Assembly (NCBI GenBank): GCA_021203905.1
Contig: JAJQAG010000004.1
Coordinates: 1-64,000 of the forward strand
Source of the DNA: Coprobacillus sp.
Lineage (GTDB): Bacteria > Bacillota_I > Bacilli_A > RFN20 > CAG-826
Reading direction: 5' to 3'
Length of the DNA stretch: 64,000 bases
Shown here: piece by piece, positions 1 to 64,000 of the stretch
How the letters are laid out: each line of letters begins with the position of its first letter
Position numbering within the stretch: the first letter of the stretch is position 1
Made by a program: the position numbers and the translations under genes
Notes under the pieces: generated by a model
The model's input: only the letters and a program-made list of their open reading frames with translations
Database searches by the model: none
Told to the model about the DNA's origin: nothing

Positions 1-87
1 CCCCCCCTTTTTTTTTTAATCCACCGGCGACCACCGCCATCTACACTACCCTCTTCGTCGGCCGCGTCACATGTGTATAACACCCCG
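1..87. other. Sequencing adapter contamination (degraded Illumina P5 + i5 index + Nextera transposase/mosaic end)
   Basis: 18-46 aligns ungapped to P5 AATGATACGGCGACCACCGAGATCTACAC (23/29); 47-54 taccctct is index-sized; 55-87 aligns ungapped to TCGTCGGCAGCGTCAGATGTGTATAAGAGACAG (27/33). In read orientation it ends poly-A then poly-G. Confidence 0.96.
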
Positions 88-140
88 GTATATAAGTCTA
101 ACCAAAAAAAAAAAAAAACAAGGGTCAAGGCAAGTTATGA

Positions 141-146
141 TATAAT
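141..146 (+). promoter_or_regulatory. -10 box (TATAAT) upstream of tRNA-Ser
   Basis: Perfect TATAAT 14 nt before the tRNA 5' end; no clear -35. Confidence 0.55.
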
Positions 147-160
147 CATACTTACATAGT

Positions 161-251
161 AGAGGAATACCCAAGTGGCTGAAGGGGGCGGTTTCGAAAA
201 CCGCTAGGAGGCGAAAGTCTCGCAGGGGTTCAAATCCCCTTTCCTCTGCCA
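161..251 (+). tRNA. tRNA-Ser(CGA)
   Basis: Acceptor agaggaa/ttcctct, anticodon stem gcggt-ttCGAaa-accgc, long class II variable arm, T arm aggggttcaaatcccct, encoded CCA. Confidence 0.93.
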
Positions 252-263
252 ATCTAAAAGAAA

Positions 264-292
264 ACCCCTAGATAACTAGGGGTCTTTTTCTT
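264..292. terminator. Bidirectional Rho-independent terminator between tRNA-Ser and trxA
   Basis: acccctagataactaggggt hairpin followed by tctttttc; A-rich on the other flank. Confidence 0.8.
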
Positions 293-304
293 TTGTGGGA
301 GTGA

Positions 305-622
305 CTATGCTCCTATAAACTCTAAGACTTTATTCTTAGGGATATAACCTAAACTTGTTCTCACAATCTCTCCATCCTTAAAGAGGATGAGATTAGGAAT
401 ACTTCTTATTCCATATCTCTCATTAAGGACAGAATTACCATCTAGGTCGACATCCACTTTAATAATCGTGGCCTCACTCTCTCCCTTCTCATCAATCTCC
501 TCTAATACTGGAGAGAGCATCTGACAAGGACCACACCAGGTGGCAAAAAAGTCCACTAATACAAGATGATGAGTGCTAATAATCTCATCGAATTGACTAA
601 CATTTTCAACGTGTTCAATCAT
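305..622 (-). CDS. trxA: Thioredoxin
   Basis: WCGPCQ active site, cis-Pro region RSIPNLILF; strong SD aaaggaggt. Confidence 0.93.
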   Translation of the reverse strand: MIEHVENVSQFDEIISTHHLVLVDFFATWCGPCQMLSPVLEEIDEKGESEATIIKVDVDLDGNSVLNERYGIRSIPNLILFKDGEIVRTSLGYIPKNKVLEFIGA

Positions 623-636
623 ACGATTACCTCCTT

Positions 637-1593
637 TTAAACAAGTAATATAAAGAATGCATATAAGATGACCAGATGCAGCGGATAATAAGCATAGAAA
701 CCATAATTTAACCCCTTATTATCATATCCTCTCTTTCCTGAGTAGAAGAGGATAAGCACACTAGCGAGTAAAGCCCAGTTTTGGAAAGAGGAATTAAGGT
801 AGTCACCCGCACCGACACCCCAACCAACAATCCACTGTAAGAGGGTGGCGACAATAAAGATACACGCCGCAGAGATATTAACCACTGCGCGGTAATCACT
901 GCTTCTTCGTGTCTCTTCAATAGGAACCTCTCTAATATCATCGACATCCACCCACTCTCCTTCATTATTGAGTTTTGTGGTCACGCTCTCTTCCATAATA
1001 GGATTATTCTTGTAGTAGAAGTCCGCAATCCGATAAGCGAGGTAGAAGCCCACCATAATAAGGAGAGAATAGAAGCCATATTGGGTTCTAATAAAATAAG
1101 GCATCCATAAGATGGTAAGACCAAGAGTACCTGCACTAGAGTATTCAATTGTGGACACGACAAAGGATAAGATCGCGTAAGCAATTGGTAAGATCACTAA
1201 CCATCTCAGCTTCTTATTCTTTAGTCGAATTAGATAGACAAATAACACTCCTAAGATAAGATCGATAAAGATATTACCCATGGCAAAGGGAGTGCCTATG
1301 ACATACTCACAGATTAATTGACCCGCTAAAACAACAGCGCCTACAATCCCTAGTTTAGCGATATATAGCCCCGTGTTATGAGTGTGTAATGCCCCCTCGA
1401 CAACGAGGAAGCAGAATAGAGGCATGGCAAATCTTCCAATTAGTCTAAAGATATATATTAAAGTGGAGAGACTCCCTCCCCCGACATCAAAGATATCTAA
1501 ACAATATCCAATATGATCAATCGTCATACAGATGACGGCGATGACCTTAAGGACGAATCCACTTAATCGACAGTTGTTCTTTAACCAATCCAT
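637..1593 (-). CDS. TraX-family integral membrane protein
   Basis: N-term FVLKVIAVICMTIDHIGYCLD typical of TraX; polytopic membrane protein. Confidence 0.75.
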   Translation of the reverse strand: MDWLKNNCRLSGFVLKVIAVICMTIDHIGYCLDIFDVGGGSLSTLIYIFRLIGRFAMPLFCFLVVEGALHTHNTGLYIAKLGIVGAVVLAGQLICEYVIGTPFAMGNIFIDLILGVLFVYLIRLKNKKLRWLVILPIAYAILSFVVSTIEYSSAGTLGLTILWMPYFIRTQYGFYSLLIMVGFYLAYRIADFYYKNNPIMEESVTTKLNNEGEWVDVDDIREVPIEETRRSSDYRAVVNISAACIFIVATLLQWIVGWGVGAGDYLNSSFQNWALLASVLILFYSGKRGYDNKGLNYGFYAYYPLHLVILYAFFILLV

Positions 1594-1624
1594 AATATTA
1601 CTAATATTATATTTTACGCATCCA

Positions 1625-2434
1625 TTACACTAAGATAAAGATAATAGAGAAGAGATTATTAAGAGCGTGGGCGACAAAAGTAGAGGCGAAGCCATACTTC
1701 TCATAAATATAAGAGAACACTAAACCCGCGAATATATAGCTTGGTAAATTAATCAGTTCATTAATAATAGAGTCAGAGTTACCACTCCAGAGAGTGGTGA
1801 AGTCGAAGTGGATAAGAGCAAACACCACCGCCACAATAAGATACGCCACCCAGCGATTAATCCTTCGACATAAGGAGAAGAGTCCCACTCGATATGTCAT
1901 CTCTTCCACTAAAGGACCAACCAGTCCAAAGATAACGATAGAGAAGAAGGGATATAACTCTACGAGTGAGTTCACTGTGGTCTGATTCGTGTTCCCATCT
2001 GTCTCATAACCAAGGTTAATGAGAAGAGAATAGATAAGAGAGAAGGCAATTAAGATGATTGCGGCGATAAGGGCACTCACATAAGCTCTCCAGTTAGTAA
2101 AGCTTTTTAAGTATTCTCTAAAGTATTTATAAGAGACGATAATGAGAAGAACAAGAGTGATAACATAGGCGAGGGAATTAGCAAGCATCATGATCCCCTC
2201 ATCGGTCATGTTATTGCCTGAGCAAGCGGCCATGACAATTGAGGCAATCACATCAAGCGCTAAAAGACCCACTAAAAAGAGAACAAGTTCTCTTGGCCAA
2301 GAGGCCCACACCATATTGTTAAACTTCTCGTATCGAGTATTATCTGGATCTTTAGTGTGGCAGTTAGGACACACTCTTTCCATCTCATCGTATTCTTGAT
2401 GACAATGCTGACATTCTTTCTTTCCAAATAGCAT
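1625..2434 (-). CDS. CPBP-family intramembrane metalloprotease with N-terminal zinc ribbon
   Basis: CQHCHQ..CPNCH zinc ribbon; EEMTYR, FALIHFD, HALNN motifs. Confidence 0.85.
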   Translation of the reverse strand: MLFGKKECQHCHQEYDEMERVCPNCHTKDPDNTRYEKFNNMVWASWPRELVLFLVGLLALDVIASIVMAACSGNNMTDEGIMMLANSLAYVITLVLLIIVSYKYFREYLKSFTNWRAYVSALIAAIILIAFSLIYSLLINLGYETDGNTNQTTVNSLVELYPFFSIVIFGLVGPLVEEMTYRVGLFSLCRRINRWVAYLIVAVVFALIHFDFTTLWSGNSDSIINELINLPSYIFAGLVFSYIYEKYGFASTFVAHALNNLFSIIFILV

Positions 2435-2472
2435 AATTAAGATAATACACTATTTAAGAAGAAAAGTGTTAT

Positions 2473-2525
2473 CCCTGTATATAGGGAGAACACTCCCCTA
2501 TCTTAATAGAGGGAGAAAAACTCCC
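2473..2525. promoter_or_regulatory. Tandem palindromic elements in the CPBP/yigZ divergent intergenic region
   Basis: GGGAG-N4-CTCCC (2484-2497) and GGGAG-N5-CTCCC (2511-2525), preceded by tCCCTgtatatAGGGa. Confidence 0.4.
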
Positions 2526-2574
2526 TCACTCTTTATTAAGAGTTAGGGATTAGGTATAATAAATAAGACTTTTT

Positions 2575-2952
2575 ATGAAGACGATAGATAAAGAGTATAC
2601 CAATAGTAGTGAAGTTCTCTCTTCTAGGTTCATCACCCTCATCTTCCCCTTAGTTGATCCTTCTCTCTTTAAAGAGAAGCTTGATGGAATCAAGAAGGAG
2701 TATAAAAGAGCCACTCACTATGTCTACGCTTATCGCAGTCACTCTCTTTCTAAGAGCAGTGATGATAAAGAGCCTAGTGGCACTGCGGGTCACCCCATCT
2801 TAGATCTTCTCTATAAGAGAGATATTGATGATGTCGGAGTGGTCGTGGTCCGCTACTACGGAGGAAGAAAACTCGGAAGTGGAAGACTCCTTCGTACCTA
2901 TGTCAATTGTGTGAATGAATTATTAAATCAATGTGAATTTGTGGAGATGTAG
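2575..2952 (+). CDS. YigZ/IMPACT-family protein, short form
   Basis: KKEYKRATHYVYAYR, DDKEPSGTAGHPIL, VVVVRYYGGRKLGSGRLLRTY; ends after the IMPACT domain. Confidence 0.85.
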   Translation: MKTIDKEYTNSSEVLSSRFITLIFPLVDPSLFKEKLDGIKKEYKRATHYVYAYRSHSLSKSSDDKEPSGTAGHPILDLLYKRDIDDVGVVVVRYYGGRKLGSGRLLRTYVNCVNELLNQCEFVEM

Positions 2953-2953
2953 T

Positions 2954-3757
2954 ATGCCAGATTGTGATTATAATTGTGAAGCGTGTAATATCGAGAATTG
3001 TGACTCAAGGATAAGTAAAGCCAAACTTAATAGTGATTCTTCTATTAAGCATGTCGTCGCCGTTCTCTCTGGTAAGGGAGGAGTGGGTAAGTCCTATGTC
3101 ACCTCTTTAATCGCTGTGGGCCTCGCTCGTCGTGGCTACAGTGTGGGTATTATGGATGCGGATATCACGGGACCCTCTATTCCTAAGTCCTTTGGACTTA
3201 GTGGGATGCTCTATAGTGATGGGAGTCACCTTTTACCCGCGGAAACAACCTTAGGCATTAAAGTGGTGTCATCTAATCTCTTACTCCAAAACGTGGAGGA
3301 TCCCATTATCTGGAGGGGACCGATGCTCTCTAGTCTTGTGAGACAATTCTATGAAGATGTCTATTGGGGAGATCTTGATTATCTCCTTATTGATATGCCC
3401 CCAGGAACGGGGGATATCACCCTCACAGTGTTTCAACTCTTACCTATTGACTCTCTTTATATTGTGACCTCTCCTCAAGACTTAGTAACCTTGATAGTCA
3501 ATAAAGCGATTAACATGTCTAATCAGATGAATGTTCCCATTAAGGGGATCATTGAAAATATGAGTTATATTTCTTGTCCCCACTGTGGAGAGAGGATTAA
3601 TCTTTATGGAGAGAGTGATAACACCTCTCTCAAAGAGAAGGTTCTCACTCATATCCCCTTAAAGAGTGAAAACGCTAAAAAAGTGGATAGCGGACTTGTG
3701 GAACAAGTCGTGGAACATGAAATTGATGGGGTTATTGATGACCTTGTGAAAGAGTAA
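2954..3757 (+). CDS. Mrp/NBP35-family P-loop ATPase (Fe-S carrier)
   Basis: SGKGGVGKS Walker A, DADITGPSIPK, MPPGTGD; N-term CX3CX2CX4C; ORF trimmed to the ATG at 2954. Confidence 0.9.
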   Translation: MPDCDYNCEACNIENCDSRISKAKLNSDSSIKHVVAVLSGKGGVGKSYVTSLIAVGLARRGYSVGIMDADITGPSIPKSFGLSGMLYSDGSHLLPAETTLGIKVVSSNLLLQNVEDPIIWRGPMLSSLVRQFYEDVYWGDLDYLLIDMPPGTGDITLTVFQLLPIDSLYIVTSPQDLVTLIVNKAINMSNQMNVPIKGIIENMSYISCPHCGERINLYGESDNTSLKEKVLTHIPLKSENAKKVDSGLVEQVVEHEIDGVIDDLVKE

Positions 3758-3771
3758 AGGAGGAAATATCT

Positions 3772-5043
3772 ATGACCGAATTACAAAGAAGAAGAGAAAA
3801 ACTCTTCAACCTTATGAAAGAAGGAAGTGTCGCGCTTTTATACTGCGGACACGTCAAAGTGAGTAGTGAAGATGAAGACCTACCCCTTTATCCTAACTCG
3901 AACTTCTATTATTTGACGGAGATTAGTCAAGAAGACTCAGTCTTACTTCTCATTAAGGGAGCGGGCACTCAAGCGACATATCTCTTCGTCCAACCTAATG
4001 ATCCTAATAAAGTGAAGTGGACAGGAAAGAGATTAACCATCTCAGAAGCTAAGAAGATATCTTCTATTGATAATGTCTTAACTCTTAATAACTTTGAAGC
4101 CATCTTAAATCTCGCTTTAGTGAAAGATGGGAATGAGTATGGAGAGATTAACACTCTCTACATGGATCTCTCTAATGAACTCAAAGTCTATGAGAGAGAA
4201 GGAAGAGAACCCGTCTTTACGAAAGAAGTGGGAAAATCTCTTGTCAATAAATTCCCACACTTAGAGCTAGTTAATATCTATGATATGATTGTCTCCCTCA
4301 GGATGATTAAGAGTGACTATGAAGTCTCTCTTATTAAAGCGGCGATAGAAAAGACTAACTTAGGAATCCTTCATTGTCTCGCCCTAGCCAAACCTGAGAT
4401 GTGGGAGTGGCATGTCGCAGATGAATTTGAGTTCTTTGGCAGAAGTATGGATAGAACACAACTATCTTTCCCCTCAATCGTCGCGAGTGGAGAGAATGCC
4501 ACCATCTTACATTATCCCCAACAAAACGACACCTTAAAGGAGAACGCTTTACTTCAATTTGATGTGGGCTATAGAGAGAAGAATTATTGTGCGGATATCT
4601 CAAGAGCATACCCCTTAAGTGGCACCTTCTCAGATACCCAAAAGAAGATCTATGAAGCCGTTCTTAATTGTAATAAAGCGGTCATTGAATACATCCATCC
4701 AGGACTTACCTTAAGAGAACTTAATGACTACACAATTACCTTCTTAACCAATGAATGCTTACGCTTTAAACTCATCTCTGATCCCGATGAGATTAAGAAT
4801 TATTACTACCACAGTGTCAGTCATCACTTAGGGATTGATACCCATGATGCGAGCTTTAGAGATAAACCTCTTGAAGCTGGAAACGTCATCACCGTAGAAC
4901 CTGGTCTCTACTTTAAAGAGCTTGCCTGTGGAGTGAGAATTGAAGATGATGTCTTAATCACTAAAGTAGGTTGTGAAGTTCTCTCCCCCACAGTGAAGAA
5001 AGAAATCAAAGATATTGAGAGACTAATGTCTTCGAAAAAATAA
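3772..5043 (+). CDS. pepP: M24B aminopeptidase P family (Xaa-Pro aminopeptidase)
   Basis: AMP_N-like N-terminus, FDVGYREKNYCADISRAYP, YHSVSHHLGIDTHD, TVEPGLYF metal-site motifs. Confidence 0.9.
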   Translation: MTELQRRREKLFNLMKEGSVALLYCGHVKVSSEDEDLPLYPNSNFYYLTEISQEDSVLLLIKGAGTQATYLFVQPNDPNKVKWTGKRLTISEAKKISSIDNVLTLNNFEAILNLALVKDGNEYGEINTLYMDLSNELKVYEREGREPVFTKEVGKSLVNKFPHLELVNIYDMIVSLRMIKSDYEVSLIKAAIEKTNLGILHCLALAKPEMWEWHVADEFEFFGRSMDRTQLSFPSIVASGENATILHYPQQNDTLKENALLQFDVGYREKNYCADISRAYPLSGTFSDTQKKIYEAVLNCNKAVIEYIHPGLTLRELNDYTITFLTNECLRFKLISDPDEIKNYYYHSVSHHLGIDTHDASFRDKPLEAGNVITVEPGLYFKELACGVRIEDDVLITKVGCEVLSPTVKKEIKDIERLMSSKK

Positions 5044-5048
5044 AAGTT

Positions 5049-6530
5049 ATGGAAAAATACATCCTTTCTCTTGATCAGGGAACCACCTCCACAAGAGCGA
5101 TCCTTTTTGATAAGAGAGGCCATGAGTGCTTTGATAGTTTTCGTGAGGTCAAATGCTCTTATCCAAAAAGTGGATGGGTGGAGGCTGATCCCCTTGACCT
5201 TTGGGTCAGTGTCATTGAAGTGATTAATGAAATTCTTATTAAGGCTAATATTAGCTTTGCTAATATAGACTCCATAGGAATCTCCAATCAGAGAGAGACC
5301 ACAGTGGTGTGGGAAAAAGAAAGTGGGATGCCAGTCTATCCTGCGATTGTCTGGCAATCGAGACAAAGTGGAGAGATCTGTGAACAATACATGGATAAGA
5401 AAGAATATATCCATGAAAAGACTGGATTACTTATTAACCCTTACTTTAGCGCGACGAAGATTCGTTTCATTCTCGATCACATCCCTAACGGTCAACAAAG
5501 AGCGGAATCTGGTTCTCTTATGGCGGGCACCATTGATACCTGGATTATTTATAAAATGACAAAAGGTAGGGTATTTAAAACCGATGTCAGTAATGCTTCT
5601 AGAACCATGTTATATAACATCAATGAGATGAAGTGGGATGATGATTTACTTAGGCTATTTAACATCCCTAAGTGTCTTTTAGCCCAGGTCTGTCCCTCTT
5701 CCTCTAATTATGGGATTGCCTCCTTCTTTAGTGATAGTGTTCCTATCTGTGGAGTGGCGGGTGATCAACAAAGCGCCCTATTCGGTCACACCTGTTTTAA
5801 CCCAGGAAGTATTAAGTGTACCTATGGAACAGGATGCTTTGCTCTCCTTAATACTGGAGATGCCCCCATCTACTCTAAACAGGGATTACTCACCACAATA
5901 GCGTGGCAAATCGGGGATAAAGTGACATACGCGCTAGAAGGGAGTGTCTTTATTGGAGGAGCGGTGGTTCAATGGCTCCGCGATGAGATGAAGATGATCC
6001 ACACAAGCGATGAGAGTGAAGTGGAAGCCAATCGTTGTGAGTCCTCTAATGGCATCTATGTGGTTCCCGCTTTCGTGGGACTAGGAACTCCCTATTGGGA
6101 TGATGAAGTCAGAGGAAGCGTCTTTGGTTTAACAAGAGATAGCAACCGCCACCAATTTGTGAGAGCATGTCTTGAAGCCATTGCTTATCAATGTAAAGAT
6201 GTCTTAGAAGTGATGAAGAAAGAGACATCCATGTCTCTTAAGTCTTTAAGAGTGGATGGAGGGGCCACCAAAAATAACTATCTCCTCCAATTCCAATCTG
6301 ATATCCTACCCGCAATCATTGAAAGACCGAGTTGTCGAGAGTTAACCGCTTTAGGAGTGTGCTATCTCTCTGGTCTATACACAGGCTTCTTTCCAAGCCT
6401 AGAAGAAATCTCCTCCATCCATGAAGTTGAAAAGGTCTTTAAACCAGAGATGACAAGAAAAGAAGTCGCTTCTCTCTACTCTGGTTGGAAACTTGCGGTT
6501 AAGGCTTCTCGAGTGTTTAAAAAACACTGA
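5049..6530 (+). CDS. glpK: Glycerol kinase
   Basis: LSLDQGTTSTRAILFD, SNQRETTVVW, YGTGCFALLNTG, LRVDGGATKNNYLLQ. Confidence 0.96.
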   Translation: MEKYILSLDQGTTSTRAILFDKRGHECFDSFREVKCSYPKSGWVEADPLDLWVSVIEVINEILIKANISFANIDSIGISNQRETTVVWEKESGMPVYPAIVWQSRQSGEICEQYMDKKEYIHEKTGLLINPYFSATKIRFILDHIPNGQQRAESGSLMAGTIDTWIIYKMTKGRVFKTDVSNASRTMLYNINEMKWDDDLLRLFNIPKCLLAQVCPSSSNYGIASFFSDSVPICGVAGDQQSALFGHTCFNPGSIKCTYGTGCFALLNTGDAPIYSKQGLLTTIAWQIGDKVTYALEGSVFIGGAVVQWLRDEMKMIHTSDESEVEANRCESSNGIYVVPAFVGLGTPYWDDEVRGSVFGLTRDSNRHQFVRACLEAIAYQCKDVLEVMKKETSMSLKSLRVDGGATKNNYLLQFQSDILPAIIERPSCRELTALGVCYLSGLYTGFFPSLEEISSIHEVEKVFKPEMTRKEVASLYSGWKLAVKASRVFKKH

Positions 6531-6560
6531 TTGAACCTCGATAAAGCCAATAGCGAGAAT

Positions 6561-6580
6561 GCCACCAAAAAGTGGCTTTT
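6561..6580 (+). terminator. Rho-independent terminator after glpK
   Basis: gccac-caaaaa-gtggc hairpin + tttttatttt. Confidence 0.75.
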
Positions 6581-6714
6581 TATTTTGATTTCTCGCTAAA
6601 TTGGGCATTATTATTTAGTTTTTGTCCCCTTTTTGATAACAAAAGGATTTTGACATTTAATTGCTTTTTATTTAATAAACTTGTGTTTATAATAAACACT
6701 ATTAGGGGTCTACG

Positions 6715-9018
6715 ATGAATTATTACATTTTCATCATTGCGTTTGCACTTTGCATTGGAATATATTTCATTCTTAGATTCGCTACCAAACACTCTCCTCA
6801 AGCTGGCGTCTGGGGACTCAGAGGTCTCGCTCTTGGTGTTGGTGTGATTTTTCTTGTAAGATTCTTCTCTAGTGGTGGTTCTATTTTTACCTCCATTTTT
6901 GATCTCACTCTCAATAAGTATGATCCAGAATTTGAGAATGCCACAGTCGCCGCTTTTACCCTCGTCAGTGTGTGGCTTGAGTTTATGACTGTGGGCTTTG
7001 TCCTTCTCTACCCCTTCTTTAATAAGCAACCTCTATTTCGTAACTACGCAAAGACTGTGGGACTTGTCTCCTCAATCTTAAATATCATCTTCCTTAGTGA
7101 AACATCCTATTCCTTCTCCCTCTCTTACGACGTCAATCTCACTAACATCATGATGCCGATAGAAGTGGGACTTGTTTTCTTTATGTGTCTCCTTCCCTAT
7201 TTTGAGAGCAAGGATTCCTATCGTATCTCTAAGCATGAAGGACTCGATATGTTAGCGATGGCCTTTATCGTCATCCTCGTCTCTCTTCCCCCATACTTCT
7301 TTGGAACCTGTTGGGGAGAGGTTTCTACCTCAGGAGTCAGTGGATTTGGATTCTATCATCGTATTTATCTCTATTTTATGATTGCGGTCTTTGTTATCCT
7401 GTTCCTCTTATTAAGAGGAAGAGGTCGAGAATTCAATAGGATGATGTTCCTTTATGTCATCCTGTCAGTCTTAGTGACCCTCTTATATGACTTTGACTTT
7501 GAGAGCTTCACCTATCCTGCATTATGGCCACTTTCTCTCTCTGTTCTCACCCTCTTCTTAGTGGCAATTTGCCTGGTTGTAAGATGTAAGTGGCTCTTTA
7601 ACTTTACTTTCTTTATTGGAGCGTTTGCCGCTTTCATGTCCCTCTTCTTCCCAGACTACGGGAGTAAGATGGCTTTCTTTGATGCGAGTGTCGTGAGTTG
7701 GTGGTTCAGCCGAATCTTTGCCTTTGTCGTTCCGATGTTAATGGCGATTGTGGGAATCTATGAGAGACCTCGTTTCCGTCAATACCTTGTCTCTTTAGGA
7801 ATCTATGTCATCTACTTTATCGTCATCGATTTCTTAGGAGCATTCCTTACTAACTGGTCTAGTTCAGTGGATTACTTCTATACTCAATCTGACTATATCG
7901 TTTCTATTCTCGGTACTTGGGGAATGAATCTCAAATATGACACAGTGTGGGCCTTCACACTGGGCAGTTATGAAATTAATATTTATCCTGTTTTCCAGGT
8001 TCTCTATATGCTGGCCTTCGCTATTGGCACACTGGTGTTATGGTTCATCTATGTGTGGATCTTCTCGGTGGTGAGACAATACCGAGTCCTAGAAGTGAGG
8101 AACCACAAGATGCGCGTAGAAGAATACGCTTTAAAACAGGAATACCATGAAGGGAGGTTAAGGGAAATTATGAATGAAGAAACAAAAGATAAACTCGTGG
8201 TGAAGAACTTCTATAAGAAGTATGGACATAGTAAGGTCTACGCAGTGGAAGATGCTACTTTTACGGTCGAGGCGGGTAAGATTATCGGCTTCCTCGGTCA
8301 TAATGGCGCGGGTAAATCCACAATTATCAAGTGCATCGTGGGCATGCAACCCGCTAGTAGTGGACAGGTCGAAGTCAATGGTTACGATGTCTTTAAACAA
8401 CCAGTCCAAGCCAAGCAACAAATAGGCTTTGTCCCTGATCACTATGCTTTATATGAAAAACTCTCTGGAAGAGATTATATCAACTATGTCGCGGACTTAT
8501 ATGAAGTCCCGAAAGAAGAGAGAGACGCCACTCTTAAAGAGCTCACACATAATCTCTCAATGGAAGAATCTATTGATTCTCCCATCTCTACCTATTCTCA
8601 CGGCATGAAGCAAAAGATTGCCATTATGAGTGCGCTTATCCACAACCCTAAATTATGGATACTTGATGAACCCTTAACAGGACTTGATCCGACCTCTGTC
8701 TATGAAGTGAAAGAGTGTATGAAAGCCCACGCCGCTAAGGGTAATATTGTCTTCTTCTCCTCTCACCTTATTGATGTCGCGGAGAAGCTTTGTGATGAGA
8801 TTATCATCATTAAGGAGGGACACATCCTTATCCATGAGAATCTTGGTAAGATTCAAAAAGAACATAAAGACCTCGAGAAGTTCTATCTCGATATGATGAA
8901 CACTCCGATTAAGAGGAGTAATGCGAAAGAAGAAGTCCCCGAACAAGAAGCGGAAAGCTACTTCTTTAAGACCAAAGAGAAAAAACACAAGAAAGGAGAA
9001 GAAGCGAGAGCTGAATAA
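6715..9018 (+). CDS. Fusion of an N-terminal polytopic membrane domain (YwaF-like?) and a C-terminal ABC ATPase
   Basis: About 460 aa of hydrophobic helices, then LGHNGAGKST (Walker A), YSHGMKQ signature, LWILDEPLTGLDP. Confidence 0.8.
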   Translation: MNYYIFIIAFALCIGIYFILRFATKHSPQAGVWGLRGLALGVGVIFLVRFFSSGGSIFTSIFDLTLNKYDPEFENATVAAFTLVSVWLEFMTVGFVLLYPFFNKQPLFRNYAKTVGLVSSILNIIFLSETSYSFSLSYDVNLTNIMMPIEVGLVFFMCLLPYFESKDSYRISKHEGLDMLAMAFIVILVSLPPYFFGTCWGEVSTSGVSGFGFYHRIYLYFMIAVFVILFLLLRGRGREFNRMMFLYVILSVLVTLLYDFDFESFTYPALWPLSLSVLTLFLVAICLVVRCKWLFNFTFFIGAFAAFMSLFFPDYGSKMAFFDASVVSWWFSRIFAFVVPMLMAIVGIYERPRFRQYLVSLGIYVIYFIVIDFLGAFLTNWSSSVDYFYTQSDYIVSILGTWGMNLKYDTVWAFTLGSYEINIYPVFQVLYMLAFAIGTLVLWFIYVWIFSVVRQYRVLEVRNHKMRVEEYALKQEYHEGRLREIMNEETKDKLVVKNFYKKYGHSKVYAVEDATFTVEAGKIIGFLGHNGAGKSTIIKCIVGMQPASSGQVEVNGYDVFKQPVQAKQQIGFVPDHYALYEKLSGRDYINYVADLYEVPKEERDATLKELTHNLSMEESIDSPISTYSHGMKQKIAIMSALIHNPKLWILDEPLTGLDPTSVYEVKECMKAHAAKGNIVFFSSHLIDVAEKLCDEIIIIKEGHILIHENLGKIQKEHKDLEKFYLDMMNTPIKRSNAKEEVPEQEAESYFFKTKEKKHKKGEEARAE

Positions 9019-9020
9019 CT

Positions 9021-10742
9021 ATGGCTGAAGCAAGCAACCTCAACCTTCCCGCAATTGACCCTGACAATATGACCACAGGGCAAAAGTTCAAGCACTGGTG
9101 GAAACAGACTTGGATCCTTTTCATGATGCAGTTTAGAGCGAAGTTTGATACTTCAATCTTGCACAGTGCGAGAAAGACAATTGTCCGTTGTCTTATCTTT
9201 GTCGCGGAGTTTATTGGGATTATGTTACTTGCTTATCTCGTCTTATGGCTCTGTCGTTACCTCAACTTATTCTCTCCCCTTAAGGTGATCCCTACAGGGG
9301 TGATGAGTGTGGTGGTGTTCTTACTCATCTTCTTCTCGATGATCACTTGTGTGGTCTCGCTATCTAAGAACTTATTCTCCGCTAACGACAATAGGATATT
9401 AGCGACCTTCCCCACGAGTGCGGGTTCTATCTATATCTCCAAACTTGCCATGTCGTATATTCACGAACTGAAGAAGATCTTTCTCTTCTTTGTGCCGATT
9501 ATCTTTGCGTATCTCTTATTGTCATGGCTCCCATTTTATATCTATCTGTGGGTCATACTGATGCTACTCATCTTTACCATTGTGGAGGTATTGATCTGTG
9601 GTTTCTTAGCCCTTCCTGTTCACTATATATTAAAGGCTTTTAATCGATATTTATCGATTAAGCTTATTGTTATTTTAGTGTTTGTCATCGCTCTTATCTT
9701 CTTTGTCATCTGGATTATTTCTCTTATCCCAGAAGACATTAACTTGATTACGAGTTGGACGAGAGTTTCTCAAGTCCTCAGAGACTTCCTGGATTGGTTT
9801 AGACGCTATTTTGCGATGGACTATGGACTGACAGTTTCCCTGGTGGGAAGATTTGATGGTATTGATCATACTTTCCTATCCACCTATACATGGCTCGTCC
9901 CTGCGATTATGGCCGCAGCGATTGTCGTCTTTCTTCTCATCAATGTCGTTATCTCTCGTTACGCTTATCTTCAAGTGGCCCTCTCCTCTCATGAGGGAAC
10001 GAGTAAACAGAGAAGAGAACATAAGAATCACAGGAGAAGAGGCTTCTTCTCTAATATCTACTACGACTCGATAAGACTTCTTAAGAGTAACAATAACCTG
10101 GCCTCAATTATCGCTGTCTTAATCCTTGTTCCCCTGATTGCCCTACTCCTCAATAGCATCTATGATGCTATCTCCACTCGACTTGTGGGTGATTATCTCA
10201 CCATTAGCTTTAATGTCTTTATCATCGTCTTATTTACGACCTCTTCTAATGTCTATGTCTCATCATTATATTCCGTAGACGCCAACGCTTTAGCGATGAG
10301 TCGAACTATGCCTACCGGTTATAGTAAGAACTTGTTCCCGAGATTGACGATTCCTTTTATTGCCACCCTCCTCACAGTGTTACCGGCATCCTTTATTTTC
10401 CTGACCCGGGCTAACATCAATACGATGAACGCCATTTTTGTGATGGTTACTGAGTGTCTGGTCTGTGTTGGACATCTGCTTTGGAGTGCTCAGATTGACT
10501 TCTCTCATCCTCGTCCTGACCTGTTTGCCACTAGTGGGCGCGCAGCGATTAATCCTAATGAAGCTAAATCTATTGTCTCCTCTTTGGTCTTATCCCTTAT
10601 TTGTTTTGGTTTATATTTCTTCTTCTTAATGTATACGACGACATGGATGTATCTAAGAATATTAATTATCGCTGCGATATTCTTTATCTATCGAGTAATT
10701 ATCTTTATCTTTAAAGCGAGAACCACTTATCGGGAGGTATAA
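9021..10742 (+). CDS. ABC exporter permease (polytopic membrane protein)
   Basis: Multiple TM segments, 2 nt after the ATPase-fusion gene; ABC_export-like layout. Confidence 0.7.
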   Translation: MAEASNLNLPAIDPDNMTTGQKFKHWWKQTWILFMMQFRAKFDTSILHSARKTIVRCLIFVAEFIGIMLLAYLVLWLCRYLNLFSPLKVIPTGVMSVVVFLLIFFSMITCVVSLSKNLFSANDNRILATFPTSAGSIYISKLAMSYIHELKKIFLFFVPIIFAYLLLSWLPFYIYLWVILMLLIFTIVEVLICGFLALPVHYILKAFNRYLSIKLIVILVFVIALIFFVIWIISLIPEDINLITSWTRVSQVLRDFLDWFRRYFAMDYGLTVSLVGRFDGIDHTFLSTYTWLVPAIMAAAIVVFLLINVVISRYAYLQVALSSHEGTSKQRREHKNHRRRGFFSNIYYDSIRLLKSNNNLASIIAVLILVPLIALLLNSIYDAISTRLVGDYLTISFNVFIIVLFTTSSNVYVSSLYSVDANALAMSRTMPTGYSKNLFPRLTIPFIATLLTVLPASFIFLTRANINTMNAIFVMVTECLVCVGHLLWSAQIDFSHPRPDLFATSGRAAINPNEAKSIVSSLVLSLICFGLYFFFLMYTTTWMYLRILIIAAIFFIYRVIIFIFKARTTYREV

Positions 10743-10749
10743 TAAAAGT

Positions 10750-11196
10750 ATGAGAAAGTCATCAATCTTTATTCTTATTGTCGCTCTCTTAGTCTCGGTG
10801 GTGGTCATCACCTTCTTTGGCAAAGCCATAGAGATGTCACAATTTAAAGTCTACATGGAGAGTATTACCATCACTAATGTTGAACCCACAATTCTTGGGG
10901 GAAGAGAGTTTAAGATGATGAACTTCTATTTTGACTATAGTAAGGAATTCAATTCCTTCTTTGTGGAGTATGAGTGGACTCCTGATGATGCTACCGAACC
11001 AGGAAGTGTGATGTTCTATCTTACTGGTGATACCTACACAGATAGTGAGACTGGAGAGGTTACTACCTATGCCCAGATCAGTGCTAACGGAGAGCTCTTA
11101 TTCTGGCAACCCGCGGTGGTCACAGTCTACGTTGTAACCACGGACGGAAGTCAATTATCCGACTCCATGATGGTGGTGTGTACCGCTCTTGAATAA
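10750..11196 (+). CDS. Membrane-anchored extracytoplasmic protein of unknown function
   Basis: Single N-terminal TM followed by a beta-rich domain; tightly linked to the ABC genes. Confidence 0.6.
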   Translation: MRKSSIFILIVALLVSVVVITFFGKAIEMSQFKVYMESITITNVEPTILGGREFKMMNFYFDYSKEFNSFFVEYEWTPDDATEPGSVMFYLTGDTYTDSETGEVTTYAQISANGELLFWQPAVVTVYVVTTDGSQLSDSMMVVCTALE

Positions 11197-11335
11197 ATAT
11201 ATATACATATATATAGATACATATTTCAGGACATAACTAGACAATTAATTTCATAAAATCATCGAGAAATTGTGCCATTTAACCAATCTAAGGAGAAAAA
11301 AGAAAATAAAGTTCTTTTTTTCGACCTTTTGGAAT

Positions 11336-11341
11336 TATAAT
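11336..11341 (+). promoter_or_regulatory. -10 box for lipoprotein 1, preceded by a T7 tract
   Basis: TATAAT with ttctttttttcgacctttt upstream. Confidence 0.5.
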
Positions 11342-11430
11342 AATGGTGTCTAAGTATTAAATACTTAATTAACTTATCGCATACAAGATTAGTAAATAAA
11401 TAACCCATAAGAAGTAGGTAGGAATGCGTT

Positions 11431-14400
11431 ATGAAAAAGTACAAGATTCTCACATTTACAGGATTGCTTGCCGTTTCTCTTGGTTGTCTCACTGGCTGTG
11501 GTCTTTTTGATGACACAAAAGGTGATAGTGGGAAAACCAACAACAACAATAACAACAACACGAGCAGTGATGAGAAAACCGGTTTTGAGATTCCTGTAGA
11601 TGACACGAAAGGATACGAAGAACCAGAGGATGTTGAAGATAGTGGTAACACTGGTGAAACCAGTCATGGTGATTTCACTGTGAAACTCAATGGTCTCAAC
11701 TCTTGGTATTATCCTGATGATGAAATTGATTGGAGTGGGGTGAGTCTCACTCTTACGTATGATGATTTAACCGAAGTTCAACTTCGTAATCTCGAATTTG
11801 ATGTCGATGAAGCGGAGAATGAAGAGACAGAAGCGATCATTAACACAGCTGGACTATACGCTCAAAGTCAAAGAGACACCGATATGGTGGAAGGTACCTA
11901 CGCTATTTCTTATGCTTTTACCTACGATGATGTCCAATACTCTAGTTATATTCTTATTGTCACTGTGACCTATCTCCCAACATCAGTTTATGATGTCTTC
12001 TCTTTTGAGGATCCCCAATTAAAGATTACTTATGAGCAGAACCTCCAAAGAGTGGAATACGATATGGATAATAGTGCGGAGAATCAGTTCTATGTGGCAC
12101 CAGATTACTATGAAGTGGGAGATGATAACCCCTTCACTTTCCAACCTGAGCTCTGGTTATATAATAAGACTACAAGTCAAACTGAGATCCCCTCTTCTTA
12201 TCATGTGAATGAAAGTGTCTATCTTGGTGAGAGCACTGAAGTGCCTAATCTTAAACTTGATTTAGATAATAATCAATATGTCTCTGTCTCTGGATTTGAC
12301 TTCCAGTTCACCGAAGAAGCTATTGGTAAGGTCTTTACCATTGTCGTCGAGCTTGTAGGATTTAACCAAGATATTGCTAGTAATCCTATCCAACCTATTA
12401 CCTTTACTGTCAAAGTCCAAGATGGATGGAACGTCTATGACGCTCTCGATTTAGGAAGATTAAATCTTGTTCCTGATGACTTTGATGACGGATGGTCTGT
12501 CTATTCCTCGGGTACCAACGCTGATACAAGCTATGACCACATGGGGCGAGAATACTTTGAATCTGCTGGTCCAGGTGGCTATCGTATTTGGCCACATCGA
12601 TACTACACCCTAACATTACCTGATGGGTCAACCGAAACTTGTAGTCATGGCGGTAATGAATATGTCGCTTATGATGAAGTTCCTGAAGGAGCGGATCCCG
12701 CGAACTACGAATTACATGTTTCCCTTACCTATGCTGGACCTTGGTGTCAAACGGATTGGATGACTGCTCCCCATGACAATTCTTATGAGACAAGCGGTAA
12801 TGCTTGCGAATATTGGCACTACATGGTCAAACCTGATGTCTATTGGAAGAACTTCCTTGAAGAGAAGGGAAGAGAAAACTTACAACCTGTAAATGGTATG
12901 TTTATTCATAGTGATCTTATGATCACTCAAGACGTTATTCCACCAGAATTCTTTGTTACCGCTGATGAGGCTTACTATTTAGGACCTGAAGTTGGCGCTA
13001 GCATCGTGGATATGATTGGTGATCTAGGTTCATTTGATAGTATGGTTGAAACTCTCGTTGATTCTGTTCTTGGATTCCCCACTGAGGGTGATCCCTATGT
13101 CTACGATGAAATGGTGGGCGCGGTTCGTGATCGCAGCTATATCTATAACCATCACATGAATCACGACTTCCTCTTTGATGGTAATCTCTTTAAGATTAAT
13201 GGCTCCTCCCTTAAGTGGGGCATGAATAATGTCTTCTATGCACAAATCAATGGTTATTACCCCACAAGTGCTAAATTCTCTATTCAAGGTAACTCCTGTT
13301 GGTTTGTCTTTGATCAAAATAGAAATCTTAATAATGCAGATGATATCTTTGATTGCACCTTCAAGAATGTGGAGTTTATGGGTAACTCTAAGGGTTATGT
13401 TGAAAGTGGAAGTAATAACTCTTCCTCTGAATCCGCTCTTACAGATAGTGAAAGAGCTAGTGGTTCTCTCTCCTTCTTAATGTCGCACTCCTCCCAAGTC
13501 TTTGTCGATAATGTCATTGTCAAGAATGCGAATATTGCTTTCTGGTCTCAGACTAATCGTAGCGGTTACACTCCATTAAAGATTACTAACTCTAAAGTCT
13601 ACGATTGTTATACCACTGCCTTCTATGTTTGGTTAGGAGGTGTGGTAGAAGTCAGCCACTCCGAGTTTAAGAGATTCGGTGGCACCGCCTCTATCCTTAT
13701 TAGTGGAGCGTGCTCTTCCTCTAACTCCACTCGTCACCCCTATGATACCGAAAATAAGTATTCTGGACTCTCCTTTAGCGATGATTGCATTATCGATTGC
13801 CCAGTCGGAGGAACAGAATCTTGGTTCTCCTTAAATAACGCCAGCACACTAGTGACCCAAGTTAAAGGTTATGATACCTATCTCAATGCTCTTGGTAAGT
13901 CTCTTGTCGATAGTGATGATAAGATGAATATCACCTCCCTCTTTATGGATGAGATGTATATCTTAAGTGGCACTCATGATCTCTTTACAGGAATCACCAC
14001 TTCGACAGGTGGTAGCTATGCGATTAACTCTAACGACACTGGCGAAGATACAGACGACACAAAAACCATGCAATACTATATCGAGAATTATGCCGTAATG
14101 GAGGATAATACAGTGTTGGGGGGATTAATTGGTAGTAAGTATTCCGTTCCTCTCTTTATCACTAATACCGGTAAGATCTTAGGATGGTATGATAGTAGTA
14201 AAATCACCAGCTCTAGTTATCGGCTGGATGATATTATAGCGTCAGATGCGCAAAGTAGCGCTGTGAAAGCGAGCACTCTATCATCAGAAGATACCGAGTG
14301 CTTAATAGTGCTCCCTTGCTTACAAGATGGGTTAAGTGTCAATAGTTGGAGTACGTTTGAGTTGATTCTCGATCTCGTGGCTGCGGTATCAGATTATTCA

Positions 14401-14454
14401 TTCTGTGATACCTATCTTGGTATTGTCCTCCATCTTTATGACTACGCCTCATAA
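11431..14454 (+). CDS. Large surface lipoprotein, paralog 1 (Ig-like N-terminal region, probable beta-helix C-terminal region)
   Basis: Lipobox LAVSLGCLTGC, Asn/Ser-rich linker, repetitive beta-rich sequence. Confidence 0.8.
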   Translation: MKKYKILTFTGLLAVSLGCLTGCGLFDDTKGDSGKTNNNNNNNTSSDEKTGFEIPVDDTKGYEEPEDVEDSGNTGETSHGDFTVKLNGLNSWYYPDDEIDWSGVSLTLTYDDLTEVQLRNLEFDVDEAENEETEAIINTAGLYAQSQRDTDMVEGTYAISYAFTYDDVQYSSYILIVTVTYLPTSVYDVFSFEDPQLKITYEQNLQRVEYDMDNSAENQFYVAPDYYEVGDDNPFTFQPELWLYNKTTSQTEIPSSYHVNESVYLGESTEVPNLKLDLDNNQYVSVSGFDFQFTEEAIGKVFTIVVELVGFNQDIASNPIQPITFTVKVQDGWNVYDALDLGRLNLVPDDFDDGWSVYSSGTNADTSYDHMGREYFESAGPGGYRIWPHRYYTLTLPDGSTETCSHGGNEYVAYDEVPEGADPANYELHVSLTYAGPWCQTDWMTAPHDNSYETSGNACEYWHYMVKPDVYWKNFLEEKGRENLQPVNGMFIHSDLMITQDVIPPEFFVTADEAYYLGPEVGASIVDMIGDLGSFDSMVETLVDSVLGFPTEGDPYVYDEMVGAVRDRSYIYNHHMNHDFLFDGNLFKINGSSLKWGMNNVFYAQINGYYPTSAKFSIQGNSCWFVFDQNRNLNNADDIFDCTFKNVEFMGNSKGYVESGSNNSSSESALTDSERASGSLSFLMSHSSQVFVDNVIVKNANIAFWSQTNRSGYTPLKITNSKVYDCYTTAFYVWLGGVVEVSHSEFKRFGGTASILISGACSSSNSTRHPYDTENKYSGLSFSDDCIIDCPVGGTESWFSLNNASTLVTQVKGYDTYLNALGKSLVDSDDKMNITSLFMDEMYILSGTHDLFTGITTSTGGSYAINSNDTGEDTDDTKTMQYYIENYAVMEDNTVLGGLIGSKYSVPLFITNTGKILGWYDSSKITSSSYRLDDIIASDAQSSAVKASTLSSEDTECLIVLPCLQDGLSVNSWSTFELILDLVAAVSDYSFCDTYLGIVLHLYDYAS

Positions 14455-14479
14455 ATAGATATATCCATAGATAGTAAAA

Positions 14480-14505
14480 AGAACACAGTCGTGTTCTTTT
14501 TTTTT
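14480..14505 (+). terminator. Rho-independent terminator after lipoprotein 1
   Basis: agaacac-agtc-gtgttct + ttttttttt. Confidence 0.85.
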
Positions 14506-14579
14506 CTTTTTTTGGTGGTGTCATTATGTATCAAATTATGACCACCTCTAGGACAAATAAAAAAAATGAAAAAAAATCG

Positions 14580-14593
14580 TTTTTTTTTTTTTT
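14580..14593 (+). repeat. Poly-T tract (14 T) in the lipoprotein 2 promoter region
   Basis: Homopolymer immediately upstream of candidate -10 TATCAT (14603-14608). Confidence 0.7.
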
Positions 14594-14647
14594 ATGTTGT
14601 AGTATCATAACAAGAATGAGAAAGAAGGACAACCGTATTTTATTATC

Positions 14648-17332
14648 ATGAAAAGAATTAAATTTATAACCTTAGCTTCTGTCTTACTTCTCTGTGTGAC
14701 CACTCTATCGTCATGTAATTTTGGATCCCTTGATGACTCAGATAAAAAGACCTCTAGTGGTGATTCGACATATGATGTTCCTGTGGGAGATGATCCCTCA
14801 AGTATGGGAAAACCAAATACCTCTAAAGAAGAGCTTGAAGAAAGTGGCAATACCGGAACCGTGGATCACGGGGATTTTACAGTTTCTCTCTCCACCCTCC
14901 AATCATGGTACTATCCCACAGATAACATTAATTGGGATGAGGTTACGCTCACCCTTACTTTTGAAGATAAAAGTGTGGTGACTCTCACCCATGTTGAATT
15001 TGATGTTGATAAAGCCACAAAAGAAGACACTGAAGCGATTATCCACACCGATGGTTTATATAGTGCTAGTCAACAAGGTTTAATCCCTGAAGGGACTTAT
15101 TATCTTTCTTATGAGTTTGACTATGAAGAGGACCACTACGAGAGTTACGCTCTGATGGTGACTGTCACTCTCTTCCCCTCAGAGGTCTATACAGTGATGG
15201 AGTTTGAAAAGCCCTCTTTAATTACGACTTATGAATATAATCTCACCAGAGTTAATAGTGATCTAGAAAATGGTGGAGAGAATCAGTTTATTACCTCTCC
15301 TAGTGCCTATGAAGTGGGAGATGATAATCCCTTTACCTTGACCCCAACCTTATGGTTGTGGAATAAGAAGACCCAAAACATTGAACTTCCTACTTACTAC
15401 CACACTAGTATTAGTGTCTCCTATAACGGAGAGGAATTAGAGGCTAGTAACCAATATGCATCTTTCTCTGGTTTCAGTGTTCAATTCACCAGTGAAGCGA
15501 TTGATAAAGAATTTGAGATTACTCTCACCCTTGAGGGTTTTGATAGTGATATAGTGAACAACCCCATTGAGCCTATCACCTTCACGGTGTTAGTTAAAGA
15601 TGGTTATAACGTCTATGATCCTATTGACTTAGGAAGAATGAGCCTAGTCTCTGGTAACACTAGTGTGTCAAACTTTGAAAACAATCGAAGTGGAAGAAAC
15701 GCCACCTTCTTTGCCCCTGATGAATATGATAGTAATGGTAATGTTACACAGTGGCACTACGAAGCCACCCAATATCATTACTTCTGGGAAGACTTCTATG
15801 AAAGTAAGGGTATTAGTGGGGCCACAAACGTCAATGGTATCTTCTTACACGATAATATTACCTTAACCATATACGATGTCCCCGAAGCCTTCTCTATTAG
15901 TGAAGAAGAAGCGAAGGCTAATGGCGTGGATAATGTCAGTGATATGGTGGGTTCTCTAAGAGATGACACCCCAATATATGATCACTGTATGGAGGATGAC
16001 TTTACCTTTAATGGTAACCTCTTTAAACTTGATTGTTCCATTCTTAACTGGGGAATGACCGATAGTGATTCTTCTGGTTTTACTTATAAGACTCATACCT
16101 CAAACACTTGGATGGAAGGTAGTAGTGTCTTATTCTGTGTTGATGGATATAGAAATGATCCAAATAAACCCACTTGCACAATTAAGAATCTTGAAGCGGT
16201 GGGTAACGCTAATCCAAATGCCTATGCGGGTAAGGTTGATGAAAGTGGAACACCTTACACACAAGAGCATCTCACCGAGATGGATTCTCAATCCATCCAG
16301 TTCTGTAAATCTCTAGGGGCACACACTGTTATCGATAATATTATCTGTAAAGAGTTCCGTGGTGCCTATCAAAGTGAGAAGACAAGAAGTGATGAACAAG
16401 CTCTTGAGATCTCTCGTGTCAAGACTTATGACTGCTATAGCACGGCGATAGTTCTTTGGTGTAGCGCTAACAATAGTGTCTCTAGCTCTGTCTTTAAGAG
16501 ATTTGGAGGCTGTGCGATAGCACTTACCAGTGCGACAGACTACGTCACTGGTTATGAGTATTGTGGCATCGACATCGCTAGTGATGTCATTATTGAGAGT
16601 GAAGTCAGTGGCACCGAACCATGGTTTATTAATACCCTCTCTATTGAGTACACTCTTAGTTTAGGAAATCTTGGAGACTTTAACCTTGACCTTGATTTAA
16701 GTGGGATTATCGTCACCATGTTTAAAGACTTTGATAGTTTCCTCTCTGGTGGTTACTATGGAGATTATCCTTGTCTAGACTATGGTAAGACCTTTTTAAA
16801 GAATGGGGAGAGTTTTAACTTCATCGCGGCAATGCTTGATCGAAGTATCCTCAATCCTTTATATACGAGCATTAGTTATGATGGGGGTTCAATGAGTCTT
16901 GATCCCACAAAAGAAGAAGATACAGGAAGCTATTCGTACTACGCGCGCGCTTTTTATAATGATACATCAGTGTGTCGTGAAAGAGGTTCCTCTTCTGGGA
17001 CAACCGTGCCTCTATTTACCACTAATACAGGAAAGATGTTTGCTCCAGTCTTAGAGAGAAGTGGAAGCCTTTTAAATTACACCTATAGTGAATATCTCCT
17101 TGATGTCAAACACTATGTTGATACAGGAGATAAGAAAGCTATTACTGATACTGGCAGTGCTCTTACAAGCGAAGATACCACCATTTATATTTACTATGAA
17201 TATAACATCGTGGAGCTCATCGGTAGCACCCTTGCGCAGATGGCCTCCGCTCTTGGACTTGAATTCTTCATGGGGATGGGACTAGTGGTCTCACTCTACG
17301 ATGAAAATAGTGATGTCGTAACGAGAGGATAG
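14648..17332 (+). CDS. Large surface lipoprotein, paralog 2
   Basis: Lipobox LCVTTLSSC; long collinear similarity to the preceding lipoprotein (e.g. GDFTVxLxxLxSWYYP, YEVGDDNPFT). Confidence 0.8.
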   Translation: MKRIKFITLASVLLLCVTTLSSCNFGSLDDSDKKTSSGDSTYDVPVGDDPSSMGKPNTSKEELEESGNTGTVDHGDFTVSLSTLQSWYYPTDNINWDEVTLTLTFEDKSVVTLTHVEFDVDKATKEDTEAIIHTDGLYSASQQGLIPEGTYYLSYEFDYEEDHYESYALMVTVTLFPSEVYTVMEFEKPSLITTYEYNLTRVNSDLENGGENQFITSPSAYEVGDDNPFTLTPTLWLWNKKTQNIELPTYYHTSISVSYNGEELEASNQYASFSGFSVQFTSEAIDKEFEITLTLEGFDSDIVNNPIEPITFTVLVKDGYNVYDPIDLGRMSLVSGNTSVSNFENNRSGRNATFFAPDEYDSNGNVTQWHYEATQYHYFWEDFYESKGISGATNVNGIFLHDNITLTIYDVPEAFSISEEEAKANGVDNVSDMVGSLRDDTPIYDHCMEDDFTFNGNLFKLDCSILNWGMTDSDSSGFTYKTHTSNTWMEGSSVLFCVDGYRNDPNKPTCTIKNLEAVGNANPNAYAGKVDESGTPYTQEHLTEMDSQSIQFCKSLGAHTVIDNIICKEFRGAYQSEKTRSDEQALEISRVKTYDCYSTAIVLWCSANNSVSSSVFKRFGGCAIALTSATDYVTGYEYCGIDIASDVIIESEVSGTEPWFINTLSIEYTLSLGNLGDFNLDLDLSGIIVTMFKDFDSFLSGGYYGDYPCLDYGKTFLKNGESFNFIAAMLDRSILNPLYTSISYDGGSMSLDPTKEEDTGSYSYYARAFYNDTSVCRERGSSSGTTVPLFTTNTGKMFAPVLERSGSLLNYTYSEYLLDVKHYVDTGDKKAITDTGSALTSEDTTIYIYYEYNIVELIGSTLAQMASALGLEFFMGMGLVVSLYDENSDVVTRG

Positions 17333-17361
17333 AAGCTTCTCTTTCTATCTCTCCTTCCGAT

Positions 17362-17418
17362 AAAAGAATCAATTGTCTCTTTCCTAACTCATCCCTATAG
17401 CAATTGATTCTTTTTTTT
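17362..17418 (+). terminator. Rho-independent terminator after lipoprotein 2
   Basis: aaaagaatcaattg ... caattgattctttt stem + T-rich tail. Confidence 0.75.
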
Positions 17419-17467
17419 CTTTAAATAGATAGGAATGAAAGTTATTAAAGAACCAACGGGGAAAGAA

Positions 17468-17473
17468 TATAAT
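17468..17473 (+). promoter_or_regulatory. -10 box of addB, leaderless arrangement
   Basis: TATAAT ends 8 nt before the ATG at 17481; no SD. Confidence 0.6.
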
Positions 17474-17480
17474 AATCTAT

Positions 17481-19802
17481 ATGGATAAATACCTTGTTAT
17501 CGCCCCTAGAAGCGCTCATGAAGCCTTATTAAAGAAATACCGCTTGAACAATCCTTTTTGTGAAGTCAAAGTCGTCTCTCGAGAAGAAGTATATCATTCC
17601 TTTTTTGAGAAATATGATCTCACTCATATTGCCTACTTAATGCACACCTATAATCTAACCTATGACTTTGCCACTGAAATCGTGGAGTATTTTCCTTATC
17701 TATCTGTTGATATCCGTTGGGATGAGAGCGGGAGTGAAAAGATTGAATACCTCCGTTCTCTTAAAAGAGATGTCACCCATGCTAGAGGGACCACTCCCCT
17801 TCTTGTTCCCTTTCGTCCTCAAGATATCTTTAAGGAGAGAATCGTAGAGGTTTATTACTACCAAAAGGAAGACTTCTATCTCAACTATGTTTTTGATAAG
17901 TGTGGAGTGAAAGATGTTAACTATAAGACCACGATCTCTCTTAAACCCTCTTATTCACTTCTTCGTTTTGATCGTGTGGATGATGAAGTATTATCCACAC
18001 TAAACCAGATTTGTGAGATCTATAGTCAAGATGAAAACGCCAAAGTATATCTTAGCTTTAAGAGTGAACAATATGCCTACTCTTTATATAAATACGCTCC
18101 TATGTTTAACTTAAAGATCAATAATCTCATCGAGAAACCCTTTAGCGCTACTCCAGTTTGTGTGAGATTTATGCAATATTATGAGATGTCGGCTAATATA
18201 GAAGAAGCCTATGAGGCGGTGAGTGAACTTTTTCCTGACTCTCTTGATCTTATCTTATTACATAACCAGATCAATAACTGTGAGATCCCCTTTCTTAGCT
18301 TTCAAGAACAAAAGGTCATCTTTACGAAAGAGTTTAGTAAAGTCTCCCTTAAGGGAACTACTTATAAAGGGGGGATAGAGATTAAGGATGGAGCAATCGG
18401 GGAGGCTAACCCCCACATCTTTATCCTTGGGGCCACTCTTAACGACTATCCAAAGAGTGTGAAAGAGACCTCTTTTCTCTCCGCTAGTGAAAAGGAAGCC
18501 ATTGGCTTCCCTCTTGCCTCTACCATCAATAAGAGAGAGAGCGATGACCTAAAGAACTTTATCTCGAGTAGCGATAATATCCATCTCTCTTATTCAGAGT
18601 ATATTAATGACACTCATGTCTATCCCACTAATATTGTGGATGTAAAAGAGGTAACTCCCCCTTATGTCACCACTTATTATTCCCTCGATTATGCTTATAT
18701 AGATTACTGTAAAAGCGAAGATATGCTTGAAAACTATCTTCTTGATTCCCCCCTAAGAGTCTCTCTGGCTCTAGCGTGTCCTTCCTTTAAAAGTGAATAT
18801 TATCGAAACTTTCATTTCCAGTACACTCCCTTTCCTCTCTATAGTGAAGAATCTCCTATCTATCTCTCCTATTCCAAAGCGGAGAAATATATTGAGTGTC
18901 CTTATCACTACTTTATTGATGAAGTCTTAAAGATCAATGACGAGGATATTAATTTTAATGCGGATTTAGGAACGATTGCTCATAACACCTTTGAAAGATA
19001 CTATCAAGATCCTCACTTTGATTTTGATAAAGTGTATCAAGAAGAAGTAGATAAATTAAAAACCCACTTTAATAGTCATCAAAGACTTCTTCTCTCCTCT
19101 CGTATTAAAGACTTACTCTCTCTTTCTCTTTCTCATTTTAAAGAGCATGACGCTTTAATTGGAGAGAGATTAACCAAGACTTACACAGAACTAGTAGTGA
19201 ACTATGTCGAGATCAAACCCGAGAGTGGTGTGTTTCTCACCGGTCGTCTTGATAAAGCGAAGATTATTGATGATAAATATCTCTTTATCGTTGACTATAA
19301 GTCCTCTCCAAGAATCTTAAAGTACGATAAGATTAGTGAGGGAACCTCTCTCCAACTCCCGACTTATGACTTACTCTCTACCTATTGTCCAGAGTTAGAG
19401 GATTACTCTTTATGTGGCCTATTCTATTCTCAGTTCTTACCAAAGCAAATCGATAGTAAGAATATGAGTGGTCATGAGTATCTTAAACTCGTGGGTGCGA
19501 TCGTGGATGATGATCGTATCATTGAGGCTTTTGATCCTCATATGGGGGAGTATATCTCTCTTAAGAGAGATAATAAGACTAAATATAAAACTACCACCTC
19601 TTGGGAGAGTTTTAAGGAGTTTCGTGACACAGCGCGAGAGACATATCTAGATATTGCCACCTCTATAAGAGAGAATAAGTTCCCCATTAATGAATATCCG
19701 AAGAAACTCGATAGTGGGGATTCTTGTACCTATTGCCCCTATAGCGATATTTGCTTTAGGCACGCTCGCATTAAGAGTGAGGAGGAAGAAGAAGATGAGT
19801 AA
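17481..19802 (+). CDS. addB: AddB-like PD-(D/E)XK exonuclease subunit, reduced
   Basis: YSKAEKYIECPYHYF, GRLDKAKI..FIVDYKSS..LQLPTY nuclease core, C-terminal CX2CX5C (CTYCPYSDIC); no P-loop found in the N-terminus. Confidence 0.8.
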   Translation: MDKYLVIAPRSAHEALLKKYRLNNPFCEVKVVSREEVYHSFFEKYDLTHIAYLMHTYNLTYDFATEIVEYFPYLSVDIRWDESGSEKIEYLRSLKRDVTHARGTTPLLVPFRPQDIFKERIVEVYYYQKEDFYLNYVFDKCGVKDVNYKTTISLKPSYSLLRFDRVDDEVLSTLNQICEIYSQDENAKVYLSFKSEQYAYSLYKYAPMFNLKINNLIEKPFSATPVCVRFMQYYEMSANIEEAYEAVSELFPDSLDLILLHNQINNCEIPFLSFQEQKVIFTKEFSKVSLKGTTYKGGIEIKDGAIGEANPHIFILGATLNDYPKSVKETSFLSASEKEAIGFPLASTINKRESDDLKNFISSSDNIHLSYSEYINDTHVYPTNIVDVKEVTPPYVTTYYSLDYAYIDYCKSEDMLENYLLDSPLRVSLALACPSFKSEYYRNFHFQYTPFPLYSEESPIYLSYSKAEKYIECPYHYFIDEVLKINDEDINFNADLGTIAHNTFERYYQDPHFDFDKVYQEEVDKLKTHFNSHQRLLLSSRIKDLLSLSLSHFKEHDALIGERLTKTYTELVVNYVEIKPESGVFLTGRLDKAKIIDDKYLFIVDYKSSPRILKYDKISEGTSLQLPTYDLLSTYCPELEDYSLCGLFYSQFLPKQIDSKNMSGHEYLKLVGAIVDDDRIIEAFDPHMGEYISLKRDNKTKYKTTTSWESFKEFRDTARETYLDIATSIRENKFPINEYPKKLDSGDSCTYCPYSDICFRHARIKSEEEEEDE

Positions 19803-22800
19803 GATGAAATTCTCTTCCTATCAACAAAGAGCGATTAATGGTTATCCTAACACTAATATTCTCGTTTCTGCTGGCGCGGGAAGTGGGAAGACGACAGTGA
19901 TGAGTGAAAGAGTCACTAACCTCGTGGGTGAGGGAGTGCCTATTGACGAGTTCTTAGTCCTTACCTTTACCGATGCGGCGGCGAACTCCATGAAGAAGAA
20001 GATCAGAAAAAAGATTGAAGAGAGTGATAATCCTCAAATCAAAGAATCTCTTCCTAAGGTTGATGAAGCCCATATTGAAACCTTTGATGCCTTTGCCCTA
20101 TGGCTTGTCAAGAAATACTCCTATCTTTTAGAGATCAATAAAGATATCTCCATTATTGATGAAGGGATCCTTAAGATTAAGAAAGATGAGATTATTGACA
20201 CGACTATTGATGAATATCTAGGTAAGAGTGAAGAGTTTAAAGATCTCTACACCAAATATTGCTTTAAGGATGATTCTATAGTCGTAGCCGCTGTTAACTC
20301 TATCCTTGATGTCTCTTCTTCTTATGCGAATAAAGAAGAATTCTATGAGAGCGCGAAAGAGAAGTATCAAGATGAGACTTATATTACCTCTCTTATTAGA
20401 GAGCTTGTCGTCTTTACTATTCATCAACTTAACTCCATCCTTACTAAACCCCACTCCTCTGACTTTAACATCGATATTACTAGTGAGGTTTCCACTCTCT
20501 TTAGTTTTATCCATGACCCCACCATTAACTATGACACTCTTAAAGAGTATCTAGAAAGAGTGGATTTAAAGTCTCTTCCAAGAAGTAATAATGAAGAAGA
20601 GAAACAATTCCGTAACTATATTACAAATAAACTCAAAGAGTTGAAATCTTACTTTGTTTATCCCAGTGAGAGAGAGATTATTCAACAATATCTCTCTCAT
20701 AAGAATGAAGCAAAACTTCTATTAGAAGTTTCTCATCTTGTGGATGAGAGATTAAGTGACTTTAAAAGGGAATATAATATTTATGACTTCTCTGATATCT
20801 CTTCTCTTGCAAACACTCTTTTAATGGATGATAAATATGAGATTGTGAGAAAAGAAGTGAGTGAGATGTTTACCTATATCTTTGTGGATGAATATCAAGA
20901 CACGAACGACATTCAAGAGAATGTCTTAAATGCGATAGAAAGAAACAATCTCTATATGGTGGGAGATATTAAGCAATCGATATACCGATTTAGAAATGCC
21001 GATTGTGAAATCTTTAGAGAGAAATTCAATCAATACCGAAATGAAAGTGGAGGGAAGGAGATTGACTTAAAAGATAACTTTAGAAGTCGTCCTCAACTTG
21101 TCACTCATGTGAATGAGACCTTCTCCACATTAATGAATCCTCTTTTTATGGCGGATTCTAGTGACACTCCAATTGACTATCGAGATGATCATGACCTGGT
21201 CGCGGGATTAGAGGAATATCTCACACACGAGTATACCTCTGACTATGGCTTTAACTTATATCAATATACCTATCCCAAAAAGAAGACAGATGGCAGTAGT
21301 GAGAGTGAAGGGGAAGTTGATCCCAAGATAGAAGAGGTAGGGATCAAGAACCGCTACGAATACGAAGCTCACCTAATCGCGGATGATATTATTAACAGAG
21401 TTAATAAACAAGAGGTAATCTACGATAAAGAGAGTGGGGACACTCGTCCGATTAACTACTCTGACTTTGCTATTCTTATTAGAAGTAGCACCCACTTTGA
21501 TGAGATTGAGAAGGTCTTTAATGAAAGACACATTCCTCTAATCGTTAAAAAGGATGAAGAATCCTATGATTACTCCTTTGGAAAGATCATTAAGAATATC
21601 TTAAAGGTCATTTACTATATCGTGAGTGATCTACCCTTTGATAGTGAATTCTATCACGCTTTTGCTTCTCTCTATCGCTCTCCAGCAGTGGGAGGAAATG
21701 ACGAAGAACTCTACCATATATTTAAATATCAAGACCCTGAGGAGAGAGAGGAAAAGATTAAGTCAATGAATCTCTTTCTTAAGATTGCCGCTGACAAAGA
21801 AACTATCCAAAGTCTATCCCTAAGTGAACTTATGCTCTATATCTATGATAACTTTTCGATGATGGATTGTATTTTCTCTCTTGGTTCCTATAATAAGAAT
21901 TCCCTATTGTGGGATAAATTTGTCAGCAATGCCGTAGAGATGGAAAAGCTTAATTTCACTCTTATGGAATATGTTAAGTACTTCTCTGACCTTGATGAGC
22001 TCAAGCTCTCCATCGATATCCCGAGTGAAGAGAATATCGATAGTGCGGTGATATTATCCACCATCCACAAAGCCAAAGGTTTAGAGTATCACACTGTCTA
22101 TCTTCCTTATCTTGACACCAAGATGTACTATAGTCCCACAAAAGGTGTAAATATCTATGTCAGTAAAGATAAAGGTCTCATTTTCCCTTGGTCTCAAGAA
22201 GACTATTTCTCTAAATCTCTCGCTCAACTCTTAGATGAAAAAGATGAAAAGAGAGCGGACTATTTTGAGAATCTCAGACTCATCTATGTCGCTCTTACTA
22301 GAGGGATTGATCGTAATATCCTTCTCCTTGATAAAGAGAAGTTTACCACTCCTGTAATCTACCCTGATGAGAGTAAGAACTTTGGTTCTCTCCTCTATTA
22401 TTCTTATTCTCCCTCTCCCTATCAAAATAGGAGTGTCACTCTCTCAGAGGAGGGGATTAGAGGTAGTAAATCCTACTCTTCTTATGATATCTCCTTTAGT
22501 GAGATTCAACCCACTTACCACCAAGTAGTGGAGCAAAGAGCGAGTAAAGAAGTCAAGATCAACAATCCAGAACTTCTTAATGAAGGGACGAAGGTTCACT
22601 ACATCTTAGAGCATCTTGATTTCGATCATCCTGACCTCTCTTTCCTTGTGGGAAGTGAGAGCCACTACAAAGCCAAGATTGAAAGTATCCTCTCCCTTGA
22701 CATCTTTAAGGGAGTCACTAATGACATGGTTCACCATGAATATGAATACTATGATGAAGTTAATAATCTCCATGGAGTGATAGACTGCCTCATTGAGAGA

Positions 22801-22974
22801 AGTGATCATATTGATATCATTGATTTCAAACTCAAAAACATTGAGGATGAAGCTTATGAGAAGCAAGTTAATGCTTATCGAAAGTATATTTCCACCCTTA
22901 GTAATAAGCCAATCAACATGTATTTGCTCTCCATTAATGATATAATCTTAAAGAAGGTTGATATATGCAATTAG
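19795..22974 (+). CDS. addA: AddA-like UvrD-family helicase-nuclease
   Basis: SAGAGSGKTTVM, VDEYQDTNDIQ, VGDIKQSIYRFR, STIHKAKGLEY, nuclease HGVIDCLIE..IIDFK; ORF trimmed to the ATG at 19795 overlapping the addB stop. Confidence 0.92.
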   Translation: MSKMKFSSYQQRAINGYPNTNILVSAGAGSGKTTVMSERVTNLVGEGVPIDEFLVLTFTDAAANSMKKKIRKKIEESDNPQIKESLPKVDEAHIETFDAFALWLVKKYSYLLEINKDISIIDEGILKIKKDEIIDTTIDEYLGKSEEFKDLYTKYCFKDDSIVVAAVNSILDVSSSYANKEEFYESAKEKYQDETYITSLIRELVVFTIHQLNSILTKPHSSDFNIDITSEVSTLFSFIHDPTINYDTLKEYLERVDLKSLPRSNNEEEKQFRNYITNKLKELKSYFVYPSEREIIQQYLSHKNEAKLLLEVSHLVDERLSDFKREYNIYDFSDISSLANTLLMDDKYEIVRKEVSEMFTYIFVDEYQDTNDIQENVLNAIERNNLYMVGDIKQSIYRFRNADCEIFREKFNQYRNESGGKEIDLKDNFRSRPQLVTHVNETFSTLMNPLFMADSSDTPIDYRDDHDLVAGLEEYLTHEYTSDYGFNLYQYTYPKKKTDGSSESEGEVDPKIEEVGIKNRYEYEAHLIADDIINRVNKQEVIYDKESGDTRPINYSDFAILIRSSTHFDEIEKVFNERHIPLIVKKDEESYDYSFGKIIKNILKVIYYIVSDLPFDSEFYHAFASLYRSPAVGGNDEELYHIFKYQDPEEREEKIKSMNLFLKIAADKETIQSLSLSELMLYIYDNFSMMDCIFSLGSYNKNSLLWDKFVSNAVEMEKLNFTLMEYVKYFSDLDELKLSIDIPSEENIDSAVILSTIHKAKGLEYHTVYLPYLDTKMYYSPTKGVNIYVSKDKGLIFPWSQEDYFSKSLAQLLDEKDEKRADYFENLRLIYVALTRGIDRNILLLDKEKFTTPVIYPDESKNFGSLLYYSYSPSPYQNRSVTLSEEGIRGSKSYSSYDISFSEIQPTYHQVVEQRASKEVKINNPELLNEGTKVHYILEHLDFDHPDLSFLVGSESHYKAKIESILSLDIFKGVTNDMVHHEYEYYDEVNNLHGVIDCLIERSDHIDIIDFKLKNIEDEAYEKQVNAYRKYISTLSNKPINMYLLSINDIILKKVDICN

Positions 22975-24104
22975 TCATCGTTGATCAAGATAGTTTTAAT
23001 AAAGTAGTGGAGTCCCTTCACCTAGCCAGTGAACCGGATCTTGACTTTCTCTATCAGGTCTATACCTCTAGTTGTGCGATTATCGCCCAAGTAAAAGATA
23101 CCTCACTCCTCGAGCACTTTGGTTCCCTTAATCCCACAGAACACATCTTTTATTGTTTAGGAGAGTGCATCTATGAACAACAAATCCATAGTAGTGAGGA
23201 GTTTAACACTTTAAAGAAGGATCCTAAATATATCTCTTCTTTAGCGACGATGATCTCAGATAAGACCCTCTCTTTATACTTCCTAGAGTATAGAGAACCA
23301 AAGTTTGGAAATAAGTATCTCCCCACAATCTCCACTTTAGAAGTGTATCTTAATTACTTTCTTAACACTCTCTCATCTTTAAGTCAAAAAGACCCGAGGA
23401 CCACTTTAGTAGTGGACCTACTTAAGAAGAGTGTGAAGCTCGCTCATACGGCACTCCAACTCCTCTCCGAAGGACATGAAACCGAAGCCTTCTCCACTTG
23501 GAGAACTCTTCATGAGTGTGAGTGTACCCTTGTCTTACTTCAAAAGTATGGAGACCCTCTTATTGACTCTTATAATCGTCATATGGAATATGCAATTGCC
23601 TATAGAAGAGGCTATAGTCAAGAGAAGTGTGACCAACTCTTTGTGGAGATTAAAGAGAAGATGAGAAGTCATAATTATAAGAGCAAAGATATAAAGAAAA
23701 TCATTGAGTATGGATGGTTGTTTGATATCCCTGAATTTAGCAACGCTACGGAGAATACCTATCGTCTTAACTTCCGTGATGGCGTCGAAAAGATTGCCGG
23801 TTTAGAGAGATATTCAAAAATTTACGAGCTTTCTAGTGAGATTGTCCACTCCACACCGATGCTTATTTATAGTGATGATCAATACTTCTTCTATCTCACT
23901 TTAATCAATGTTTATGAATCATTCTTCCGTCTTGAAGATGTCTTTACTTCTATCTTCTCCCCTAAGGTTGCCCCTAGTGTCATGAAAGCGTATATCGACT
24001 TCCGTAGTGTCTACTACCCACAGCTAGAGATGATGCACCGACAGACGACTTACTTTTTTACCATGTGGCAAAAAAGAAAGAATAAAAAGAGCGAAGATAA
24101 ATAA
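22965..24104 (+). CDS. DUF5677-like protein
   Basis: AFSTWRTLHECECTLVLL and YELSSEIVHSTP resemble DUF5677; ATG overlaps the addA 3' end. Confidence 0.5.
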   Translation: MQLVIVDQDSFNKVVESLHLASEPDLDFLYQVYTSSCAIIAQVKDTSLLEHFGSLNPTEHIFYCLGECIYEQQIHSSEEFNTLKKDPKYISSLATMISDKTLSLYFLEYREPKFGNKYLPTISTLEVYLNYFLNTLSSLSQKDPRTTLVVDLLKKSVKLAHTALQLLSEGHETEAFSTWRTLHECECTLVLLQKYGDPLIDSYNRHMEYAIAYRRGYSQEKCDQLFVEIKEKMRSHNYKSKDIKKIIEYGWLFDIPEFSNATENTYRLNFRDGVEKIAGLERYSKIYELSSEIVHSTPMLIYSDDQYFFYLTLINVYESFFRLEDVFTSIFSPKVAPSVMKAYIDFRSVYYPQLEMMHRQTTYFFTMWQKRKNKKSEDK

Positions 24105-24135
24105 AAAGCATCCAATAAAGGGTGCTTTTATTTTT
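24104..24135. terminator. Bidirectional terminator
   Basis: aaaagcatcc-aataaa-gggtgctttt between convergent genes. Confidence 0.8.
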
Positions 24136-24148
24136 AATATATAAAAGA

Positions 24149-25792
24149 TTAATCGTAGTCAGCGTAGCAACTCCCACCGATAAATTCTCTAAGAAGGGAA
24201 TTACAAGGAATCCACTTTATGGGCATATCGGTAAAGAACTTAAGCATTCTTTTAAGTCTCTCCGCACGAGGATAGTAGTGACTATCGGGTTCAATACTCT
24301 CTAGCATTGGAAGAGCGTATCTTTTCATCGCACATAGCTCATAGGGAAGGAAGGAGTTAAAGACATAGTTGGCGCCCTCTTGGGTATCATATATCCACTT
24401 AAACTCTCCCTTACGGACACTGTCCCACGCCGCCATCGTCTCTTCAGCAGTGGAGCTTCTAAATTGATAGTCTCTCACCATTCTTCTGATAAGTCTGATA
24501 TCAGTGGATGAGAGAGGATTCTCATTATCGTAGTTCACCTGCGCTTGTGGAGAGATAAAGATTTTATACTTCTGGTGATTTGGAATAGAGGAGGACATCT
24601 TCTCATTCAAAGCGTGAATTCCCTCAATGATGATTGGGGTGTGAGGATTAATCTTCATTACTCTTCCATTGACACGATGTCCTAATTGGAAATCAAACTT
24701 CGGGAGAGTGACTTCTTGTCCAGAGATAAGATCACTCATGTTCTGGTTAAAGAGTTCGATATCAAGAGCATCAATGCTCTCTAAATCGATATCTCCATTC
24801 TCATCAAGGGGACACTCCTCTTTGGCTTTATAGTAATCATCAAGAGAGATTCTTATGGTCTCAATGCCTCTTGAGAGAAGTTCCACTCGTAAACGATTAG
24901 CAAAGGTCGTCTTCCCACTAGAGGAGGGACCCGCAATACAGATGAGTTTAATCTCATCGAGTTCGTCTTCGATTTGTTGACCAATCTCACAGAGTTGACG
25001 GTTGTGGTGGGCTTCACAAAGTTGGATGAAGTCAATGGTTCCCTCTTCCGCAAGATGCTTATTGATATCCACAACTGTGGAGGCTCCGACATCCACTCCC
25101 CATATGTGAGCGTGCTTTAAAGTCTTTCCATATGTCGGAGTGTCTTCAAAGACAGGAATCTCTCCTCCACACTCCGCTCGAGGATACTGGATAATAATAC
25201 CAGGAGAATAGAATCTAATCTTCCACTTGGTAAGATATCCACTAGAGGGTACCATCCTCGAATACATATAGTTCTTATATCCTTGGCACTCATAGTAGTG
25301 AGCGGTCTTTTCTGGTCTGTATTTCATAATCTCGACTTTGTCGGGATAACCCTCTTCACTAAAGAGCTTTCTCGCTGCTTGTTTGGAGACAATATTTCTC
25401 ACAAAGGGGAGATCCATAGCGACGAGACGATTCATCTCATTTTTTAATTCATTAACTAAGGTATTAGTCACCATAATCTCAGGAGAGATAATCTGCATGA
25501 AGATGGAACGAGAGACATTAATTGAATATCTCACTCGATAGTTTGGGTGGATATTATGCATCGCCATGGAGACGAGATAACGAAGAGAAGCCTCATAGAT
25601 TGTCTGGGCTTCTTTATTCTTGACAGTGAGAGGTTCAACGTAAGCATCATTACGCAATGTGTAGGTCAATTCTCTAATTGTGTTATTCACAAGAGCACAG
25701 ACGATGCTCTTATCATCTCCCACTAAGTCTAAAAGACATACTGGATCTTCGTATGTTCTTGTTTCGCCATTAAAAGTAACGTTAAATGACAT
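24149..25792 (-). CDS. TGS-domain nucleoside kinase (uridine kinase-like)
   Basis: N-terminal TGS/ThrRS-like region, IAGPSSSGKTTFANRL P-loop, SLDDYY. Confidence 0.85.
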   Translation of the reverse strand: MSFNVTFNGETRTYEDPVCLLDLVGDDKSIVCALVNNTIRELTYTLRNDAYVEPLTVKNKEAQTIYEASLRYLVSMAMHNIHPNYRVRYSINVSRSIFMQIISPEIMVTNTLVNELKNEMNRLVAMDLPFVRNIVSKQAARKLFSEEGYPDKVEIMKYRPEKTAHYYECQGYKNYMYSRMVPSSGYLTKWKIRFYSPGIIIQYPRAECGGEIPVFEDTPTYGKTLKHAHIWGVDVGASTVVDINKHLAEEGTIDFIQLCEAHHNRQLCEIGQQIEDELDEIKLICIAGPSSSGKTTFANRLRVELLSRGIETIRISLDDYYKAKEECPLDENGDIDLESIDALDIELFNQNMSDLISGQEVTLPKFDFQLGHRVNGRVMKINPHTPIIIEGIHALNEKMSSSIPNHQKYKIFISPQAQVNYDNENPLSSTDIRLIRRMVRDYQFRSSTAEETMAAWDSVRKGEFKWIYDTQEGANYVFNSFLPYELCAMKRYALPMLESIEPDSHYYPRAERLKRMLKFFTDMPIKWIPCNSLLREFIGGSCYADYD

Positions 25793-25961
25793 CTTAACTG
25801 CTCCTTTATTTATGTCCTTAAACCTATTTTTATTTTAGACATCCACCCTAAATATTTCAACCCCATATATTTATATATTTTTCTCTTTTTTCTCCTCACC
25901 GATTTTTCCAATTTTCGTTGAAGGAAAAAATTGAAATATATTAAAATATATTTGTAGATAC

Positions 25962-26375
25962 GTGAAAAACATGAAACATTGGTATCAAAAACTCAATATT
26001 GACTATCAAACTTCATTTTGGACCGGAATCATTGTGATTGTGGCCTTTCTTTTTACTATCCCCCTTCTTATTAGTGGTCAATGTGAATATTCCCTCGGTC
26101 TTTTACTCGGAGGTTTGATTGGATCTTTGTCCTATTTTGGCTTTGGTCTTTTTGATAAACCCGCCACTGTAAAAGCGGGAAATGTTGGAACAGTAACTAT
26201 CCTTATAGTGAAATATGTCTTATTTCTCGGTTTAGGATTTCTCTTTGGTTTTCTCTACTATGGAAGAGACATCCATATCTTTGAACCATTCACCTTTATT
26301 GGAGGCTATTTTGTCTCCGTCGTGGTTTTGGTGGTGATTCACCTCGTTAATAGATACAAGGAGAAGAGAGCATGA
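25962..26375 (+). CDS. AtpI-like membrane protein (start could be the ATG at 25971)
   Basis: Small polytopic protein directly upstream of and overlapping atpB. Confidence 0.5.
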   Translation: MKNMKHWYQKLNIDYQTSFWTGIIVIVAFLFTIPLLISGQCEYSLGLLLGGLIGSLSYFGFGLFDKPATVKAGNVGTVTILIVKYVLFLGLGFLFGFLYYGRDIHIFEPFTFIGGYFVSVVVLVVIHLVNRYKEKRA

Positions 26376-27151
26376 TCCCCGTAATCTACGCGAGCGATGC
26401 TTTTAACGAGAGAATCAGCCACTTCATGGACTTTGATATCTCAGGAGAGGTCTATTCTTCTCTTATTGTCATGGGGATTATTGTGATTTTGGCCATCATC
26501 GTGGGGATTCAAGCTCATTTCCACAACCCCTTAAAGAAGACTAAAGGCTTACTCTTTCTTGCGGAGACGGGAGTGAACTTCTTTGATGGACAAGTGGAGA
26601 AGATGATGGGTCCAAAGTTTAAGGGCTTTGGAGGTTTTGTTCTTGCGATAGCGGTCTATCTCTTTTTAGCCTTTATCTTTGGAATGACGGGCTTACCCTC
26701 TCCCATGACCGATTTAGCGGTCCCCCTTTCTTTAGGGCTGACCACTTTCTTAATGATTCACCTTACTTCCGTGCACTTTACTCATTGGAAGTACTTTAAG
26801 CGATATGTTGATCCCAACCCAATCTTTATGCCGATTAACTTAGTGAGTATGTGGTCACCACTTATCTCTCTCTCCCTTCGTTTATTCGGTAATGCGATTG
26901 CGGGTTGGGTCTTAATGACAATTTTATATAGTTCTCTTGAGTCATTATCGGCGATGATCTTTACCGGACTCGCCGCGGGGTTATCGAGCATTTGGATTGC
27001 TCCGATTATCACCCCAATACTTCATTGCTATTTTGATCTCTTTGCGGGCTTTATCCAGACCACAGTGTTTATCTTCTTCTCTATGATTCTCATTGGTCAA
27101 GAAGGCCCACAAGATATAGAACAAGAATTATCTTTGAGAGGAGGAAATTGA
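26372..27151 (+). CDS. atpB: F-type ATP synthase subunit a
   Basis: SLRLFGNAIAGWVL with the conserved Arg; operon position. Confidence 0.95.
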   Translation: MIPVIYASDAFNERISHFMDFDISGEVYSSLIVMGIIVILAIIVGIQAHFHNPLKKTKGLLFLAETGVNFFDGQVEKMMGPKFKGFGGFVLAIAVYLFLAFIFGMTGLPSPMTDLAVPLSLGLTTFLMIHLTSVHFTHWKYFKRYVDPNPIFMPINLVSMWSPLISLSLRLFGNAIAGWVLMTILYSSLESLSAMIFTGLAAGLSSIWIAPIITPILHCYFDLFAGFIQTTVFIFFSMILIGQEGPQDIEQELSLRGGN

Positions 27152-27152
27152 T

Positions 27153-27368
27153 ATGGAAGCAGCATGGGCCGCGGCAATTGTCATGTTTGTTGCGCTTGGC
27201 TCCGCAATCGGTGAAGCCTGGATCAGCACCAGTGCCATTAAAGCGATGTCCCGCAACCCCGAGATGTATTCTAACCTTAGAACCACACTCATTCTCGGTT
27301 GCGGTCTTACCGAGACCACAGCAATCTATTCGCTTGTTGTCGCTATTTTAATTATTTTCGTACTCTAG
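27153..27368 (+). CDS. atpE: F-type ATP synthase subunit c
   Basis: Two-helix hairpin with RNPE loop and ion-site LTETTAIY; operon position. Confidence 0.96.
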   Translation: MEAAWAAAIVMFVALGSAIGEAWISTSAIKAMSRNPEMYSNLRTTLILGCGLTETTAIYSLVVAILIIFVL

Positions 27369-27398
27369 TAGTACACCTTTGCTTTTAAGGAGAAAGTT

Positions 27399-27966
27399 AT
27401 GATCTTTCCAACATTATTAGACGATATTATGGATGCACCAGGAGGTATCACTGATGAACTCAACAGTGAAACATTCCTCGAGAAGATGATTCCCAACTTC
27501 TGGTCTTTCCTTGTGCAATTTCTCGCTCTTGTCATCCTTATTGTGGTCGTTATTTGTGTGGCTTATAAACCCTTAAAGAAGATGCTAAAGAAGAGACAAG
27601 ATCATATTGAAGAGAACATCCAAAGTGCGGAAGAGAATAACAGAATTAGTCAAATGAATAAGACGGAAAGTGAACAACTTATCATTGAGAGTAAAAAAGA
27701 AGCAAATGACATTATTATCGATGCCAGAGAAAAAGCCATTGTGGAAGCTCACCTGATTGAAGAGGAGAGCAAAGAAAACATCAAGAAGATGAAAGAAGTT
27801 GCCGAAGAAGAGATTAAGCAAAAAGAGGAAGAAAGCCGTCAAGCCATTCATGATGAGATGGTGGATGTCGCTCTTAATGCCTCTAGTGCTCTTTTAAAGC
27901 GCAATATCTCCGATGACGATAACAAGCGCTTGGTGAAAGACTTCATAGAGGAGATGGAGAATAAGG

Positions 27967-27974
<8 letters not shown>
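27399..27974 (+). CDS. atpF: F-type ATP synthase subunit b
   Basis: Single TM plus long charged coiled-coil; operon position. Confidence 0.92.
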
Positions 27975-30014
<2,040 letters not shown>

Positions 30015-30019
30015 GGATT

Positions 30020-32283
<2,264 letters not shown>

Positions 32284-32291
32284 TACAAAAT

Positions 32292-32693
32292 ATGGCAAAA
32301 ATTCATTTAGAAATTTACACTCCTAATAAAAAGTATCTCACTACTGATGTGGACTTTATCTCCTTTCAGAGTGAGAACTTTCGTTTGGGAATTCTTCCCC
32401 GACATCAGGAGATGATTTCTAATGTTGTTCCTTGCGAACTCATCCTTCGTAATGAAACAGAGGTCTTTCATTATGCCCTCTCTAGCGGAATGGTTCATGT
32501 CGATAAAGAGAAGACCACAATCCTTGTGGATAGTATAGAAGCTCCAGGTGAGATTGATGTTGCTAGCGCTACTATAGCTCGTGATGAGGCTCTCACGCTT
32601 CTTCATTCCTGTGATGATGATAAGAAGCGCGAAAGTATACAAAAAGACCTCGATTTAGCGAATTTCCGCTTAAAAGTGGCCTCAAATAAATAA
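32292..32693 (+). CDS. atpC: F-type ATP synthase subunit epsilon
   Basis: ATP-synt_DE N-terminal beta domain LGILPRHQEM; operon position. Confidence 0.92.
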   Translation: MAKIHLEIYTPNKKYLTTDVDFISFQSENFRLGILPRHQEMISNVVPCELILRNETEVFHYALSSGMVHVDKEKTTILVDSIEAPGEIDVASATIARDEALTLLHSCDDDKKRESIQKDLDLANFRLKVASNK

Positions 32694-32695
32694 AA

Positions 32696-33478
32696 TTAGT
32701 GGTAATTTTCTAAGAAAGTTGTAATTCCTTGAGCGGTTACTTGTTCAAGGTTTTCTTTTACTCCATCCGCAGTGATATAGCAAAGAGTGTTCCCCTTTAC
32801 TTCTACTCCCTCTATTTCTAATTGCTCAAGGAGTGGATCTTCACATTTATTAGTGTCCACAAATAAGGTGGGAGTTTCATAATTTGTGACAATGTCAAAA
32901 ACTTGTTTATAGAGACTACATGAATCAAGAGAGGATGAGTCATAAGTGAATAGAATAAAATCACTGGAAACATCTTGTTTAAAGAGAGTGTAACTCTCTA
33001 GGAGCGAGACATAATACATACTTGAGAAAGTCGCGTATTTATTTATACTACTTTTAAATGAAGTTTTATACATTAAACGCGAGGCGTCTATAGTGGTGTA
33101 TAACCGTTTATCTTTGACAGTAAAAAGTGCGGGAGTGGTGACGTAATTTGAAAAGATATCTTCGTTATAATCAATCAAATACTGGTAATCTGAGCCAAAT
33201 TCATATCTATATAGAGAGTGTGGGTATTTCTCTAATACTTCCTCCATCACTGGCATCGCTTCGTGGCAGTGACTACAACCCTCGCTATAGATAAAAATTG
33301 TCATCTGATTACCGCTATCAATGAGATTAATTAGCTCTGTCGCCTTGACATCAATGTAGTAGCTTTCTTTTGAGGCGATATCATAGTTATAGATGTCGTG
33401 TATCGCTTGCTCATCACTACATGATGAGAGAAGTAGAGGGGCTATTAATATAAGAGAGAGAATTCGATTCTTTTTCAT
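32696..33478 (-). CDS. Thioredoxin-like lipoprotein
   Basis: Lipobox LLLSSC, YSEGCSHCHEAMPVMEEVL; start set at the ATG 33478. Confidence 0.75.
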   Translation of the reverse strand: MKKNRILSLILIAPLLLSSCSDEQAIHDIYNYDIASKESYYIDVKATELINLIDSGNQMTIFIYSEGCSHCHEAMPVMEEVLEKYPHSLYRYEFGSDYQYLIDYNEDIFSNYVTTPALFTVKDKRLYTTIDASRLMYKTSFKSSINKYATFSSMYYVSLLESYTLFKQDVSSDFILFTYDSSSLDSCSLYKQVFDIVTNYETPTLFVDTNKCEDPLLEQLEIEGVEVKGNTLCYITADGVKENLEQVTAQGITTFLENYH

Positions 33479-33485
33479 CACAAAT

Positions 33486-33491
33486 ATTATA
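33486..33491 (-). promoter_or_regulatory. -10 box of thioredoxin-like lipoprotein, leaderless arrangement
   Basis: TATAAT on the minus strand, last base 8 nt from the ATG at 33478. Confidence 0.55.
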
Positions 33492-33654
33492 ATTCTGCAT
33501 AGTTTTAATTTCATTTGTTTTGATTTTTGAATAGAGAATGCCGCTATAACAGGTATAAGAATTATTTAATTCTCTTTATAAGCTCTTTTTTGTATAATAA
33601 AGGGGAAGTGATAATAAATTATCTATAATTTACCTATCAAGGAGTATTTAAAGT

Positions 33655-34218
33655 ATGAACGCATGGCATGATGTTGATCCTAAGAGAGTGAGTCCAGAGG
33701 AATTTGTGACTTGCATTGAAATCTCTAAAGGCACAAAAACAAAATATGAAATTGACAAAGAAACCGGTCTTTTAGTGCTTGATCGTGTTTTATATACCTC
33801 TTCAATCTATCCCCAGAACTATGGATTTATTCCTCTCTCATTAGGAGATGATGGTGATCCCCTTGATGTCTTACTTCTTAGTAGTGAACCAGTTCTTCCT
33901 CTTAGTTTAGTGAAGTCTCGTCCTATCGGGGGACTTAACATGGTGGATCAAGGCAAGAGAGACACCAAGATTATCGCTGTCGCGGTTTCTGATCCCTTCT
34001 ATAATGCTTATCATGATCTTCGTGAACTTCCTAGTCATGTCATGGATGAGATTAAGCATTTCTTCACTGTGTATAAAGAACTAGAAGGTAAGCCCACGGC
34101 AGTGGAGCAATCCTTTGGAGTGTTGGAAGCGAGAAATATGGTGGAGAAAGCCTTAAAGTCATATCAAAAAAATATCGCTCCAAAAATCAAAGCGGAAAGA
34201 AAAGAGAGAGGTTATTAA
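33655..34218 (+). CDS. ppa: Inorganic pyrophosphatase (family I)
   Basis: KTKYEIDKETG, YPQNYGFIP, GDPLDVL; SD aaggag. Confidence 0.96.
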   Translation: MNAWHDVDPKRVSPEEFVTCIEISKGTKTKYEIDKETGLLVLDRVLYTSSIYPQNYGFIPLSLGDDGDPLDVLLLSSEPVLPLSLVKSRPIGGLNMVDQGKRDTKIIAVAVSDPFYNAYHDLRELPSHVMDEIKHFFTVYKELEGKPTAVEQSFGVLEARNMVEKALKSYQKNIAPKIKAERKERGY

Positions 34219-34242
34219 TTCCTCTCTTTTCATAACTCTATT

Positions 34243-34761
34243 ATGATCCATGTGATTTTATATCAACCTGAGAAACCCTTAAACACGGGTAATATTATGA
34301 GAACATGTTCAGTGACTGGATGTATCCTTCATATCATTGGACCTCTCTCTTTTTCTTTAGATGATAAAGCGCTTAAGAGAGCGGGTCTTGATTACCTCTC
34401 TAACCTAAAGTACTACTATTACGATAGTTACGAGGATTTTCTTGATGAGCACCACGACAAGGATATTTACTATGTCACCCGCTACTCAAATCAAGTCTAT
34501 AGTGAGTGTGATTTCTCTAAAGTAGAAGAAGATTACTACTTCATGTTTGGACGAGAGAGCAGTGGAATTCCTCATGAAATTTTAAGACAACATGAAGATC
34601 GACTCCTTCGTATTCCAATGAAAATAAATGCAAGAAGTTTGAATTTATCAAACAGTGTCGCTATTATTATCTATGAAGCTCTTCGCCAACAAGGTTTTCA
34701 TGAGTTAGCGACTCATGAAACTATAAAAGGAGAAAACTTCCTAAAAGAAGAAAAGAAATGA
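34243..34761 (+). CDS. trmL: tRNA (cytidine(34)-2'-O)-methyltransferase
   Basis: YQPEKPLNTGNIMRTC, FGRESSGIP, ARSLNLSNSVAIIIYEALRQ. Confidence 0.95.
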   Translation: MIHVILYQPEKPLNTGNIMRTCSVTGCILHIIGPLSFSLDDKALKRAGLDYLSNLKYYYYDSYEDFLDEHHDKDIYYVTRYSNQVYSECDFSKVEEDYYFMFGRESSGIPHEILRQHEDRLLRIPMKINARSLNLSNSVAIIIYEALRQQGFHELATHETIKGENFLKEEKK

Positions 34762-35243
34762 AATTCAAAGCTTTAACTATTCTTCCTCTTGTTGGACTCT
34801 TTGTTCTCTCTAGTTGTGGAGCGGAGTTTTATTTTTATATTGAGAGAAACCCTAATGGTGGACATCTTATTGATATCACAGGAGAAGAGGTCTACGAGAG
34901 AGCAATTACTAATAACGAGACCCTCGTTGTCCTTATTGGAGAGAGTGTTGGTTGTTCAACCTGCACGACAGCGATAAAGAACATTGGTGATTACTGCGCT
35001 CTTGAATCTGTTGATATCTACTTCTATGAAGTAAGTGGTGTGACAGAAGAGGATTATACCTATCTTTACGATGCGACGATATACATGTTAGGAGAGGACA
35101 ACTATAATGCTCTCCCTGCTTGGGGTGAAGAATTATCCACTCCATATGTCTACATCTTTTATGAACAAACACCTTTCCCTGTTGGAACTACCGATTACAT
35201 TGGTTACTTCCGTGATCATTTCATTCTTGTGGATCCAAGTTAA
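34758..35243 (+). CDS. Lipoprotein with thioredoxin-like CxxC
   Basis: Lipobox LFVLSSC; VGCSTCTTA; STPYVYIF cis-Pro-like. Confidence 0.65.
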   Translation: MKFKALTILPLVGLFVLSSCGAEFYFYIERNPNGGHLIDITGEEVYERAITNNETLVVLIGESVGCSTCTTAIKNIGDYCALESVDIYFYEVSGVTEEDYTYLYDATIYMLGEDNYNALPAWGEELSTPYVYIFYEQTPFPVGTTDYIGYFRDHFILVDPS

Positions 35244-35245
35244 AG

Positions 35246-36004
35246 ATGAAAAAGATAAATATTCTTGCCCTAAGTTTTGTGGCCCTCTCCCTCGGGAGTG
35301 CTCTTTCTGGTTGTGGTAGCTCTTCTTCTTGGGAGAAGATAAGAGAGAAACTCACTAACGAGATCAATTTTGATATCTCCTCTTGGGAAGGATACGACTA
35401 TTATGGTTATGCTTATGGGGCTGCGCCATACGATGATCCTGAGACGGGGATTAGTTATAGCTTTATGGATTATTTAGCGGAGAAGGAATATATCTTCTCT
35501 TATGCTAATGGTGATTATCTCTATGCCACTGGAGCAAATGTGATAGTGACTTATAGTGATGATCCTTATCTTGATCAGAGAATTGATGAAGGATTCTATA
35601 TCTATCGTGGTAGTGTTGCCTATTATTATGGTGTTAATTCCGAAACAACTTATCACTCTCCGACAAGTCCAAGTGAACCAGTAAGATCATATAGTGACTT
35701 TGCTAGTGGCTTTAATTCTTATTTTAATGACACTCTTCTCGGGGGAATCATTTCCTATTGTGATGAGAATCCTATCTCCAAAGGAAAGATTAAAAATAGT
35801 AATGTCTCTTGGAACTTTGTCCACAATGGAGGGCAATATACGATCTCTCTTGATTACAATAAAAATACCCTTGATTTCAAGTCCCTTCTTCTTACTTATC
35901 GAAGAGCTCTTAGTGGCACGGAAATATCCGCGCGAATGATCATCGAAGAAGCTAATGGGCATGATGTCTCTAATAATACTTGGTACGGAACCGACTATTA
36001 TTGA
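35246..36004 (+). CDS. Hypothetical lipoprotein
   Basis: Lipobox SALSGC. Confidence 0.7.
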   Translation: MKKINILALSFVALSLGSALSGCGSSSSWEKIREKLTNEINFDISSWEGYDYYGYAYGAAPYDDPETGISYSFMDYLAEKEYIFSYANGDYLYATGANVIVTYSDDPYLDQRIDEGFYIYRGSVAYYYGVNSETTYHSPTSPSEPVRSYSDFASGFNSYFNDTLLGGIISYCDENPISKGKIKNSNVSWNFVHNGGQYTISLDYNKNTLDFKSLLLTYRRALSGTEISARMIIEEANGHDVSNNTWYGTDYY

Positions 36005-36073
36005 TTTAACCCTTATCTTTCACGATAATAACCAATTTAATATAATTTATTATATTTAAATTAACTTACATGT

Positions 36074-36079
36074 TATAAT
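36074..36079 (+). promoter_or_regulatory. -10 box of gmk, leaderless arrangement
   Basis: Extended TGtTATAAT, last T 7 nt before the ATG at 36086. Confidence 0.65.
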
Positions 36080-36085
36080 CTTTTT

Positions 36086-36688
36086 ATGGCATCAAAAGGT
36101 TTACTTATTATTATTTCTGGTCCCAGTGGAGTGGGTAAAGGAACCGTTAGAAAGAGACTTATGAAAGATCACTCTCTTGATTTAATTTACTCTGTCTCTA
36201 TGACCACTCGCCCACCACGAAAAGGGGAAGTTGAAGGCGTGGATTATTACTTCGTCAGTGATGAAACCTTTGATGAGATGATTAACAATGGGGGCTTTTT
36301 AGAATACACAACCTTTGTGGGTCACCGCTACGGAACCCCAAAAGAAAAGATTCAACAAGAGATAGATGCCGGCCACAATGTCATCCTTGAGATTGAGGTT
36401 GATGGAGCGGGTCAAGTTCTTGAAAAGGTCAAAGGGATTGATAATGTTGTTTCGATTTTCCTTCTTCCCCCTAATCCTCAAGCTTTGGAAAAGAGGATCA
36501 GAAAGAGAAGAAGTGAAAGTGAAGAAACCCTTCGAGAGAGAATTGAAAAAGGCATTAGTGAGATCAATGCTTCTAAGTCTTATCAACATGTTGTCTTTAA
36601 TGCTTCTGTGAAGAAAAGCGCGAAAGAGATTGCCTCTATTATCCGCTACGAAATAGTTCAAAGTCTCGTTGGTGAAGTGAGAGACTAA
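36086..36688 (+). CDS. gmk: Guanylate kinase
   Basis: SGPSGVGKGTV, TTRPPRKGEVEGVDYYF. Confidence 0.97.
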   Translation: MASKGLLIIISGPSGVGKGTVRKRLMKDHSLDLIYSVSMTTRPPRKGEVEGVDYYFVSDETFDEMINNGGFLEYTTFVGHRYGTPKEKIQQEIDAGHNVILEIEVDGAGQVLEKVKGIDNVVSIFLLPPNPQALEKRIRKRRSESEETLRERIEKGISEINASKSYQHVVFNASVKKSAKEIASIIRYEIVQSLVGEVRD

Positions 36689-36746
36689 AATTTTGTCATC
36701 ATATTATGAAAACGATAAGAGTGTTACTCTTATTTTGTTTATAATT

Positions 36747-36752
36747 TATAAT
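36747..36752 (+). promoter_or_regulatory. -10 box of priA, leaderless arrangement
   Basis: TATAAT, last T 8 nt before the ATG at 36760; no SD. Confidence 0.6.
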
Positions 36753-36759
36753 ACTAGAT

Positions 36760-38952
36760 ATGGTTATCCTCGATGTCTTAATAGAATACACCCAATCTAC
36801 CCTTGATAGATCTTTTACCTATGTCTATCTAGGAGAGAAAAAGGTCGATGTGGGTTTTCGTGTCCTCATCCCCTTTAATAAGAAAGAAATTGTGGGCTAT
36901 GTCATTGAAGTGACCCAAAGCGAAAAAACAAAAGAAGAATTAATTAACGAAAAAGGATTTGAGATTGGTGAGGTTATTGATGTTATTGATACAAAACCTA
37001 TTTTAAATAAAGACCTTTTAGATTTAGTGGATATCCTTTGTGACTATTATCTCTGTGGGAGAATGGCCATCTTACAATGTATGCTTCCACCCTCTCTTAA
37101 TATTAGAAAAAGCGCTTTAAGCGCTCCTAAAATTGCTTACGATCAATATCTTACCATCAGTGGTAAATATCATAGTGATGGTCTTACTCCTAAGCAAAAA
37201 GAAGTCTATGAGCTCATCCACGCTAACGGGAAAGTCTTAAAAAACACCATTAGCCCCGCTATCTGTAAGGCGCTTATTGATAAACACAAAGTTAAGATTA
37301 TCAAGGAAGAGAAAAGAAGGTTAAAAATAGAAGGGAATGAAGTCTATCCTGAAGTCACCCTTACCGATGATCAGAAGAAGGTCATTAAAGAGTTTAATAA
37401 TAGTAAGGACTCAGTCTATCTTCTTGAAGGAGTGACTGGTAGTGGAAAGACTGAGGTCTATCTCTCTATCTGTGATGAGTATTTAAAACAAGGTAAGAGT
37501 GTCCTCATTCTTGTCCCGGAGATTGCCCTCACTAAATCCATGAGTGAATTCTTCCTTAATCGTTTTCACTCTAACGTTGCCATTCTTCACTCTTCTCTCA
37601 CTAAAGCTGAGCGATATGACGAATATCGTCGTATCCAAAATGGAGATGCGAAGATTGTCGTTGGAGCGAGATCTGCAATCTTTGCCCCACTTTCTAATAT
37701 TGGATTAATCATTCTTGATGAAGAGCACACTGAATCATATAAGCAAGATTCCTATCCATATTACCACGCTCGTGATGTTGCCCTTTTTAGAGCGAATCAA
37801 CACCACGCTAAAGTTATTTTAGGAAGTGCTACCCCCTCTCTTGAGAGTAGAGCTAAAGCTTCTAAAGGTGTCTATCATCTTTTAACTCTATCCAAGAGAA
37901 TTAATGATCAGCCCCTTCCTCAGGTGACCATTATTAGAATGAGTAATCGAGCGAACTTCTCTAATGAATCCACCCTATTCACTGCTTCCTTAATTGAGGA
38001 AATTCGTCAACGACTAGAGAAGGGTGAACAAGTGATCCTCTTAGTTAATAAGAGAGGATTCTCCTCTCTTACATGTCGAGAGTGTGGCTATACATTTATT
38101 TGTCCCACTTGTAAGGTTCCCCTTGTGTATCACAAGAAAGACGAAACCTTAAAATGTCACCACTGTAATTATCAAGAAGCCGTTCCCGAGGTTTGTCCAG
38201 AGTGCGGAAGTAGCAAACTCATGAAGCTCGGATACGGGACAGAGAAAGTAGAAGAAGAAGTTCTTAAACTCTTTTCCACCGCTCGTGTCCTTCGTCTCGA
38301 TAGTGATGCCGCCAGAGAGAGAAATGTCATGAGACAGATTATCGATGAATTCTCCGCTCATCAAGCGGATATACTTATTGGCACTCAAATGATTGCCAAA
38401 GGTCATGACTTTAAGGATGTCACCCTTGTGGGAGTTATAAATGCGGATCTAGGTTTAAGTGCTCCCTCATATCGAAATAGTGAGAGAACATTCCAACTTC
38501 TCACCCAAGCCATTGGCAGATGTGGAAGGGGAGAGAAGAAAGGAGAAGCCATTATTCAGACTTATAATCCGAGCCACTACGCTATCACTAATGCAGCGAG
38601 ACAAGACTATGAGAACTTCTATCGCTTGGAAATGAGTAAGAGAAAATCGCTCCATAATCCACCCTTCTATTTCTACTGTGCGATTAAGATCTGTGGAAAG
38701 AGTGAAAAGACCATTGTGGAACTTGGAGAGAATATAAAATATTCTCTAAGTCAAATCCTTAAGGATAAAGCCTCTCTCTATGGGCCCCTTGTTCCCTATG
38801 TTTCTTACTATGACGGGAAGTATTACCGCTCAATCTTGGTGAAGTATCGAGATAACAAAGTGGTAAAGGATGCCATTAGAGAAATTAAAGATGCCCTTAC
38901 TATCAGGGGAAACATTGAAATAAATATCGATTTTGACCCTTATGACTTCTAA
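36760..38952 (+). CDS. priA: Primosomal protein N' (PriA helicase)
   Basis: GVTGSGKTEVY, DEEHTESYKQ, Zn-binding CRECGYTFICPTC..CHHCNY..CPECGS. Confidence 0.97.
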   Translation: MVILDVLIEYTQSTLDRSFTYVYLGEKKVDVGFRVLIPFNKKEIVGYVIEVTQSEKTKEELINEKGFEIGEVIDVIDTKPILNKDLLDLVDILCDYYLCGRMAILQCMLPPSLNIRKSALSAPKIAYDQYLTISGKYHSDGLTPKQKEVYELIHANGKVLKNTISPAICKALIDKHKVKIIKEEKRRLKIEGNEVYPEVTLTDDQKKVIKEFNNSKDSVYLLEGVTGSGKTEVYLSICDEYLKQGKSVLILVPEIALTKSMSEFFLNRFHSNVAILHSSLTKAERYDEYRRIQNGDAKIVVGARSAIFAPLSNIGLIILDEEHTESYKQDSYPYYHARDVALFRANQHHAKVILGSATPSLESRAKASKGVYHLLTLSKRINDQPLPQVTIIRMSNRANFSNESTLFTASLIEEIRQRLEKGEQVILLVNKRGFSSLTCRECGYTFICPTCKVPLVYHKKDETLKCHHCNYQEAVPEVCPECGSSKLMKLGYGTEKVEEEVLKLFSTARVLRLDSDAARERNVMRQIIDEFSAHQADILIGTQMIAKGHDFKDVTLVGVINADLGLSAPSYRNSERTFQLLTQAIGRCGRGEKKGEAIIQTYNPSHYAITNAARQDYENFYRLEMSKRKSLHNPPFYFYCAIKICGKSEKTIVELGENIKYSLSQILKDKASLYGPLVPYVSYYDGKYYRSILVKYRDNKVVKDAIREIKDALTIRGNIEINIDFDPYDF

Positions 38953-38973
38953 AATATAAAAGGAGATAAAAAC

Positions 38974-39468
38974 ATGATAACGATTAGAATTATTGGTTTA
39001 GATCAATTTGATGTTGGGGACCTTTCAAAGAAATTGACCCCTAATCTCGCTAAGGTATATGAAACAAGTGAGAGCGAAATAAACTTCGTGGCCCCAAGGG
39101 ATACGATGCTATTTCATAATGGAGTGGATCAAAGTCTTTGGAACTGCATTGTGCAGGTTAAAGCCCCACACCGCTGCGAGGCTGTGGAATCCTTTGCTGC
39201 GGACATCCTTATGGCGGCCATAAAAGAAGTGGCTATCAATGTGGCCATTGAGTTTACATACTATGAAGAAGCTCACCGCTATGAATATCTTAATAATGAA
39301 TTCGATCGCTTTATCGAAGCCCCCATTTCTCGAGCGGATTATGATGAAGACGAAGACGATGACGAGTTAGATGATCTTGATGATTTAGGCCTCGAAGATG
39401 AAGAGGAGGACGATGAATTCGACGACATCTATGACGGCGATGTTTTTAAAGAACACGGAATCGAATAA
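38974..39468 (+). CDS. Hypothetical protein with highly acidic C-terminal tail
   Basis: Globular N-terminal ~115 aa then DEDEDDDELDDLDDLGLEDEEEDDEFDDIYDGD; preceded by aaggag. Confidence 0.8.
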   Translation: MITIRIIGLDQFDVGDLSKKLTPNLAKVYETSESEINFVAPRDTMLFHNGVDQSLWNCIVQVKAPHRCEAVESFAADILMAAIKEVAINVAIEFTYYEEAHRYEYLNNEFDRFIEAPISRADYDEDEDDDELDDLDDLGLEDEEEDDEFDDIYDGDVFKEHGIE

Positions 39469-39627
39469 TTTTCATAAACTCGCTATTTTAGGAATATTTC
39501 TTTAGAAATTATTTTTGTTTTTCTATTTTTTCGCATAAATATCGTTTTTTTATTTTGTTCCGTTCCATATAAATAAATACTATCTAGGTTAAACATTTTT
39601 TATGTTTAAAACTCCTTTTTTTGTTCC

Positions 39628-39633
39628 TATAAT
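39628..39633 (+). promoter_or_regulatory. -10 box of rsmB-like gene, leaderless arrangement
   Basis: TATAAT, last T 7 nt before the ATG at 39640. Confidence 0.6.
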
Positions 39634-39639
39634 GAAATT

Positions 39640-40935
39640 ATGAAACCTTTCGAAACTAGCTACGAGGCTCTTAAATCCATCGTTGGTGAGGACGTCTCCT
39701 TTTCCTTAGCATTGAAGCATTTATTCAGTCAAGAGAAATATAGTGCGAAGGAAAAAAATGAGATTTCGGTCATCGTTGGGTGCGCTTTGCGTCACTACTA
39801 TATTTTTGATGAACTCATCTCTCGATATTTCCCTGATCTTGACGTTTACTCTCGTTGTGCGTTTTACATTTTGATGGCGGAGGTTAGATTCCTTAATAAA
39901 GATGGTGACAATAGTGAAGTCATCGAGTTTGTGAAAGAAACTCTTAAAAACAATAAAGTGGAATATCGAGAAGAACAATTTGATGTTCTTGTGGACTATA
40001 TGAAGACCAACCCGGTTCTCATCCCCCAGGATGTCGATCAAACCAGTGTGGAATATGTCCATTATCGTTATAACTTACCGATTCCTATCGTGAAGATGTG
40101 GATGAAGTCTCTTGGAAGAAACACCGCTTATCATCTCTTTAAGGTTTTCTCTCGTTCGATTACGAAATACTTTCGCATTAATACCTTAAAGATGGATGAA
40201 GCCACTTTTAAAGAAACGTATGGTGATTCCTTCTGCTACGATTGTGGAGTGGATAATGTTGTTTATCCTAGCCTTGAAAAGCCTGTCTCTAAAAGAGACA
40301 CCAATGTCGCGATTAATAAATGTCATCTCTTCTCGACCACTCTTGGTTTAGAGAAGGTTTTAGATTCCCTTGATATTAAAGAGACTGATACTGTAGCCGC
40401 TCTCTCTTCCTCTCTTACCCCTTTGTATCTCTCCCTGGCGACGAGATTAAAGAGCAATCTCAATAAGATTGATGTCATCTTTGAGTCTGGAGCGGACTAT
40501 TATAAGGCGACAAAAGGAATACATGGATATGGAATTGAGAATATGAGATTCTATACCGCGAGCCCATCAAGTTTCATCACTTGTATTAGTGAACCCGTTG
40601 ATTATTTCTTCCTTTCTCCGAAAAACTCCAACTTTGAATTATTTAGATTATCTCCTGATTATGCTCTCCACTTTAAAGTGGATACTCTTGATGCTCTCAT
40701 TGAGAATGAGAAACAATCTTTAGAAGAAGCTGCCCCTCTTGTCAAAGAGGGTGGTAAAATTATTTATGTCATCCCCACCATATCCCACAAGGAAGGGAAG
40801 ACACTTGTAAGTGATTTTCTCAAAAATCACGAGGAATTCTCTCTCGTGGAAGAGAATCAATTCCTCCCCATTGATGAAGAGTATAATTGCTCTTTGTATT
40901 ACGCTATATTGGCGAAAGAAAGAACTGAGAAGTGA
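39640..40935 (+). CDS. RsmB-like protein (NusB-like N-terminus + degenerate methyltransferase domain)
   Basis: Position before rlmN; C-terminal part collinear with the RsmB MTase but catalytic motifs replaced. Confidence 0.7.
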   Translation: MKPFETSYEALKSIVGEDVSFSLALKHLFSQEKYSAKEKNEISVIVGCALRHYYIFDELISRYFPDLDVYSRCAFYILMAEVRFLNKDGDNSEVIEFVKETLKNNKVEYREEQFDVLVDYMKTNPVLIPQDVDQTSVEYVHYRYNLPIPIVKMWMKSLGRNTAYHLFKVFSRSITKYFRINTLKMDEATFKETYGDSFCYDCGVDNVVYPSLEKPVSKRDTNVAINKCHLFSTTLGLEKVLDSLDIKETDTVAALSSSLTPLYLSLATRLKSNLNKIDVIFESGADYYKATKGIHGYGIENMRFYTASPSSFITCISEPVDYFFLSPKNSNFELFRLSPDYALHFKVDTLDALIENEKQSLEEAAPLVKEGGKIIYVIPTISHKEGKTLVSDFLKNHEEFSLVEENQFLPIDEEYNCSLYYAILAKERTEK

Positions 40936-41978
40936 TTAATTTATACGGCATTGAACTTTCTAAATTAGAAGAGGTGATGATTAACGAGGGGCAGAAGAAG
41001 TATCGAGCCACTCAACTATATTCATGGATCTATCAAAAGAAGGCGACCTCATTTGATGAAATGAGTGATATTTCGTTGTCCTTTAGAGAAACTCTTAAAG
41101 AGAAATATTGCCTTACTATTCCTAAGATTCACACTCGTCAGCTCTCCACTGACGGAACCATTAAACTCCTTGTGGAGATGGAAGATGGGATGAAAGTGGA
41201 GACGGTCTTGATGCGCTACTCTTATGGGTGTGTCGCCTGTGTTTCGAGTCAAGTTGGTTGCGCCATGGGTTGTTCTTTTTGTGCGTCTGGACTCCTTGGA
41301 AAAAAGAGAAACCTTCTTCCTGAAGAAATGGTGGGGCAGATCCTCTGCCTTAATAATGAACTTGAAAAAGAGAAACAAGGTCAGAGAGTGACTCATGTCG
41401 TTTTAATGGGTACAGGAGAACCTTTTGATAACTATGATAATGTCATGGACTTTATTCGGATTATCAATAATCAACATGGTCTCTCTATTGGAGCGAGACA
41501 CATCACTGTCTCTACCTGTGGGATTAGTGAAGGAATAAGACGATACGCACGAGAAGGACTACAGACTAATCTTGCGATAAGCTTACACGCTCCAAACGAT
41601 GAAATCAGAAATAAATTAATGAACATTAATCACCTTTATCCATTATCTAGTATAATGGAAGCGGTGAGAGAGTATATCAGTATCGCTCATCGAAGAGTGA
41701 CCTATGAGTATCTCTTAATCCAAGATGTCAATGATAGTTTCGAGTGTGCACAACAGTTAGTGGATCTCGTGGGTGACACCGAAGGTTACGTGAATCTCAT
41801 CCCTTATAATGAAACCCATCTTGCGGATTATAAGAGAAGTAGTAACAATCGTATTCATGCCTTTGGTGGCTACCTTGAACAACACGGACTCAATGTCACG
41901 ATCAGAAAAGAATTTGGCAGTGATATTGATGCCGCCTGTGGGCAACTCAAAGCCAAAGCAGAAGGGAAAATGCAATGA
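40932..41978 (+). CDS. rlmN: 23S rRNA (A2503-C2)/tRNA (A37) methyltransferase, radical SAM
   Basis: VGCAMGCSFCASG, VLMGTGEPFDNYDNV, VSTCGI, LAISLHAPND. Confidence 0.97.
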   Translation: MINLYGIELSKLEEVMINEGQKKYRATQLYSWIYQKKATSFDEMSDISLSFRETLKEKYCLTIPKIHTRQLSTDGTIKLLVEMEDGMKVETVLMRYSYGCVACVSSQVGCAMGCSFCASGLLGKKRNLLPEEMVGQILCLNNELEKEKQGQRVTHVVLMGTGEPFDNYDNVMDFIRIINNQHGLSIGARHITVSTCGISEGIRRYAREGLQTNLAISLHAPNDEIRNKLMNINHLYPLSSIMEAVREYISIAHRRVTYEYLLIQDVNDSFECAQQLVDLVGDTEGYVNLIPYNETHLADYKRSSNNRIHAFGGYLEQHGLNVTIRKEFGSDIDAACGQLKAKAEGKMQ

Positions 41979-42727
41979 GCAAAGAAAAAGGACTTCATGG
42001 AGATTTTGCCTTTAAAAGTGATAAGGGCATTGTCAGAAGTAGCAACGAAGATCGTTGTATTGCTTTAATGAGCAGTTACGATGATGTCTTACTCGCTGTG
42101 GCGGATGGAATGGGTGGTTATAACAAAGGTGATTTAGCCGCACAAATGACTATTGACTATCTCAAAGAAGCCTTTCTTGCTCGCAAAAGATTTTACACTG
42201 CAAATGGTATGCACCATTGGTTAAAAAAGAATATTAAGAAAATTAATACACTCGTCTATGAAAAATCCATCTCTGGTCCAGATTATTCTGGGATGGGAAC
42301 CACATTAACTTGCGTTGTGGTCATGAAAAACAAAGCAATTTACGCTCAAATTGGTGATTCTCGTGCGTATGCTTATACCTCTGATACTCTTGAACAAGTG
42401 ACAGAAGATCAATCTCTTGTTGAATATTACTATCGAACAGGACAAATTTCTGAAGAAGAAAAAATAACCCACCAAAATAAAAATGTTCTCACTAATGCTT
42501 TAGGAACATTCCCCTCCCTATCCCTTGCAATATCCACCAAACCATATCATGGAGAAGGTATCTTTCTCTGTAGTGATGGCTTGTATAATAATCTTGGAAT
42601 TAATGACATTAAAAACATTCTTCAATGCAATGAAGGGCTCTCTATTAAAGCGAGTATGCTTATCTCTAGTGCAAACAGTAATAATTCCAATGATAATCTC
42701 TCCGTTGTGTTATGGGAGAGTAAGTAA
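41975..42727 (+). CDS. PP2C-family Ser/Thr phosphatase
   Basis: RSSNEDRC, VADGMGGYNKGD, GDSRAYAY. Confidence 0.94.
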   Translation: MSKEKGLHGDFAFKSDKGIVRSSNEDRCIALMSSYDDVLLAVADGMGGYNKGDLAAQMTIDYLKEAFLARKRFYTANGMHHWLKKNIKKINTLVYEKSISGPDYSGMGTTLTCVVVMKNKAIYAQIGDSRAYAYTSDTLEQVTEDQSLVEYYYRTGQISEEEKITHQNKNVLTNALGTFPSLSLAISTKPYHGEGIFLCSDGLYNNLGINDIKNILQCNEGLSIKASMLISSANSNNSNDNLSVVLWESK

Positions 42728-42729
42728 GG

Positions 42730-43611
42730 ATGGAACTAAAACCCGGCCAAATGATAAATGACCTCTACCGCATCACGGGAGATGTCGGTCGTGGTGGTAT
42801 GGCGGAAATTTATGAAGCCTACGATGTTTTACATAAGCGCCCCGTCGCTCTTAAATTCATTCGTGAAGATACGATGAAAAATCCTAAAAATGTCAGGCGT
42901 TTTGAAAATGAAGCGGCGATTGCCTCCTCTTTAAATCACCCTAACATTGTCGCCGTTTACGACCATGGTGAAGTTGACGGCAGAGCCTATATTGTCAATG
43001 AACTTATCAAAGGATCAACCTTAAAAGAAATCTTAGATATTCGCGCTCCTTTATCCATTCCCGAGTGTCTTGACATTATGATTCAAGTCACCGAGGCCTT
43101 AAGCTACGCCCATCAAAAGGGAGTGGTTCATCGTGACATCAAACCTCATAACATTTTTTATGAGACTGATGGAACCGTAAAGATTGGTGATTTTGGGATT
43201 GCCACAGCGGAAGGTGTCACTGCAGAAAATCTTCCGACGAATGATATTCAAGGAAGTGTTCATTATCTCGCTCCAGAGATTACTCAAGGAAAAGGTGCCA
43301 GTGTACAGAGTGATATTTACTCTCTTGGTTGCACTCTTTATGAAATGATTACAGGGCACACTCCCTTTAATGGATCCTCCCCTGTAAAGATTGCCCTTGC
43401 TCATGTCGAACAACCCTTCCCCTCTCCTAGAGTGTATATGCCCTCTTGTCCTCTCTCTCTTGAAACCATCATCTTAAAAGCGTGTCAGAAAAAACCGAAA
43501 GACCGCTATAAAAGTGCAATGGAACTTCATGATGACCTTATCAAGGTCAAAGAAAATAAAGATATTGATGAAAAGAAAGGCTTTATGTCCAGAATTTTTG
43601 GTTTTAAATAA
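42730..43611 (+). CDS. Ser/Thr protein kinase, soluble form without TM/PASTA region
   Basis: VHRDIKPHNIF, IGDFGIA, HYLAPE; ends ~20 aa after the kinase domain. Confidence 0.93.
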   Translation: MELKPGQMINDLYRITGDVGRGGMAEIYEAYDVLHKRPVALKFIREDTMKNPKNVRRFENEAAIASSLNHPNIVAVYDHGEVDGRAYIVNELIKGSTLKEILDIRAPLSIPECLDIMIQVTEALSYAHQKGVVHRDIKPHNIFYETDGTVKIGDFGIATAEGVTAENLPTNDIQGSVHYLAPEITQGKGASVQSDIYSLGCTLYEMITGHTPFNGSSPVKIALAHVEQPFPSPRVYMPSCPLSLETIILKACQKKPKDRYKSAMELHDDLIKVKENKDIDEKKGFMSRIFGFK

Positions 43612-44456
43612 TGACGGGTTTAGTAGTTGGACAAGCACCAAATATCTATTATGTCAAAGCGGACGAGGTCATCTATCGTCTCTCCCCTCGGGGTCTTTTT
43701 AAGATTCACAATCTCTCTGTTATGGTGGGAGATGTCGTGGAGTTTGATGAGAACACGCTCGCAATTTATGAGATCCATGAGAGAAAGAGAGTGTTAAGAC
43801 ATCCAAAGGTGGCTAACATTGATCAACTCGTCATCGTCATGTCTCTTAAAGAACCAGATTTCTCTTACTACTTACTTTGTAAGTATTTGACTTACGCCAA
43901 TTCGCAAGAGATTGAATCACAAGTTATTCTCACCAAGACTGATTTAGTGGATTCCTCTCTTATTAAGGAAGTGGATGAATTTCTCACCACTTTAAATATT
44001 AAGCATTACTTTATTTCTAATAAAACTGGAGAAGGACTTGAGACACTTCATAACCTCTTCTCTCATCATCTCAATGTTTTATGTGGCCAGTCTGGAGTGG
44101 GTAAATCCTCTCTTCTCAACTCTCTAGATCCCACTTTTGAAAGAGAGATAGGGGAGTATTCAACTTCTCTCAATCGAGGAAAGCACAAGACAACCTCTAC
44201 GATGCTACTCCCATTCCTAGATGGTTATATCGCAGACACTCCAGGATTCTCTTCTCTTGAGCTTCGTCTCAGCGAGGAAGAATTATCCCATTATTTTCCA
44301 GGATTTTATCCTGGATATCTCTCCTGTTACTATAAGAATTGTCGTCATATTTCTGAACCCCAGTGTGAAATCAAGAAACTAATAAATGAAGGAAAAATTC
44401 CTTCATTAGTGTATGATATATATAGAAAGATGAAAGATGAGATTAATGAATTATGA
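43611..44456 (+). CDS. rsgA: Ribosome small-subunit-dependent GTPase A
   Basis: LCGQSGVGKSSLLN, DTPGFSS, Zn knuckle CYYKNCRHISEPQC. Confidence 0.95.
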   Translation: MTGLVVGQAPNIYYVKADEVIYRLSPRGLFKIHNLSVMVGDVVEFDENTLAIYEIHERKRVLRHPKVANIDQLVIVMSLKEPDFSYYLLCKYLTYANSQEIESQVILTKTDLVDSSLIKEVDEFLTTLNIKHYFISNKTGEGLETLHNLFSHHLNVLCGQSGVGKSSLLNSLDPTFEREIGEYSTSLNRGKHKTTSTMLLPFLDGYIADTPGFSSLELRLSEEELSHYFPGFYPGYLSCYYKNCRHISEPQCEIKKLINEGKIPSLVYDIYRKMKDEINEL

Positions 44457-45106
44457 GTGATGTTAAGATTGCGGCGTCTCTTCTTGCTAGTAACTTCAAA
44501 AACCTTCACAAAGAGATAGTAAGTGTCGAGAAGTTTGGTTGCGAGTATCTTCATTTCGATGTCATGGATGGTCACTTTGTCAATAACATCTCTTTTGGAG
44601 TGCCAGTCCTCGAATCAATCTCTCATATTCATCATATGACCAACGATGTTCATCTCATGATTTTCAATCCTAGTGATTATGTTGAAGCTTTTATTCATGC
44701 GGGAGCAAACATCATTACCTTCCACTACGAAGCAGTAAAGGAAGAAGAGATCCAACCTCTTATTGATAAGATTCATGCTTTAGGCGCGAAAGCGGGACTT
44801 AGCATTAAACCAGAGACGAAAGTGGATGTTGTCCTTCCTTATTTAGATAGTCTTGATCTTGTTCTTGTTATGAGTGTGGAACCAGGTTTTGGGGGACAAG
44901 AGTTTATCCCCTCCTCTCTTGATAAAATTAAAACTCTCCGCAAAAAGATAGATAAAGGCCATTATAACACTCTCATTGAAGTGGATGGGGGAATTAACCA
45001 AGAGAGAGCAAAAGAGTGCACCGATGCTGGTGTGGATATTCTTGTCGCGGGTAACTACATTTTTTCTGCTAATAAAAAACAAGCCATTAGAAGCTTGAAA
45101 GGATAA
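44453..45106 (+). CDS. rpe: Ribulose-phosphate 3-epimerase
   Basis: ASLLASNF, HFDVMDGHFVNNISFG, MSVEPGFGGQEFI, EVDGGIN. Confidence 0.96.
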   Translation: MSDVKIAASLLASNFKNLHKEIVSVEKFGCEYLHFDVMDGHFVNNISFGVPVLESISHIHHMTNDVHLMIFNPSDYVEAFIHAGANIITFHYEAVKEEEIQPLIDKIHALGAKAGLSIKPETKVDVVLPYLDSLDLVLVMSVEPGFGGQEFIPSSLDKIKTLRKKIDKGHYNTLIEVDGGINQERAKECTDAGVDILVAGNYIFSANKKQAIRSLKG

Positions 45107-45110
45107 AACG

Positions 45111-45824
45111 ATGACCACAAATCAAGTGATGGCCTATATTCCTATCCTCGTCATCGTCTTTTTTGTTATCGCGATTATCTTTTCTCGCTATAGCTATAAG
45201 AAGATTCATCATACCCCTCATCGTATGTTACAGACCTTTCCCTACGAGTTTAACGATCCTTTTGCTTATGATAAGAACACCACAGGGAACATCTTTTTAT
45301 TTCTCTCTATTGTCTTAGAGATAATCTACTGTGCTTTCTTTGATTTTACTTACGATAGTAATGCGACAATGTACGTCATTGTCTTTGGGATGGCGTTTCT
45401 CGCTCTCTTCTCTTTAGTGCTCTTCTTTCTTCCCTATCGATATAGTCTGGCCCATCTTGTCATTTCTCTTTTAACTTTTGTCTTCGGATTCCTTGTCGCG
45501 ATTCTTCTTATCTTTAAGGATAGTAGTGTTATCTCTTACTATGGAGATCTCTATAAAGAGAGTGGTGATGCTTCACAATACACTGAAGCGATCATCTCTC
45601 TTATCATCACCATTCTCTGTTCTTTAGCGATGCTATTTGCTCTTCTTCTCGTTCTTATCAGTAAAAACCCCTTTAAACTCGATGAAGTCACTAATCCTGA
45701 TGGGACAGTGAGCTATGAAAGACCAAGAGTATTTGCTCTCGCCACTATGGAGTGGGTCACCATTATCGTAAACTTTGGAACGCTCCTCTCTCTTATGATT
45801 CTCTACTTTGTCTATCTTTCATAA
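45111..45824 (+). CDS. Hypothetical polytopic membrane protein
   Basis: Several hydrophobic segments; linked to rpe. Confidence 0.65.
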   Translation: MTTNQVMAYIPILVIVFFVIAIIFSRYSYKKIHHTPHRMLQTFPYEFNDPFAYDKNTTGNIFLFLSIVLEIIYCAFFDFTYDSNATMYVIVFGMAFLALFSLVLFFLPYRYSLAHLVISLLTFVFGFLVAILLIFKDSSVISYYGDLYKESGDASQYTEAIISLIITILCSLAMLFALLLVLISKNPFKLDEVTNPDGTVSYERPRVFALATMEWVTIIVNFGTLLSLMILYFVYLS

Positions 45825-45842
45825 TCACATAGATGAATAGTA

Positions 45843-45876
45843 AGAAAAAACCATCCTTCTTGGATGGCTTTTTCTT
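45843..45876. terminator. Bidirectional terminator
   Basis: gaaaaaaccatcc-ttctt-ggatggctttttct. Confidence 0.85.
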
Positions 45877-45894
45877 GAACTAAAAATCTATCAA

Positions 45895-46080
45895 TTAGTG
45901 AGACTTAAGGAGGGAGCGATAAGCATGAGCGCTCATACGCACTCTCACTTTTCTTCCATCCACAACTATCGTGTGGGTCTGAAGATTGGTGTTCCACTTA
46001 CGTCTTGTCGCAATCATTGACTTGCTTCTTTTGTTCCCGCTTTGTGGTCCCTTACCAGAGACTGGGCATTTCCTTGACAT
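45895..46080 (-). CDS. rpmB: 50S ribosomal protein L28
   Basis: MSRKCPVSGKGPQSGN..KRSKSMIATRRKWNTNLQ; SD aggaag before ATG 46080. Confidence 0.95.
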   Translation of the reverse strand: MSRKCPVSGKGPQSGNKRSKSMIATRRKWNTNLQTHTIVVDGRKVRVRMSAHAYRSLLKSH

Positions 46081-46158
46081 AATTCGCTTCTTCCTTTCTT
46101 GAATTTTCCTATGTGATATTATCACAAAGGAACGATAACTTGCAATATTTTCTTTTTG

Positions 46159-46617
46159 TTAGAACTTTACATTAGGATATTTAATCATAAACTCATCTTG
46201 ACTCATGAGGTTGTGACACTCTTTTAGCATAATGGGATAGAGCTTCCCCTTCTTATCAAAGGCGATGTATTTCTTAAATCCATCTCTGGTAAAGAAACAG
46301 ACAATCTTTTTTCTTTGGGAGAGGTCTTGATCAATGTAGATGATGTTATCGAAGCGGTAGTGGGTCTTTCTTCTAAATCTGACGACCTCCACTTCAGTCT
46401 TTGAGACAAGGTAATAATTAGAGAAGATGGTAAAAGGATAAAAGATAAGGGCTAAACCTAACCACACCCCAATAATGGTCCACTGACTCCAATCCCAATG
46501 TCCATCTTCAGGTGAGACAAAACGGGAGAAGAAGATAAAGAAAAGAGCAATCCCTAAGACAAGGACTGCAAGTAAAAAGGTTAATGTTGATCTTCCCTTA
46601 GGGGTTGTAAGTTTCAT
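46159..46617 (-). CDS. Hypothetical membrane protein (two TM, PH-like C-terminus possible)
   Basis: Two N-terminal TM segments; last gene of the minus-strand folD cluster. Confidence 0.55.
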   Translation of the reverse strand: MKLTTPKGRSTLTFLLAVLVLGIALFFIFFSRFVSPEDGHWDWSQWTIIGVWLGLALIFYPFTIFSNYYLVSKTEVEVVRFRRKTHYRFDNIIYIDQDLSQRKKIVCFFTRDGFKKYIAFDKKGKLYPIMLKECHNLMSQDEFMIKYPNVKF

Positions 46618-46618
46618 C

Positions 46619-47209
46619 TTATAGTTTATCCACTCCTGTAAGTTCTATGAAGTGGGGGAGTTGTTCACACCACGCACAGAACACATGCCACTCGTTGAGT
46701 TTGTGGTAGCGTCTTTGTAAGTACATCGTTTTAAGTTGTTGATAGTTAGTGGTCATCGTCGCTCCTAGACAGAATCCACATGGTAGCGAGGCAACAACTT
46801 CTCTCCATTTAAGAGCTTTCTCTTCAGCGTCTTCAATAGCGTTATATTCACTAATTAAGTCTTGAACCACACTGATTGCTTTAGGAGAAGTCTCATCCAC
46901 ACATTGACTGGCGACATCAAATTTCATGAGGCAGTGCATCGTCGATTGCGAAGAGACGAAATCAAACCAATGGTATCTCTGCGCTTGTTTCCACCAATAT
47001 AGTGGAGCGGTCACATCCATCTGGACAATGATCCCTTTAAGGTAATTATCGTGGCCCTCACCATTACGTTGGTTTCCGAGGTTAATTGCTCTCTTATAAT
47101 CTTTATCGGTGACCTCAGTCCGGTCAAAAGAAGTTCTCATCGGGTTACCTGAGGCTTTGATAGATTTATCGAGTCCGTAGACTTCAGTATTGATAATATT
47201 AAAATTCAT
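46619..47209 (-). CDS. Phage-type conserved protein, possible divergent ThyX-like flavin-dependent thymidylate synthase
   Basis: QAQRYHWFDFVSSQSTMH and LP..ATMTTNYQQLKTMYLQRRYHKLNEW; overlaps folD and is linked to dCMP deaminase. Confidence 0.4.
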   Translation of the reverse strand: MNFNIINTEVYGLDKSIKASGNPMRTSFDRTEVTDKDYKRAINLGNQRNGEGHDNYLKGIIVQMDVTAPLYWWKQAQRYHWFDFVSSQSTMHCLMKFDVASQCVDETSPKAISVVQDLISEYNAIEDAEEKALKWREVVASLPCGFCLGATMTTNYQQLKTMYLQRRYHKLNEWHVFCAWCEQLPHFIELTGVDKL

Positions 47210-47993
47210 GTTCGTAGGCCTCTAATACATTTTCCATGAGTGCTAAGCGGGTTAAAAGACCCACTCCACGAGGAACGGGAGTTTGAAGTCTGACAGGTAA
47301 GCCTGGCTCACAGTCCCCATAGAGCTTCCCATCCACACGACTAATGCCGACATCGACTACCACGGCACTTTCTTTAAACTTAAAGGTGTGATCAATGAGT
47401 CCTTTACGACCGGTAGCGACCACTAAAATATCCGCATTTTCCACATATCTTTCCATATCTTCTCTCTTGGTCTTAGAGTGAAGAATAGTGACATTACCAT
47501 TGAGTTTAAGGAAGAGTTTTGCCATGGGTTTACCCACAATCTCACTTCTTCCAATAACCACGCAGTTCTGGCCTTCTATTTGAATATTCTCTTCTTTTAA
47601 GTAATCGATTATCCCTCTAGGAGTGCAAGCTTCAAAATGAGAGAAGGGATTAAAACCATCGATATCTTTATTTGGGGCAATAGCCGCTTTGACATGAGTG
47701 GGATCAATGTGCTTGGGAACTGGTAATTGCACAATAATTCCATGAACATCCGCACTGTTATTAAGATCATCAATCAACTCTAAAAGTGTTTCTTCACTCG
47801 TGTCTTCTTCAAGTTTAATATGTCTCACTCTGATCCCAAGTTCGCTGGCATCCTTAATCTTTCCTGAGACATAGATATTGCTTCCTTCATCATCGTTGAC
47901 TTGAATGATAACAAAATATGGAGCGGATGGGAGAGTGGCCACTTGCTCTTTAATTCTCTCTTTTTCTTCTTTTACATAATCAACGATTTCCAT
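47199..47993 (-). CDS. folD: Methylene-THF dehydrogenase/cyclohydrolase
   Basis: GIIVQLPVPKHID, CVVIGRSEIVGKPMA, TPVPRGVG; ORF trimmed to ATG 47993. Confidence 0.93.
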   Translation of the reverse strand: MEIVDYVKEEKERIKEQVATLPSAPYFVIIQVNDDEGSNIYVSGKIKDASELGIRVRHIKLEEDTSEETLLELIDDLNNSADVHGIIVQLPVPKHIDPTHVKAAIAPNKDIDGFNPFSHFEACTPRGIIDYLKEENIQIEGQNCVVIGRSEIVGKPMAKLFLKLNGNVTILHSKTKREDMERYVENADILVVATGRKGLIDHTFKFKESAVVVDVGISRVDGKLYGDCEPGLPVRLQTPVPRGVGLLTRLALMENVLEAYEHEF

Positions 47994-48003
47994 ACTTATT
48001 TCC

Positions 48004-48474
48004 TTAATATTTAATCTTTGGGACTTTCGCGTTATACACTCTCGTCTTGACTCCGGCGAGAGAGAGGAGGATAACACTGGCTTGGGTCTCTGTGGTGTCT
48101 GGATATTTATTCTCCATATAGACAACTTCTTTTATTCCTGTTTGAATAATCGCTTTTGCGCATTCATTGCAAGGGAAGAGAGTGACATATAAGATGCAAT
48201 CTTTAAGAGCACTTCCATCTCTGGCATTTAAGATGGCATTTAGTTCCGCATGACAGACATAGAGATATTTTGAATCAAGTCCCTCACCTTTATTCCATGA
48301 GACTTTCTCTTCATCTATTCCTGAGGGCATTCCGTTGTAACCAATGGAGACGACCTTGTGGTCTTTATCCACAATACACGCTCCTACTTTGGTATTGGGA
48401 TCTTTACTCCTTAAAGCGCTAAGGAGAGCAATTCCCATAAAGTATTCATCCCAGCTAATATTATCGCTTTTCAT
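48004..48474 (-). CDS. dCMP deaminase (ComEB-type)
   Basis: CHAELNAILNA, TLFPCNECAKAIIQ zinc deaminase motifs. Confidence 0.92.
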   Translation of the reverse strand: MKSDNISWDEYFMGIALLSALRSKDPNTKVGACIVDKDHKVVSIGYNGMPSGIDEEKVSWNKGEGLDSKYLYVCHAELNAILNARDGSALKDCILYVTLFPCNECAKAIIQTGIKEVVYMENKYPDTTETQASVILLSLAGVKTRVYNAKVPKIKY

Positions 48475-48620
48475 AACTAATCACCTTAATTAGATATTTT
48501 ACAAAAAAGCGCCTCATAAATAAATTATATTTATTCCCACTTTTTAAAATGATGGAGAAAACTAGATTTCATCGTTGTCGAAATTATTGTGTTTTCTTCC
48601 TCTAGGAGTATATTAAAGGT

Positions 48621-49916
48621 ATGAAAAAGTTTTCTAAACTTATCATAAGTTTATCTTGTGTCTGTATTTGCTCTCTCTCTGGTTGCTCTGGGGCAACAGT
48701 TTATGGAAGTCCCAAAAAGACAAGAGAGCTTTCCTATGAAGAGGAAGGTAGTGAGGCTTATTTAGAGGTCTTAAGTGCTCTTGATACTTTTGGAATGAAG
48801 TTTGCGTCTTGTTGCTATCAAGGGACAAGCACCAATGTCGCCATCTCTCCTCTCTCTTTATACTCCGCTTTAGCGTTAGCCGCGTGTTGTGCTTCATCTC
48901 AGACGAGAGACGAGATTCTCTCCGCTTTAGGAGTGGACTACTCTACTCTTGTCTCAGGTTATGAGATTTTATATAACGATGTCACAGAGAAAACCTATTC
49001 TAATAAAGGAGATCTAAGATCAGAGCTAGACCTTACTAATTCCCTTTGGTTACAAAAGGATCTTGAGGTTAATAAATCCACAGTGAAAGAGTTATCAAAT
49101 AACTTCTACACTTATACCCAAGGAGTGGACTTTAATGGTAATAATACCAGTGCGAATAATGAGATTACCAAGTTTATTAAGAAACACACTCATAGCTTAA
49201 TTGAGAGAGACTTTGACTTTGATGTCTCCACTTTATTTGTGCTCTTAAATACTTTGTATTTAAAAGATGTCTGGAGAGAAGAGGGAAATGATATCTCTTC
49301 CTATGGAAAAAAGACCTTTACTCAAGGGGATGGCACTACAGTGAGTGTTCCTCTTTACTATCGAAATTACATTACAGGAAAGCCATATGAAGGCACAAAC
49401 TTCACGAGTTTCTATGCTTCTACCTATAGCGGTTATCGTCTCACCTTTATTAAACCTAATGAGGGCTACACAGTGAGTGAAATCTATAGTGAAGAAACCT
49501 TTAATGAGGCGATGAATGCCACTTATATCAGGCAAGACGATACCCTTATGGAAAGATACAACACCAGAAGTATCTTCCCCGAATTCAGTGCGAGTTATGA
49601 TAGTGATGTCAGCGGGATCCTAAAAAGTGAGTTTGGGATTAATGATCTCTTTAGTGAAACAAACTGTGATATGTCTAATCTCACTGATAGTCATGTCTAC
49701 TGCTCTAAAGTAGAGCATGTCACTCAACTTGAAGTCACTAAGAAAGGGATTGAAGGAAGTGCAGTCTCTATCCTTGACATGGCGGGTAGCGGTGCTACTG
49801 TTGGTGAATATACAGAGGTCTACTTTGACTTTATCCTTGATCATGCCTTTATGTATGTCTTAACCGCTATAAATGGAGAACCACTCTTTATGGGAGTGGT
49901 TAATACATTATCTTAA
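48621..49916 (+). CDS. Serpin-family lipoprotein
   Basis: Lipobox ICSLSGC, NVAISPLSLYSALALAA, C-term HAFMYVLTAINGEPLFMGVV. Confidence 0.9.
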   Translation: MKKFSKLIISLSCVCICSLSGCSGATVYGSPKKTRELSYEEEGSEAYLEVLSALDTFGMKFASCCYQGTSTNVAISPLSLYSALALAACCASSQTRDEILSALGVDYSTLVSGYEILYNDVTEKTYSNKGDLRSELDLTNSLWLQKDLEVNKSTVKELSNNFYTYTQGVDFNGNNTSANNEITKFIKKHTHSLIERDFDFDVSTLFVLLNTLYLKDVWREEGNDISSYGKKTFTQGDGTTVSVPLYYRNYITGKPYEGTNFTSFYASTYSGYRLTFIKPNEGYTVSEIYSEETFNEAMNATYIRQDDTLMERYNTRSIFPEFSASYDSDVSGILKSEFGINDLFSETNCDMSNLTDSHVYCSKVEHVTQLEVTKKGIEGSAVSILDMAGSGATVGEYTEVYFDFILDHAFMYVLTAINGEPLFMGVVNTLS

Positions 49917-49964
49917 TGTCTTTATCTTTATATTTTATTTTGATAAAATAAAAGCAATTCGATG

Positions 49965-50176
49965 AGGGAAAAGAAATCTAACATTCTCTTCTTAGAGAGT
50001 AGTGGTGGCTGGAAGCACTATAGGAGAAGTTAGATGGGCCACTTCCTGAGAGCGACTAATCCTCGCCGGTTAAGACTCCGTAAATGTCTAATTAAGAGCG
50101 TTATATCTCACAAGAGATAACGAATAAGGATGGTACCGCGGTTAAATAATCGTTCCTTAGATTAGGAACTTTTTTA
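49965..50176 (+). promoter_or_regulatory. T-box leader controlling alaS
   Basis: AAGGATGGTACCGCG at 50126-50140, terminator gttcct/aggaac + tttttt at 50152-50175, upstream stem I-like structure. Confidence 0.92.
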
Positions 50177-50194
50177 TGTTTAAGGAGAAGAAAG

Positions 50195-52810
50195 ATGAAA
50201 AAGTTAACAGGAAACGAAATCAGAAATATGTGGCTTGATTTCTTTAAGAGCAAAGGTCATCGAGTGGAACCAGGCGCCAGTCTCATTCCAAAGAATGACC
50301 CCACTTTACTCTGGATTAATTCTGGTGTAGCCGCGCTTAAGAAATACTTTGATGGGAGTGAGATTCCTCCATCAAGAAGAATTTGTAATGTTCAAAAAGC
50401 CATCAGAACCAACGATATCGATAATGTCGGTCACACTTCTAAGCATCATACCTTCTTTGAGATGCTTGGTAATTTCTCTATTGGAGACTACTTCCGTAGT
50501 GACGCTATTAAATATGCCACGGAAATCTTAACATCTCCAGAATGGTTTGATATGGATGTTGATAAGTTATTTGTAACTTATCATCCTACTGATTTAGAAG
50601 CGAAAAAACTCTGGGAAGAGTGTGGTATTAATCCCACTCATATTATCCCTCTTGAACATAACTATTGGGAGATTGGTGAGGGACCTTGTGGTCCAAATAC
50701 GGAAGTCTTTTATGATCGAGGTGAGAGTTATGATCCCGAACATAAAGGAGTGGAGCTTCTTACTAACGAAGTTGAGAATGAACGCTATGTCGAGATCTGG
50801 GGCATTGTCTTCTCCCAATATAACGCAGTGAGTGGTGTCCCAAGAGAAGAATATAAAGAACTCCCCTCAAAGAATATTGATACCGGAGCGGGCTTAGAGA
50901 GAATTGCGTGTATTTCACAAGATGTGCCCACAAACTTTGATACCGATCTCTTCTCTCCTCTTATTAAAGCCATCTCTAAGATTGCCGTAGTGAAGTATGA
51001 AGATAACTACACCGCTTATCGAGTCATAGCTGATCATATTCGGGCGCTTACTTTTGCTCTTAGTGATGGAGAGATGTTCTCTAACGAAGGAAGAGGATAT
51101 GTTTTAAGAAGACTTCTTAGAAGAGCCCTTCGTTATGGAAGGGAGATTGGGATCAATCATCCCTTCTTATCCACTTTAGTGGATACAGTTTACTCTATCT
51201 ATAAAGATTTCTATCCTTATCTCAGTGAGAGATTAGAGTTTATTAAAAACATTATCCACGCCGAAGAAGAGAAATTCCTTAAGACGCTTGAGAATGGAGA
51301 ATCGTTACTTTTAAAACTCATCAGTGAGAATAAAGTGATCTCTGGAAAAGACTTATTCCGTCTTTATGATACCTTTGGTTTTCCTAAAGAACTCTCCATG
51401 GAGATATGTGAAGAGAATGGAGTGAGTGTGGATCTAAGTGGCTTTGATGAAGAGATGGCCAAACAAAAAGAAACCGCAAGAAAAGCGAGAAATGAATATC
51501 AATCCATGTCTAAACAATCAAAAGATTTACTCGATTGCACTGTTGAAAGCGAATTCCTATATGACACAATCAAACCCCTAAAAGCGGAAGTTGTGGCTCT
51601 CTTTAATCTCAAAGGAGAGAAAGTTGACTCTCTCTCTGAGGAGGGAATCGTCATCTTTGATAAGACTAATTTCTACGCAGAAATGGGAGGTCAAGTCGCG
51701 GATTTAGGAGAGATCTCAAATAAAACATGTCTGGCTAAAGTCACGGATGTAAAGAATGCTCCTAACAAACAACATTTACACTACATTACTCTCTTATATG
51801 GTAGTGTGAAAGTTGGAGATACATTCACTCTTAAGATTGAGCAAGAGAGAAGAAATCAGATTATGAGAAATCATAGTGCCACTCATCTCCTTCAAGCGGC
51901 ACTAGAAGAAGTGCTTGGAGATCACATAGCTCAAGCGGGATCTTTTGTCTGTGATGAATTCCTCACCTTTGACTTTACTCACTATAGCAAGATGAGTGAT
52001 GAAGAAATTGCTCTTGTGGAAGAGAAAGTCAATGGATGGATTAATGACGCGATTGAAGAAAAGACCCTTGTCTTACCGATAGAAGAAGCGAAGAAACTTG
52101 GAGCGAGAGCTCTCTTTAATGATAAGTATGGCGATATCGTGAGAGTAGTGACCTTTGGAGAAGTCAGTAAAGAATTCTGTGGTGGCACTCATGTCAAGAA
52201 CACTCAAGATATTGGTTCTTTCTACATTGAAAGCGAAGAATCTATTGCCGCGGGAGTCCGTCGTATTAGTGCGCGAACATCTCTCGGTGGCTATCATCTT
52301 GAAAAGTCTCGTCGTCATATTTTACTTCAAGCTTCTCATAAACTCGGAGCCACCTCTTTCAGTGAGATTATGCCTAGACTTAATTCTCTCGTCATTGAGA
52401 GAGACGCTTTAAGAAAAGTCGTGGGTGAACTTACCGCCACGATAGGAGCGAGTATTGCCACCTCTCTCTTAAAAGATGCAGATACTAGTCATGGTTATCC
52501 TGTTATCTTTGCCTATCTTAAAAGCTCCCCAAGAGATGTTCTCTCTTCGGTAGCGGATTTCTTTAGAAGCCGTTATCCAGACTATGTCTTATGTTTGGTG
52601 GGTGATAATGGAAACGGAGAATATCCCATTGTCTCATTTGTCAAGGGAAAACCCCTCAATAGTGGGACCAATGCTGGAGAAATTCTTAAAATTGTCTCCT
52701 CTTACCTTAATGGTAAAGGTGGAGGCAAGAACGACGCCGCTAGCGGAAATGGTAAGGATATTACCGCCATTGATTATGCCTTTAGCAAAGGAAAAGAGGT
52801 TATTAAGTAG
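50195..52810 (+). CDS. alaS: Alanyl-tRNA synthetase
   Basis: MWLDFFKSKGHRVEPGASLIP, NHSATHLLQAAL, FCGGTHV. Confidence 0.98.
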   Translation: MKKLTGNEIRNMWLDFFKSKGHRVEPGASLIPKNDPTLLWINSGVAALKKYFDGSEIPPSRRICNVQKAIRTNDIDNVGHTSKHHTFFEMLGNFSIGDYFRSDAIKYATEILTSPEWFDMDVDKLFVTYHPTDLEAKKLWEECGINPTHIIPLEHNYWEIGEGPCGPNTEVFYDRGESYDPEHKGVELLTNEVENERYVEIWGIVFSQYNAVSGVPREEYKELPSKNIDTGAGLERIACISQDVPTNFDTDLFSPLIKAISKIAVVKYEDNYTAYRVIADHIRALTFALSDGEMFSNEGRGYVLRRLLRRALRYGREIGINHPFLSTLVDTVYSIYKDFYPYLSERLEFIKNIIHAEEEKFLKTLENGESLLLKLISENKVISGKDLFRLYDTFGFPKELSMEICEENGVSVDLSGFDEEMAKQKETARKARNEYQSMSKQSKDLLDCTVESEFLYDTIKPLKAEVVALFNLKGEKVDSLSEEGIVIFDKTNFYAEMGGQVADLGEISNKTCLAKVTDVKNAPNKQHLHYITLLYGSVKVGDTFTLKIEQERRNQIMRNHSATHLLQAALEEVLGDHIAQAGSFVCDEFLTFDFTHYSKMSDEEIALVEEKVNGWINDAIEEKTLVLPIEEAKKLGARALFNDKYGDIVRVVTFGEVSKEFCGGTHVKNTQDIGSFYIESEESIAAGVRRISARTSLGGYHLEKSRRHILLQASHKLGATSFSEIMPRLNSLVIERDALRKVVGELTATIGASIATSLLKDADTSHGYPVIFAYLKSSPRDVLSSVADFFRSRYPDYVLCLVGDNGNGEYPIVSFVKGKPLNSGTNAGEILKIVSSYLNGKGGGKNDAASGNGKDITAIDYAFSKGKEVIK

Positions 52811-53244
52811 TGGAGAAATACCTCGGTCTTGATCTTGGGACACAGACTCTTGGTCTCGCGGATAGTGATGATTTAGGGATTGTTCACCCCCTAAAAACTC
52901 TCACCTTTCACCATCGTCAATTTATTGAGATCATCGATGAGCTTTATGACATCTGCCAAGAGAAGCGAATAAAGACCTTGGTCATTGGCCTCCCCCTTAA
53001 TATGAATGATCGAAGCGGAGAAAAGGTTAAATATGTTCATAACTTTGTTATGAAAGTTAATCAGAAATACCCAGATTTAAAGTTTGAATACGAGGATGAA
53101 AGACTAACCACTATACAAGCCTATGAAGAGGTTAATGAAATGAAATTTAAGGATAAGTTAGAGAGGAAGCTCTATGTGGATCAAGTCTCCGCTTGCATCA
53201 TTCTTGAAACTTATCTAAAGGGAGGAAATGGATATGGAAAATAA
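52810..53244 (+). CDS. ruvX: YqgF/RuvX-family protein
   Basis: YLGLDLGTQTLGLADSD, VIGLPLNMNDRSG, DERLTT. Confidence 0.93.
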   Translation: MEKYLGLDLGTQTLGLADSDDLGIVHPLKTLTFHHRQFIEIIDELYDICQEKRIKTLVIGLPLNMNDRSGEKVKYVHNFVMKVNQKYPDLKFEYEDERLTTIQAYEEVNEMKFKDKLERKLYVDQVSACIILETYLKGGNGYGK

Positions 53245-53515
53245 AAAAATGGATGATAACCAAATCACCATTATTGACGACGAAGGAAATGAGGCCACCT
53301 TTGAAATACTTTTTACCTACGATAACGAGGAAAAAGGAGTGAGTTATGTTCTCTTCTTTGCCCCTGATGATCCTGACAATATCTTTGCCATGAGATATGA
53401 TGATGAGGGGCACTTATATGACATCGAAAGCGATGAAGAATTCGATGAAGTTGAGGAAGTTTTAAACACTTTTGAAGAAAATGGTGGGGATTTTGTCGAA
53501 GAAGACGATGCTTAA
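53234..53515 (+). CDS. DUF1292 protein
   Basis: ITIIDDEGNEATFEILFTYDNEEKGVSYVLF; immediately after ruvX. Confidence 0.85.
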   Translation: MENKKMDDNQITIIDDEGNEATFEILFTYDNEEKGVSYVLFFAPDDPDNIFAMRYDDEGHLYDIESDEEFDEVEEVLNTFEENGGDFVEEDDA

Positions 53516-54087
53516 AAGGAGTAGATAACCATACCCAGTAGCGCTGCGAGTAACAGAATCCACAGGACATTCATTCGCTTCTTTCGAATTTTATAATACA
53601 TCAGATACAAAATTGCTAAGACAATAAGCAGAGTCAGTGACTTGATATCAAAGACAAAATCTGATTGTACGGATTCCCCCGCAAAGAAGATTATCTGCAC
53701 TAAGAAGAAGAATGCTGTGGATAAAATAAGACCCACAACAATGGGTTTAATCCCATCAAGCCCCGCCCTCACAAGGCGGTTTTTCATTACCTTCGCGAGG
53801 ACAAAAGCAATGATAAGAATAATGATAAACGATGGTAAGATGACGCCGAGCGTGGCGCAAACCGCTCCCCAAATGCCAGCGGTTTGACTACCCACAAAAG
53901 TGGAAATATTAACCGCGAAAGGTCCGGGTGTCACTTCACTAATCGCAATAAAATCTGTAAGTTCTCCTTGAGTGAGCCACCCTCTACCGATGGTCTCTTC
54001 TTGGATCATGGGGATCATCGCATAGCCACCACCAAAGGTAAAGAGACCGATGAGGAAAAAGACATAGAAGAGTTCCCAGTATATCAT
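53512..54087 (-). CDS. Chromate transporter, half-length subunit
   Basis: FFLIGLFTFGGGYAMIPMIQEE, SEVTPGPFAVNISTFVG. Confidence 0.92.
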   Translation of the reverse strand: MIYWELFYVFFLIGLFTFGGGYAMIPMIQEETIGRGWLTQGELTDFIAISEVTPGPFAVNISTFVGSQTAGIWGAVCATLGVILPSFIIILIIAFVLAKVMKNRLVRAGLDGIKPIVVGLILSTAFFFLVQIIFFAGESVQSDFVFDIKSLTLLIVLAILYLMYYKIRKKRMNVLWILLLAALLGMVIYSF

Positions 54088-54674
54088 TTCTTCTTTTTCT
54101 CCTTACGAATTTTTAGGGCTTCCCAGACCACCCCAACGATAATACCGAGAACGATAAAGCAAATAGAAAGGAATGAGAAGGTCAAATCAAACCATGTTAG
54201 AAGGGTCATTCCTAAGAATCCAATGATAAATAAAACAAGCGAAACCCAGTTTCTGGGAACGGCTTTTGAAAGGGTGACCACCGCAATAATAAGAAGAAGA
54301 ATGACAGCGACACGGAGCCCCTTAAAAGCATTATAGATGACGGTCACACTCATAAATGCTTCATAGAAGAAGGAAATAATTAAGATAATGATGAAGGAAG
54401 GAAGGGCTGCTCCTAGTGTGGCACATATCGCTCCTAATACTCCGGATACTTGATAACCTACATATGTCGAGGCGTTAATAGCGATAGGACCGGGAGTGGC
54501 TTCCGCGACAGCAATGATATTAAGCATGTCTCCAAGGCTAATCCATTTTCTCTTTTCAACGACTTCGCTCTGGATCAAGGGAATCATTGCGGTGCCCCCA
54601 CCAAAAGTTAAAATCCCCACTTTAAAAAATGAGATAAATAATAACCAAAGATTTTTCCATTTACCTTTTTTCAT
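54084..54674 (-). CDS. Chromate transporter, half-length subunit
   Basis: FKVGILTFGGGTAMIPLIQSE, AEATPGPIAINASTYVG. Confidence 0.92.
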   Translation of the reverse strand: MKKGKWKNLWLLFISFFKVGILTFGGGTAMIPLIQSEVVEKRKWISLGDMLNIIAVAEATPGPIAINASTYVGYQVSGVLGAICATLGAALPSFIIILIISFFYEAFMSVTVIYNAFKGLRVAVILLLIIAVVTLSKAVPRNWVSLVLFIIGFLGMTLLTWFDLTFSFLSICFIVLGIIVGVVWEALKIRKEKKKK

Positions 54675-54769
54675 ATGTAGTTATCTTATTAGAAACTTCT
54701 TCATAATTAAATATATTTTTTCTTTCCTATTGTGATATACTATATATCGCAATAAATGAGGAAATGCTT

Positions 54770-55240
54770 ATGGCAAATGAAAAGAAAATCCAATTAACGA
54801 AAGAAGGCTATGATAATCTTCAAGCGGAACTCCGTCAACTTCTTGATGTGGAGCAACCTGCAGTTAAAGAACAACTCAGCGAGGCGAGAAGCCAAGGTGA
54901 TTTAAGTGAGAATGCTGATTATGATGCCGCTCGTAATAGACTTAGTGAAATTGAAGATCGTATTAAAACTATTGAATATAATCTTGCTAATTCCGTGATT
55001 GTTAAGGGAAAGAGCAACAAAGTTGCTCTTGGTAGCACAGTTGAGATTGAATTCCTCTCTACTCATGCCCGCCAAACATTCTTAATCGTTGGAACTGTGG
55101 AGAGTGATATTAGTAAAGGCAAACTCTCTAATGATTCCCCTGTCGGCCGTGCCATCATGGATAAGCAAGTCGGTGATGAAGTGGAGATTGAGGTCGCTAA
55201 ACCTTATAAGATTAAGATCGTTTCCATCACTACTGACTAG
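54770..55240 (+). CDS. greA: Transcription elongation factor GreA
   Basis: LTKEGYDNLQAELRQL, EARSQGDLSENADYDAAR, SPVGRAIM; SD gagg. Confidence 0.96.
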   Translation: MANEKKIQLTKEGYDNLQAELRQLLDVEQPAVKEQLSEARSQGDLSENADYDAARNRLSEIEDRIKTIEYNLANSVIVKGKSNKVALGSTVEIEFLSTHARQTFLIVGTVESDISKGKLSNDSPVGRAIMDKQVGDEVEIEVAKPYKIKIVSITTD

Positions 55241-55320
55241 TCAGTAAAAAAATAGATATTTTTCTCCAACTTTAGAAAGAAACCTCCCTAATAGTTATAT
55301 AGACAAAGGAGGTTTTTTCA

Positions 55321-55863
55321 ATGGTTAAAGTAATTATTGCCGTCTTTGCGGTCGCTTGTGTCGCTATTGTCGGTTTCGTTTTACTCTCTAACAATTCCAG
55401 TGCCAGTGCGGTTAGTGCCACTGCGGATACCTTTGAAAGTTCTTTATCATCCGTCAAATTCACTATTGAGGGAGAAGTTGTTTCCCCGGGGACTTATACC
55501 CTTGCTAGTAATGCGATGATGAGTGATCTTATTTCCGCTGCGGGTGGTGTCACCGATGATGCTGATAGCTGTGCCTACTATTCTGATGCACTCTTAACAA
55601 GTGGAATGACTTACTACATCCCTTCTCGTTATACAGTGGATGATTACTGTTCGGTCAAAGAGATCAGTAAAGTGAATGTTAACACTGACACCGCGACAAT
55701 CTTAGCCACTGTGAATGGAATTTCAACATCTGTCAGTGAGAAGATGGTTGAGTATCGTGAGACTAACGGACTTTTCATGACTCTTGAATCTATTCAAGAG
55801 GTTAGTGGCATCGGTAACGCGACCTACACCAAAGTACGTGATTATATCGTCTTACACGCGTGA
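55321..55863 (+). CDS. comEA: ComEA-like competence protein (SLBB + helix-hairpin-helix)
   Basis: N-terminal TM, SLBB-like GEVVSPGTYTL, KVNVNTDTATILATVNGIS..IQEVSGIGNATYTKVRDYI. Confidence 0.9.
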   Translation: MVKVIIAVFAVACVAIVGFVLLSNNSSASAVSATADTFESSLSSVKFTIEGEVVSPGTYTLASNAMMSDLISAAGGVTDDADSCAYYSDALLTSGMTYYIPSRYTVDDYCSVKEISKVNVNTDTATILATVNGISTSVSEKMVEYRETNGLFMTLESIQEVSGIGNATYTKVRDYIVLHA

Positions 55864-57884
55864 AGCTCTTATTAATCTTTCTTGTTCTCTGGGCTGCTCT
55901 TTGCATTCGTTATTATCCCATTGTTCTCGTCCTTGTAGTTTTAGTCCTACTCATCTATGCCTTTAAGAGATATAAAAAGAAATTTGGATGCATCCTTCTC
56001 GTTGTTATTGGAGTGGGAATAGGCTACTCCTTCGTCGACTTTGATATTACCAAAGAGGATGGGATCTATAATGGGATTGTCATCGAAAGCAAAGATAATT
56101 ATTTTATCTTTTACACGAATCTCGAGAGAGTCTATGTCTACAACCAAGATAATACCTACGAAGTGGGAGACTTCCTTTCTATTAGTGGAAGTAAGGAAAC
56201 ATTTTCGTCCACCACACTAGAATCACAGTTTGACTTTGAAGCCTATCTAAATAAGAAAGGAGTGGATAACGCTTTAAACGCCAACGAGATTACTGTGAAG
56301 TGGTCCTTCCCTATTAGAATAAATTCTTTGAAAAAGAATTTCCTCTCCCACTTCGACGAGGAGACTCAAAATTTTATCTCCTCACTATTCTTCTCCACAA
56401 GTGCGGATAGTAACCTCAGCACTAGTCTTACTAATCTGCACCTGTCCCGCTTTGCTTCTGCTTCTGGAGTCTATATTTATCCCTTCCTGTCACTGTTTAG
56501 TTTCATCTTTGGGATGTTTATGAAAAAGAAGTGGGCCAAAGCTCTCTCTTTTGGGGTTTTACTGCCGTATTTCATTTTGCTGTTTCCCCGTTTTAGCATC
56601 ATTAGGATTTGCTCTCTATACATCTTTCGCTTGATCAATGAGTATTGCCTACATAAGAGGTTCTCAACTATTGAGACCACAGCGATTGTGGGAATCGTCT
56701 GTCTCTTACTTAATCATTATCTCGCGAGACAAGATTCCTTCATCCTTGGATTTTCTCTTCCCCTTGCCTATAGTGTGATCAATAATCTCTCCTTTAGGAT
56801 TAAAGGAAGAGTGAAAAGAAGAGTGGTTTCCACTTTGATCTTTGGGATTTTCTTTATCCCCTTTGAGATGTCTTTCTATTCTTCTGTCAATCTATTTACC
56901 TATCCACTTACAATCCTTTTAGAGCCCTTCTTTGTCATCCTTTCCCTGCTCACACTACTGAGTTATTATCGAGTGCCAATCTACTCCGCAGTGAACGGAT
57001 ATACCCACTTTTTAGATAATATATGTAGTGGGTTAATGAAGGTTAATCCCAGCGCTTATGCTCCCCCGGTTGGAGTCGCGGGAACAATTATCTACTTTGT
57101 TCTCTTCTTTGTCCTTATTTATTTCCTCTTAATTAGGCATCGACCCATGCTAAAAATTACGGGGAGTGTCTTTGCTCTCTTTGTGATTTCTTTAATCACT
57201 CCTCTTGATAATACCTTCTCTTGTGAAGTGATGTTTATCAATGTTGGTCAAGGGGATGCGACATTAGTGAGAAGTCATAACTCTGCAGTTCTAATCGATA
57301 CTGGAGGACTCTACTATACAGATGTCGCCACTGATATCCTGATACCCTTGTTTAAGAAGGAAAAAATCTATTCTCTTGATTGTGTCTTTCTCACTCATGA
57401 TGACTTTGATCATGATGGAGCGTGTGATTCTTTGTGTGAGAATTTCACGGTCAAAAATGTCATGTCTTATTATGATAATTATCCAGTCACTTATGGTGGG
57501 GTGACTTACTATAACTATAATGATGAAGGCTATATGAATAGTGAGGAGAATGATAAATCATTAGTATTAGGATTTAACATTATGGACATGGATTTTGTCA
57601 TCATGGGGGACGCAACCATGACAATTGAATATGAAATCATGGAGAAATACGACCACATCGATTGTGATATCTTAAAAGTGGGGCACCACGGATCAAAGAC
57701 CTCCACCTCTCCAGAGTGGGTGAGCTATCTCTCTCCCCAAGAAGCGATTATCTCTTGTGGTCTTAATAATCGTTATGGTCATCCCGCTAGTGAGACACTA
57801 GAAACTCTCTATGAAGCGGGAGTTAATATCCGTCGTACAGATTTAGAAGGTTCCATCCGCTACTATAAACTTTGTTTGTGGTAG
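55860..57884 (+). CDS. comEC: ComEC/Rec2 DNA uptake channel
   Basis: Competence TM domain plus metallo-beta-lactamase-like INVGQGDATLVRSHN, THDDFDHDGA, KVGHHGSKTS. Confidence 0.93.
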   Translation: MKLLLIFLVLWAALCIRYYPIVLVLVVLVLLIYAFKRYKKKFGCILLVVIGVGIGYSFVDFDITKEDGIYNGIVIESKDNYFIFYTNLERVYVYNQDNTYEVGDFLSISGSKETFSSTTLESQFDFEAYLNKKGVDNALNANEITVKWSFPIRINSLKKNFLSHFDEETQNFISSLFFSTSADSNLSTSLTNLHLSRFASASGVYIYPFLSLFSFIFGMFMKKKWAKALSFGVLLPYFILLFPRFSIIRICSLYIFRLINEYCLHKRFSTIETTAIVGIVCLLLNHYLARQDSFILGFSLPLAYSVINNLSFRIKGRVKRRVVSTLIFGIFFIPFEMSFYSSVNLFTYPLTILLEPFFVILSLLTLLSYYRVPIYSAVNGYTHFLDNICSGLMKVNPSAYAPPVGVAGTIIYFVLFFVLIYFLLIRHRPMLKITGSVFALFVISLITPLDNTFSCEVMFINVGQGDATLVRSHNSAVLIDTGGLYYTDVATDILIPLFKKEKIYSLDCVFLTHDDFDHDGACDSLCENFTVKNVMSYYDNYPVTYGGVTYYNYNDEGYMNSEENDKSLVLGFNIMDMDFVIMGDATMTIEYEIMEKYDHIDCDILKVGHHGSKTSTSPEWVSYLSPQEAIISCGLNNRYGHPASETLETLYEAGVNIRRTDLEGSIRYYKLCLW

Positions 57885-57901
57885 TCAGTCTCATACTTTT
57901 G

Positions 57902-57907
57902 TATAAT
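57902..57907 (+). promoter_or_regulatory. -10 box of holA, leaderless arrangement
   Basis: TATAAT, last T 7 nt before the ATG at 57914. Confidence 0.6.
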
Positions 57908-57913
57908 AAAAGT

Positions 57914-58891
57914 ATGTTCTATCTCATTTATGGACCTCAGTTTGAAACAATCAAAAGAAAGCAAAACGATATCGTTAAAGAATATCTTTATGAAAAGGAT
58001 GAATTTAACTTTGTGAGATATGACGCTAACGTCACCCCCATACAAGATATCGCTGAAGACTGTGCTTATCTCCCCCTTGGGACAGATAAGAAAGTCGTCA
58101 TTATTGATAACTGTTATTTCTTCCTTAAACCCAAGCCTAAAGCTCCGGTTGAAAAAGAGCAAATGTATGATAAATTTAAAGAGTATTTACTCCACCCCTG
58201 TGATGAGACAATTGCCCTCTTCTGTGTCGTCGCTCCTAACATCGATGAGAACAATGAATTTGTGAAAATCATCCTTAACACCCAAGGCACAAAAAAGGTT
58301 GAAGTAAAGGATTTAAGTAAGGATGATTTCTATTCCTATGCGAAGAATTATTTCGCCACAAAATTAAAGGTTTCTATCACACAAGATGCTTTAAAAGAAC
58401 TCTGTGCGAGAGTGGGCAATGACTTTGCGTGTTTTAAAAACAACGCTCATAAACTTGCTCTCTATACCAATAACATCACCTTTAATGATGTCTGCCTGAT
58501 GGTGGCCCGTCCTCTAGAGGAAAATACCTTTCAAATCTTTAATTATCTTCTCCGCCACCAGAACGATCTCGCTCTTAGTGTGTATCGAGATTTAGAGGTC
58601 GCTAACACCGAGCCCATCTCTATCATTTCCATGCTCGCAAATCAATTCCGTACCCTTAATCAGGTGTATTATCTTGCCAAGCAAGGAAAAAGTGATGAGG
58701 AGGTTGCCTCGACTTTAGGTATTAATCCTGTGCGAGCGAAAATCCTTAGGGGAAATTTAAGAAGCATCTCTCCGAATAAGATTAATGTCGTTTTAGATAA
58801 TTTATATCACCTAGACAGCGACATAAAAAATGGTCTTGTCGACCATTCTTATGCTTTTGAATTATTTCTTATCAACTTTACTACTTATTAA
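57914..58891 (+). CDS. holA: DNA polymerase III subunit delta
   Basis: FYLIYGPQFETIKRK N-terminus, comEC-holA-rpsT synteny; ORF trimmed to ATG 57914. Confidence 0.9.
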   Translation: MFYLIYGPQFETIKRKQNDIVKEYLYEKDEFNFVRYDANVTPIQDIAEDCAYLPLGTDKKVVIIDNCYFFLKPKPKAPVEKEQMYDKFKEYLLHPCDETIALFCVVAPNIDENNEFVKIILNTQGTKKVEVKDLSKDDFYSYAKNYFATKLKVSITQDALKELCARVGNDFACFKNNAHKLALYTNNITFNDVCLMVARPLEENTFQIFNYLLRHQNDLALSVYRDLEVANTEPISIISMLANQFRTLNQVYYLAKQGKSDEEVASTLGINPVRAKILRGNLRSISPNKINVVLDNLYHLDSDIKNGLVDHSYAFELFLINFTTY

Positions 58892-59175
58892 TCTGCGGTG
58901 GTTTCACTTGTGGCTTTAAGAGCGTTGACCAATCTTTGTAAACTAGATTTTTGTCTCGCCACAGTGTTCGCTTTATAGACACCATCATTGTAGGATTTAT
59001 CAATATACTTGAAAGCTTCTTTGAGTTGTGCCTCAGCGGTCTCTAAATCGCCTTTCTCAACCGCTACTCTGACCTTCTTGCTCTCAGTTCTAATTCTCGA
59101 ACGGATTGCGGCGTTTCTCACTCTGGCTTTCTCATTAGTTTTGATTCTTTCCTTAGATGATTTAATATTCGCCAT
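58888..59175 (-). CDS. rpsT: 30S ribosomal protein S20
   Basis: MANIKSSKERIKTNEKARVRNAAIRSRIRT; SD gagg. Confidence 0.96.
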   Translation of the reverse strand: MANIKSSKERIKTNEKARVRNAAIRSRIRTESKKVRVAVEKGDLETAEAQLKEAFKYIDKSYNDGVYKANTVARQKSSLQRLVNALKATSETTAD

Positions 59176-59300
59176 ATTGCTTCCTCTTAATTCAGTTAGT
59201 TAATTTACCAAAACCCACTCCAAAATGCAATAAAAATTGTTTATGTTTTATTTATTGAATAAAATGTGATTAGTTTACTGGCAAAAAGGAGGGTCAAAAA

Positions 59301-60239
59301 GTGGAAGAAAAAAAGCAACGCCTTATCTATTTTGGCACTCCAAAAATCAGTGCCGAAGTCCTAGAAACACTCATTGATCACGGCTATAACATTGTTGGGG
59401 TTGTGGCCCAACCTGATAAAGAGGTAGGTAGAAGTGCAAAACGAGAAGTAGTGCCCACCAAACAAGTCGCCCTTGCTCACCACATTCCCGTGTTTCAACC
59501 AGTAAAATTAAAAGACGATTATTCCTTTATAGAAGAAGCCCATCCTGATGCGATTATCACCTTTTCTTTTGGTCAGATTATTCCTCAGGTAGTTCTTGAT
59601 ATTCCAAGAGTGGGATGCCTAAACATCCATGGCTCTCTCTTACCAAAATATCGTGGTGCTTCCCCCGTTCAAGCGGCAATTATTCATCGAGAGAAGGTGA
59701 CTGGTGTTTCTCTAATGGAGATGAGTGCCAAGATGGATGCCGGTTGTGTCTATGCGACAAAAGAATGTGAAATTGATCCCAAGGATAATAGTGAAACTCT
59801 CTTTGCTAAAATTGAAACTCTTGCGAAAGAAATTATCTTAGAGAATCTTGATAAATATCTCAGAGGCGAACTTGTTGGAGTGGAGCAAAAAGAAGAGGAC
59901 GCAACCTTTTGTTACACTGTCAAAAGTAGTGAAGAGAAGCTTGATTTAACCAAGAGTGTGGATGAACTCGTCGGTTGGATTCTCGCTCTTAGTCCTACCC
60001 CGGGAGGATACCTCATCTACAAAGACCAAAAATTAAAAGTTTTTGACGCCCAGCTCGTCGATAAGACTACCTCATATCCCTTAGGATATGTCATAGAAGC
60101 GGATAAGCATGGATTCTTCGTTCAAGGAAGTGATGGAGTCATCTCTCTTCTCTCTTTACAACTTGAAGGAAAGAAGAAGATGGACTATCTCTCCTTCGTT
60201 AATGGTCATCCTTATTTAGTGGGAGAGTATCTCTCATAA
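59301..60239 (+). CDS. fmt: Methionyl-tRNA formyltransferase (GTG start)
   Basis: YFGTPKISAEVLE, NIHGSLLPKYRGASPVQAAI; SD aggaggg. Confidence 0.96.
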   Translation: MEEKKQRLIYFGTPKISAEVLETLIDHGYNIVGVVAQPDKEVGRSAKREVVPTKQVALAHHIPVFQPVKLKDDYSFIEEAHPDAIITFSFGQIIPQVVLDIPRVGCLNIHGSLLPKYRGASPVQAAIIHREKVTGVSLMEMSAKMDAGCVYATKECEIDPKDNSETLFAKIETLAKEIILENLDKYLRGELVGVEQKEEDATFCYTVKSSEEKLDLTKSVDELVGWILALSPTPGGYLIYKDQKLKVFDAQLVDKTTSYPLGYVIEADKHGFFVQGSDGVISLLSLQLEGKKKMDYLSFVNGHPYLVGEYLS

Positions 60240-60240
60240 T

Positions 60241-62583
60241 ATGGAAACAAAATTGACTCTTTCCGTTCACCAATTAGTGGATTTTCTTCTCAGAAAAGGA
60301 AGCATTGATGATCGTGTCTATAATGAAAAAACCATGGAAGAGGGCACTCGCCTCCATGGTTTAAGACAAAGTCAATTAGGAAAGTACTACTACACTGAAT
60401 ACTATCTCAAACAAGAGTTTGTCATTGAAGACTTTACCATCGTCCTAGAAGGCCGAGCGGATGGCATCCTTAAAAAAGGCAATCTTTTTATCATTGATGA
60501 GATTAAGACCACAAACGGGGAGCTCAAAGACTTTGAAGAGGTCGATGGTGAGTGGCACCTTGGTCAAGCTAAGTGCTACGCCTATATGTTTGTCAAAGAG
60601 AATGCTATAGAAAAGATTGGAGTGAACATTACCTATATCAAGCAAGGGGCAAATGAATCCTATACAAGAGAATATGTCTTTACATATCTTGAACTAGAAC
60701 AATATGTCTACTCACTATTAAGTGAGTATCTTAACTTCTATCGCATTATTACTAATCATTGGGAAGAGAAAGCTAAATCTATTTCTCAACTCTCTTTCCC
60801 TTATTCCACTTTGAGGAAAGGTCAGCAAGAACTCATGGATAAAGCCTCAGAACTTGCAGTGACTGGAGGCATCTTATTCTGTGAGGCCCCAACCGGGATT
60901 GGTAAGACCATGGCCACACTTTACCCTTATATCAAGTATCTTGAGAATGACCTTGATAAGAAGATTTTTTACTTAACAGCGAAAAACTCTGGGAAAGAAG
61001 CCGCAAAAAACGCCGTTCAAACTCTTTCCGATAGTGGGCTTATCACAAAAACTGTGATTCTCACCGCGAAAGAGAAGATATGTTTCTCTAAGGGTTGTGA
61101 TTGTAATCCTGATGAGTGTCCTTTTGCGAAGAACTATTATTCTAAGATTAAGGAAGCGGAGACCTTCGCTCTTCTTGACCAAGATATGTATGACTACTCT
61201 TATATCAGTGAACTTGCGAAAAAGTTTGAAGTTTGTCCCTTTGAACTCTCTCTCGATTTATCAACCTTCTGTGACATCATCATCTGTGACTATAACTACG
61301 TCTTTGATCCTCTCTCTCACTTGAGGAGATTCTTTGATGAAGGGGAGGCAAACTATCTCTTACTCGTAGACGAGGCTCATAACCTTGTCGAGAGAAGTCG
61401 CGACATGTATAGTGCGACCCTTTCTCTTGAAACCTTAAATAAAGCTCTTTACTTCAAGAAAGGAACTGATCAGAGAGTGAAGCGCTTAGTCAACCGGATG
61501 AAGAAATTCTACACTGATGTTGAGAGCCTCTTTGGAGGGGATGAAGAGTATGTCGCCCTCTCTTCTATCTCCATGGAAGAGGTTACTAAACCTTTATATC
61601 GTTTCATTAATGCCTATCAGGATTTAAGCAAAGAAAATGCAAAGATAATTCCAAAGGAATTAAAAGACTTATATCTTGAAGTTTATCGCTTCATTAGAAT
61701 CTATGAGATTACTTACTACGGAAACATTCATTACTATGTTTCCTTTAGTGATAACACCACTGAAGTTCACATCTTTGACCTTGATCCAAGTCAGTTCCTC
61801 AGCGATAGCTTAAAGCTCTTTCATTCATCATTGTTATTCTCCGCGACCTTAACCCCACATGACTATTATCAAAATCTTCTTGGAGGAGGTGATAGTGCGG
61901 ACTTCTTAACCCTTCCTTCTCCCTTCCCAGAATCTCACTTCAAAGTGATTGTTGCTCCTAATATCTCCACAAAGTATCGAGCGAGAGCGGAGAGTTATGA
62001 GAGTGTCATGCAATACATTCTCTCCTTTGTTATAGGAAAAGTCGGTAACTACTTTATCTTCTTCCCTAGTTATGAATACATGAATGAGATTGTCAATCGG
62101 TGGATCATTAGAGATGATATTAAACTCTATGTCCAAGAGAAGGACATGGATGAAGAGAAGAAGAATGAATTCTTATCTCGCTTTGTCTTTGAACCAGAAG
62201 TCACCACCGTGGCCTTTGTGGTCATGGGCTCCATCTTCTCAGAAGGAATTGATCTTACCTATGACCGCTTAATCGGCGTGGCCATTGTCGGAGTGGGCCT
62301 CCCTCGTATTAATTACGAGAGTGATTTAATTAGAACCAACTACAATGACCTCGAGATGGATGGATATGCCTATGCTTATAAAAACCCTGGAATTAATAAA
62401 GTGATGCAAGCCATGGGAAGAGTGATTAGAAGCGAGAATGATCGGGGAGTGGGACTCCTCATTGATGAAAGGTATATTCAAAGAGGATATCGAGATATCA
62501 TCACCTCTCTATGGAAAAACACTACGGTGGCAAGAAGCGCCAAAGAGATAGAAGCCATCGTGAAAGATTTCTTTAAAGAATAG
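60241..62583 (+). CDS. Rad3/DinG-type helicase with N-terminal Cas4/PD-(D/E)XK-like domain
   Basis: EGRADGILKKGNLFIIDEIKT; EAPTGIGKTMATLYP; Fe-S type Cys cluster; VDEAHNLVERSRDM; MGRVIRSENDRG. Confidence 0.88.
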   Translation: METKLTLSVHQLVDFLLRKGSIDDRVYNEKTMEEGTRLHGLRQSQLGKYYYTEYYLKQEFVIEDFTIVLEGRADGILKKGNLFIIDEIKTTNGELKDFEEVDGEWHLGQAKCYAYMFVKENAIEKIGVNITYIKQGANESYTREYVFTYLELEQYVYSLLSEYLNFYRIITNHWEEKAKSISQLSFPYSTLRKGQQELMDKASELAVTGGILFCEAPTGIGKTMATLYPYIKYLENDLDKKIFYLTAKNSGKEAAKNAVQTLSDSGLITKTVILTAKEKICFSKGCDCNPDECPFAKNYYSKIKEAETFALLDQDMYDYSYISELAKKFEVCPFELSLDLSTFCDIIICDYNYVFDPLSHLRRFFDEGEANYLLLVDEAHNLVERSRDMYSATLSLETLNKALYFKKGTDQRVKRLVNRMKKFYTDVESLFGGDEEYVALSSISMEEVTKPLYRFINAYQDLSKENAKIIPKELKDLYLEVYRFIRIYEITYYGNIHYYVSFSDNTTEVHIFDLDPSQFLSDSLKLFHSSLLFSATLTPHDYYQNLLGGGDSADFLTLPSPFPESHFKVIVAPNISTKYRARAESYESVMQYILSFVIGKVGNYFIFFPSYEYMNEIVNRWIIRDDIKLYVQEKDMDEEKKNEFLSRFVFEPEVTTVAFVVMGSIFSEGIDLTYDRLIGVAIVGVGLPRINYESDLIRTNYNDLEMDGYAYAYKNPGINKVMQAMGRVIRSENDRGVGLLIDERYIQRGYRDIITSLWKNTTVARSAKEIEAIVKDFFKE

Positions 62584-62592
62584 GGGATATGA

Positions 62593-62598
62593 TATAAT
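62593..62598 (+). promoter_or_regulatory. -10 box of lepA, leaderless arrangement
   Basis: TATAAT, last T 9 nt before the ATG at 62607; no SD. Confidence 0.6.
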
Positions 62599-62606
62599 CA
62601 TAAGTT

Positions 62607-64000
62607 ATGGCACTAGATCAAAGTAAAATACGAAACTTCTCGATTGTTGCTCACATAGATCATGGGAAATCCACTTTAGCGGATCGTATCTTAGAGCAGA
62701 CCGGAGCGGTCGCTCCCAGAGACATGAAAGAGCAACTCTTAGATACCATGGATCTCGAGAGAGAAAGAGGAATTACCATTAAGCTCAATGCAGTCACTCT
62801 TTCCTATAAAGCGGATGATGGAGAAACCTATACCTTTAACTTGATTGACACTCCAGGGCACGTCGACTTTTCTTATGAAGTCTCAAGAAGCCTCGCTGCT
62901 TGTGAAGGCGCACTTTTAGTGGTTGATGCCACTCAAGGAGTGGAAGCCCAAACCCTCGCTAATGTCTATCTTGCCATCGATAACAATCTTGAGATTGTCC
63001 CTGTTATCAATAAGATTGATCTTCCTAGTGCGGATGTCGAGATGGTGAAACACGAGATTGAAACCAGAGTGGGTATTGATTGTACTAACGCTATCAGTGT
63101 GTCCGCTAAAACAGGAGAGAATGTCCACGAACTCCTTGAAGCAATTGTTCACGAAATCCCCGCCCCTCAAGGAGATAGTAGTGCTCCCCTTCAAGCTCTT
63201 GTCTTTGATAGTTACTATGATTCTTATCGTGGCGCGGTTATCCTTATCCGCATCAAGGAAGGAACTATTAAAGTGGGAGATGAAATCTTCCTTATGGGGA
63301 GTAAAAAAACCTATACAGTTACCGAACTTGGAATTAGAACTCCTAATGAAGTAAAAGTTGATGAACTTTGTGCGGGAGAAGTGGGGTACTTATGCGCTCA
63401 GATTAAAGATGTCAAAGATGTGAGACCAGGTGAAACTGTCACTACAGTCTCTCGCCCAGCGAGTGAACCTCTTCCTGGTTATAAACCTTTAACTCCTATG
63501 GTCTACTGTGGTCTTTATCCTGTTGATAGCGCCTATTATCAACCCCTTAAAGATGCTTTAGAGAAACTCTCTCTTAATGACGCCAGTCTCGTCTTTGCCC
63601 CTGAGACTTCTAAAGCCCTAGGTTTTGGATTTAGATGTGGGTTCTTAGGACTCCTTCATATGGATATCGTTCAAGAGAGACTTGAAAGAGAATACAATCT
63701 CAACCTTATATTGACCGCTCCAAGCGTCATCTATCATGTAGAACTTACAAACGGGAAGATGATAGAACTTAACAATCCATCAGACTTACCTGATATGTCG
63801 AGTGTTAAAACCATTGAAGAACCCTATGTCAAAGCGAGCATCATGACTCCTCCTGAGTATATTGGTCCGGTGATGGAACTCTGTCATGAGAGAAGAGGAA
63901 TCTTTATCGATAACCAATACTTTGATGAGACACGAAGTGTCTTAATCTATGAATTACCTCTCAATGAGATTATCTATAACTTCTTTGATAAGCTTAAAAG
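62607..64000 (+). CDS. lepA: Elongation factor 4 (3' truncated by window end)
   Basis: My translation from 62607: [35 protein letters not shown]...[24 protein letters not shown]; open to the window edge and absent from the ORF track. Confidence 0.97.

What the first reader, a model, noticed from the sequence alone, without database searches (positions are those of the whole stretch)
27153..27368. ATP synthase c subunit carries a two-carboxylate, Na+-type ion site
Numbering from Met1: E21 in helix 1 and E54-T55-T56-A57-I58-Y59 in helix 2. E21 lies 13 residues before the loop Arg (R34 in RNPE) and 33 before E54. These spacings equal Q32..R45 and Q32..E65 in the Ilyobacter tartaricus Na+ c-ring as I recall it, so E21 replaces Q32, T55 replaces S66 and Y59 matches Y70. 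A Glu/Glu pair of this kind was described for the Fusobacterium nucleatum Na+ c-ring. The helix-1 packing motif is A14-x-G16-x-A18-x-G20-x-A22 rather than GxGxGxG, which could change ring stoichiometry. Inference: the enzyme may be Na+-coupled.
Basis: partly seen in the sequence, partly recalled or inferred. Interest (0 to 1): 0.7.

Follow-up and report, generated by a model that had tools for sequence, protein, structure and literature searches.

The report
Sodium-type rotor of a bacterial ATPase
A tiny-genome gut-type bacterium carries an ATP synthase rotor whose ion pocket matches a known sodium-binding type built from two acidic residues; all its relatives share it, so the pocket itself is ordinary, but here the enzyme may be one of the cell's few ways to charge its membrane.

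Summary
Window 27153-27368 (+) encodes a 71-aa F-type c subunit inside a complete a-c-b-delta-alpha-gamma-beta-epsilon operon. It aligns without gaps to the solved Na+ rotors of Fusobacterium nucleatum and Ilyobacter tartaricus with an offset of exactly 11: E21=E32/Q32, R34=R45, E54=E65, T55=S66, T56=T67, Y59=Y70. Its best matches by sequence in the PDB are the Na+ rings. Helix-1 Glu is near-universal in the window's order, while the rest of the class mostly has Gln with the same Ser/Thr and Tyr; the trait is lineage-wide. A caution: the Burkholderia N-type ring has E/E/T/Y yet behaves as H+-selective; it has Met where this protein keeps T56. Less expected: the 97%-complete, 790-kb genome has no match to Rnf/NQR, decarboxylase, complex I/Mrp, ion-pumping PPase, V-ATPase or three Na+/H+ antiporter families. 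I infer an ATP-driven Na+ exporter. The helix-1 glycine motif is degraded across the family (often VxPxAxG), so the ring may not be c11. New member of a known kind.

The parts
25962..26375 (+). small 137-aa membrane protein at the head of the operon, in the position of AtpI; no Pfam or NCBIfam match
   Evidence: AtpI by position and hydrophobicity only
26372..27151 (+). atpB, F-ATPase subunit a, stator arginine R170 in SLRLFGN
27153..27368 (+). atpE, F-ATPase subunit c, 71 aa, the finding
   Evidence: TIGR01260 54.7 bits, cut-off 43.95
27192..27218 (+). helix-1 packing motif A14-x-G16-x-A18-x-G20-E21-A22 in place of GxGxGxGxG
27213..27215 (+). codon of E21, second carboxylate (F. nucleatum Glu32)
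27312..27320 (+). codons of E54, T55, T56 (Glu65, Ser66, Thr67 of F. nucleatum)
27327..27329 (+). codon of Y59 (Tyr70)
27399..27974 (+). atpF, subunit b
27967..28503 (+). atpH, subunit delta (by position and sequence)
28503..30014 (+). atpA, subunit alpha
30020..30865 (+). atpG, subunit gamma (by position and sequence)
30880..32283 (+). atpD, subunit beta (by position and sequence)
32292..32693 (+). atpC, subunit epsilon

Best explanation
The c subunit forms the rotor ring of an ordinary F1Fo-ATPase whose ion sites are of the F. nucleatum two-carboxylate Na+ type. Between neighbouring subunits Na+ is held by E54, E21, the T55 hydroxyl, the L52 backbone carbonyl and a water tied to T56, with Y59 locking E54. 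E21 stays protonated, acts like the Gln of other Na+ rings, and its proton is not carried across. Since the genome has no detected redox, decarboxylation or pyrophosphate ion pump, the enzyme most likely runs chiefly as an ATP hydrolase that exports Na+ and charges the membrane in a fermentative cell. Shown: gene, alignment, conservation, absence of the listed pump families. Inferred: Na+ coupling, E21 protonation, direction, fermentative life.
For: Ungapped alignment of the whole site to the F. nucleatum and I. tartaricus rings, with Na+ rings as the best PDB hits; A. woodii c2 also has Thr at the Ser66 position. Every first-shell and water ligand published for F. nucleatum (Glu32, Val63 O, Glu65, Ser66, water on Thr67, Tyr70; PMC3692424) has a matching residue. 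Conservation across the order. In the class, Glu and Gln interchange at helix 1 while S/T and Tyr stay, as expected if protonated Glu equals Gln (PMC3692424). No Rnf/NQR, OadB, complex I/Mrp or ion-pumping PPase, and a single PF00137 match (so no V-ATPase), in a 97%-complete genome. Four P-type ATPases read as Cu, heavy-metal, Mg and one of unknown ion.
Against: No biochemistry. The B. pseudomallei N-type ring has Glu30/Glu61/Thr62/Tyr66 and was predicted to be Na+-coupled, yet labelled like an H+ ring (PMC5376962). Two-carboxylate sites occur in H+ enzymes of S. pneumoniae and M. tuberculosis (PMC3692424). No Na+/H+ antiporter or Na+ symporter family that I tested was found in this genome, so there is no independent sign of a Na+ cycle. 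SSF, MATE and other Na+-linked families were not tested, and missing genes could lie in the unassembled 3%.
Confidence: 0.6

Rival explanations
1. The ring is H+-coupled despite the Na+-type residues: both glutamates are protonated, E54 carries the proton, and E21 only shapes its pKa.
For: B. pseudomallei N-type ring with E/E/T/Y behaves as H+-selective, and S. pneumoniae and M. tuberculosis have two carboxylates (PMC5376962, PMC3692424). All c-rings characterised so far are intrinsically H+-selective to some degree.
Against: The N-type ring has Met63 where this protein has T56, the water-holding Thr of Na+ rings; the full ligand set is present here and best PDB hits are Na+ rings.
Confidence: 0.18
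2. The enzyme translocates both H+ and Na+ depending on pH and Na+, as reported for Methanosarcina acetivorans.
For: M. acetivorans has a predicted two-glutamate site and mixed coupling (PMC3692424). Small changes next to the site, such as Thr for Ser66, could shift selectivity.
Against: The binding set matches F. nucleatum, where only Na+ is moved under physiological conditions (PMC3692424).
Confidence: 0.12
3. Na+-coupled, but working mainly as an ATP synthase driven by a Na+ gradient from a pump not recognised here (for example product/Na+ symport or an unknown carrier).
For: 31 of 56 relatives carry RnfD/NqrB-type genes and 10 of 56 a decarboxylase beta subunit, so the ancestral enzyme may have made ATP from a Na+ gradient.
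Against: No match to the usual Na+ or H+ primary pumps in this genome, nor Rnf in any of the four genomes of the genus, three of which are only 72-81% complete.
Confidence: 0.1

Closest known systems
Fusobacterium nucleatum two-carboxylate Na+ c11 ring (PDB 3zk1/3zk2, PMC3692424)
   Same: Glu in helix 1 and Glu, Ser/Thr, Thr, Tyr in helix 2 at identical spacing; ungapped alignment
   Different: Thr for Ser66, Leu for Val63; glycine motif AxGxAxGxA; no Rnf or decarboxylase pump detected in this genome
Ilyobacter tartaricus Na+ c11 ring (1yce)
   Same: same spacing and Ser/Thr66, Thr67, Tyr70
   Different: Gln32 instead of Glu; intact GxGxGxGxG
Acetobacterium woodii Na+ ring (4bem)
   Same: c2 has the same E-T-T-x-I-Y stretch; best fold match
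   Different: Gln in helix 1; hetero-oligomeric ring with a two-hairpin c1
Burkholderia pseudomallei N-type ATPase c17 ring (PMC5376962)
   Same: two glutamates, Thr and Tyr; altered glycine motif AxGxAxAxG
   Different: Met at the Thr67 position and H+-selective labelling; different operon type; NCBIfam N-type ('alternate F1F0') c model far below cut-off here (36.4 vs 130.85 bits)

Membership tests
F-type ATP synthase subunit c | c-family profile and helical hairpin with RxP loop | tested here: met
   TIGR01260 54.7 bits over cut-off 43.95; PF00137 E 3.8e-16; AF2 hairpin
F-type ATP synthase subunit c | encoded in an atp operon | tested here: met
   a, b, alpha and epsilon confirmed by profile; delta, gamma, beta by position and sequence
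Two-carboxylate Na+ c-ring (F. nucleatum type) | Glu at the Gln32 position plus Glu65 | tested here: met
   E21 and E54, ungapped
Two-carboxylate Na+ c-ring (F. nucleatum type) | Ser/Thr66, Thr67 and Tyr70 | tested here: met
   T55, T56, Y59
Two-carboxylate Na+ c-ring (F. nucleatum type) | glycine-rich GxGxGxGxG helix 1 shared by known c11 Na+ rings | tested here: not met
   AxGxAxGxA here, VxPxAxG common in the family; a shared feature of known members, not shown to be required for Na+ binding (PMC3692424)
Two-carboxylate Na+ c-ring (F. nucleatum type) | Na+ protects against DCCD/NCD-4 and stimulates ATPase | not testable with these tools
   needs purified enzyme
N-type ATPase | distinct N-type c subunit family and operon | tested here: not met
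   TIGR03322 36.4 bits against cut-off 130.85; standard F-type gene order

The most novel reading that the evidence does not exclude
A reduced-genome lineage of gut Bacilli uses its F-ATPase as its only general ion pump, exporting Na+, with a two-carboxylate Na+ ring that is not c11 because the glycine motif has been lost across the family; this would break the pattern that all known F-type Na+ rings have eleven subunits.
Probability: 0.25. Interest if true: 0.55.

Novelty: new member of a known kind. Interest (0 to 1): 0.33.

Why it matters
It extends the two-carboxylate Na+-type site to a whole uncultured order of gut and rumen Bacilli, gives natural Glu/Gln swaps for testing the claim that the second carboxylate behaves like Gln, and offers Na+-type c subunits with a degraded glycine motif, which makes the open question whether F-type Na+ rings must be c11 directly testable.

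Tried and rejected
N-type membership rejected. 'E21 is a one-off or sequencing oddity' rejected by conservation. 'Rnf or a decarboxylase supplies a Na+ gradient' rejected for this genome within detection limits, although common in relatives. A look for Na+ symporters in 224 kb of contig C3 (window plus 160 kb) found few multi-span proteins: ABC components, TraX, SecDF; one search failed on a file-reading error and was rerun. An early script translated minus-strand loci on the wrong strand and was corrected. I considered a link between glycine-motif loss and Rnf loss; by eye both states occur with and without Rnf, and I did not test it statistically. A paper on RF39/RFN20 (PMC7301438) treats Rnf in Tenericutes as a proton pump; a text search there found no mention of sodium.

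Full report
What is there. Window 27153-27368 (+) is an ORF of 71 codons plus TAG with a GGAGG ribosome-binding sequence. It lies between subunit a (26372-27151) and subunit b (27399-27974) of a standard F-type operon that continues with delta, alpha, gamma, beta and epsilon. NCBIfam calls it ATP synthase F0 subunit C above the curated cut-off (54.7 against 43.95 bits). Subunit a keeps the stator arginine (R170 in SLRLFGN).

The ion site. In a sequence search of the PDB the top four hits are A. woodii c1 (E 1.2e-15), F. nucleatum (3.8e-11), A. woodii c2 (9.2e-11) and I. tartaricus (5.6e-10), all from Na+ rings. The F. nucleatum and I. tartaricus alignments run from residue 4 to 69 without a gap, offset 11. 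Hence E21=Glu/Gln32, R34=Arg45, L52=Val63, E54=Glu65, T55=Ser66, T56=Thr67, Y59=Tyr70. The crystal structure of the F. nucleatum ring assigns Na+ to Glu32, Val63 O, Glu65, Ser66 and a water on Thr67 and Ala64 O, with Tyr70 and Ser66 donating to Glu65 (PMC3692424). Every side chain has its counterpart here. Ser/Thr66 and Gln/Glu32 were already listed as Na+ ligands in 2008 (PMC2359735). AlphaFold2 predicts a confident hairpin (pLDDT 93.7) whose PDB matches include 4bem, 3zk1 and 1yce, but also H+ rings, with Foldseek E-values no better than 1.7e-3 for so small a fold; fold alone cannot tell Na+ from H+.

How common. The window lies in contig C3 of a 790,382-base, 5-contig genome, 97% complete. 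Named relatives are uncultured Bacilli, Bacillales and Erysipelotrichaceae genomes, many with rumen or gut sample names, one of them Candidatus Scatoplasma merdavium. In the order (families f1-f8) the helix-1 residue is Glu in 117 of 119 distinct sequences; of the two exceptions one is a V-type-like sequence (VGTQY) and one a second c copy with Met. Sixty-seven of these came from a scan that required ETT-IY, so they say nothing about helix 2. Outside the order, 36 of 44 sequences have Gln, six Glu. The F-type copies keep Ser/Thr and Tyr whichever residue helix 1 has.

Caution on the ion. The B. pseudomallei N-type ring has Glu30, Glu61, Thr62 and Tyr66, was predicted to use Na+, and behaved as H+-selective (PMC5376962). 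It differs from this protein in Met63 where T56 stands here. Some paralogues in the order have Val at this position (ETV, for instance L189, and ESV in L191), and these may be H+ forms. That this position decides is my inference, not a demonstrated rule.

Genome context. The genome has no match to NqrB/RnfD, OAD beta, complex I/Mrp antiporter subunits, ion-pumping pyrophosphatase, CPA-type Na+/H+ exchangers, NhaC, NhaA, SNF or SDF symporters; each search rang in several of the 14 control genomes. Only one PF00137 match exists, so no V-ATPase was found. Of 56 relatives 31 have RnfD/NqrB-type genes, 15 of the 33 in the same family, but none of the four in the genus; three of those four are only 72-81% complete. 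Four P-type ATPases occur: two heavy-metal pumps (one of copper type), one Mg2+ and one with only a general P-type match. A SecDF-like protein (L211) suggests an ion gradient is consumed. The simplest reading is that the F-ATPase hydrolyses ATP to pump Na+ out. This is inference.

Ring size. The helix-1 glycines are replaced: AxGxAxGxA here, VxPxAxG in many relatives, intact in several other families of the order. Glycine-motif changes raise ring size in I. tartaricus without necessarily ending Na+ coupling (PMC3692424), alanines accompany c13 in B. pseudofirmus (PMC2914638), and AxGxAxAxG accompanies c17 in B. pseudomallei (PMC5376962). Whether Na+ F-rings must be c11 was left open in PMC3692424; this family is a good place to test it.

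Verdict. Observation confirmed; interpretation plausible and partly supported; site type already known; modest interest from the genome context and the glycine motif.

Noticed in passing
window 6715-9018 and L208:8506-10893: ABC-transporter ATPase domains fused behind a multi-span membrane part (TMEM164-family match in the window copy), each followed by a multi-span protein with no Pfam match; two such pairs about 66 kb apart.
   Followed up: partly
window 48621-49916: A serpin-family protease inhibitor gene (Pfam PF00079, E 1.6e-44) in this small bacterial genome.
   Followed up: no
window 25962-26375: 137-aa membrane protein at the AtpI position with no Pfam or NCBIfam match; may be a diverged AtpI.
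   Followed up: partly
L189, L191 (second c copies in G029 and G037), L192: c subunits with Glu in helix 1 but Val at the Thr67 position and a largely lost glycine motif; G029 and G037 have two F-type c genes, possibly two ATPases with different ions.
   Followed up: no
L206:762-3224: 820-aa P-type ATPase that matches only the general P-type model over its cut-off; substrate ion unknown.
   Followed up: partly
window 11431-14454: 1007-aa protein with no Pfam match.
   Followed up: no
window 32696-33514 and 34758-35243: Two proteins with lipoprotein-like N termini and thioredoxin-like Cys pairs (CSHC, CSTC) lie just after the atp operon.
   Followed up: no
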